A stretch of DNA of 64,000 nt from contig OY987226.1 in assembly GCA_963920705.1 (NCBI GenBank), positions 746,501-810,500 of the forward strand. Direction: 5' to 3'. A model generated the notes under the pieces. That model saw nothing but the letters and a program-made list of their open reading frames with translations, had not been told where the DNA came from and searched no databases. This document shows, piece by piece, positions 1 through 64,000 of this stretch. The translations under genes were made by a program, and so were the position numbers. The stretch's first letter is position 1. Every line of letters begins with the position of its first letter. Source of the DNA: Odiellus spinosus (taxonomy: Eukaryota > Arthropoda > Arachnida > Opiliones > Phalangiidae).

Positions 1-106
1 GTGGTCTTGGGGAAGTCTTTCATTATGTCAAGAAGTCTTGGGGATGATAACTTTTGGATTGTTCTTGAGGACCTCTTCGGATCAGACTAACTTTGTTCGT
101 TAATGG
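1..106 (+). mobile_element. MITE-1 family fragment cut by window edge
   Basis: The right part of the commonest short inverted-repeat element in the window (called MITE-1 here). It carries the family's internal AAGTCTT-rich segment and the ...GACTAACTTT right end, but the last bases of the terminal repeat are degraded. The left end lies outside the window. It sits in the Abl upstream intron. Confidence 0.8.
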
Positions 107-544
107 TTGGCTATATTGTTTTCCCTCCCAACTCTGGAATTTCTCCAAAAAGTGGCGCTTCTGATTTCACTATTTCCACTGGCTGCGGCTGCTAGAGTGT
201 CTCAAATTAGAATCTGCCGGTACATTTACCCGGACCTTTGCTGATAGTATTAAGTTTATAGAATAAAGTGATAGACTTGGTGATAATAAGAATAATAAAC
301 TACAAATCTATATCAATCCTCTGTCATCTTCAAACGCAAATAAAGGAACACCGGCTCAGTCTAATTCTATTCAAAGAGCCGATATCTTTTTACAGAGTGT
401 GTGTACAATTTAAATATCTACCTGGGTTAAGATCATGATGAGGAACTATTTAAAATAGACGCGCAACCTAGACTCTTTGAGCCATTTTAAAATTGCTCTC
501 GCGCCATATTAATGTTTACAAATTGAAAAACAATTATACTCCAT

Positions 545-690
545 CCCTTACCAAAAAAAGTTAGTCGTAAGAGGTCTTGGGGAAGTCTTTCCAGCTTGTT
601 ACGTAGTCTTAAGAGGTCGTAAAGACTTCCCCAAGACTTTTGTAGCCTCCTTGAGGACCTCTTCGGATCAGACTAACTTTTTTGGTAAGG
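545..690 (+). mobile_element. MITE-1 copy
   Basis: It begins CCCTTACCAAAAAAAGTTAG and ends in the inverse, CTAACTTTTTTGGTAAGG. The body is made of AGTCTT/AAGACT repeats able to fold on themselves. The dinucleotide AT precedes the left end (543-544) and recurs one base after the right end (692-693), fitting a 2-bp target duplication. It is non-coding. Confidence 0.9.
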
Positions 691-862
691 AATATGAGGT
701 CTTAGTCATTTGATTATGCTCCTATAGAAAAACCAAAGAAATTGGCTTAGCCAATCAGGAAAAATCCTCTAATTTGGTGAAAAAAAAATTGTCCAAATTG
801 GAAAATTCCAACAGAATTGAACTAAATAGATGTAATGAAAAAAATATATATATATTTATATG

Positions 863-920
863 GAATTCAACAAAAGTGGACTAAAGGTATTTTAATTATT
901 AGTCCACTCTTGTCAAATTC
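863..920. repeat. Short imperfect hairpin
   Basis: GAATTCAACAAAAGTGGACT at 863 is followed about 20 bases later by its near-exact inverse ending at 920. It may be a small fold-back element or a remnant of one. No target duplication is evident. Confidence 0.5.
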
Positions 921-1354
921 AGCTGAGATTTTCCAATAGAGAGCTAACAGTTACACAGGAGGGGATGACATTGAAATGTCTCGCATCCACCCAATCGAGC
1001 TTTGGCTAAGAATCCGTATCAAAAATTATCTCCCATCAACTTGTGTGTATTTTTTAGTTTACCCAGCAGGGGGATAACGCACGAGGTTGTAAGATCTATA
1101 CTGTTAGCTCCCTATTCGGACCATTATTGACCAAATTGAGCATTTTTTTTCTCATTGTGTAAGCCAATATCTTTCGTTATGCTATTTGAGCACTGAATTT
1201 AAAATCAACCCTGTGTAAAAACAGCCTTGGGATTAACTTGACCAAGGCCCGAATTGAGTTGGCTTGCTTGTCTGCTTTAAGAATGTAATTTTTTTCTTTT
1301 GAGGATTATTATCATGAACAGACTGTTGATATACCAAAGCCATTTTATTTACAG

Positions 1355-13911
<12,557 letters not shown>

Positions 13912-15639
13912 AATACGAAAAAAATTTAATTAAAAATATATTATTCCCCAAATTAAACTCGTTCCGACAATGTTCGACTAGTTCGCGAAAGTTGTAGGGT
14001 CATTCTGAGTCATTTGGGTCATTGACGCAACCATTGTGACGCAACTTGGCATACGGGTTACTACTACCAACAAAGCCGAGTTTTTTCTTACAAATATCAA
14101 AGGTGTTCTTGAATTAAATGTAAAAACGCGAGACACCAGAATTTGGTTTTTCAGTGAGCTCATATGATCTCGTATTACTAGAACAAATTTTCAGTTTGAA
14201 ACATCAATTTTATAGTTTTTTACTTCTTGTTTTATAAAATGGTGAACGAAGATTATATTTTTGTCCACGCTGATATAAGACCCTTTTCCCATCCTGATGT
14301 TCATCAAATTTTGCACGGATGATTTACGCGTCAATTTATAAAAATTGTTATTAATTCTATTACCTTTGAATATACCGTTAGTTTGATGTAGCTTTTTATA
14401 TACTCATAAATGTATTTTAACACCGAATGTGCGTAATCATTTTTGCAATTGTAATATAATGAAACAACGATGTAATATTATATTACTCTCGCTGCATCTC
14501 CCTAATGGTCATTCCCAAGGACATACAATTTTTAACACTTTCCTACATTGCTGCGTAGAACATCCGCGCGAAATTTCATCAAACTCAGGATGGACAAATG
14601 TTCTTGAATCACCCTTAAATATATTTATTTGTGCGGTGTAGTTTTGTTGAAAAAATTCTACAGCTTCTTAAGTGTTATAATAATACGTACACTGAGTTGC
14701 GTTAAAATACGTAGACCATGGTTTGCATCATTGACTCAAATGACTCTTTATTTAGAAATTAACGATAAATATATTTACTAGGTTTTGTACAATGCTGCTT
14801 AGATAACTATTACTAAAATTAATGTATAGCCCAATTTTTTTTTTATTATTTTTTTTTTTTTTCAAGTATTATTATTATGTAGGAAAAATTTTAGGCTTGG
14901 ATTTTTATACTTATATGCCAGAATTATAAATACTCTTTAAGTTCTATTGGCTCATTTTTGTATTCCTCTTGCTGTAAAAAACAACGAACGTATATACGAA
15001 AAAAAAAAAAGCATTTACTAGTAATTAACGTACAATATTTATTTAATCGTGGTAAATCAGTAATTTTTAAAGTTAAATCTGTAAATGGCGATTTCTGAAT
15101 ATGATTTTATCTAGTCTTTTCAAATATTTAACGTATTAATTTAGGGTATTTGTATAAGAAAAACTCCAATTTTACGAAAAACTATAGTGGTTTAAGGTGT
15201 GTATGTGAGTGTGTAAATTTATAGAACGTGAGGACACGGTGAAATGTATTTTTAAGTTGATACGATAAAAACTAAGAGACGTACTATATAGAAGTTTCTT
15301 TTTGTAAATTATATTCATTTTTGTACAGTATATTTACCACCGCGTAATTTTATTTCTATAATAACCAATTCCCGCTGATTCGTTTGCGGGCATTTGTCTT
15401 AAAATTTATCTCGGGAAGTAGTAGAGAGAGAGAGGCTTCCGATATTTACCCATCACGCAAAATCGCAATTTTACGTGACTAGGTTGATTCAAACCATTTT
15501 GCCGCAGTCAAGTGAATGGGAAAACTATGATAAATCTGTTTACGAAGATGATACGTGAACAGAAAGCTCTTAAAACGAATTCTGAGCGATAGATGGGGTT
15601 GATTTTCACGGGTGACAAAAACACGAATATACGTATAAT

Positions 15640-15976
15640 CAGAAGCCGATGAAACCCTCCTTTGAAGTCTATTACTCCCTGGTCTTGTCTACCCCTCTCT
15701 GTATGGGTTATTCTGAAAAGGCGCGATTCGTACGCCTCCTAACGGTAGATATTTTCGGAGCGGGAGCTCGTCGATAGAAACTCTCTAGCAGCCTCGGAGT
15801 TCGTCCAAAAAACGTCGTCGTTTGTGGAGAGAGAGAATTTCCAATTTTCCGTAGACAGGGGGGATGAAGTAGGACCCCTTCTAACTCGTAAAATTGGGAA
15901 TTTTACCCATACAGAGAGGAGCGCTATATGGAACATTGGAGTAGTAGACTTCAAAGGAGGGTTTCATCGGCTTCTG
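15640..15976. mobile_element. MITE-3: TIR element with 7-bp target duplication
   Basis: Left end CAGAAGCCGATGAAACCCTC and right end its inverse, with pairing for about 35 bp. GTATAAT lies directly on both sides (15633-15639 and 15977-15983). 337 bp, no coding capacity. It lies within the probable Abl 3'UTR. Confidence 0.9.
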
Positions 15977-16337
15977 GTATAATTTTTCAGTATTTGTAAA
16001 TGAAATAGAGTTAACGGAGAGAGTAGCTTTGTACTCGTTGCAAAATTAGGATAGTTTGCCCAGTGGAACTTCTAAGTTTGTTTTGAATGGGGAGACTGTA
16101 TTCAAGCATCTCGGATCGGGACCACTAGAAACGAATTAGCTTCTACCCTCTATTACTTCCCGTTTCAAACCAGCTTTGTATATTTTTTCATAAATATAAC
16201 TTTAAATACTTAGACAACGCGTTACAACTTCTCTAGAGTTCTAACCCCGTACTACTCTCTAACTTGGGCGTATTGATGAAAAGGACTGAGCGGGCTGTAG
16301 TACTTTTTGAGGGTTTACGTGATAGTTTTTCGCGTTA

Positions 16338-16343
16338 AATAAA
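16338..16343 (+). terminator. Candidate Abl polyadenylation signal
   Basis: AATAAA in the context CGTTAAATAAAGGTG, 2.4 kb after the Abl stop codon. It is the best candidate seen by eye; upstream signals may also be used. Confidence 0.35.
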
Positions 16344-16702
16344 GGTGATTTTAAAGACGAGCATTCTTCCAAATTAAATAATTGAATTGTAGTACCAATA
16401 CGCTATATAAATGAAAAATGAACAAATATCGTGCCCGTGTGTAATTTCTGATGTAATTTTGTAAGTAAAGGCATGGTTTAAGTAGTACTTATCATTGACT
16501 TATTCTTTATATAATGGGCCAATATAACTTTCCTATTTCTTTCAAACGTGTTGTATTTTTCCATATATTATTTTTCTTACGACCTTTTAAATAAGTCTGT
16601 ACTTAGATGTATTCATTTTGCGATGTAAAAAAAATCTACTTCTAAATCCTATTTTTATCTTATTATTAGTACAAGCAGTTGGGGTTAAGAATACTAATCT
16701 AT

Positions 16703-16898
16703 TTAAAGGGAAACTAAAATGGAACGGCTTTTGAAATTATTTTTAGTATCACTGTGGCAAAAAAACCTATTCGACAATTTTCAAACAATTTTTAGACGCA
16801 TTTAAATCTGCGTAATAATTGTTGAGAAAATTCTCTTATACGTTTTTGGCACGATGATTCCGAAAATAATTTCCATTTTAACTCCAATTTCCCTTTAA
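16703..16898. mobile_element. Short TTAAAGGGAAA-ended inverted-repeat element
   Basis: TTAAAGGGAAACTAAAATGG at the left is mirrored by CCATTTTAACTCCAATTTCC CTTTAA at the right (one 8-base insertion). 196 bp, non-coding. Related ends recur at 17179-17686, 25331, 53020-53039 and 57775. Confidence 0.7.
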
Positions 16899-17178
16899 AC
16901 TTATTTTCGATTTATTTGTTTTTGACTAGAAAAATGCAGTTTGGAAATTCAATTAATAGTTAAATTGTTGTTCTGTTTATCCGAAGATAAACAAGTTTCA
17001 AGCTTTGTCTATTAACGAGATAACTTACGTTAAAACTTATTACATTGGATAAGAAAATTCACATTTCTTAGAATTCAAGTAAAATAAAAGGGGCTATATA
17101 ACTCAAATTCACTTTTAATTTAAAATAATTAAATAAAACGCGAAAATTGTTTTATATCAAGGCAACACCTACATTCGG

Positions 17179-17686
17179 TTAAAGGGAAACACCTTTTGAA
17201 TGCCAAAAAATGTATTCGATAATTTTTAGACACTTTTTTTTTGGTGTTTAAACAGCGCTTGTTTGGCGGCGTTTGTTGGTCAAGACCTTGAGCAACAAAA
17301 ATCGACCTATTCTTTTAATGTTAGCGCATTAGAAGCTCTATTGAAGGCGGAAGGTCAGGGAAAACATGGAAAAGTCAGGGAATTTGAAAATGAACCAAAA
17401 ATGTCGGGGAATTTTAAGATATTTTAAATAGTCAGGGAATTTTAAGATATTTTAAAAAGTCAGGGAATTTAAATATTTTCGAGAAGCCAGGAAATTGTGA
17501 TCATTATCCGCGGAAAAGATTCTCTGCTGACGGACGCGTGTCAGTTGTATAGATTAGAACAAAGATACGCGTGCAACAAAGTTTGGCGAACGCGATTATG
17601 TAAAAAATAAAAGGTTAAAAATTGGGTCAGGGATAATCGTTGGAAAAGATCAGGGATTCCATTTTTAGCTCCAAGTTTCCCTTTAA
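17179..17686. mobile_element. TTAAAGGGAAA element with hAT-like sequence inside
   Basis: The ends match the element at 16703-16898. The interior from about 17350 to 17668 is hAT-like GTCAGGGAA-repeat sequence homologous to 54800-55230, suggesting a nested insertion or a composite. Non-coding. Confidence 0.55.
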
Positions 17687-18715
17687 GCAAATTTTAAAAT
17701 TTTTTGTTCGTTTTAAAATAATAAAAATTAAATGTGAATTTCTTCAGCCGCTGTAATACGATTGAAAACAACTGGTTTCTTAATTAAGCTTCGGATGTTT
17801 TAAATTATAACCAATTAACTAATATTTAAAAATTGCATTTTTTGGTTACAAATAATTTGAAAAATATATGAAAAAAATATGATTAAAAGTAAGATGATGG
17901 TTTTCAATTAAAGACCAGGCTTAAATAATGCACTAGGGCCTGAATAAAGTCGTATTTTCGACTTTTGTCACGTGGTAATCGCCGTAATCTCTATTTAAAG
18001 GGGGCGAAAAATACGAAGAACTGACTCCCCCAAAGAGGCCAAGATACCTACTTCCTCTTATTTACTTCTGATTGAACTCGAAACGCGTTAGTTTGAATTT
18101 TACTTAATTAGGCTTAGCGAAAAGATAGGTTATATAGTTTATCAAGCGTTTTATGTTAAATCAGATTAGTTTCGTGAATTAAATAATCTTTAAATGAAGA
18201 AAAGCATCGTTTCCATCAGCTGCAGTCACTATTAAGTATAATTTTGTAAAGAACTGAAACGAAGTAAGAGGAATTTCATTAATTGCGAATGAAAATTGAC
18301 CCATCACTTTCTTGATTTTCCGTTTTTCCTAGTTTTAACTCTTATTTTTAAGCGTTTCCTAAAAAAGATTTTAAAGATAGGACTTAGATGTCCGCTACAA
18401 AAAAGCTTATGAACAGCTTTATTTATTAATACGAATAAACGAGCATCCCTATATTACCAGACATAATTATTAACTTCTGATATTACTTAAGTCTAACGTT
18501 CAAAAGCGTATATTTTAGTCCTTTTTCTTAGTTACAACCGACATATATGCCTAGGTAGTATCTTTTTTACAAATGAGAACGTAAAAATATATAAAATCCT
18601 TTTTTATAGCCAAGCCTAACGTTTTGAAAGGACGCCGACATTTTTAGACTAAAAAAAACACAAGGCTAGGCCTACTAGTGACTGTATGTTCATTCATAAT
18701 ATTCGCCGCATAAAT

Positions 18716-19170
18716 TATTATACTCTCCTTTCATTGGCTGTAGTAATTTCATTATGCGGAATGTGGAACTCTATACTACCAGCCGTGCTCTACGGGAGGG
18801 ATAGACTTCCGGATTCCTAGTACGCGCGGCGGCTTATCGCGCAGGCGCGACGTAAACGTAAATTCCTTTTTTTCCTCGAATAGAATTATACTCTCTTTCC
18901 ATTGGCTGGAGGAATTTTCATTGACGGGAATGGAGGAACGCTAAACGGGCTGCGGCTTCTTATCGCGCATGCGTTACGTGAACGTAGATTCATTTTGTTC
19001 CCCGCCTAGTATTATATAATCTCCTTCCACTGGCTGTAGCATTTTTTATTGGCTGGAAGGGGGGAACGCTATTCGGATTTCCGGGTTTCTACTACGGGCG
19101 GCGGCTTCTTATCGCGCAGGTGCGTCGTAATCGTGAACTATTTGTGGAATTTATTACTATCGCGCGTGCG
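18716..19170. repeat. Three degenerate tandem units with CCAAT and GCGC motifs
   Basis: Units begin near 18716, 18883 and 19011. Each starts with ATTATACTCTC-like sequence, carries an ATTGGCTG or CTGGCTG box (inverse CCAAT box), a GGAACGCT-like segment, then GGCGGCTT-TTATCGCGCA followed by a GCGCATGCG/GCGCAGGCG-type palindrome like an NRF-1 site. GC is much higher than the surroundings. It could be a promoter-like array or a transposon cluster; function is unknown. Confidence 0.6.
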
Positions 19171-19882
19171 CGTAGATTTCCTCCTCCATCCGCTCTAGTT
19201 TTGATACGAATGAAGGCGTGGGAATTTAAAGGGAGAATGAAGAGAAAAATCTGGTAATTTTTTTTATGGATTATTCTACTAATTATAAGACATCCGCGTA
19301 GTTAATCATTCGGGAAATATATCCCAATGATTCTAAAAATCAAAACCGATCCATATTTTACTGTTATTTTATTATATAAGATACAGAGTTCGGGTTTTTA
19401 AAATGTATAACATTGAAAGGAAATTTTACATTAAAAATAAAATAAGTATAGGATAGGTAATTGAATTTCGCAAAAATAGTTCTCCAAATTTTCTTATCCG
19501 AACGTATAACTTGGATAATGTTTATTAGAGGTCATTTTTGGGTAAAACGTTTAGGAGTATTATTTGTTATTTTATCTTCGGATAAGTTAACTGGAATGAT
19601 TAAATATTCTTTTAAATCAAACGGATAATATTTGAATAGAAATTCAGACCGTACTAGAAGATAAAAAACTTAAAACTCTTTTTACAAACAACAATGGAGT
19701 TACAATTGGAACCGGGCTATATAACGAATCACGAACGTAATTAACGATAAGATTAAAACGAAATCCAAGACTTTCTGGATTAGAGAATTATGACATAGTG
19801 ATGACATAGTATTGGCGGGAAAATTCGAAGGTGGCGATAATGAATATATATTTTGAATATTTTTAAAATTTGTAACTTCGCT

Positions 19883-22800
19883 TTATACATTTGTCATATT
19901 TGTGTTTGATATGGCTAAGCCGCTTTTACCTAATCCGAATTGCAATCTATTCGGTTCACGAGTCCTCGAATCGCTAGTCGAACCGATTCCATTTTGTTCG
20001 GAACTCGATCGGAATAGCTTTCTCCTCACTCTGTCAAATTTGGTGAATGAGAAAAATACGAATGCACCTTGAAGCCCGTTTAAAACGATAAATATACACC
20101 AGATAACTCCGCTTTGGGAATAAGGCGCCACGAACCCGAAGATCCAAGTCAGACCCATGATCAAGCCTAACTTAGCGTATAACGATAATCTTATCCGATC
20201 TTTAACGCCGGTGTTTTCGTGAGCGATTTTCGTCGCTTTCGAAGCTCGGTAGATAATTATCGCCGTTGATACGAAGAAAAACGTGTTAATTAATAGCAAG
20301 AGCGCCAGAGGAACGGCGAAATAAGTTATCAACGAGATCTTGTTGGATATCCAACAAACGTTTTCGCCGTAACCCGGATTCCATTTCGATAAGCGTGGCG
20401 AGAAAAAGTTCAACGTAATCGTTACTGAAACGACGCAAAGAGGCGTTAACCAAGCGTAACACGAATACTTGAAAAACAATCCGAATCTTTCGCTCGAAGT
20501 TTCCGATTTTGGGACGCCGGAATGGCGAAAGGTGTGCCAAATATCGTACGCTAGAATGTTACACCAGAAAAAAGACGCCAAGAACGAGAAATGGATGACG
20601 ACTCCAAACGCCGCGCAAACCCAACCCCATTCCTTTCGTTCCACGCCGACTAGAAACAGAAGTTGAGCGACGAATAAGCAAAGAGACAGGCAAGCGATGG
20701 CTTTCGGCGCCATTTTTTGGCCTTCGGGTACTACGAAGAACAGCGTTAGTTTTAGGGCCAGGCATATAATCGAGACGCTTAGGCACGCTGTTGTTAGAAC
20801 GCTTTGAACCAAGTTGAACTTCGCGACGTACGAGTTTTGACTCGTATCCGTACATATCATGACTGTCCCATTATCTTGAATCTGGAAAGAAAGTATCACG
20901 TACTCGTTAATGGGTCTACAACCAATGAGAGAATGACAATTCGTAGGAAGACAACTCGGTCTCGGACAATTGGGTGACTGCGACAAGTAGGTGAAAGACG
21001 ATTGGTTGACTAAGACAATTCGGTCTCAGACAACTGGGTGAACGCGACAATTCGATGTCAGACAATTGTTCTAGGGATTATCATTTGGTTGATAGTGTTT
21101 TACCTTGTACTTTCCTTTTTGAATAACTATATCCCGTCCACGAAGGAATATGGAGTCATTCTCTCTTTGTTCGTACGCTTCGGAAACGATAATCATGGGA
21201 CAAGAGTCTATGGGCGTAGGCGGATCTGAAGTTGGAATGTTCCCCGAAACATCAATGGTGTCAGTAGAGCGCTTGGAGATACAAATGCCGTCACTGTATT
21301 CGTAGTTTTCTCCGCAAACTACGTTCCTGCAGTCTTCCGTGAAAGGATCAAATACAGCACCTGCGAATAATTAAATAAACTTTTGAGCAAATATTCTGCA
21401 ATAAGCACGTTGTTTCTGAGAATCTAGGTTCTAAGCCCGTGGTTCCCGACCATTTGGTGAAGCCATTTCTTCCTCCCAGCCCCAAATAAACCATCTCCGC
21501 TTGGTTTATTCCGAGCAAATTTAATTAGCTGGCACCATTTTATATCACCGCGAACCACGGGTGAGGAACCACCGTACTATACTCTATACTTGACCTGGAG
21601 GACATCTAGTTGATGAACCAACTTTAGTCCCGCCTGACGAGAAGTCGATATCCAGAACCATTGAGAAGGACGGTAAGAAGTGTCTGGTTCCAGTAAGCTT
21701 GGGAGCGGTGTAGCCGTAGTCTCCTTGCGGAGTGTTGCGACGAGTTCCGGTTTCGCAATCGAGTTCGGTATTACTTTCTCCGTCGCAGAAGGCGCAAAAT
21801 TTATTTTTGAATGACTTTCGAAATCCAGTTGTGTTACCAAATACTGGCGCGTAAAAGCGATCGCATTTCTTCGCGTAGTGCTTTTCACGAAACGCCGATG
21901 AATTGTAAGAGGGAGAGTTGGAGTTGCACGATGAACCAATCGGATTGTCAACGCAATTGAAAACAAACTTTTCTAATTCTGGAATCTCTTTCGGAAATCT
22001 GATTGAGAGTCATCTTAATATATTAAGATACTGTCCATTGAAAACAAAAGGAAAACTTTAACTCACGCGAAATGAACCGGACACTTCGAAGACATTTTCG
22101 GCAAAGTGTTATTTTGAAATTTGCTTCCCTTAGGGGGACGGCACTGCAAAACTACTCTCCAGGCAACTAGAGCTTTTTGGTTGTTGCAAACTGCGCAAAA
22201 GATATTCTTGTAGGTTACGTTATTCTCCGTAGACGTCACCGGCACCATAGCGAGATAGTCGCGTTTGTACTCTTTGAAAGGGTAGAAGGTATTCGCGTCA
22301 TTTTCGCATTGCTCTTTAACATCCTTGACGACCCACGTTTTTGAACATTTCGAATAAACGTAGTGCCATTTTCCCGGCAATGATTCCACGCAAGAATACG
22401 TTATCTCGCTTTCTTCAGATCCCTCATCATCATCGTACTCGGAGGATTCCTCTTCTCGGAGGTATTCGGTGATAGGCGCGTCCCAACAGCAATCGCCATA
22501 GCGTGGGCAATCGGTAGCGCACGAGCAATAGTAAGGGGAGTGGTCTTCAAATGGCCCGCGAATTGCCTGCGAGATGGCAACGTGACACTTTAACTACTAT
22601 AGCCCTTGGAGTTTGGATCAAGAAGGATCAGATAAGGAGAGGAAAAGTGGGGCTGCGTTGAGTTAGAGAGAGAAGAGCCAACCTCCCACTCGGGTGGAAA
22701 GGGGGGATAGGAAATTCTCGAGGTAAACTGTTGTCACGTGGTCGCTATACTAGCTCGTCTCATAAAGGATTCGTTTTACCCACGTGACAACAATTTACCA

Positions 22801-24083
22801 CGAAGCATCTCTACCCCCGTCTGTCCCCCGTTCTCCCAGAGTGGGAGTTTAGGCCGACGCAGTAGGAGCCGCGCCGTTCCCACTTTTCCTCTCCTTATCC
22901 GGTCCTTCTTGTTTGGATAGACTAATGCTATCCCAATAATAAATTTACTCACCGGATCTTCGAAATTTGTTATTTGCCCACTTTCGAAGGAGCAATAGCG
23001 ATGCGACTTCGAGCACTCCACTTTATCCAAGTCGTAGCCGTTAACGCGAACTTCTTCCTCCGAAATAATAGAAGCGTGTTTAAGATAATCCTTCTCCGAA
23101 GATTCAGTTTCTTCGTAAACTCCGCTGGAATGGCGTATCTCAGAATATTCGTCAAGAGTAGTTACGTTCGTTGACGTATCCTAGAAAAATAAGTACGCGC
23201 AATTTCGTAACAACATTCAATTTCATTCGCTACGTAATGAAATTAACATATATACTTATTTATTAAGGTATTTTGTCACTTAAAGGGACTATCCGCGATT
23301 ATTAAAGCCTCTTTAAAGTCGCCTTCTTTTCTAGCTTAGCAGACGACAATGACCGTAACAAATTGTACAGTCAATAGGCTGTGCGTATAAGGGAAGAGCA
23401 TTTTAAAGGGGCAAATTTCAGAGCACATAAGGCCTTTAAAGGGACTATAAACCCCTTTAAAGTCGCCTTTTTAGTACATTAAGCATAAAAAACTTATAAA
23501 ATTGAATAAGAGAATTCGCATTTCTTAGAATTCGTGTAAAATAAAAGAATTACAATCACAATTTGAAGATAATAAATATAACAATAAAGCCAAGTTTTTA
23601 GGTTTAAATTTTAGTTATTATTTTTGGCTAAAATAAATTTTCAAATTATGTAACTGGGATAATTTTCAAGGTTCAGTCTCCATTTTGGGATAAAAAAAAG
23701 ATAAGATTATTTTTTTTTTTTTTCATCTTCTGGTAATTTAAGTAGAATGATAAATTGTATATTTTTTAACCAAAGGGAAACTATCCGAATTAGTGCAATG
23801 TATAATATTTATATTAACTACGATTGGTCCTTGTAGAGGTAATATTTTGGTTTAGCCAACTTTTTTAGATACAAGCTGAAAAACTGACGCCCTTTATGGT
23901 GTCCGTTCGATTATATAAGAAATATTTTCACCAAAATTATAAACTCTTGTTTTTACTTACGATTTCAAGCTGGCCCAATGAAGAGGAACTAAGAAGCGCA
24001 AGGTAAATAAAAATCGTACACTCCAGGTAAAGGACGACTTTTCCCTTCGTTGCGTCAAATTCGCTTCTTACGAGCGCTACGTC
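19883..24083 (-). CDS. Class B (Methuselah/adhesion-like) seven-TM receptor with somatomedin-B-like module, 5' partial
   Basis: Cell-surface G-protein-coupled receptor; ligand unknown. Exons in transcript order: 24083-23961, 23180-22953, 22566-22067, 21998-21595, 21360-21104, 20881-19883; phases agree throughout, about 836 residues. The first exon encodes a hydrophobic run (CTIFIYLALLSSSSLGQ) that looks like a signal peptide but has no Met, so an upstream exon is missing. The ectodomain is Cys-rich and acidic: CSCATDCPRYGDCCWDA resembles a somatomedin-B core, split by an intron, followed by two modules of the YKNIFCAVCN / KNKFCAFCDG type. The last exon holds all seven TM helices, with GLTWIFGFVA in TM6 and VLNGLQGAFVFF in TM7 as in secretin-like receptors, then a short Ser/Arg tail. 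Odd: the intron at 22567-22952 is almost entirely a MITE-2 element. Confidence 0.88.
22619..22911 (+). mobile_element. MITE-2 copy, 7-bp target duplication
   Basis: CAAGAAGGATCAGATAAGGA at left and its inverse at right. TTTGGAT lies on both sides (22612-22618, 22912-22918). 293 bp, non-coding, nearly identical to the reverse complement of 53316-53596, so recently active. It fills most of a 386-bp receptor intron. Confidence 0.95.
23280..23473. mobile_element. AAAGGGACT/TTTAAAGTCG repeat family copy
   Basis: Shares AAAGTCGCCTTCTTTTCTAG-like, GCAGACGAC, TTGTACAGTCAA and GGGAAGAGCATTTTAAAGGG blocks with 25443-25610 and, inverted, with 37231-37388, 54109-54290 and 62328-62457. Mirrored TTTAAAGTC/GACTTTAAA ends suggest a TIR element. 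Intron of the receptor gene. Confidence 0.7.
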
Positions 24084-24843
24084 CTAAATTAAAATTAAAT
24101 TAAATTAAATAATCATTTAAGTTTGGATTAATACTGTATAGAGCTTTAGTAACTCTTTCCGAATTCGATAAATTAAAACTATCTCGTTTATCACGTAGTC
24201 CTAATTTTATTTGGCTTTCAATTTTGACCAAATTAAAGATATTGGGCTTACCCAATTAGTAATCATTTATCCTTTATTGATATAAAGCGAAATCATTAAT
24301 GAGCTCTATCGGTGAAATTCAATTCTCGAAAATGTTTATTTCTTTTGTACACGTACACTTCCCGTGGAAACTAAGATTAGCCCAATCTAAACGATCGATA
24401 CTCCTAGCTCACATTCGGAAGAAAAATAACCCCGAAATTTTGTAACCGTCAAATGTCTCCAAGAGATCGTCGCTTAATCCTTTCAAAGAAAAGTTCGATT
24501 CGCGAGGCTAACTTTGATGTTGAAACAATAGCTATATTTGAATGGGGAACGAAACTCTTTGTTTACAATGAAATAGCGCGTTTACATTATCCCTCTCCCC
24601 TATCTTTTACCCTTAGACGCTAAAAACGGAGAACTTTATGTAAGTAAGAAACAGATGCGCAGGAACGACCAACGATCTCTGACCGTGGATTCTGTGGAAT
24701 ATGTCTCAGTACGCGTTTATTTAAACAGCCTCCCCACTTTATTTTTACTTTTCAAGAACCTTACTAAGGTTCTGAAAAGGATTTGTATAACCCCACGTAG
24801 TTAGCGAGCATTTGACACGATATGGGTTTTGCTTAGTTCGATC

Positions 24844-24972
24844 CAGGGGCGTTGGGGGCAGGGTGGGCTCAAGCCCCCTCAACCGTCGGACCTGGGGTAA
24901 CCAATTCCCATATAATTTGGCCTTCACCAACTTGTTCAGCCCACCGACTTAAAAATAACTTCCGACGCCCCT
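24844..24972. mobile_element. Candidate small TIR element (CAGGGGCGT ends)
   Basis: AGGGGCGTTGG at the left is mirrored by CCGACGCCCCT at the right, and TTCGATC occurs close to both ends. 129 bp, GC-rich. The duplication is not exactly adjacent on both sides, so the boundaries are approximate. Confidence 0.5.
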
Positions 24973-25442
24973 ATTTCGATCTATTAAACTAATTTTAAAA
25001 TGTAGAAAATATTATTTTCCAAAACGTGTGTAATGTATTTTTAGAATTTGATTGATTCAAACCTGTAATTAGTTACGTTAATTATAATTATATCGTCTTT
25101 TAAAACCCGGTTAAAATCAACCAAGTACTGGAAATAATACTTTATTTGCACCCTGTAGAGATTAAGCATGGCGAAATCTGATTTAAATATTTTATTTTGA
25201 CAAAACTAATTAACGGAATAGTCTCAACTCGCTTTAATGGAAATAGGACCCCGAAATGAACCGAAAACCACCCAAAAAAAAGTTCTAGATTCGAAACTTT
25301 ATTTTTGCGCACCCTTGAAAAAAACGATTAAAGGGAAACTGTAGTTATGGAGTTTACAATCAAGCGCTAAGCCTTTTTTGACTTGTTTCAAAAACGAATT
25401 AGAAACACAGTTCTCGTCCAAAAAGTTTAAAATTTCGCGATC

Positions 25443-25610
25443 TAAAGGGACTGTCTGCCATTTTTAAATCTCATTTAAAGGCGCCTTCTTTGCTATCTTA
25501 GCAGACGACATTGACCATAATGAATTGTACAGTCAAAGCTAGGCTATGTGCGTAAGGGAAGAGCATTTTAAAGGGTAAATTTACACAGCAGATGCCAGAT
25601 AGGGCATTTA
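25443..25610. mobile_element. AAAGGGACT repeat family copy
   Basis: Same block order as 23280-23473 (AAAGGGACT, GCGCCTTCTTTGC, GCAGACGAC, TTGTACAGTCAAAG, GGGAAGAGCATTTTAAAGGG), with clear divergence. Non-coding. Confidence 0.65.
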
Positions 25611-25856
25611 AGTAACCAAAGATTTGTTTTTAATGTTAAAATTAATCGTTAAAATTAATATGGCCTTCTCTTTCCCACATCTGAACTGAACTAAACTCTC
25701 TCGACAATATAGAGGGTAAACTATCGGAATCGGATCTGCGTGTCTGTAACTCGCTATTGCGCAGCTGTAAGATCTCTGATATATTTATTTCCTGCCCCGC
25801 TGTTTATATGCCAAAAATGTCGTCTGGTCAAAGTTCTGTTAAGTTAACGTCGCCAG

Positions 25857-26177
25857 CCGGGAGTGGTGGCGCACTCCTGTAAACTGGCGTCTCAGTGGCA
25901 AGGTCTGGGTGTTGTCCTGCTCGAATCGCAGGTCCCTTGCCCATAGGGAGTGTTGCGAATGGTCCGCGACGGAATGGTCCTTCCTCTTCCCCATTCCCAT
26001 CTCCTTCCGTCGCGTGGGCAATTCCCAGTCCTCATCCCTGCGTAGTTACTTACCATCACTGAGTTGCTCAAGGCCTTACGCCTTGGCGCCACACCTGGTT
26101 CGCAATCGCGGCCGCTGTCCGGGCGTAAAGACGTTACGTTACACGCCGATAAAAAAAAAAAAAAAAAAAAAAAAAAA
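25857..26177 (+). mobile_element. SINE with Alu/7SL-like 5' end and poly(A) tail
   Basis: Retroposed element bounded by a target duplication: GTTAACGTCGCCAG before it (25843-25856) and after it (26178-26191). It ends in 27 A (26151-26177). The 5' end CCGGGAGTGGTGGCGCACTC followed by CTGTAA strongly recalls the Alu domain of 7SL RNA and includes an A-box-like TGGCGCACTCC. CTGCTCGAATCGCAG near 25919 resembles a Pol III B box. No AATAAA or coding capacity. A long pure tail and an intact duplication suggest a recent insertion. Whether it descends from 7SL RNA or only looks like it cannot be decided here; a tRNA-type head is the alternative. Confidence 0.85.
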
Positions 26178-26275
26178 GTTAACGTCGCCAGATTTAAGTC
26201 GGTTTTCGACGTAGAAGGACTACCGTTGTTGTTATTTTTCATTTACACTTAATTACTCGTAATAATTATAATATA

Positions 26276-29200
26276 ATGAAGTGCTGTGTGCGTAACGTTC
26301 TTTTTAATAGGCTTACGCAAACTGCTATATCAAAAATTAGACTATTAAAGCCGTTAATAGGTCATAGTGTTGTAACCCCAGCATCATTAAACACCTTTCA
26401 AAATTGGAATATTTGCACACACATCAGTAAGTATCATAGACAAAACTTTGTTGAGCATGAAGATTCAATTAGATACTATTATTTAAAACTATAGGTGAAA
26501 TTTCACGTTGCTCGTATTTCATTGGATAAAAATATTTCAGGATCCCATTCTAGTACCGCAACTCCTCAAAATACATTCAGTTGGCGTACGCACACATGCG
26601 GTGAGCTTAGAGCTTCGGATAATGAAAAAGATGTAGTTCTTTGTGGCTGGGTGCAGTTTAAGCGCATGAACTTCTTTACTTTAAGAGATGGATACGGTGT
26701 TATTCAAGTTATTACGAATGTAAGTATTTTTTTAATTAGTGGTGGGATCAGACAACTCTGAAAACCTTTTACAAATAAAGCTAGAGGTACGATTCTTTTG
26801 GCAATTGACGGTAAGGTTGTAAAAGCGCATTTTAAAGAAGCCATTTCGATCTTTATTGAAGGCTATTTTGAAGGGCAACTTTAAAACACTATAGCTGCTA
26901 ACTTTAAACGCCAATAATGGCAAATAAGGAATTATTACAAATTCGAAGAAATCACAATGAAATTATCATTTGATATCTAATTAAGTTTTCTTTTATTTTA
27001 AATTTCTGTTTTGTTCTTTTTATTGTAGGAAAGTTCCGTGTTAAATAATATGCACCTTGAATCAGTCTTGAAAGTGAAGGGAAAAGTGCAATTGAGACCA
27101 AAGACCCAAGTTAATCCCGTGAGTTTTAATTTTGAGATTATAAGAATACTTTCATAAGTTGGTGTAAATTCCAATGGGAATGAAACTATTTTCACGGGTT
27201 TGGAAATACTTGGGAACTGTTTGCCCCAAAACATATATTATTTTCTTCAAATTTTATTTCAAGAATAAAATGACACTCGTAGTTCTGTAGGCAGTTGAAA
27301 TATTTCGAACTCTGGGCAAAGCTAAATTTTTTCCTACATATGTAGCAGATTTTTTTATGGCAATACTATTTGTGTATTACGTAACCCTTACCGAAAAAAG
27401 TTAGTCTGATCTGAAGAGGTCCTCAAGAACACTACAAAAGTCTTGGGGAAGTCTTTAAGAAAATCTGGAAATAGTACTTTTTTAAGCGCACCAACAAGTG
27501 TGCCAAATTTGATAATGATCCGCCAACCCATGGTGGCATTCTTAATTGAAATCACGTGAAATGACCCACCTACCAGTTTTCTGATATCCCAATGAAGCGT
27601 ACTCTTCCTTTCATCCATGAAACCGGACTTTTTAAGTCTTAAAATGTCTGGGGTTGTACAATGGACTACGAGTTGAAGTACATGATTTGATTTAACTAAC
27701 CACCCAATGTAATATCTTGTTACGTTGCAGCCGACCTCTCTTCCCCTGGTAGCGTTATTGCCCTTCAAAAAAAAGTCATAAGAAATTAATAATATTGCTT
27801 TGCAACTGTTTTAGAAACTCGAGACTGGCGAAGTAGAAGTTATTGCGGAAGAAATAGAAGTACTAGGGGATTGCGAAGCTTCTTTGCCATTTCAAATAAG
27901 AGATTTTTCAAAAGTAATTAATTTTAATTATGTGGCTAAATTAAGGGATTGTGTTTGAGTTGTTGATGACTAACGGAGCAACCCATTATAATCAAAAGTA
28001 TAGAACGTGGGAATGCTCTATATAGAGTTTCAAACAATAAAATATATGTTCTCGGGCGCAATTTCATCACTGGAAATCCTTGAAAAGTCGGGGGGATTTG
28101 AAAATTGGTCAAAAGGTTGGGGAAAAGTCACTGAATTTGAAAATTGGTCAAAAGGTCGGGGAAAATTCAGGGAATTTGGAAATTGACCCAAATTGGATAA
28201 ACTGAGATTATTCAAAAACTTCTGACTATTTTAAGCTCAAAACTGGGAAATCTTGGTTTCTTAAGCGATGAATTAATTTTTAAAAAAATTGGTTGGCCCA
28301 TGCTGACATCATTGGTCGAAATTGTATGGAATGACTCTGATGCGAGAATTCTTAATATAGGAAAGCCCTATTATACGTACATAACTAAAAGATATTAAAC
28401 CTTGCAAAACACATACACCACGTATGAACTGTTTTAGGCCTATATTTATATATAACTCTTATTTTCTTTTCAACGAATAATTTTGGATAAAATTGTTTAA
28501 CAATTTTTTATTTCCAGACAAAAGAATCTACAAGGCTTCAGTTTCGCTATTTGGACCTTCGAAACTTCAAATTACAAAATAATCTAAGACTTCGTTCAAT
28601 TTTTGTTTTAAAGTTAAGGAATTATTTAACCCACAAGCATGGTAAGTAAAACTTTCCTTATCACCCTTCCATTCTTATATTTGATTGCTCTTTACTGAGA
28701 AAGAGAGGTGTACTGGGTGGGTTTACATTTAGTTCTCTCGTGTATTTACTGAGTAAGAACCCAGTCTCTACAGTTAGGAGAAATGTAGGATTATGCCAGG
28801 CCCCAAAGTTCTTCAAAACCTCATCTAGGAGCAGGCTGCTCATTGGTGGATAGTGATTGAGCTTATATCATTGCCTTGACAATGGATATATCAAAATTTA
28901 TCTCTCTCTCTCTAATTCTTGTACATCGGATGCTGTTAGATGGCAGTACCATTACCCAGATTTCCTTAAAATTCTCTCTCCTAGATTAGTAGAGTTTACT
29001 ATTTACTAGAAGGAAAACACCCCCACACTTTTAAAGCGCAAAAGCCTATCCAGAAATTGGATTTTGCTCGTAACCACGAGACCCATTCTAGAGAACCATT
29101 TAAATTTTCAGTTTGCGAACCATTTTTAGAAAATACGGGATGAACATAGATCTTTATCATTTATTCGCGTCGTTTATCAAACTCTAGGCTAAAAATTCGC

Positions 29201-32200
29201 AGCTCTACGCACGTAACTTCCTATAATTCACCCCAGTTAACGTAATTTTTGCCATTGAATATATTTATTTTGAGGTTTTGTTGATGTGGAGACGCCGACA
29301 CTTTTTAGAAGAACTCCCGGAGTAAGTAAGGACATTATTGGCAAATTTAGGTGGTATAACCTTTAACGTATTACATTTCCTTTTTAGGGAGCCCAAGAGT
29401 TTTTAGTTCCTACTCAGCAGGAAGGAAAATTCTATTCCTTGACGCAAAGTCCGCAGCAAGTAATAGTTTCATTTTTATAATCAGTTGTTGTAAGGTAAAT
29501 GTTTCTTTCGTTAAAATTTTAGTTTAAACAACTCTTAATGGTTGGATCAATTGACCGTTACTTTCAAGTCGCGCGATGCTATAGGGATGAATCAACGAGA
29601 CGGGATAGACAACCAGAATTTACGCAGGTAAACTTATAGACTTCTACGTGCGTATTACAACTATGCGTTATTTTAGTAAGGATTGAAAGATAGTTTTCGT
29701 TTATTTGCAGTTGGATTTGGAGATGTCTTTCGTCACCGCGGACAATATTATGGCTTTAATAGAAAATACTCTACAAAATGTATGGCCTGATGAATTGGAA
29801 ATTCCATTTCAAAGACTAACGTATCGTGAAGCTCTACTTGATTATGGAACTGATAAACCTGATTTAAGGCATCGTGCTAAAGTAAGATAAAGTTTGAACA
29901 ACCTAGAATTAATTTTTAAACTCAGTTAATTAGCTATTACCCGTCAAAACTGACTGGCTTTAAAAAATGAAAGCGCTAAGCCTAAATCATTATCTTAATC
30001 ACGCGCTTGAGTATCTTTTTCTTACGTTACAGATACAAAATATTACATCCTTAATAAACAGCAGTGACTGTGACTTTTTAAAATATACTGGAAATCTACA
30101 TCACTGCGCTATAGTCTTTGATAAAAATGAGGTAAAGATATTTTTTAACAAAACTTATTGGCCATTATTACAAAGTTATCAAAAGGCCATTTAGATTTGG
30201 CAAGCGCGCAGAATAGGCTATGCCTCTGTATCAAGGCTCCTTGATACTAAATGGATGAAGTAATTTATTTTACAGCTCAAAGACGATGCGAAGAAGGAAT
30301 TGAAGGATGCGTTGAAGTTAAAGTTTTCAGGGGTAACATCTTAAAGGGAGCCTGAAGGAAATAGTGTAATATGCGATAACAAAATTTAGATTTCTTATTT
30401 CCCTAAAATAATATTAAGAAAGAAAAAAGTATCTAAAAGATTTAAATGGAATTTAAATGACTGTTCGGATACAGTGGCGCCATCTAAATTCGAGTAAGAT
30501 CTGATTGGCTGGCATCCACTTTTCAACATGTAAAAAAATGGTGGACGATTTAAATAAGTCGGGTGGGCTAAACACTGACTATGATCTTAATTTTGACGTA
30601 ATCAGCGGAGTAAAAAAAAATATTTGACTGGAGGAAGGTGTTAAGTTGGGTAGAAACGATTAAGATGATTTAAGATTAGAGTAGCCTTTATTCCAGCATG
30701 ACTTATTCTTCTGACTGTGAGAGATCAAGTGTCTGGCGATCTCCCTGTAAGCCTCTCACCTCCAGGGCCAATGGCAGTGAGGGAATAGGGGAGTAGCGCC
30801 ATCTAGTAGCATTGTATACAACTCTACTTTTGATTTAAAAAAGAAGGAACTTTTTTTATTACTGAATTAATAATTTATAAACAAAACAAGCTTTTGATTT
30901 TTCCATCAGACTCCCTTTTAATCCTAACCGCGTTTAGAATATCTCTTGAATTATGATTCAGCGTAATTTTTTATAGCGTTTGTACAAGATAGAAGTCAAT
31001 GACGACATGTCGTGGAAATCATCCATTGCCAAAGATATTCCATCCCATCTTCAAAGAAAGATTAATGAGACGTTGAATACAACACCTGGCAAAATCATAT
31101 ACGTAGCTTCTGGACCTTTAGAAAAATCGGTAAGTGTGGGAATATTTGAATTTATAATTCATAAAGAGCTTCAGTTTATACATTTTACTGAAGACGAGTT
31201 GTAATGTTTAGCTTTACCTTCGTTTCACTAATAAAAGTGTGAAACTCGGTATATTTATGGCATTGTTAAGACTTCCCCTTTAAATTTTTTCCCCCTTCAT
31301 CTTTTTTACAATCCCCTATTGTTATTAGTTGTTAATTATACGCTTCCCATTTAATCTAACCAACATACGTAAAAGAAAGTAAAAATGACGTCACTCAATA
31401 GATTATAAACCCTCTAAGAATTTTCACACTCTGAAGATTAAATTTACAAGATTAGCGAGAAATTAATTTGACAAGGCCCAAATCTAGTCCGGTTTCGTAG
31501 TTATTTTAATAAAACTTTTAATCTTATTACAATACCTTAAGTTTACTAATTTCGGATTGTAGTTTACGCAAGTTGTAACGTAAATGCCTCAGTAATTGCC
31601 ACAATGTAATTTTTATACGTTGTTCTGATTTTGCCTATATATAGTGCGAAGTTTTGGGTAAAATAAGGGAGACTATATGCAAATTTCTGGAGTTTCCCAA
31701 ATCCTGGAGATTTTTGTGGATAACTGATTTCCCCTTGTTTGAACTATCAGGTCAGTCGGTTATATATCGTAACGGGTATTATTGAAATGATGTTTACTGG
31801 TTGTAATTTTGTGAATGATTTTCACGTTCTCAACATATTCCAAGCTTGTTATATTTAATTTTAAAATTAACATAAATGTTTCGATAGCCAATTTATATGG
31901 GCAAATATGATTGGTTTAAATCATATTTTGACAAAAGACCTAAAAAAAAAAGTTTTAAACAACTCCGTTCACTGATAATTTGATTGTTGTCTTTCCCTTA
32001 CGGAAAAAAGTTAGTCTGATCTGGAGAGGTCTTCAACAACGGTACAAAAGCCTTGGGGAAGTCTTTAAGACCTCCCCAAGACCTCTTAAGACTACCTAAA
32101 ACACCCGAAAGACTTCCCCAAGACCTCTTTAGACTAACTTTTTTTGGTAAGGGTTACGCTGTTTTTATAGACAGTGGAGAAATTCAATCGGTTCACCACC

Positions 32201-34846
32201 CATTCACGGCACCACATCCCCATGATCTTAATAAATTATACGATCCGTCTAAGGTAAAATTTTAATGTTTTTACGGCATTATTCTTTAATTGAATCGAGT
32301 TAATGATAGAAGTATAGTTTGTTAATGACATTCCACTCGATTAGTTGAATGAAATCCGGGGACAACATTATGACCTGGTCTTAAATGGAGAGGAAGTCGG
32401 TGGTGGTTCTGTTCGCATTCATAATTCGAAAGTTCAAAGACACGTTCTTCAAAGTATTTTAAAGGTGAGGAGATGAATTTTACTCTGAAAAAAATAAGTT
32501 GGCATTTTATTTCAATTTGTTTAAACGTTTTAGGAAGATGTTAGTGAACTCCAGTATTTTCTCGATGCGTTGGAATCTGGTTGTCCACCTCATGCCGGAA
32601 TTGCTTTAGGCAAGTGTTTTCTTTACATTCGTTTTTTCAGATTCGGGTTATTGTTAATGCTAAGAGTTTCGAAAAGGGTATTTCTTTAGAACTTTAAACA
32701 AAAAACTTTCCGTTAAAATAGTAACTTTTTAGTTTAGCTCATTAATTTTTAGTAAGTCTTTGGATTTAATTTAATGATTAAGTTTAAATTGTAGTTTAAG
32801 ATCTCCTCTGTCATGTCACGTGATTAGATTTAGCACATTTTGATTATTTATTATTCAGATATTGTTGTCAATTTTAAATTAGATTTAAATCGACTTAATT
32901 TTGATTAATTTTTATTATGATTAGGTTTAAGTTGTAGTATAAGATCTCGTCTGTCTCGTAGTATGTAAAGATTCCCCGTAAATTTGACCTATTTTGGCCT
33001 ATTTTAATTTTTGAACTCCACTCCAAACTTAATAGACAGTATGACGGAGAGGATATATGTTTAGTCATGTTAAAAAATTAAAATAGGCCAAAATAGGTCA
33101 AATTAATAGGGAATGTTAAAGTACGGCGAGACAGACGAGATCTTGTACTACAATTTAAACCTAATCATGATAAAAATTAATCAAAATTAAATCGATTTAA
33201 AACTGATTTAAAATTGACAAAAATATCTCAATTAAGAATACTAAGTTAAATAATGAAAATGGTCTAAATTCTTGAGGAATCTAAGCGCACTACGAGACAG
33301 AGGAGATATTAAACTACGATTAAAACCTAATCATCATTAAATTTAATCAAAATTAAATGCTTTTATAGTTAATGAATTTTTTTATATTATATATAGTATG
33401 AAGATATAATTTTTTCATTAACTATATTTTCGTTTAATTTTGATTAAATTTAATCATGATTAGGTTTAAATTGTAGTTAACATTCTCCTCTGTCTCGTCG
33501 TCTGATTAGATTCCTCGAGAATTTAGTTTATTTTGATTATTTAACTTAGTTTCTATCGCGTTTTTAATTGAGATATTGTTGTCAATTTTAAATCAGTTTT
33601 AAATCGACTTAATTTTGATTAAGTGCGCTAACATTCCCCCGTAAATCTGACCTATTTTGATCTTTTTTAATTTATGAACGCGTCTAAAAACAACTTCTCT
33701 GTCATACTGTCTCATAAGTTTGGAATCATGTCCTAAAATTAAAATAGACCAAAATAGGTCAAATTTAAAGGGAATGTTAATGCATGACGAGACAGACGAG
33801 ATCTTATACTACAATTTAAACCTATTCATGAAAAAAATTAATCAAAATTAAGTCGATTTAAAACTGATTTAAAATTGACAAAATATCTGAATTAAGAAAG
33901 AATGAACATTGATTATCTAAGTTCAATAATTAAAATGGACCAAATTATTGAGGAATCTAAGCACACGACGAGACAGAGGAGATCTTAGTCTACAGTTTAA
34001 TCCTAATCGTCATTAAATTTAATCAAAATTAAGTCGATTTAAATCTGATTTAAAATTGACGAAATATTTGAAGAAAGAAAATACTGGGATTATCTAAGTT
34101 AAATAATTAAAATGAGTAAATTCTTGAGGAATCTAAGCGCACTACGAGACAGAGGAGATATTAAACTAAGATTTAAACCTAATCATCATTAAATTTAATA
34201 AAAATTAAACGCTTTTATAGTTAATGGAAAAATGATATTAGACATGTTTTGATTATATATTAGTTTATCCGGTCCATTTTTAATTGAGATATTCTAGTCA
34301 AATTTAAATCAGTTTTAAATGAGATATTTTTGTCAAATTTAAATCAGTTTTAAATCGACTTAATTTTGATTAGGTTTATATTGTAGTATAAGATCTCGTC
34401 ATGCGTTAGCATTCTACGTAAATTTGACCTATTTTGGTCTATTTTAATTTTTGAAATTGAGGCTTCAAACTTATTAGACAGTATGTAAACTATATTTTAA
34501 TTCTTATCTTCCTATATTTTACAAGTTTCTTTCTCTATTTTGCAAAGACCCCTTTCAAAGTAAAAATTATATCTTTGAGCCCATGCGCTCATTTCCATCC
34601 AATATTAAACTGAATCATTTTTTGGCCCTTGTCAGAGGTTTTTGATCTCTACGTATAAGAAAATAAGTCTTTCGCAGTTTCGTGATGACTTTATTTTCAG
34701 GCCTGGACCGTTTAATCAGTCTTATGTGTGGCGAGAAAAATATCAGAGGAGTGATAGCATTCCCAAAATCATTTGAAGGAAAAGATCTAATGTCCGGGGC
34801 GCCGGCACCCATCACTGACAAAGACAGAAAAACTTATTCTCTTTAA
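26276..34846 (+). CDS. DARS2: Aspartyl-tRNA synthetase, mitochondrial
   Basis: Charges mitochondrial tRNA-Asp. Exons: 26276-26426, 26541-26719, 27029-27118, 27815-27913, 28518-28641, 29275-29321, 29388-29459, 29523-29627, 29711-29881, 30033-30131, 30276-30332, 30977-31129, 31645-31750, 32171-32253, 32345-32464, 32534-32609, 34701-34846. All phases fit, giving 625 residues (human is 645). The basic, acid-poor first 50 residues look like a mitochondrial presequence. Then an anticodon-binding OB fold (THTCGELR...DVVLCGWVQ), class II motif 1 ([13 protein letters not shown], about 215), motif 2 ([10 protein letters not shown]...[12 protein letters not shown], about 270), the bacterial-type insert, [10 protein letters not shown], and motif 3 (GIALGLDR, about 575). 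Intron 16 has a GC donor (AG|GCAAGT) and is 2.1 kb of palindromic repeats. A MITE-1 abuts the acceptor of exon 14. AATAAA at 34866 follows the stop by 20 bp. Confidence 0.96.
27385..27458 (-). mobile_element. MITE-1 half copy
   Basis: One terminal repeat (CCCTTACCGAAAAAAGTTAG) and about half the body in reverse orientation; the sequence then departs from the family near 27458. Located in DARS2 intron 3. Confidence 0.85.
28079..28200. mobile_element. hAT-like element fragment
   Basis: Two GTCAGGGAATTTGAAAATTG-type internal repeats matching the family at 54792-55257, without termini. DARS2 intron 4. Confidence 0.6.
31995..32153 (-). mobile_element. MITE-1 copy abutting a DARS2 splice acceptor
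   Basis: CCCTTACGGAAAAAAGTTAG at left, CTAACTTTTTTTGGTAAGGG at right. TT lies on both sides (31992-31993, 32154-32155). The right end is 16 bp from the TTTTTATAG acceptor of DARS2 exon 14. Its CTAAC (32134-32138) plus T-run has the form and spacing of a branch point and pyrimidine tract. Confidence 0.92.
32745..34475. repeat. Complex direct and inverted repeat cluster in DARS2 intron 16
   Basis: Repeated blocks of about 60-150 bp occur in both orientations: AAATTAAGTCGATTTAAA-type, GATCTCGTCTGTCTCGT-type and TTTGACCTATTTTGG-type. They alternate with their reverse complements at least seven times, which would allow very large hairpins. Over 80% A+T by eye. No coding sequence. It may be nested copies of one or two fold-back elements or a local satellite. 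Confidence 0.8.
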
Positions 34847-35287
34847 GTAATAACATAATATGAGAAATAAATTTTAGGGTTATTTATTCTGGATTTTAAT
34901 ATTCCCGCCGCTTATACATAGTTTTCACTAGAGGGGGTAGATTTCGTTCTCCAAGTGTTGCCAACAATTTGTGAGTGCAAACTGAAGCGGAGAGAAAGGC
35001 TAGCAGTTCAGTTTTGGAACTGCACTCGCAAGCTCCTGGCAACCCTGCTAGGAAAAGGGGGTAAAATTTTCTTTTGCCCCTTTATCGAACCATTGCTGAA
35101 TAAGTAGAAATAAATTCACGTGGCTTCAATCATTTTAAGTTTAAAAATTGCCAGTTTGGCCATCATTTTATTATCATTCAAACATTACACGTATTTTACA
35201 TGATGTATGGAAATTATTAGGAAAACAAAAAAAGGTCTCTAGGACCAAAGAAAGTTTTAGGAACTTTTAAAATACTGAATGTCACAT
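34847..35287. other. Short intergenic space between convergent genes
   Basis: Separates DARS2 (+) and the 332-residue gene (-), tail to tail. It holds the DARS2 AATAAA (34866-34871) and an imperfect inverted repeat, GTTGCCAACA...TGAGTGCA at 34957 mirrored by TGCACTCGCA...CTGGCAAC at 35049, probably a small fold-back element. Confidence 0.6.
34866..34871 (+). terminator. DARS2 polyadenylation signal
   Basis: AATAAA 20 bp after the DARS2 stop codon. Confidence 0.7.
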
Positions 35288-36286
35288 TCATTTTTTCTTC
35301 TTAGGCGTGAACCCAAACTTAGCCATGTATTTACTGGCTTCCTTGTTGCTCAAGATTCTAACGTGGTTCATGTGCGCGTTTACTTCGGGAACTGGCATTT
35401 TAATTCTCTGCAGATAAGCTTCAAACGCGGCAAATACATCGTAGACTGGTTTCGGAAGTGTATGACCATTTTCTATCTCAGAATTTTGCTTAGTTGGTTT
35501 TTGAACATTCGTAACAATACATCCGGCGGATGACTTTTCCATCGTAGAGTCGTTCTTAGGCGTAGAACTTATAGCTTTTTCAGCTGCTACGGCTGTTTGA
35601 CTAGCAGAAAGTTCACTAGGCATAGCTATTGGCTCATTTACTACTGACGGAAGATTATTAACCAATTTATCCAACTTGTAATTTATTTGCGAGGTTGATG
35701 ATATTATAAGTTGCGCTACGTAAGCGGCGGAGAGGGTAAAGGCTTCTTCCAACTCCACGGGCAAATTTTGGAAAACTGGTGGTTCAACGCCGTAAGGGTT
35801 TGAGTTTAAAATTCTTTTAGCTTGAATGTATTGTTCAGATACGGGTCGCATGCCTGTTGGTGTGACTGGACGCGTAGTTTTTCCCTCATTTTCATCACTC
35901 TCCTGATTATTTTCAACTCTTTCAACCGCAGCATCACTGATCATAAAGACGGAATCCTGATCTTTTGAGCCATTCAGTTTTATCCACGAGTTTAGATCGT
36001 TATCACCAGAGGCGCCCAGACTCTCTTTCTCACAAACACCTTTTGACATGGCTCCCTTTGTTGGAACTTCGTTAGCTACCTTCTCTCTCTTATTGGCGAG
36101 GCTTAGAGTCGAATTTTCGTAGCGTGGTGTTACGGTACGAAATACTTCGGATGGTAATACTACAGTTCTACCGGTTAAAACGTTTTCAAGTAAAGTTTCT
36201 ACGGCATTTTCTGGAATGTTGTATTTTGCATCTTTTCTATTCTCTACGTTTTTAATAACATTCCCTTTCCTATTGTCTTCATTCAT
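35288..36286 (-). CDS. Uncharacterised 332-residue protein
   Basis: Not recognised. The reading frame runs uninterrupted for 999 bp. An in-frame TAG two codons before the ATG fixes the start unless an upstream exon joins there; the TAG itself could be a splice acceptor in the 5'UTR. The first 150 residues are polar and probably disordered. A central part (about 150-215: RPVSEQYIQAKRILNSNPYG, then a stretch predicted helical) and the last 60 residues (VYDVFAAFEAYLQRIKMPVP to the KFGFTPKKKK end) look ordered. The C-terminal Lys run could be a nuclear signal. No TM segment or signal peptide. Codon use resembles the neighbouring host genes rather than a transposon. Convergent with DARS2. Confidence 0.75.
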   Translation of the reverse strand: MNEDNRKGNVIKNVENRKDAKYNIPENAVETLLENVLTGRTVVLPSEVFRTVTPRYENSTLSLANKREKVANEVPTKGAMSKGVCEKESLGASGDNDLNSWIKLNGSKDQDSVFMISDAAVERVENNQESDENEGKTTRPVTPTGMRPVSEQYIQAKRILNSNPYGVEPPVFQNLPVELEEAFTLSAAYVAQLIISSTSQINYKLDKLVNNLPSVVNEPIAMPSELSASQTAVAAEKAISSTPKNDSTMEKSSAGCIVTNVQKPTKQNSEIENGHTLPKPVYDVFAAFEAYLQRIKMPVPEVNAHMNHVRILSNKEASKYMAKFGFTPKKKK

Positions 36287-36479
36287 GTTTAACTACAGGT
36301 GCAACTCCACAGGTGACAGTTCTCTTGAGTCTTGCTTCTTAAAGTAGTGACTGCATTTGAAGCGGCTTGGTAATTAAGGAGGCTGTACTGACCAGGCCTA
36401 GAAATAAGAAAAGTCTAGATGTCAAAAACGACTGCCTGGTCCAAGTCACAAGTTTATAAATTAAAATATTTCAGGGGGA

Positions 36480-36705
36480 CTACTAATCGTATCAGTCATT
36501 ACAATCCACCCAAATCTTCTGGACCCTGACTGGCATCTTACACCTCAGCATCTCCAGACCGGTGAACCCCCTCCGGCTAGGTGTCAAACAAACGTTACAC
36601 CAGTTCTCAAGAAAGGCGATCCGAAAATACCGCCTCATAAGTAGAGTGGTTAAAACCCTAGAGTTTGGGCTGCTTAAAGCAAATACGAAGAAGAAGAAGC
36701 CTAAA
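36480..36705 (+). mobile_element. Possible retroposon 3' end
   Basis: GC-rich block unlike its surroundings (CTCAGCATCTCCAGACCGGT, CCCCCTCCGGCTAGG) that ends in AAATACGAAGAAGAAGAAG, the kind of short (GAA)n tail seen on some LINE and SINE 3' ends. No 5' boundary or target duplication found. Confidence 0.35.
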
Positions 36706-37230
36706 ACTCAGGTTCTCCACCTAGGCTCCAACATCAAGTGACACACCTTCTTCACATGCTCCCTCCTCCAACCCTTGTAGGAGAACCGTGGCAGACGACG
36801 CTGGTTGGAATATAATGCTTATTTTCAGCCCAGTTTAGAACTCAAGCCGGCTAGTTTGACCCTGAATTAACCCAGTCTCAAAGGTCGTTGCAGAGAAATA
36901 GCGCATCTGTAAAATATTTGGTTGGGCCCATTATTTTGCTCATCTCTGCCAGATATAAACATGAAGTGTAGATACGAATTTCATGTCTATGATGTCTTTC
37001 GTACGGTTTTGGTGTGACTGAATACATGCAGCACCTATTTTAGATGACCTAGGCCTAATTATTTAGCCCTATACGGTAAGTAAATTTTGTTCTCTCTAAT
37101 AACTGGGTAAACTGTAGAGGCTAATCACCCCAGACGACTTAGCATTTTCTGTTCTAAAGTGAGTAGTATATATCTAGCATTGCCAAAGCCATAATCAATT
37201 ACGTATTCGGTGTACAGATTTTACCGAAGA

Positions 37231-37388
37231 CTTTAAAGTCCTTGTGCTCTGAAATTTACCCCTTTAAAATCATGTTCTCCTACCCACAGCCTAGCTTTGA
37301 CTGTACAAATTGTTATGGTAAAAGTCGTCTGCTAAAAGCTAGAAAGGAAGGCGACTTTAAAGGGATTTTTAAAGGCAGAAGTCCCTTT
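37231..37388. mobile_element. AAAGGGACT repeat family copy, inverted
   Basis: Reverse complement of the block order at 23280-23473: CTTTAAAGTCC, CCCTTTAAAATCATGTTCTC, TTTGACTGTACAA, GTCGTCTGC, AAGGCGACTTTAAAGGG, ending in GTCCCTTTAAA. Confidence 0.65.
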
Positions 37389-38202
37389 AAACCCTTCATT
37401 GTCATAGATGTAAATAGACTAGATACACTTTATACAGAGACTGTTAATTATTTTATCGTAGGTACCCGTGGACACTATGTCATTTAAAATTCACGATTAC
37501 CCAACAATAATGCGAGCATTACAATGATCATCAAAGTGAGGCGCAACTGCAATTAAAATAGGTTTGTAAATATGTCTTTTTTTAATAGGATAATAGCTAC
37601 CAAAACATAATGTTCATTAATATTTAATTAACCATGGTGATTTACCGTTGTAAAAGAAAGCTTATGTTCAAAATTGTCACAAAAATCAAAGTTTTAGTGG
37701 TGTTGATTGAAAAAAGTCTGCCTCTAGATGCCTTATATACCTTCTAGTGAAGGATCCCTGAAGAGAGCAGCTCTCACCCCTTACACTGGCTCGCCAATCA
37801 CGTTAGAGAAATACACTTAACTGACATATTGACTTTTAATAAAATATAATTGTGGTCCTTAAAGAGTCCAGGAAACCTGGGTTCTAGAATTTCGTGTAGA
37901 AAATAGTGTGAAAAATGGAATAAGCAGGTTATAAATGAACCCATCTGATGCTCAAAATTGATTTCCAAGGTAATTTTTGTCGTTTTGAAAAGCAATACAA
38001 TAGTCAGGGCTAGCGACGTGAGCTTAAAGGTGTTCGAAAGACCACTTAGGCCGGTTATTTCTAGATATTTCATTAAAATAAAATTACACACCAAAGCGAA
38101 ATAGGTATTATTGTAGCTACCAATTAAATATTTCACTTTCACGCTTGGAAAATTCTTTCTGGCCTAATTCGGGACTAATTCTGTTTGTAAATAAAGAACT
38201 GG

Positions 38203-38393
38203 CCCTTATTAAAAAAGGTTAGCCTTAAGAGGTCTTGGGGAAGTCTTTCGGGTGTCTTATGTAGTCTTAAGAGGTCTTGGGAGAAGTCTTCCATTATGTC
38301 AAGAAGTCTTGTGGTAGTCTTAAAGACTTCCCCAAGACTTTTGTAGTGTTCTTGATGACCTCTTCAGATCAGACTAACTTTTTTCAGTAAGGG
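38203..38393 (+). mobile_element. MITE-1 copy upstream of the transposase gene
   Basis: Left end CCCTTATTAAAAAAGGTTAG (diverged), right end CTAACTTTTTTCAGTAAGGG. Full-length body. GG lies on both sides, but adjacent G runs make the duplication ambiguous. It is 378 bp upstream of the P-like transposase frame; its ends do not resemble P-element ends. Confidence 0.87.
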
Positions 38394-38771
38394 GGAGTTC
38401 ACGCAAGTGTTCAAGAAATCCATCAAATTCAGTTTGAAATTGTGATTGATCATTGAATATCTTTGAAATTTAAATCATTTAGAGATTTGATACGGAGCTG
38501 GGTAACTATTGATATTTTGAACGAATATATTTGGAGATTAGATTCAAATGACCTGACTAAATAAACTAAGAAGAATTACCCATTCTGAAAACAGGTTTCC
38601 TGGTCCCATTGAAGAATTCCCAATGTAACTTCTATCTTTACTTGGTCCCATTAATTAAAATATATAATAATTTAAATATCATCATGGAAAAATACATTAG
38701 AATTAAAGAATCTATTATTTTTTTTTTTTTTTTGAAAACTCCCCAACATTTAAAATCGAACTGTCTTTCAG

Positions 38772-41700
38772 ATGGTAAAAATGGTGGCTACTAAGCACTG
38801 CTTATATCCAGGCTGTCACAATGATAGCCGAAAATATTTCAAAGACTGCATGAAAGGAGTTTTTTTCCTACCATTTCCAAAACCCAAAACAAATTTATCA
38901 GCTTGTATGCGGTGGCTCGAAGCGTGCGGCAAAAGTAATCCAGACAAAGTAAAAAGTCACTGGTACGTTTGTAACGTACACTTTGTCGGTAATAATGGCC
39001 CAACTCCGAGTCACCCGGATCCAATAGCGTGCTCTAACGCTTCAAAAAACAAGAATTCCTTCGTAGATCAAGTTATTGAACTGGGTTGGTCGTACGGGAG
39101 AGAAGTAGATTGTAAACTTTTTACAAAAACAAACGGAGGAAAACAGCTACTCCAATTAATTTGGCAAGATTCGGGTGAACTAAAAATCAAGGTTTTAAAC
39201 ACACTTAGTTTTCTGAGTCGCCAGCATTTTTTGTGGAAAACTTTGCCCTTTACCGCAAATACAGACACGGAGGTTATACTCGCCTTACAAAAGTTAAGCG
39301 TTTTTAAGATATGCGTAGGAAGTCCGGATCCTGTTCTAAAAGAAGTTTACGATTCATTACCACCCAGTCAACGCAAAAAAGGAGTAGAATGTTACGACAT
39401 TAGTGAGAGTTCGTGCATTCGTTCGGTTAAATGTAGCGCCGTCGTACCGTTAGGGTTATTTCGAAAACGATGCGTCCCGTGTACTAGTTTTAGGATGTTT
39501 TTACAAATAACTAAAAATAATAAACTGAAAAAAAATTCATCACGAATCAAGAAAAAAACACGCAAAAGGATTAAAACTAAGAAATTGAAAGAATTTTTTA
39601 GTCAAAGGGCTTTTGACGAAGCTTCGTTTAATGAAATATTCCAAGAACAGAAACGTCGTAATTCTCTCGCCAAAAATAAATACGGTTATAAGTGGCATCC
39701 TGATATTTTAGAATGGTGTCAATATCTGAAATCAAAATCTACTTCGAGCTACGAAGAGTTTCGAAAATTCGGCGTTATGCCATTGCCATCGTTAGAAACC
39801 TTATCGAAGCAGTCAAAAACATTCGCAAAACCCGGTTTTTCAACCGAACAATTTCAGGAACTAAAAAATCAAATGAATAAGTTAGTACCCGAAGCTCATC
39901 TGAAATACGTATCTCTCGTTTGGGATGAAGTTAAGATAAAAGAAAAAAAAGACTACAGTCTTAAAACTGAAGATATTATGGACATTTTCCCCAAATCAAA
40001 GAACTCTGATGTTTCGGGAAAAGTATCCGTAGCTACGCATATGTTTCAAATTATGGTTAGAGGTTTAACATCGGATTTTAAATTTTCTCTCGCATTTTTC
40101 CCATCAAAACGCCTAGATTCTTCTCAGATTATTGATATAATTTGGGTATGCGTAGAGAAACTCGAATTAATAGGAGCAAAAGTCATTGCATTTGTATGCG
40201 ACGGCGCTTCGGCAAACCGTGATTTTTTCCACGCGTGTTCTTCGATGGAATCCGTGAGTTTTCGCGTACTGAATAGATACGCTCGTGATGAGAAACGTTA
40301 CATATATTTGATATCAGACGTGCCGCATCTTATTAAAGCTACGCGTAACTGTTTTAGCAATAGCGGTTTCCACTCGAAAACGAAAAATTTATGGAAAAAC
40401 GGGAAAAATATTTCCTGGAACTATGTAATGAATCTTTATAAAGAGACGCGTAAAAACTCCCTCGAAATAGGCAATTGCTTAACATTTAGCCACGTCTTCC
40501 TTAATCCGTATTCCAAGATGAGTCTTAAATTAGCGGTTCAGGTTTTAAGTAATTCGGTCGCGACGGCTTTGGAATCTGAGAAAAATCCTGAACATTCAGA
40601 GACAGTGTTGTTCATTAGGATGTTCAATAAATTTTTTGATATAATGAACACCAAAAATTTAGACGAAGCTAAAGCGACTAAAAACCCAAACAACGCGGCA
40701 TTTACATCCGTGGATGATCCTAGATTCCAGGTACATGTAGTTCATATTTACCCTTACCGAAAAATATCTTTAAACAGGGTTGCCACAGGTCAGGGAAAAA
40801 GGAAAAAGTCAGGGAATTTTAATTTCAAGAAGCCAGGATTATTGAAAATATTTATTTTTAAGTAATATAAAAGATAAAAGCTTAAAAATTGGGTAATATT
40901 AGTGATCCGCTTCTGGTATTAGCTGAAAAGGTCAGGGAATACCTGCAAAAGTCAGGCAATTTGGATCTGAAAAAACTGTGGCAAAAATCACATGTTGTTA
41001 GGTTGCATTCTCCCTTTAATGAATTTTAGTGTTTTCTACCCCCAAGGATTTGGGGACCCTTTTACAGGGTGACCAAACTTCCAATCTTTTCGATACCTTC
41101 CCCTTATTTTGTTCAACTTCTGTTGACCACAACAATTAACAATTTTTTAGTGGCTTGAAGGAGAATTTCTCGATTATTTGAGAAATTGGGAAAGAGATGT
41201 CATAAATAGAGAAGGAAAATTTACGTCCGAAGAAACTGATAAGATGCTGTTGGGTATAGAAACGCGAGAGGGATTGTTTCGAAGTGGTAAGCGTATATTT
41301 TCGTAAATACTAGCTAAATGTCAACTAATCAACGCTTAAATTTCAGTTCATTCGGTGGTAGCGATTGTCAAATTTCTGTTAGAGAAAGGTGCTAGCTTTA
41401 TTTTAACAAAGAGACTAAATCAAGATATTTTGGAGCGCGAATTCAGTTTGCAGAGTGGAGCGACTGGTTCAAATACAAACCTAACGTTTGTTGAGTACAT
41501 GAACAAGATCAAAAATATTCAAGCAGTTCGTCCAATCGTTAAAAAATGTAAGTATAGTCGGATCTTAAGAGATATAATTATATTTCTCATCAGACAAAAT
41601 ATCTATAAAATCCTACAAATCGTATTTTGGCCTATAATACCTATATTTTTGACATGTTGGTTAAATTACTCCAAGAAAGTTCAAAAAACAATCTTAAATT

Positions 41701-42132
41701 AGATTATTCAAGAGACGCAACCTTTTGCGATAACCCTAGTCGCGGTAAAGTGTCTACTCCTTTTGTTAAGACGCATTCTCTAGATTTTACGTTAAGCCTA
41801 TTTTGAAACTTTTTATAGAAAAAGGTTTAAGGGGGCGAATTTTACGTGTTAAGTCTTGCCACAGGAGTAGTTTTGAGATCATTTTATTAAATATAATTCA
41901 AGATAACATATTTTAAGACGTTTGAAATGATCTGAAATGTTTCCCGGTCCTTTTAACTTACTACCTTGTCCAAAATTGACATTTCTATCGGTTTTTTAAA
42001 ATTATTGGTTATTGAAGAACTTTGGAGGCTTTCTTTTAAAGAAACCAATTCAATTCCGTTTTGGTTTCAGACCAAAGGATGCGGATGAAATCATACATTC
42101 GACGCAAGCGATGTTTAATAAAAGATAGCTAA
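38772..42132 (+). CDS. P-element/THAP9-type transposase, apparently intact
   Basis: Cut-and-paste transposase of the P superfamily. Exons: 38772-40730, 41151-41286, 41347-41547, 42071-42132; GT-AG junctions with matching phases, 785 residues with no internal stop. An N-terminal THAP zinc finger (about 1-95; CLYPGC ... W ... CNVHF, C2CH) binds DNA. A Lys-rich linker (KKKTRKRIKTKK) follows at about 258. The RNase H-like core shows candidate catalytic acids in LVWDEVKIK (about 385), SDVPHLIKATRN (about 515) and LNQDILEREF (about 725), plus FVCDGASANRDFF. A basic tail ends the protein. The true start may be the internal Met four codons in (MVATKH). Intron 1 carries a hAT-like fragment and a trace of a MITE-1 end. 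I could not find the element's own terminal repeats, so I cannot say whether the transposon is complete or a stationary, host-retained copy. Confidence 0.9.
40775..40985. mobile_element. hAT-like element inside the transposase intron
   Basis: Begins CAGGGTTGCCACAGGTCAGG and ends AAAACTGTGGCA, the family ends also seen at 54792-55257; the last CCCTG is lost. It lies within intron 1 of the P-like transposase. A partial MITE-1 end (CCCTTACCGAAAAAT, 40751-40765) is just upstream. Confidence 0.75.
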
Positions 42133-43130
42133 AAAAATCTAAAATTTACAATAGGTAGAGTAATCTATTCCAACTCAGGCTGGCTCGCGAAATACGCCAT
42201 GCTACTATGATTTGGTTGCTTAGAGTTTAGCTTTACGCGTGCAGCAACTCTTCGTATGTAATTTTCAATAAAGAAATGTTGAGTTTTTTCTAATTCTTCA
42301 TCCGATAATTGGTTTGGTTTGATCATAATATACTAGTTTATGGAACTTTATTGGTACACAACGTGGCTATTCTAAAACCAAAACTATTTTTACACGAGTT
42401 CAGGGGATAAAACTTGAAATTTTATAGGAATAATAGGTAATTTAAAGGCGAATTATAGAAAATAGGATTGAAAATTTAAAATTATAGGAAATATAGGATA
42501 AATAACAGCGCATTTATAGGAAAAAATAGGATATCTCTTAATACGCCGTTGATTTAACTTTTTTACCAGATTTCTTTAAAATCTTAATCTCTTCCTATTT
42601 TGACTCGATGCCTATGGTGGGAATTTTTTATTGAGAAATATTAAATTATACTTTTATTTGAAAATGAATAACCTGAAAACCAAAAGAAATAGGAAAATAT
42701 AGGGAAAAAACCTTCAATTATAGGAATTTATAGGAAAAACTAGGAAATATTAGAATGTGATACTATTCTACGCTATAAAAGTGAAATGTAAAATCAACTT
42801 GTATATATGGCACACCATTTTAATTCCTCTACACCAATGGTTTGATAAATTTTTAGGCTTAGATTTAAAATACAAAACTTTACTACGAAATGATTAGATC
42901 CGTATTTGGCTACAAACTCTACGTACGAAAATTATTTGATCTTTGAGAGAGAGTTTATTTTTCAATATTATTTATCAATATTTTTTTCTACTAATGAAAA
43001 CAGCGCAAAAATAACATTTAAATAATTTAAACTTGGAAAAAAATAGACGCCGCAATCTTTTTGACGTCCAGTAAAAAAAATTTTAACCATTCAAATGTCA
43101 ATATTTACGGAACTAGCCGCGCGAGACCAG
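42133..43130. other. Intergenic, between the transposase and PTDSS
   Basis: Contains the expected right end of the P-like transposon, not recognised. From about 42424 to 42760 there are dispersed TATAGGAAAA-type repeats like the array at 51843-52290. A TTTATT near 42954 is a candidate polyadenylation signal for the minus-strand synthase. Confidence 0.5.
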
Positions 43131-46100
43131 CTAGTTGCTTTTTGGTTTTTTTTTCCGCGTTTGGTTAAAACTTTGGAGGAACTGAAGTGGTCCATCTATA
43201 AATGGTTGAGGGGGAGTTTCACTCCTTTTCTTGGAACCCTCTTTCAATTTTTCACTATTACTGTCATCATTTGTGCACCACTAAAAACAAAAAAGGGAAA
43301 AAATTTGGTTTAGTGTGTCATAACGGCGGTTTCTCAGAACAGCGGTTGTCTCTCTGAACATCTCTACTTAGACCAATAGCGAGGCTCCCACCCAAAACGC
43401 TTCGAAGTGATAGAAAATGATTCTTACCTTTCTTTGGTATTTGGCATAAAGTACGCAAAAATAAACACACATAACACTGAGTAGCATCTACGTAAAAATA
43501 ATAATACTAATACATTAGTTCCGGCTTTCTATAAAATCTAGGAAATATAGCTTACCTGTACCATAAGCCACAGTAAAATATTTTTTATTTGAGTTTGCGC
43601 GAATAGTTCGAGACCAAATTTAATGCACAAACTAGCTTCAGTCATCATTATGGCCCTAGAATTGGTTCAAATTTAATTGTTCAGAGGGGTTTTTACTTTG
43701 AAAACGGAATATTTTACCCAAAAACCCAACATTGCGTTCCTACTCTTTTACATCTGGTGTCCGTGACGTAACTATAATATTGCCTGTACAAAATTATCAA
43801 GTTAAACAACGCAAATTTAGTTACGCCTAATTGATGCGTACAGTGTAACTTCTATATTTTCTTGGTATAACATTAGCTACGTTCACACTAAGGCACTTTG
43901 GAATGTTCAAATAGAGTTTTCAAGATATTAATTTGGTTTCTTGGTCAAAGATCTACACGTGTGACCCTAAAATTTTATAATTTGACCTTTCCAAAACGGT
44001 CTCCAAGTCTGAAGCGTGAACGCACCTATAGATAATAGAACCTGCCTTAAAGTAGGAGCAACGATGAGTCCAATTATTAGCAATCTCGATACGCTTAAAG
44101 CGTGGCCTGGCGGAATTTCAAATATGTGTTTTAAAAAGAAAGTGTTCAATTCGGTTATCTGAAAATGGAAACTTAAGTTTCATTACCGTCCAAGATAAAT
44201 AAGATTGAAATGAAATATACAGGATGGTTCGGATCATAAAACTTAATAGCTTCTGTAACTTTGTGGGTTCGTGTATTCTTCAAAGTTTAATTGGATTTAA
44301 TTCTATTTTTATTAATTACAAAAAATGTTAAGGTATAGATAATTTATCTCCCGTTGCACCCACTAGTTACAATCTGCCCTAGTTTGTAGCTTTCCCCCAC
44401 TTATATGGAAAATCTTTGTGGTAGTCATGTGGCATCCTAGGTGCGCCCTCTATCGTAGATAAAAGTAGATCTCACTTAAGTGCATGCCATCAGGGGCTTT
44501 CATTATGAGACAAAAAGGGTCCCCAATACGCTTCTATGCAAGGATAAAATCAACATTAAGCGCGTGTGTTAAACTAATTCATTATCTTCAAATTTGCGCG
44601 CTAGACTTCTAAAAAATTTATTTAAATAGCACGAGCTCGAATTTGAAGAAAATTAATTCGTTTTTGACACGAGCGTCAGACACGCGTGCTCAATGTTAAT
44701 TATCCCACCATAGAAGCTATTTTTTTGATCCGAACCACCCTGCATATTGGCAAGAGATTTATAAAGGGCATAGCTTAGCCTCAAAATAGTACGCATCTTC
44801 CCGTAGTCTACGCGAGCGTAAATGAAATAAAAATGGCAACTATACCTGCCAGAATATGACTAGTTCAGAAACGGCCAGAAACCTCATATAAGTACAGTTT
44901 GGATCCAACCATCTTACGTGCATCCAACTAAAGAAAGCAATAAGATTCGTACGCAACACGAGGAAATTAAAATATTTTAATGACAACTAACCTAGCTGGG
45001 GTAAACTGCAAAACGGCTCTCCTTATTTTTCCAGTAGTGCTTTGGATATCTCTTCGTAAAGAAATCGCAAAGTCAGATACGCTACAAAGTTGCCCCCTTT
45101 AAGGAAGACAAGCAACCCGACTCAATTCGGGCCTTGTCAAATTGATCTCGCACCAAGCTCGCCAATTTAATAAATAGAAAATGAAATTCGCAAGTTAGGC
45201 GCGAGATCAATTTGGCAAGGCCCTGATCGAGTCAGCGGTTGCGTGTCTACTTTAATACATGGGCCATACATTTTCCCTTATGCTAGAACTATTAATAATA
45301 GACACACCTATCTTAATAATAAAAAAAACATGTATTACAACTCCAAATTAACACAATATCGTTTTGAATCAGCGCCATCTACCCAAATTTTTAACTATTA
45401 ATTAAGGTATTACTTTGATTATTGTACTTTATCGCGTGAAAACTCCAATTCTACAAAATATCACGCCTTTATTTTATAAAACGAATAAGTAATCTCGTAT
45501 CAGAATGTATTTAAGTATTATTACAGAAATGAGACTTAGGACCCCATTTACTAATCATACTCTTCTTTCTCTTCTATATATCATCCGACAAATATATAGT
45601 CTCAGTTTAAAAGGTCTTCTTTCATAATTATGGGGCCTTCCGTTTGTTTTCTGTGGGTATATAATACATGTACCAATAAACTTCCAATTGGGGTCCACTA
45701 TTGATTTTCTGTGGGTAAAGAATAGCAAACTTCCAATTGGGGCCTTCTGTTGGTTTTCTGTGGGTATATAATAGCAATAAACTTCCAATTGGGGCCTTCT
45801 GTTGGTTTTCTGTGGGCAATGAATAGCAATAAACTTCCAATTGGGGCCTTCTGTGGGTATATAATAGCAATAAACTTCCAATTTGGGCCTTCTGTGGGTA
45901 TATAATAGCAATAAACTTCCAATTGGGGCCTTCTGTGGGTATATAATAGCAATAAACTTCAAATTGGGGTCCTCTATTGATTTTCTGTGGGTATATAATA
46001 GCAATAAACTTCTAATTGGGGTCCTCTATTGGTTTTCTGTGGGTAATGAATAGCAATAAACTTCCAATTGGGGCCTTCTGTGGGTATATAATACAAATAA

Positions 46101-47827
46101 ACTTGGAATTGGGGTCCTCTTTTGGTTTTCTGTGGGTAAAGAATAGCAAACTTCTAATTGGGGCCTTCTGTTGGTTTTCTGTGGGTATATAATACAAATA
46201 AACTTGTAATTGGGGTCCTCTATTGGTTTTCTGTGGGTAAAAAATAGTAATATACTTTGAATTGGGGCCTTCTGTTTGTTTTGTGTGGGTATATAATAGC
46301 AATAAACTTCGAATTGGGGTCCTCTATTGGTTTTCTGTGGGTAAAGAATATAAAACTACCAATTGGGGCCTTCTGTTGGTTTTCTGTGGGCATATAATAG
46401 CAATAAACTTCGAACAGGGGTCCTCTTTTGGTTTTCTGTGGGTAAAGAATAGCAATTAACTTCAAATCGGGGCCTTCTTAGGGTATTTTATTGGGTAAAT
46501 AATTCCAATAACTTTCCTACAAAATTTCAATAGTAGTCCAGTTCAGGCCTCTATCAGTATTATAAAGGTTAATAATTCCAATAACCTTCCCATAGAAATA
46601 TAAATAGGATTTGGATTGGTGAAATGACCGCCTTGATTTCCAATACATATTCCATAAGCTTCCAATTGCATTCCTATTGGTTTCCAATGTTTTTTTCTTA
46701 AGTCAAGCGTCCTATAACAGCCAAAAAGTGCGGGCTAAAGTAGTAACTAACTAAACCATGCGAGTGTCTATTTTAGCACTCACTGTTTGGGCCATTAGAG
46801 GGCGCCAACTTTTGTTATCTTAATCATCTATCAAGATACGGTGTCTATCGTTAGTGGTCCTAGTCTCAAATTAGCAATAACAAAGTACGTACTTTATGCT
46901 TTCCCAATTGTAAGTTCTTATTTCCAATTTCTTGCAAATGTACATTCCGAAATATATTCCGAGGCCGTTGCAAAGAAGAACATCTAAGACCAAAGCGTCC
47001 CACCAGCATTCGATGAAGTTAGGTAGCAAGTGAGCGAAAGCCACCTCCGTTATTTCCCACATAGCCGATATGGTCCAACAGATGCCGTAATGTCGAACGA
47101 GCATGGCTTTCATCGCCCAACCGAAAAAATGACCGAAAGCGAAAACATCGATGTGACTCCATATTCGTTCCACAGTTATGTCCGAGCAATTAACGCCGTA
47201 TTCCTGTTCGGATAAACTATATTAAGTATCTTTGAAGCCGATTAACGAATGTAACTGTACCTTTTCATGGTCAATTTTAAAGTTTCTGAGATCAGGATCA
47301 AACCAGTAAACTATAGACTTGACTGTTTTGTAGTTTTGAAAGAGCAGAAAAAGCAAACCCAACAAATAGAGAACGCTTAACCCTAAATTAAAGACAAAAC
47401 AGTGGCGTAAATGGGATAATCATTAATATAAATACGGTATACGCACCAAATACGACTCGCCATAAGGCTGGGTGGGGTCTCGTAAATGGTCCATTTGGAA
47501 AGGCTAAAACACTGACAATGAGAAAGAAAACTACGACGCAACAAATACCACTCCATATGTTGTTCTCCAAGGAAATTTCATCGTTCCTAAATAAAGGAAG
47601 AACTGTACTTACTACGGGTCAAAATTATCTACGAAAAAATTGTCATACCTGGTGAATGCGAAATACAAAAGAGCTCCGATTGAAGCGGTTAATAACGTGA
47701 TTGTGTGTGGTTTATAGAAAAATTCTAAAGAAATGTCATCCACAGCTCGGTCATTTATCGTATTAAAATGATCAAAAGTATCTGACCCCACGCTAAACGT
47801 TCGGGGACGAAGGCTGTCATAGGGCAT
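43131..47827 (-). CDS. PTDSS1: Phosphatidylserine synthase (base-exchange type)
   Basis: ER-membrane enzyme exchanging the head group of an existing phospholipid for serine. Exons in transcript order: 47827-47649, 47586-47447, 47375-47261, 47203-46893, 45039-44992, 44927-44846, 44158-44042, 43655-43556, 43487-43428, 43280-43131. All are GT-AG and in phase: 433 residues (human PTDSS1 473, PTDSS2 487). Diagnostic stretches: [92 protein letters not shown]. Many hydrophobic segments, as expected for a multi-pass protein, then a Lys-rich C-terminal tail. I favour PTDSS1 over PTDSS2 on overall resemblance, with moderate certainty. Introns carry a mariner-type MITE, a fold-back element and a 0.9-kb minisatellite. 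Confidence 0.95.
44218..44744. mobile_element. Tc1/mariner-type MITE
   Basis: TACAGGATGGTTCGGATCA at left, mirrored by TGATCCGAACCACCCTGCA at right, with TA on both sides (44216-44217, 44745-44746). 527 bp without transposase sequence. It lies in a PTDSS intron between the exons at 44158 and 44846. Confidence 0.85.
45106..45248. mobile_element. Small fold-back element
   Basis: Long imperfect inverted arms: AGACAAGCAACCCGACTCAA ... GATCTCGC at left, mirrored at right to end GGTTGCGTGTCT. 143 bp with a loop of about 45 bp. Partial copies of one arm occur near 1237-1277 and 31468-31490 (TTGACAAGGCCC). PTDSS intron. Confidence 0.75.
45630..46500. repeat. Minisatellite, about 33-65 bp higher-order unit
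   Basis: Repeats of AATAAACTTCCAATTGGGG plus CCTTCTGTTGGTTTTCTG and TGGGTATATAATAGC, alternating with shorter units that omit the GTTGGTTTTCTG block. More than 15 copies with drift at both edges. It lies in the large PTDSS intron. Long repetitive reading frames here are not genes. Confidence 0.9.
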
Positions 47828-48558
47828 GATACTGGTAGTATCTAATCTTTTAAGGGAAAAGAAAAATTCCTGTAGCCTGAAAATAACTAAGGCAGTTTAA
47901 TGAAATTTATATTACCATGTAAACTGTATATCTCGCATTCGTTTTACACCCAAATAACACGTAGAAAATCACAAATCACTATCTTACTATCATGTCATCA
48001 TCAGTCATATTATACGAACAATTATATAGTACAATATATAATTAATCACCCGACATGTGTTTTTTTTTTGTACCCGGAAAAGGCGGAAATGATGATCATC
48101 CTTGGCCAAATTAGATCAGCTCCTCCGCCAGGCAATGGAGTTCAGTTCAGTTTCTAGCCCTTTTGTTCCAGGGAGGGGATTCGCTAGTAGAAATACTATG
48201 AGCACTGTTGGAGAAGGCTGTTACCATATTGCTGATCTGGATAGACACATGGCTGATTAAATAAACCAGCTTTAGCGAAAGTTAGTCAGCACTTACCAGG
48301 TGGAATAACAGTTACATTAGGGAAGAAAGAAAAATTATCATTGGTTGGTTAAGTTCAACAATTTATACCGAAGGTTACGTAAAGCGGTATGTGTCGCTGA
48401 ACACTGCCATAAAATCAAGGTTTTCGCGGATTTTTAAGTGTCTTCTGATTATTTGCAAAATTTGGTTCATAATAAGTAGCATTCTTCAGAGAAGGAGAGT
48501 TTTTCGCAGTTTCTCAAGCTTTTGATCACGATTTTTGGTATTATTAAAGATAAATACT
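47828..48558. promoter_or_regulatory. Shared upstream region of PTDSS (-) and UBL5 (+)
   Basis: The two start codons are head to head 731 bp apart, so promoters for both must lie here unless 5'UTR introns extend further. No TATA box or other motif is convincing by eye. A poly-T stretch at 48058-48068 followed by a GC-richer block to about 48250 may be a reversed retroposon fragment. Confidence 0.45.
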
Positions 48559-49105
48559 ATGATTGAAGTAACGTGCAATGATCGTCTAGGTAAAAAAGTC
48601 AGGGTGAAGTGCAAGTATCCTTTATGATCATTAACATGTTTCTATTTTAATGAGTATGTATAATTGTTATACAAACATTTGAGTCCACTCAAAGGGCTAC
48701 TGGAAACAAACGAAAGGAGTCACAAATTGTTGAGGAACTATTTTCATTTGTAACTAAGGTTTAGTTTAATTTTAAATTTGATAGCGCAAAGTTTTCCTTA
48801 ATTTAATGACTCTTAGCGGGGACGACACAATCGGAGATCTGAAGAAATTAATCGCTGCCCAAACTGGAACAAGATGGGACAAAATTGTGTTGAAGAAATG
48901 GTACACCATTTTCAAGGACCACATCAAACTCGAAGATTGTATCCTTGTCGTAGGTTTTTTGGGAAAGAAAGTAAAATTTCTTCCAACAGTGACTCCTTGA
49001 TAGTTTTTCTACCCATTTTCTTCTTTATTAGAATTATCATTTCCTTAATTTTAGTCATTAGATGAAATTCATGACGGAATGAATCTTGAGCTCTACTATC
49101 AGTGA
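48559..49105 (+). CDS. UBL5: Ubiquitin-like protein 5 (Hub1)
   Basis: Small ubiquitin-fold protein that binds spliceosomal partners non-covalently (HIND motifs in yeast/human Snu66/SART1), and in worms is tied to the mitochondrial stress response. Exons 48559-48614, 48817-48938, 49062-49105 give exactly 73 residues, the family's usual length, differing from the human protein at only a handful of sites by memory. It starts [18 protein letters not shown], has [18 protein letters not shown] in the middle and ends NLELYYQ with the double Tyr and no Gly-Gly tail, as expected for a non-conjugated member. Divergent from PTDSS and tail-to-tail with ELP6, whose stop is 167 bp away. Confidence 0.97.
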
Positions 49106-49257
49106 AATGAACTATTATTGCCCATTTGTGGAATTTTTATCATGAATTTCTATTAAATTATTTTTTTGTATTTTGGTTTTTTGCAAGTCTAAAATCATTT
49201 TACCTAAGTAGGATAACTTAATCAAAATTAGTCTGTCATTTTAACAATAGCAAGTTC

Positions 49258-49263
49258 TTTATT
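49258..49263 (-). terminator. ELP6 polyadenylation signal
   Basis: AATAAA on the minus strand 9 bp after the ELP6 stop codon. Confidence 0.6.
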
Positions 49264-49271
49264 ACGTTTAA

Positions 49272-50015
49272 TTACAACATGGCATTCATGGAGCCGTAAG
49301 GAAACAACTTTAACTTAGAGTTTTGAAAATTATACTGATAACGTCTCGTATCGGCTTCCGTCTCCAAATCAACCTCAATATTACCTAAAACATCTCGGCT
49401 AAATCCCGTTGATAATCCTCCCACTTTAATCTTTACATTAGCTCGATGATACGCCGCTTTGAAGATTATTAAGTCCTCTTCATCAGCATCAGAAGCCAAT
49501 GTCGCTCTTATTAACAAACAATAATTGCCTCTATTCGTTAATTGGCAACAGTAATTGAGAAAATTAACCACCTCTTTATGACTATACCCTAAATGATCGA
49601 ACGTCGTTAGATTATCAATTACAATCAGAATGTTTTCACTCGAATCATTATTAAGAGATTCTGCGGCAGATTTAATTTTGAGGTACAATTCTTTTAAGGT
49701 ATTTTCTTTCCATGAAGTTTGGGTATGATCCGCAAATTGGTCGTAACATTCTTTAAGTAAATTAATGTTGAGAAGTTTTTGACTATCTAGTAAAAGCTTT
49801 AGATTTAAACCAAATTTCAAGCATATTTGGTGGTAATGGTTGAAACTGTGTAGGTTGTTAATCAACAAAACTTTGCCATTGGATTTAAGATATTTGGATA
49901 CGCAGTGGGTTAAAGCAAAACTGCCATCGCCTTCAAAGTCATCGGAGAGCAAAATTACATTTCTGCTGGGCAAATCGGATGTTAAGCCAAGAATGTTGTC
50001 AAGTTCTGGATACAT
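49272..50015 (-). CDS. ELP6: Elongator complex subunit ELP6
   Basis: A RecA-like ATPase-fold subunit of the Elp4-5-6 ring, which serves tRNA wobble-uridine modification. Single exon, 247 residues (human 266). Matches to the family recalled from memory: N-terminal MYPELDNILGL, DGSFALTHCVSKYLKSNGKV, FNHYHQICLKFGLNL, the ILIVIDNLTTFDHLG strand-loop, VGGLSTGFSRDVLGN and the C-terminal RRYQYNFQNSKLKLFPYGSM. It has no Walker A lysine motif, which is normal for Elp6. The start is set by the first Met aligned with the family start. Intronless, unlike its neighbours; that may be ancestral or a retrocopy, but no poly(A) or target duplication was seen. Confidence 0.93.
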   Translation of the reverse strand: MYPELDNILGLTSDLPSRNVILLSDDFEGDGSFALTHCVSKYLKSNGKVLLINNLHSFNHYHQICLKFGLNLKLLLDSQKLLNINLLKECYDQFADHTQTSWKENTLKELYLKIKSAAESLNNDSSENILIVIDNLTTFDHLGYSHKEVVNFLNYCCQLTNRGNYCLLIRATLASDADEEDLIIFKAAYHRANVKIKVGGLSTGFSRDVLGNIEVDLETEADTRRYQYNFQNSKLKLFPYGSMNAML

Positions 50016-51744
50016 TTTTAATAAAACTATTTTGTGGCAGTGCTCGGTGTTTGATAATTTGTAAGATTATGGTTTCGTGTAGAATACCTAAGAGATAAAA
50101 GAAAAGCAAATGTTTCAATATCCTGACCTCAAAACCGAATCTCTAATTTTTCCATACTTACTAAGTTACTATAGTACCATGATTTAATCGATGCTTTTGG
50201 CGTTTGTATCACACTTTTCAAAATTAATTCTGAACGTACAGTAAAATGTACCGTACAAACAAAAAGGTTTTAGGGCCAGAAACAGGCAAGAAGATGTTGC
50301 GGACGATTTTTCACAATTAGAGCGGAACACAGGGCAAGGTCATGAACCACAGAGAATAAAGGAAGAGGAATAGAAATTAGAAACTCGGGGTCAACTTTAG
50401 TTAAGATTAGGTCTATGTAGGCACGTATCTAAGCGCAATACCAAGAAACTTCCGGTTCTGATTGTACCAACTAACTGGAAACTCTAGTGTTCTAATCTTT
50501 TGGAGCAACATCGTTATTTACGTTTGTAGGGCGGGGGAGATGATACGCCTTTTCTTTATTCTCTCTGCATAAACCAAGTTTTTCTCCTCCTTTCCAAAAA
50601 ATGGCCCTTTATAATAGGGTTTATTTCTAGCCCTTTGTAGGCCTGAGTGTTGTCTTCTGCTAAACACCCACCCCCTATTCAGTTATCCAAATGACGAGAA
50701 CAGTACGTTTTTTAGCCGCAAACAAAGAATTAGTTTCCATTTTTTTTCTACAGCTTCGGTGGCTCTGTGCTTTCGACATTTTGTTTGTTTAAGAAGAAAA
50801 CCCAGGACGCGAAAAAGTAATCCCGTGTACTTTTATGTAAAATGTGCGCTGATTCTACAGTGGATATAACTCGAAAGTTAACGGTTTGTTGTGGATTTGT
50901 GGTGAATCAGCCGTACTGGGAAAATAAATCAACGAAGATATCAGCATTAAACGAAACGTAGAACTAATCAACTAACTAATCATCGAAACTTGTGCCAGGT
51001 GAAGAATTCGACGGTCAGGTAAAGAGATTTAATTATTTTACACCAAAAGTAGAAAGGGGATAAAGTTTGATTGCGTGATAATTATAGCTAATAGTAATCT
51101 GATCTAAATATAAATCAAGCTCTTAACGTAGTTCCTGACGTGTATTATCTAGTAAAAAGTAATAAATATCGTCATATTTATTACTAATGTCGTAATTATT
51201 ATTAACTGTTAACGACTTTATGACAAGCTAGCGTGGGGAACCTCAGAGCCATCACGCGAACCTGAGATTATTATAAGAATAAATTTAAAGGCTTGAAACG
51301 TGTCCGTCAATATTTAAATTTCTCAAGGACCTTTTCGAGTTAAATCGCTAATTCCGAAAACAAATGAAACTATCATTTTACTGGTTAATTGATACCTGCC
51401 CTTTAAAATGCTTCTTAGAATATTAACTCATTTGAATACTCTACGCGAGATACACATTCGGTAACGATGGTAACCGAAAATAAAAGTTTTAGGAAAGTTT
51501 TAATTTATTCGGTGAAAAATCAAACTTTAATGACTTGGGTGAATCTCGTTTAATCAGAAGAGTGGAAATAGATATAAACAAAGATATAGCGAGCTCGGAA
51601 TAACAAAATAATGCTATTTTGTACATCGTTATAATAAGCTTTGGTTTAGACAAATCTCGGTCAGTTGAGATCATTTTATTACGCGCTTGAGAGTTAATTC
51701 CACCTTAGTTAATCCGCGTTATTCGGAGTAAAATTGCTAGAGCC
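50016..51744. other. Region upstream of ELP6 and of the plus-strand receptor
   Basis: No coding sequence recognised. Two consecutive donor-like sites (CCAG|GTGAAG at about 50998 and TCAG|GTAAAG at about 51018) and an acceptor-like CACCTTAG near 51706 suggest a spliced 5'UTR for the receptor that starts at 51745. Otherwise AT-rich. Confidence 0.4.
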
Positions 51745-54700
51745 ATGGAAGAAGAGGTTTACAACCTGAGCATAAATTTCGAAACATTGCAGGTAACATT
51801 TATCATTTACAGGATGACCACAAAAAAAAAATTATAATAAAATTATAGGAATATAAGAAATTTATCATCGATTTAAAGGAACTTACGAATGTTTTTAGAA
51901 ATATAGGAAAGTATAGGGGAATTACTAGTGAAATTATAGGAAAATATAGGGGAATTACTATTGAAATTATAGGGAAATATAGGGGAATTACTATTGAAAT
52001 TATAGGGAAACATAGGAGAATTACTATTGAAATTATAGGAAAATATAGAATTACTAGTGAAATGATAGGAAAATATAGGGGAATTACTATTGAAATTATA
52101 GGAAATATAGGAGAATTACTATTGAAATTATAGGAAAATATACAATTACTAATGAAATTATAGGAAAATATAGGAGAATTACTAATGAAATTGTCGGAAA
52201 ACCGGGAATTACTAGTGAAATTATAGGACAATATAGGAGGATTACCATTGAAATTATAGGAAAATATAGGGAATTAGTAGTGAAATTATAGGAAAAAAAA
52301 TTGGTTTCAAATATGAAGTTATGCTTTTCAAAGTAATTTTGGTTCAACTTAAAATTACTTAATGTAACACGTGAAAGTACACGGAAATGTGGTGTCCCTG
52401 AATTTTTGCTCGATTTCCATCCGTGGCCGAGTAATTTTTAACTCGAGTTAATTTTATTATTTTAAATTAATCTATGGAATGTCTTTTTTCTAATGGCGCT
52501 ATCGGTTTAGACCTAGGTGATATTAGAGAAAGGTGACGGCCATTTTAAGATAGGGGTCATTTTTTGATTTTTGCTCGATTTCTATCAGTAGCGGAATAAC
52601 CTTTCACAAGTAGCTCGGCGTTTGGATAAAATTTTACCATTTGATAAGGTTATTCAAAAATTAAAAAACAGCATCATTAAGAGATAATAATAGAAGGCCC
52701 ACCACAGTTTCGATTAAAAAATAACCATTTTCGATTATTTTGAAAATGTAACTATTATCGCGAAAAAATCTGATAAATTTATCAATTTGTATTAATATAA
52801 CAGCGTCTAGCCATTTAAAATTTGTTTATAAAGAATTTTAATGAAAATTAATCCATTATCCACGCGTAAGAATATATGCGTGAAAAAAAATATTAAAATT
52901 GGTCAGGGAAATTATTTGGAAATGATCAGGGAAAACCTGGAAAAGTCAGGGAAATTAACTTCCAAAATTTTGTACGAACCCTGTGGACCGAAAATAAATT
53001 GAAAAGCTGTTCGGTTTTTAGCTCCATATTTCCCTTTAAGTTTTTTTGAGATGAGAATTTAATTGGTACGTTTTTGCAATACGATGTGGTTTTGGAGTAA
53101 CCCGTGATTGGTCCAATATCATCAGCGGGCAGCGTTCCGTTAAATCTTAATATTTCGTTAATTTTAGATGATCGATGATACGAAAAAAACGTACGATTCT
53201 TACTTTCAATTTCCTTATTTCATTTTCGAGAACAATGAGCGACTAACACTCCTCGAGTAAATGAACGCCAATACTTAAGGGTTATAAAAGCGCTTCGCCC
53301 TCGCGTAACCATGGTCAAGAAGGATCAGATAAGGAGAGGAAAAGTGGGAACGGCGCGGCTCCTACTGCGTCGGCCTAAACTCCCACTCTGGGAGAACGGG
53401 GGTAGAGATGCTTCGTGGTAAATTGTTGTCACGTGGGTGAAACGAATCCTTTATGAGACTCGCTAGCTAGCGACCACGTGACAACAGTTTACCTCGAGAA
53501 TTTCCTATCCCCCGTTTCCACCCGAGTGGGAGGTTGGCTCTTCTCTCTCTAACTCAACGCAGCCCCACTTTTCCTCTCCTTATCTGATCCTTCTTGCCAT
53601 GGTGTAAACCTGTTAATTAGCGCTTTTGCCAGGGTTACGCGAGGGCTGGAAATGCTCTTTTTCAACACTCTGCGTTGAAGGAATACGAGACTCTTAAGAC
53701 GCGTTTTTACTAGGCAGCTTGGAATCGATTTAAACCCTTTCAAAAAGTTTCGCCGGACCACTGACCCCCCCCCCCCTCTGATTTTCTGATTTAATTTTAA
53801 AATTGGACCAGGCAATTGTTAAAGTGGTCTTTTTCCCCGCGCCCCGCCTTATTTCTCGCGTCGTTGTAAAATTCACCAACTATAGGCTCGCTAAGCCTAA
53901 AGCCGTTATTTTAAAATGCAAATTTCTCGTCTAGAAAAGTTAGTGGGTGATTATTACCAATGAAATAAAACGTCTCTTCGAGATCACTGCGGCTTATTCT
54001 CATTCGCATCCGCCACAAATATAGAAAATTTCTTCGAGGTTAATTTTGCCGTTATCACGAAACATTTGTCGCGTGTTTAGATCGAATGTTTTTAGACGTA
54101 TTTCAAAAACCTTATCCGCTCCGAAATGAACCCCTTTAAAATTCTCTTCCCTTACATACGCGGCCTAGCTTTGACTGTACGACGTGTTACTGTCAACGTC
54201 GTCCGCTAAGCTGAAAAAGAATAGTATAGAAAAATCATAATCTATTTAAAAATAACTCATTTTCCAGAGTCTATAGTATTCCTTTAAATCTTCCCGGAGA
54301 ATCGTCACGCGTCTCGTAACATTTTTTTAATATTTTGTTCAGATCTGAGGATTATCATGAAAATGATATTATCACTTTTCCACTACCGATTACGTCCGTA
54401 CCGTTCAATTTGTCCACAAATAAAATTAAGACGGTTTTCTTTCCGGAAGTGGTTACGATCAACCATTGGGTATATATTTCGCATCCACACGATATTCCGT
54501 TTTTCCACGATGTTTTTTTTTTACATCCAAACAGAAGCCGACGGCGTTCTTCATGTATTCCCACGTGGTATTTGCTTCTGTTAAAAGTATCACGGCTAAT
54601 TATAACCCACCCGGAGCGTTGGCGCAATTGGCCCAAATCTCCTATCAAGTTAGTAATGGCAAATGTGTTTGAGGGAGTGAGCTTAGAAATGGCAAATGTC

Positions 54701-57700
54701 TGGGTTCCCAGAATACCTATAACACCTATAAATACCTATAACGCCCAGGAGGTCCGATAAAAATGCGTATATTTTTGATATGACATATTGACAGGGTTGC
54801 CACGGGTCAGGGAAAACGGGGGAAAGTCGGGGAATTTGAAAATGAACCAAAAGAGTCAGGGAAAAGTCATGGAATTTGAAAATGAACCAAAAGAGTCAGG
54901 GAAAAGTCATGGAATTTGAAAATGAACCAAAAGAGTCTGGGAAAAGTCGTGGAATTTGAAAATGAACCCAGAAAGTTAGGGAAAAGTATGGGAATTTTAA
55001 GATATTTTAAAAAGTCAGGGAATTTAAAGATCTTTCGAGAAGCCGGGAAATTGCGATCATTATCCGCGGAAAAGATTCTCAGCTGACGGCGTGTCAGTTG
55101 TATTGATTAGAACAAAGATACGCGTGCAACAAAGTTTGGCGAACGCGATTATATCAAAAATAAAAGGTTAAAAATTGTGTAGTATTAGCCGAAACGGTCA
55201 GGGAAAAACCTGGAAAATTCAGGGAATTTGAATCTTAAAAAAACTGTGGCAACCCTGTAATTGTTAGGACATTAATATTATAATCATAATTAATTGTGAG
55301 GATGCGAATTGCGAGATTAATTTCAAACGCTTAATTCAATTGAAAAATGTTTTTTTTTTTTTTTTTTTTTTTTTTATTATTTTTATTTTTATCCGTTCGT
55401 ATTTGTTACCGCTCGATAATTAAGATTTGGCTGGCTACTTTGATATTCGTATTTATCTTGAACATAGTCAACATTTTTTTGAAAAGAATCAAGGGCCTCA
55501 AATCCAAAATGCGCCTGGGTTTTTCGCATAAGTTCTTGCGTTTGTACGGATCCATTCTGGCCCAAGGTAAACGCCCGACTAATCCATTAAAGGGAGAATG
55601 CGATCTAACAAGCGGCGTTCTAATTCCGAACACTTTCGTTTAAAAATGTATAACTTAACTTTGGTTGGGTCGATTTAAAGATGGAAGAGCTCATTTTGTT
55701 GATTAAGAATGGGGCTATTCGAGGAAAGCGACTTCATCACTCTAGGAAAAGATCCGGAGAAGATACGACACTAATTAGCCAACCGCGATAATTAGACTAA
55801 TTAATTATACAGTTTTCCTATTCTTTATCGTTTAAATAGCGGCGTAATCTACAGTAAAAACAACGTATACCATCAAATATTAAACTAGAAATAAATTTAA
55901 TAATTTACCATCAAAATAGGCTTAGCTGGATACGTGGATATCACCCGAATTCCTCGTATAAGGAGCATCGGTCAATATTATTGGTCGTTAGTACTTATAT
56001 TAATAGTTCGGATGATCTCCACGAATCCAGCTAAGCCTATTTTGATAAGTTTTAAATTTATTTCTAGTTTAACATTTGTTAATATTTGTTTTACTGGTGT
56101 ATTATGTTGCTATTTAAACCATAAGGAATGGATAAAAAAAAAGCCAACCACTCGTTAGGTAGCATTCCCCCTTTAAGTACGTCGTAAGTACAATAATTAA
56201 ACGCGATCAGTTTTGTCTCAAGGTGTTGTACTTTTACTTATCCTCGTTAAAGAAACGCCGTTTATTCGATCCTACAAATTTTTCTTTAGATCTAGAAATA
56301 TTGCCGTTTTTCGCGAGCAGAATTAGCGAGGGACTTTGGATTTTAGGGCTTCTGGTTTTGACAAACTTATTTAGCGGAAAAATGAAAGCCGAGTACTCGA
56401 TTCGACCAGTTTCGAACTTCAACACAATCGAGGATTTGATCGAACACCCGAACATCGGAGTTGAAATAATTACGGATGGAAAGGAACCTATTTCGAGGAT
56501 TGAAGAAATATGTTCAATGGTATAATTCAATGCTTTACGAACGGGGCTATAGAGATATGATTCGATCATTTTGCCATAGACAAATGTTCTTAATTCGTTT
56601 TAGCAGAGGTATATAATAACCCCCTTCGGGGGGAAGGATGAAAGCCCCTATACTACCAATGCTAAAAATCACGAACAACGAGAGCCCGCTGCTGACTATC
56701 TAGGCCACTAGCTCGCGCTGGACTTCTCAATGTCGCTACTCTAGTAAATGGTCTTTGTATAAACAAGACGGCTCGATTTGCGTTTAGAAATTCCTGTCTC
56801 AGTCTGTTAAATTGGAGTCGAAGGTTGACTTCAGCTCGCGAGTTCCGGAAGCGCGCGTAGGGAAAATTTAGTGAGGTTCAAAATGGTGTAACTATTTTTT
56901 GGGAGTAAAGCGGTGTGTCGATCCGCCGCGATTTACGCCGGGCACTCGTTGTTCGTCGATTTTGCCTACCTTTCATACTTCCCCCCGAAGGGGGTTATTA
57001 TTATATACCTCTGGTTTTAGAGAAAGACGGTGCGGCAAACTTACGATGATTTGAAGTGTAATACCACGCAATTTTAAATTAGCTCTTCACTCGCGTTTTA
57101 TCCACCATCTTATCGAAATTTATCATTTCCGTACCCGTTATCTAGCGCTCCTTTACCAAAAAACGTTAGTCCTATCTGAAGAGGTCCTCAAGAACGCTAC
57201 AAAAGTCTCGGGGAAGTCTTTAAGACTTCCCCGAGACTTTTTGACATAATGAAAGACTTTCCCAAGACCTCTTAAGATTAACTTTTTTTGGTAAGGGGCT
57301 CTAATAATCGCTAGATTCTAAAACTTTATCAAAATATATTCGGAAAATCCTTGTTAACAATGTTATTTTCATCATTCATTTTTTTTTTTTTTTTTTTTTT
57401 TCAAAACTGACACACTTAGGCGTAGGATAATTTCGAAACGAAAGTGTTGGTTTATTACTCTAGCCGGTACTTTTTTAATAAGCCTAATTGGCGATTGTAA
57501 CCGCTAGGAATCGGACATTATGATTAAACTATGCGAAAGACTTCAACAAACGAAAAATGGAGTAAAGTTCGACGAAAGGATCATGTTGTGCGACGTATGG
57601 CTACTTGGTCTAGAAATTCCCCTTGGCGCAACGCGCGATCGTTTGTTCTTTCCAAGTTATTATTTCGGCTTAAAGAAGTATTTTGGTTCGCCCATAGTTT

Positions 57701-58125
57701 ACTTCGTTAAGGAAGGAATAAATCCAGGGGCGTTGAAACTCATCAATAGAAGGTAAATCGTCAAAAACTATTAAAGGGAAAAAGCTGTTCCAATTTTAGA
57801 TCCAAGTTTCCCTCCAATTTCGGGTTTATCTTTCAACCTTTCAATTTGTTTCAGACTGCGTTCGTTCTTCGAAACTAGTCAATTTATTCCAGCTCAACGA
57901 TACGTAGAAAAACTTAGTAATTTCCGCTTCGAATATACAGAACCTCCACCCACCGCCGAGGGAGAGTTCCGCGCCATTGTACTGGATGACACTAAGAAAT
58001 ATTTTAAATTGTGGGCCTGCCTTCTAAGTTTCGATATCCTCGTTTTTATACTCGAAATATTGCTTTTCTTTACGATGAAATATAATACCGTTGAACCCGA
58101 ACATACAGTTAATTTCAATCTATAG
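51745..58125 (+). CDS. Divergent ionotropic receptor (IR), possibly decaying
   Basis: Ligand-gated channel of the chemosensory IR family. Proposed exons: 51745-51792, 53168-53256, 54343-about 54586, 55425-55566, 56290-56519, 57508-57752, 57855-58125. Phases join except after the third exon, where I find no clear donor. The start GCCATGG fits Kozak. Parts: NDIITFPLPITSVPF (S1 lobe; the ligand-binding Arg position is Pro), TM1 IWLATLIFVFILNIV, pore segment HKFLRLYGSILAQ, TM2 GLWILGLLVLTNLFSG, S2 lobe DPTN...NTIEDLIEHP to NRRLRSFFETS, TM3 WACLLSFDILVFILEILLFF. The usual SYTANL after the pore is degraded to LTNLFSG. Introns before TM1 and after the pore match those of the convergent gene at 58993-63511. 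The first two exons are the least certain. Confidence 0.7.
51843..52290. repeat. Minisatellite, about 33-bp unit
   Basis: About 13 copies of AAATTATAGGAAAATATAGG plus GGAATTACTATTG with length drift. A looser set of related repeats lies at 42424-42760. First intron of the IR gene. Confidence 0.9.
52905..52985. mobile_element. hAT-like element fragment
   Basis: GGTCAGGGAAATTATTTGG, AAAACCTGGAAAAGTCAGGG and a final AACCCTGTGG; right part of the family only. A TTTCCCTTTAA end like that of the 16703 element follows at 53028-53038. Confidence 0.55.
53316..53596 (-). mobile_element. MITE-2 copy, 7-bp target duplication
   Basis: Reverse-oriented near-identical copy of 22619-22911: CAAGAAGGATCAGATAAGGA at both ends in inverse orientation. 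CCATGGT lies on both sides (53309-53315, 53597-53603). IR gene intron. Confidence 0.95.
54109..54290. mobile_element. AAAGGGACT repeat family copy, diverged
   Basis: Inverted block order with CCCCTTTAAAATTCTCTTCC, GCCTAGCTTTGACTGTACG and GTCGTCCGCTAAGC. The GACTTTAAAGGGG end is degraded. Confidence 0.6.
54792..55257. mobile_element. hAT-like element, most complete copy
   Basis: Ends CAGGGTTGCCACGGGTCAGG and ...AAACTGTGGCAACCCTG. The CAGGGTTGCCA terminus is typical of hAT elements. The interior starts with four tandem 42-bp units (GGGAAAAGTCATGGAATTTG, AAAATGAACCAAAAGAGTCA), then a unique part shared with 17500-17668 and 6232-6644. No transposase. No exact target duplication visible. Confidence 0.8.
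55910..56046. repeat. Hairpin with 22-bp perfect arms
   Basis: ATCAAAATAGGCTTAGCTGG at the left edge is perfectly mirrored at the right edge, with further imperfect pairing (TACGTGGATATCACCCGAA with TTCGGATGATCTCCACG) inward. 137 bp, in an IR intron. Probably a small TIR element; an open frame across it is a side effect. Confidence 0.8.
56604..57013. mobile_element. MITE-4: TIR element with 7-bp target duplication
   Basis: CAGAGGTATATAATAACCCC at left, mirrored at right to ...TATATACCTCTG (one inserted ATT). GTTTTAG lies directly on both sides (56597-56603, 57014-57020). 410 bp with a GC-rich core; no coding. IR intron. Confidence 0.92.
57150..57297 (-). mobile_element. MITE-1 copy
   Basis: CCTTTACCAAAAAACGTTAG at left, AACTTTTTTTGGTAAGGG at right, reverse orientation. 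GC lies on both sides with one extra T at the left, fitting the family's 2-bp duplication. IR intron, about 210 bp before an exon. Confidence 0.88.
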
Positions 58126-58130
58126 ATTAC

Positions 58131-58540
58131 GTTCATTGCATTCATTCGTTCGTTCGTTCCTTGCATTCATTGCATTCGTTCGTTCCTTGCATTTATTGCA
58201 TTCATTCGTTCCTTGCGTTAATTCGTTCGTTCGTTTCCTTGCGTTCGTTCGTTCGTTCGTTTCCTTGCGTTCGTTCGTTCGTTTCCTTGCGTTCGTTCGT
58301 TCGTTCCTTGCATTCATTCGTTCGTTCGTTCCTTGCATTCATTGCATTCGTTCGTTCCTTGCATTCATTCGTTCGTTCCTTGCATTCATTGCATTCATTC
58401 GTTCCTTGCATTCATTGCATTCATTCGTTCCTTGCATTCATTGCATTCATTCGTTCCTTGCATTCATTGCATTCGTTCGTTCCTTGCATTCATTCGTTCG
58501 TTTCCTCGCATTCGTTCGTTTCCTCGCATTCGTTCGTTCC
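58131..58540. repeat. Minisatellite directly after the IR stop codon
   Basis: Interleaved CATTCATTG, CATTCGTTCGTTC and CTTGCATT units, about 4-bp core (TTCG/ATTC) organised in 12-28-bp blocks. It begins 5 bp after the stop at 58125, so it lies in the 3'UTR. AATAAA follows at 58687-58692. Serine/Phe-rich open frames across it are artefacts of the repeat. Confidence 0.9.
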
Positions 58541-58686
58541 TTGCCACACCTCGCTGGCTTTGTCCTTTTATGGTTGTCATTAACGTTATTTGTTTTTTTA
58601 TTTATTTGTAATATTTTATGGTTAGGTTAAAGATATAGTTATAAATGTTAACACGCTGTACAGATTATTAAAGTAATTAAAAATAA

Positions 58687-58692
58687 TAAATA
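58687..58692 (+). terminator. Candidate polyadenylation signal of the plus-strand IR gene
   Basis: AATAAA about 560 bp after the stop, beyond the minisatellite. Confidence 0.45.
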
Positions 58693-58992
58693 TTCCGACA
58701 CTACTACTTGCGAGTAAATTAATCAATTTAAATTGGTTTTTACAAACTTTATAAGTCGAAACAAAAGTCTATGACTTTACTCTATAAAAGTAAACAACGG
58801 CCGCCTAAATTCCATCCCTCGAGCTGAAGAGTCCACACCACTCGAGAGCCAGAGAGGGATGATGACGTTTTTGTCTATTTTTAAGTGATGTTCCATGAAG
58901 TAAAAATTGAACTTTGGGGATATTTTTAACCTACTGAGCGTTGTTTACTTTCGTGGAATAAAGATATAGACTTTTGGTTTAATAAATGGACT

Positions 58993-61900
58993 TTATTGTT
59001 TGGAGTGCTTTGATTTAAAAGCGCTGACTTTGCTACTTCTTGATTGAAAATATTTTTCAACGTGGGTCGCATTCTTGACTCTCAGACGGGAGAGACACAG
59101 TTCGTAAATTAAACCGGATAACGAGAGAACCAATCCGACACACCAAAAGCCGAAAGCGAAATACAAAGACTTGAAAAGCAATGGCACCTCCTCTTTTCGC
59201 TCGGAATTGTCTTCAAAAAACTTTTTTTGCCATTGTTTCGCTTTAAAGGTGTGTTCCAAAATTGCTCGCGGAATAATTCCAGATCTCGAATAAGCCATCA
59301 TCCTTAAAGATACAAAAAAAAGAGGAGACACTTAGGGTTAATTTTACGCTATAAAAGGTTTTAAGCTACTGTAATTATTGGTTTAAATCATCCTTCAAGT
59401 TTACAACAAGGCGTATTACGATTGGTACGTGGTTCTGAAAGTTTTGTCGTGAAGCTTTCACCCTCTAAATGGTCGAGATACGGAAGTCGAAAAGTAGGCA
59501 AAAAACGACTGTCCCCTCTCTCACGAAACGAAGGAGTGCGTCTCGTCCGGCCGCATTTACTCTAGGAAGAATATACTGTGCCTGGTCCCCCTTACCCTAC
59601 AAATTTCCGAATACTTGGGGTGAAACCGTGGACTGAGAAAATCGGACTCAGTTCATTGTCACCCGCAGTATGTCTGTTTATAAACTTGAAGGATGATTTA
59701 CTGGCGATATTATATATTTCCACTTACAGTCTGTCAAACCTAGCCTTTATATCAGAATCAAGGTGTTTTCTGTAAGCGAAGGAGTAAATTTCGTCTAATA
59801 CGCTGTCGGGAGACAAGTAGAAAGTAAAGTCGTCCTTGAATTCAGTCAAAAAGTAACTGGATCCTTGAAGAATAATATCCTCGAGCCCAATGGCTACAGC
59901 CTGTCCGTTCAGAAGCTGATCTAGGCCGGTTATTATTTCGGGAAGTAAATCGTCAGTCAAACCCAAATTCTTGAATTTTTTCACTTGATTTTGTAGGATG
60001 ACCATTTCGGGATTGTTTGGATTCTGCGTGTTAAGAAAAAATATTTTTAATTATTTAAAATAACTAGATTAATTGAAAGTTTGAGAATCAAAGATTTATT
60101 TGACTCTTTCCCGTATAGTGCCGAATACGCAACGAAGGGGGAATATGGGGAACTCAAATTTACGGGTGAAGAATAAATAGGTTTATGCTAAATTGGATAA
60201 TAATCTTACGTCTAACAATGTCTCAACCGGCGTGTCCTCTAGGATGTAAATAGTAATTTCCGGGTTTCCAATCAGATCAGTTAGTTTTCGAATTCGACGA
60301 GGTTGGTCCGGCAAGGTTAGTTTGGACAAGAGGAATCCGGTATACGATGACGTCAATAGAAACGCGGCTAGGATCCAAGGAAGTAACGCCACTCGTTTAG
60401 CAATTGGACGAGATTCGATAACGCGGGCTTAGGAAAATAAAATTGTCAATCAAGATACTACAAAATGATTTTAAAGGTGTTCCGCCTACAGTACAGTACG
60501 TACATTGTCTGAAAAGAACACTTTGCGACCAAAACAAATATTCGAAATAAATTTCCCAAAAATTCGCTCGTTTTAAAAACAATTTCCTAGTTATAATTCT
60601 AGCTGCTGCTATTATTAAAGGCAAAACCAACATTACTCCAAATAGATACATCCAAATCTGTAAAAGAAAAAAAAAAAAAACGAGGCTTAACTTTATTACG
60701 CAGCCGTAATTTAAATAAAGGGCCAACTAATATATGAACAATTATAATATTTTAGTAAAGGTGGTACTCGGGGAAGTAATATTTTGCTTTCCCAACTTGT
60801 TAAATTTTGCGCCCGACCCGAAACGGGGGCCGGACATTTTTGATTTACGCAGGCTTATCCGAGGTTTTATATGATAAAACTGGGTTCGTACACGACCTGG
60901 AAAAGTCACGGAATTTGGAAATTGACCCAAAGGTTAGAGAAAAGGCAGGGAATTTGAAAATTGACCCAAAGGTTAGAGAAAAGGCAGGGAATTTGAAAAT
61001 TGGCCCAAAAGGTCATGGTAAAGTCAGGGAATTTGAAAATTGGCCCAAAAGGTCAGGATAAAGTAAAGGAATTTGGAAATTAGCCCAAAAGGTCAGGGTA
61101 AAGTAAAGGAATTTGGAAATTAGCCCAAAATGTCAGGGAAAGTCAGGGAATTTGGAAATTGGCCCAAAATGTCAGGGAATTTGGAAATTGGCCCAAAATG
61201 TCAGGGAATTTGAAAATTGGCCCAAAATGTCAGGGAATTTGGAAATTGGCCCGAAATGTCAGGGAATTTGGAAATTGGCCCGAAATGTCAGGGAATTTGG
61301 AAATTGGCCCGAAATGTCAGGGAATTTGGAAATTGGCCCGAAATGTCAGGGAATTTGGAAATTGGCCCGAAATGTCAGGGAATTTGGAAATTGGCCCGAA
61401 ATGTCAGGGAAAGGTCGTGGAATTTGAAAATTGACATTGGGGAAAGTCAGGGAATTTGAAAATGAGCCCAAATAATCAGAGAAATGAAATATTTTGTACG
61501 TGCCAATGAACTGTTTACGATTGGTTGATAAATTAATTGTAAACATTTGACTAATGATTAAAATATTTTATCATATTCTTCGTAAACTATCAGCTGACCC
61601 TGATTGATAAACTACTTCAAATAAAAGTGTGAAATGCCAAGAGCGGAGCTCGTAGCAATAAATTCGTGTAAAATATTAAAATTGGACAGGGAAATTATTT
61701 AGAAATGGTCAGGGAAAACCTGGAAATTAACCTCTAAAAATTTGCTCTATCCCTATTCCAATTTGGTTACGTACCTGATTATCGAAGATAGTCAAGGTTG
61801 CCAAGAAATGCGTTTCTATTCTTAAAGGTTTACCAGAGAGCATACTCCATTTTTGTACCAGTACCGGAATCGTAAAATCTAATACGTCAATATTCTCCAT

Positions 61901-63511
61901 AGTAACCGGTATGGGACAGAGTGCGATGTCCGTCTCCTGCGTGATATTCCCAAATAGATTCCTCGTCAAAGTTTTATCCAATATATTAAGAATTACGTAT
62001 TGCTATTCTAATTATAATAATCTTAATATCAAAGCTCCTACGAGGTTTAATCAAAGAGGGAAAGTTGTACCCGTTATCATCAAGAGTAATTGTTAGTTAA
62101 AGTGTTAGTTAAAATCACTAGTAAATATTTTTAGAATTAGAACTTCGTTTCTAGTTATTGTTAAATCATTTAAAATACCCTTCGCTCGTGAAAAACCAAT
62201 TCAAATTTAATTGTAACGTGTGGTCTAATCTCATTTAAATTAATTAATTCTAATGGTAGGCAATTACGACAATTAACTATTTAAAAATAAGGCTGGCAAT
62301 GATTTTCATCTCGATATAAAAACAAAGGCTCTATCTGCTCTGAAATTCATTTAAAATCATCTTCCTTTACACACACAGCCTAGCATTGATTGGACAGTTT
62401 CTTATGGTCAACGTCGTCCGCTAACTTACAAAAGAAGGCGACTTTAAAGGGGCTTTTTATAAAATAAATAAAAATTCGTCGCTTACGTTTCTATACAAGC
62501 TTCCAATTAAACCAGTCCAATCTTGGCCATTTTTATTACCAATCCTATTATCCAGCATCCGATAAATGACGTAACTATAAAAAATTAAATACATAATGAT
62601 TGTAAAGGAATTAAATTCGTTGATTATGAGTTTTTCTAACTAGACTCAAATGTTGTAAAACCTTTATTCATATGGGCAAAATAGGCAACTGACTATGGGG
62701 CCCTTAGAGACCTACCTAAGGGGAAAGGTTCCCCTAGCGTTGAATAGCGCCCTAGCTTAATCCTGTCCTGTTCATTGGATAGGTGTACTTAATTACATTC
62801 AGGTATTACATAAACATAAACTGTTAATATAAAATATTACGTTCTATTTAGAGCTTGCACAATATGACTGAAGACATCTCGAATATGTCCTTCAACGATT
62901 ACTTCCAATTCGTCAGACCAGCTAGTTTCTAATAAAAATATCACCTTCAAAATAAAAAGAATGATAATAAGAATTCAATTTCATATTTTGCTTGAAAAAT
63001 ACTCTTTTTTTAAGTCTATTATAACTTTAAAGTGTGGCTGTTATATTTTTAATTTATCACCATTCAAAATTTTACAACTTTGGGTTGAAACTTTTTTCCG
63101 ATTTCTTTAATACTGTTTTTTCGTTTTAATTTTTTCAAAATTCGTGCAAAGAAGTAATCTAAGGTCAAATTTAAGGCTCTCAAGAAATATCAATTTTGTC
63201 TAGACTAAAACGTGGGCATAGAAGTTATTTCGCTAGTATTTTAATACCGAGCGTTTAATACCCACCAATCTGTATAAAGATTGGAATATTTTAGCGCATA
63301 AAATTAACACGTTCTTCAAAAGCTAACTCATTTTTGTTTCCAGAGATTTAAAATTTCAAATATTGGTTATAAATTAAGAAAATACTAAAAATGAAACCCA
63401 TTTAAACTTAAAGACAATTTAAACTAATAGACAAATTAAATACGTTTAAATTCTTACATCAATGGTAGCGAAACTAACTTGAGGCACCCCCGGGGCGTAC
63501 CAACCACTCAT
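58993..63511 (-). CDS. Divergent ionotropic receptor (IR)
   Basis: Chemosensory ligand-gated channel subunit. Exons in transcript order: 63511-63458 (tentative), 62944-62841, 62574-62487, 62002-61776, 60657-60504, 60431-60210, 60023-59728, 59302-58993; every junction is GT-AG and in phase, 484 residues. S1 lobe: NGQDWTGLIGSLYRN (the W-G motif before the cleft) and TDIALCPIPVTMENIDVLDF, where Thr is kept but the iGluR ligand-binding Arg aligns with Asn, as is common in IRs. TM1 IWMYLFGVMLVLPLIIA; pore FEYLFWSQSVLFRQ; TM2 PWILAAFLLTSSYTGFLLSK with SYT kept; S2 with TLPDQPRRIRKLTDL to DSDIKARFDRL; TM3 LYFAFGFWCVGLVLSLSGLI. Short N-terminal region, no clear signal peptide, so a further 5' exon may exist beyond 63511. 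Intron positions flanking TM1 and the pore match the plus-strand IR, indicating duplication with inversion. Confidence 0.85.
60897..61480 (+). repeat. Minisatellite derived from the hAT-like internal repeat
   Basis: About 18 units of GTCAGGGAATTTGGAAATTG plus GCCCAAAAT; early units are about 38-44 bp and diverged, later ones a uniform 29 bp (CCCGAAAT variant). The unit matches the internal tandem repeat of the hAT-like family at 54800-54990. Intron of the minus-strand IR. Flanking sequence on the right (61680-61740) is also hAT-like. Confidence 0.9.
62328..62457. mobile_element. AAAGGGACT repeat family copy, inverted
   Basis: CTGAAATTCATTTAAAATCATC, CAGCCTAGCATTGATTGGAC, GTCGTCCGC and AAGGCGACTTTAAAGGGGC in inverted order. 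IR intron. Confidence 0.65.
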
Positions 63512-63677
63512 TTTTTTTAAATTGGTCTAAATCATCTGAAGAAATTAGTTATAAAACTAAACTCGCGTAAATCTAACACGGCTTTACTCGAGCTTGTAAT
63601 GAAAAATGAAATTTTTAAAATGGAAAATGCGAAACATGCCAAAGAATTCTATCGGTGATGGCACTTGTAACAAACAG
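63512..63677. other. Space between minus-strand IR and the last exon-like segment
   Basis: Short AT-rich stretch, possible shared promoter region if the two flanking models are right. Nothing else recognised. Confidence 0.3.
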
Positions 63678-63893
63678 TGTCATTTTATACTGTCAAAACT
63701 AAAATTACTCATAAATTATTCGTTTCAATTGTTTCAACTCTAATATTTTTTCCAATAATTTTAATCAATATTGCGCGAAACTTTCCAGATGTCGCTTCAC
63801 TCAAATCAAATTATAACAATGGAAGTTTCGGAGCAGGTGACAGTTTAAACTTTAACTTAAAACTATCAGCAAAAGTCTATGACTTCATTCCGT
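63678..63893 (+). CDS. Possible exon of an unidentified gene, continues past the window
   Basis: Open stretch of 216 bp between an acceptor-like AACAAACAG and a strong donor (CCGT|GTAAGT). It encodes a hydrophobic segment (FVSIVSTLIFFPIILINIA) then a polar part with one possible N-glycosylation-type Asn (NNGS). It could be a membrane anchor or signal peptide. No in-frame Met, so it is not a first coding exon as it stands. It might belong to a third IR-type gene, but nothing diagnostic is present. Confidence 0.3.
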
Positions 63894-63925
63894 GTAAGTA
63901 AAAAACTCCGTTAGCTTAATATTAT

Positions 63926-64000
63926 CAAGAAGGATCAGAGAAGGAGAGGAAATGTGGGGCTGCGTTGAGTTAGAGAGAGAAGAGCCAACCTCCCACTCGG
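63926..64000 (+). mobile_element. MITE-2 copy cut by the window end
   Basis: CAAGAAGGATCAGAGAAGGA followed by sequence nearly identical to 22619-22693. The right end is outside the window. It starts 32 bp after the donor-like site at 63894. Confidence 0.9.

Follow-up and report, generated by a model that had tools for sequence, protein, structure and literature searches.

Drosophila P-neogenes are immobile P-derived genes that were kept without transposon ends and in which the last part of the reading frame has been lost. Human THAP9 is described as a single-copy gene without ends whose product is still able to cut; this immobile but active P-type enzyme is not known to have a particular job (PMC8230255). 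THAP genes thought to be transposon-derived are reported from many animal phyla (PMC10027918). For the Drosophila P transposase, D230, D303 and E531 are given as the catalytic triad (PMC7776569), and a D444 mutant is described as having lost both excision and integration (PMC8230255). Among the mobile members, the zebrafish P element is reported to carry 13-bp repeats and 8-bp duplications (PMC10983969, PMC7776569), while those of Anopheles are described with duplications of 8 bp and, in most cases, three putative exons (PMC1562414).

The window studied here (the whole stretch of DNA that was analysed, 64,000 nucleotides, C2:746501-810500) contains four genes recognized mainly by their protein domains:

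2580-13911, + strand: Abl-like tyrosine kinase, with an F-actin binding tail (PF08919) and SH3/SH2 domains recognised by eye
19883-21025, - strand: secretin-family receptor (PF00002)
46871-47221, - strand: phosphatidylserine synthase (PF03034)
49272-50066, - strand: Elongator ELP6 (PF09807)

It also contains, at 38772..42132 on the + strand, a P transposase-like gene of 785 predicted amino acids whose four exons are joined in phase with GT-AG borders:

38772..40730, + strand: exon 1, an open frame of 653 codons without a stop, with Pfam and PDB sequence matches; THAP finger, basic linker region, N-terminal part of the RNase H domain (D385, D477) and GTP-binding insertion domain
40731..41150, + strand: intron 1, phase 0, GT-AG, at a position common to several paralog families (e.g., between DDERLK and WLE)
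40775..40984, + strand: MITE lying within intron 1, with CAGGGTTGCCACAG intact at its left end and a ruined right end
41151..41286, + strand: exon 2, homologous to exon 2 of the paralog families
41287..41346, + strand: intron 2, phase 1, position and phase common to several paralog families
41347..41547, + strand: exon 3, with the third catalytic residue E728 (NQDILE); motifs beyond E728 degenerate
41548..42070, + strand: predicted intron 3, without a paralog counterpart, containing a repeat fragment at about 41600-41708
42071..42132, + strand: predicted exon 4, with the frame end and stop, placed by the in-phase GT-AG join only; AATAAA at 42267

The introns lie after residues 653, 698 and 765, and intron 2 splits the codon after 698. 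Residue 652-653, the end of exon 1, is also the end point of many protein matches in the genome, and a tblastn search of the whole protein against 30 loci, including the window gene itself, found exons 2 and 3 downstream in paralog loci. Paralog borders were read for the end of exon 1 in 10 loci and for the later borders in 7, and whole frames in 13. Intron 1 is absent from family D (L032) and intron 2 from family C (L027, L031). In all 10 paralog loci followed to the end of exon 3 (L011, L012, L017, L024, L027, L031, L032, L035, L037 and L039) the frame stops at that point, preceded by a GGNT or GNT motif (GNV in L039); in L076 and L077 the sequence breaks off before this end motif. The GGNT/GNT tail is not present in the window gene, and no counterpart of intron 3 or exon 4 was found in the paralog loci read. 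The fourth exon is made plausible, though not proven, by a GTAAGT donor at 41548, a CAG acceptor before 42071 and an AATAAA at 42267. The three-exon model is firm and the fourth exon tentative. Of the intact four-exon frame with in-phase GT-AG introns proposed by the sequence-only reading, the open frame is confirmed and exons 2 and 3 have paralog support, which exon 4 does not share. Just past the gene, a 55-codon frame at 42165-42332 on the - strand has a protein-like look and gave no Pfam match.

The three introns had also been thought to invite comparison with the spliced Drosophila P gene. In the alignment with the P transposase sequence 6p5a, introns 1 and 2 of the window gene correspond to P residues near 465 and 505, and Drosophila P introns, taken here from general knowledge, lie at about residues 97, 319 and 561. 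Since these positions differ, the comparison is not supported and homology of the introns was rejected.

Pfam searches with the window protein recovered the THAP domain (PF05485, 4.9e-6, 27.6 bits against a cut-off of 23.9), TNP-like_RNaseH_N (PF21787, 1.3e-23) and TNP-like_GBD (PF21788, 9.5e-20). All four residues of the THAP finger, C10, C15, C67 and H70, are present, so that together with the Pfam score the complete zinc finger noted earlier is borne out. The only distinct PDB sequence matched by the protein in phmmer is the Drosophila P transposase 6p5a (1.6e-14), and a profile built from 8 exon-1 proteins of the same genome led to the same sequence (2.3e-37). In the profile alignment to 6p5a, D385 aligns with P transposase D230; in the phmmer alignment D477 corresponds to D303 and E728 to E531, which confirms the three acids proposed as catalytic. 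Two further acids are kept in the 6p5a alignments, D516 on D339 and D623 on D444. The protein thus holds an RNase H core with a D-D-E triad that is interrupted by a GTP-binding insertion domain, and these sequence comparisons (Pfam domains and the 6p5a match) confirm that it belongs to the P superfamily, as first proposed.

DNA copies were sought in the whole 443-Mb genome of 286 contigs, in a comparison that skipped very common words. Exon 1 and its 5' edge gave exactly one match genome-wide, namely itself, while intron 3 and the sequence beyond it up to 42398 gave 30 others, all of them to two short pieces of repeat, one at about 41600-41708 and the other at about 42360-42398. Apart from the short repeat piece in predicted intron 3, the sequence between the flanking repeats is single-copy. 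The search for other copies that had been proposed thus yielded no second DNA copy of exon 1; deletion derivatives with only short ends in common could escape detection because repeats crowd the flanks of the gene. At the protein level, exon 1 has at least 75 matches including itself (68 scored of 559 candidates). Among the matches listed, the best-scoring other one is 38 % identical, and none besides the gene itself exceeds 42 % identity over stretches of more than 100 residues. Within the same assembly, contig C286 is mitochondrial (invertebrate code, COX1 followed directly by COX2), and several COX1 pieces at C17:1.1-4.4 Mb are probably nuclear copies of mitochondrial DNA.

Several of the paralogs have intact frames. 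The earlier remark that intact P transposases outside flies are sparsely described is therefore overstated, given at least 75 matches in this genome, several of them intact, and the P elements of Anopheles and zebrafish described in print (PMC1562414, PMC10983969, PMC7776569). The nearest family, represented by L011 and used as a control, has one exact copy and decayed DNA relatives, the larger ones 65-74 % identical over up to 1676 bases. Family A (L012-L016, L019 and L020) comprises 7 loci that are 98-99.8 % identical over about 4.5-4.75 kb; these represent 5 distinct sites, since a common left flank shows L012, L014 and L016 to be duplicates of a single insertion. Its elements start with CATAGACAATAAACAGAAGG, and in 2 of the 3 loci fetched this sequence recurs exactly inverted at the opposite end, after about 6.2 kb, the stretch available for the third (L074) being too short to reach the end. 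Their target duplications are 7 bp long (ATAGAGC at L012/L072, GTACCTA at L013/L073). THAP domains were also seen in very long open frames at C17:8501202, C5:2083403 and C16:6741812 (924, 1089 and 929 codons).

No such ends were recognized around the window gene, where the family A ends reach at best 19 of 29 matching bases. We scanned 33.0-38.8 kb against 42.1-48.0 kb for 14-bp inverted repeats with at most 2 mismatches accompanied by 7-8-bp duplications with at most 1 mismatch. Three weak candidates were obtained, 33220/44978, 34243/45332 and 38469/43031. Shuffled sequence gave none in 12 of 15 trials and one in the other 3, so the real count exceeds all of them; as a fairer control, the scan was repeated at 25 overlapping positions in the real window, which yielded 0-4 candidates, with three or more at 2 positions. 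Neither a perfect target duplication nor a terminal repeat with at most 1 mismatch occurs in any of the three (33.0-48.0 kb). They were not accepted, as both duplications and repeats are imperfect and their number lies within the 0-4 range of the real window. Candidate 38469/43031 was in addition set aside since it starts within a known repeat. The one worth keeping in mind is 34243/45332, which begins with CATG, as Drosophila P does. The earlier statement that the ends of the element were not found accordingly holds for the 33.0-48.0 kb scanned, in which no credible pair of terminal repeat and target duplication appeared. Repeats lie close to the gene on both sides:

38203..38393, no strand assigned: 5' flanking repeat, many copies, mostly 90-95 % identity, outside the gene
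38424..38614, no strand assigned: second 5' flanking repeat, 73-84 % identical to other copies
42361..42736, no strand assigned: 3' flanking repeat, longer matches 74-85 % identical to other copies

The 5' repeats extend to about 38616, one match reaching 38663 (best 40 candidates scored), and the distance from the gene to the flanking repeats is no more than about 160 bp on the 5' side and about 230 bp on the 3' side. Because they crowd both sides, the old ends of the element may have been overwritten or hidden.

The MITE nested in intron 1 provides an estimate of age. Its family, which is probably hAT-like, is bounded by CAGGGTTGCCACAG..CTGTGGCAACCCTG and numbers at least some dozens of copies; at least 56 other matches were obtained (40 scored of 1766 candidates). 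In a pairwise alignment the divergence K of the window copy from the consensus is 0.107, compared with 0.008-0.077 for 29 other copies, which were the best-ranked of the 56 and hence chosen by likeness to the window copy. About half of its differences are concentrated in a single rearranged block together with the ruined right end; K is 0.090 without the block and 0.058 without the ruined end too. A value of 0.166 from a first alignment was discarded as misaligned. The expectation for a neutrally evolving frame was computed over the 2295 coding bases of exons 1-3 with 0.05-0.1 indels per substitution, a ratio adopted because the 0.38 gaps per substitution among the MITE copies themselves include subfamily differences; ratios of 0.2 and 0.38 give smaller probabilities of an intact frame. 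At K 0.06, 6.3 stops and 5-10 frameshifts are expected and an intact frame has a probability of about 1e-5 to 6e-8; at K 0.107 the expectation rises to 11.2 stops and 9-18 frameshifts, and the probability falls to about 1e-9 to 1e-13. By stops alone the probabilities are 2e-3 and 1e-5, respectively, and even K 0.03, a value given by no treatment, would leave 3e-3 to 2.5e-4. Exons 1-3 contain neither stops nor frameshifts. The diverged MITE in intron 1 therefore makes neutral survival of the frame improbable and, provided that it aged in place, speaks indirectly for the frame having been under selection ever since the MITE arrived; its age is a proxy, divergence before insertion being possible.

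Base composition also sets the gene apart. The CpG observed/expected ratio of exon 1 is 1.51, against 0.59-1.00 over the matched part of all 29 loci L011-L039, which amount to about a dozen independent families because many are near-identical copies; L076 has 0.81 over its whole stretch. The value is high, though not unique, as 2-kb pieces of the window span 0.58-1.8. Shuffles among synonymous codons gave z = +5.1 for the window gene, whereas nine transposon rows lay between -1.0 and -3.8; the values for five exons of host genes in the window were +3.4, +4.7, +1.7, +1.5 and -0.8. Near-invariant columns of the protein alignment are changed in 15 of 77 cases in the window gene and in 2-9 (of 56-76) in eleven of the 13 other rows, the remaining two, J and K, having 11 of 62 and 14 of 73. 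For strictly invariant columns the counts are 6 of 43 in the window gene, 5 of 42 in K and 0-3 of 35-40 in the others. The residues changed in the window gene include an arginine and an NP pair beyond the third catalytic acid. In the tree it is placed without resolution among the families and has the longest end branch (1.0 versus 0.06-0.52), which the rule of the tree program did not flag as long. CpG content and lost near-invariant residues separate the window gene from most transposon copies; the column changes and branch length may simply reflect an isolated lineage.

Rows J (C17:13624315-13626396, - strand, L075) and K (C17:13606948-13608696, + strand, L077) lie about 16 kb apart and have open P-transposase-like frames with exon CpG ratios of 1.95 and 1.50 and shuffle z of +7.3 and +3.6. 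With J as the only protein query, K scored best among the other places (44 %); shorter pieces at further sites went up to 53 %, and this search showed no copy nearly identical to J. The third exon of K breaks off soon after the catalytic glutamate. Judged by these features, J and K may form a second stationary P-derived pair.

We consider it most probable (about 0.65) that the window gene is a stationary single-copy host gene that descends from a P transposase and is maintained by selection, in the manner of THAP9. It is found in one copy in the 443-Mb DNA search and without ends in the 33.0-48.0 kb scan, as would be expected of a THAP9-like domestication. What an autonomous P element would show, i.e., terminal repeats with a 7-8-bp duplication and further or internally deleted copies, was seen neither in that scan nor in the genome search. 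An element of low copy number that is, or recently was, mobile and whose ends were missed is an unlikely alternative. The full domain set, the triad and the retention of D516 and D623 speak for it, as does the recent mobility of family A in the same genome, and the excess of end candidates over the shuffles strengthens it slightly at the expense of the stationary reading. However, no second or decayed copy of the gene exists among the matches listed, no credible ends lie within 33.0-48.0 kb, the sequence between the flanking repeats is single-copy, and a diverged MITE sits in intron 1; moreover, the arginine and NP pair after the catalytic glutamate are changed and the C-terminal GGNT motif is missing. 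Of the two possibilities originally left side by side, a live transposon or a stationary host gene, the single copy, the lack of credible ends, the diverged MITE and the CpG content favour the latter and disfavour the former.

A dead, unselected relic whose frame stayed open by chance appears somewhat less probable again. The 15 of 77 changed near-invariant residues, the long branch and the uncertain C-terminus would suit a relic, but the catalytic acids are kept and none of the 6-11 stops and 5-18 frameshifts expected in exons 1-3 at the age of the MITE is seen. The retained THAP finger and the altered region past the catalytic glutamate would fit a P-derived repressor or DNA-binding factor that has lost catalysis, as in the Drosophila P-neogenes and the 66-kDa repressor; this we regard as improbable, since such a repressor would not need the triad, which is intact.

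Under the preferred reading of a stationary host gene, a P-superfamily transposon would have inserted here long ago and then lost its mobility and recognisable ends, and selection would have kept its transposase gene in single copy by molecular domestication, as for vertebrate THAP9. On its sequence features, such a domestication is probable. Its product would be a nuclear protein that binds DNA via the THAP finger, with a GTP-binding RNase H core that possibly still cuts DNA. The changes past the third catalytic residue suggest that the tail has diverged from the consensus of the transposons and make complete transposition unlikely. Its likely roles would be to cut DNA as THAP9 does, or to bind the genome's own P families and restrain them, between which the sequence gives no choice. 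More tentatively, we suggest that a P transposase may have been domesticated independently in this arthropod, with its catalytic triad complete and alongside a P family that was active recently; the gene might then act on the ends of its mobile cousins, by cutting or restraining them, and the pair of lone frames on C17, with its similar CpG and residue signature, could be another such event. A literature search made without the species name returned no publication evidently on this gene.

Compared with the mobile P elements of the same genome, the window gene has the domain order and introns 1 and 2 of family A, while family A is multi-copy (98-99.8 %) and CpG-poor and has exact inverted ends, 7-bp duplications and the GGNT tail. 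With Drosophila P it has in common the equivalents of D230, D303, E531, D339 and D444 and the GTP-binding insertion domain, but neither 31-bp ends nor an 8-bp duplication were found in the scan. Its protein is predicted to end 57 residues past the third catalytic acid, whereas the Drosophila P transposase extends about 220 residues past it. Unlike the P-neogenes, it has kept the third catalytic region. The exon layout of THAP9 differs from the plan of one large first exon and small later exons seen here. The window gene resembles vertebrate THAP9 in being single-copy, in lacking recognizable terminal repeats and target duplications, and in combining an RNase H-like fold, an insertion domain and retained catalytic acids (PMC8230255, PMC7776569). 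A further THAP9-like case beside mobile P families would allow a direct test of whether such genes are kept in order to act on their mobile relatives, and a nested MITE together with CpG content can help to tell host genes and transposon copies apart when only one species is at hand.
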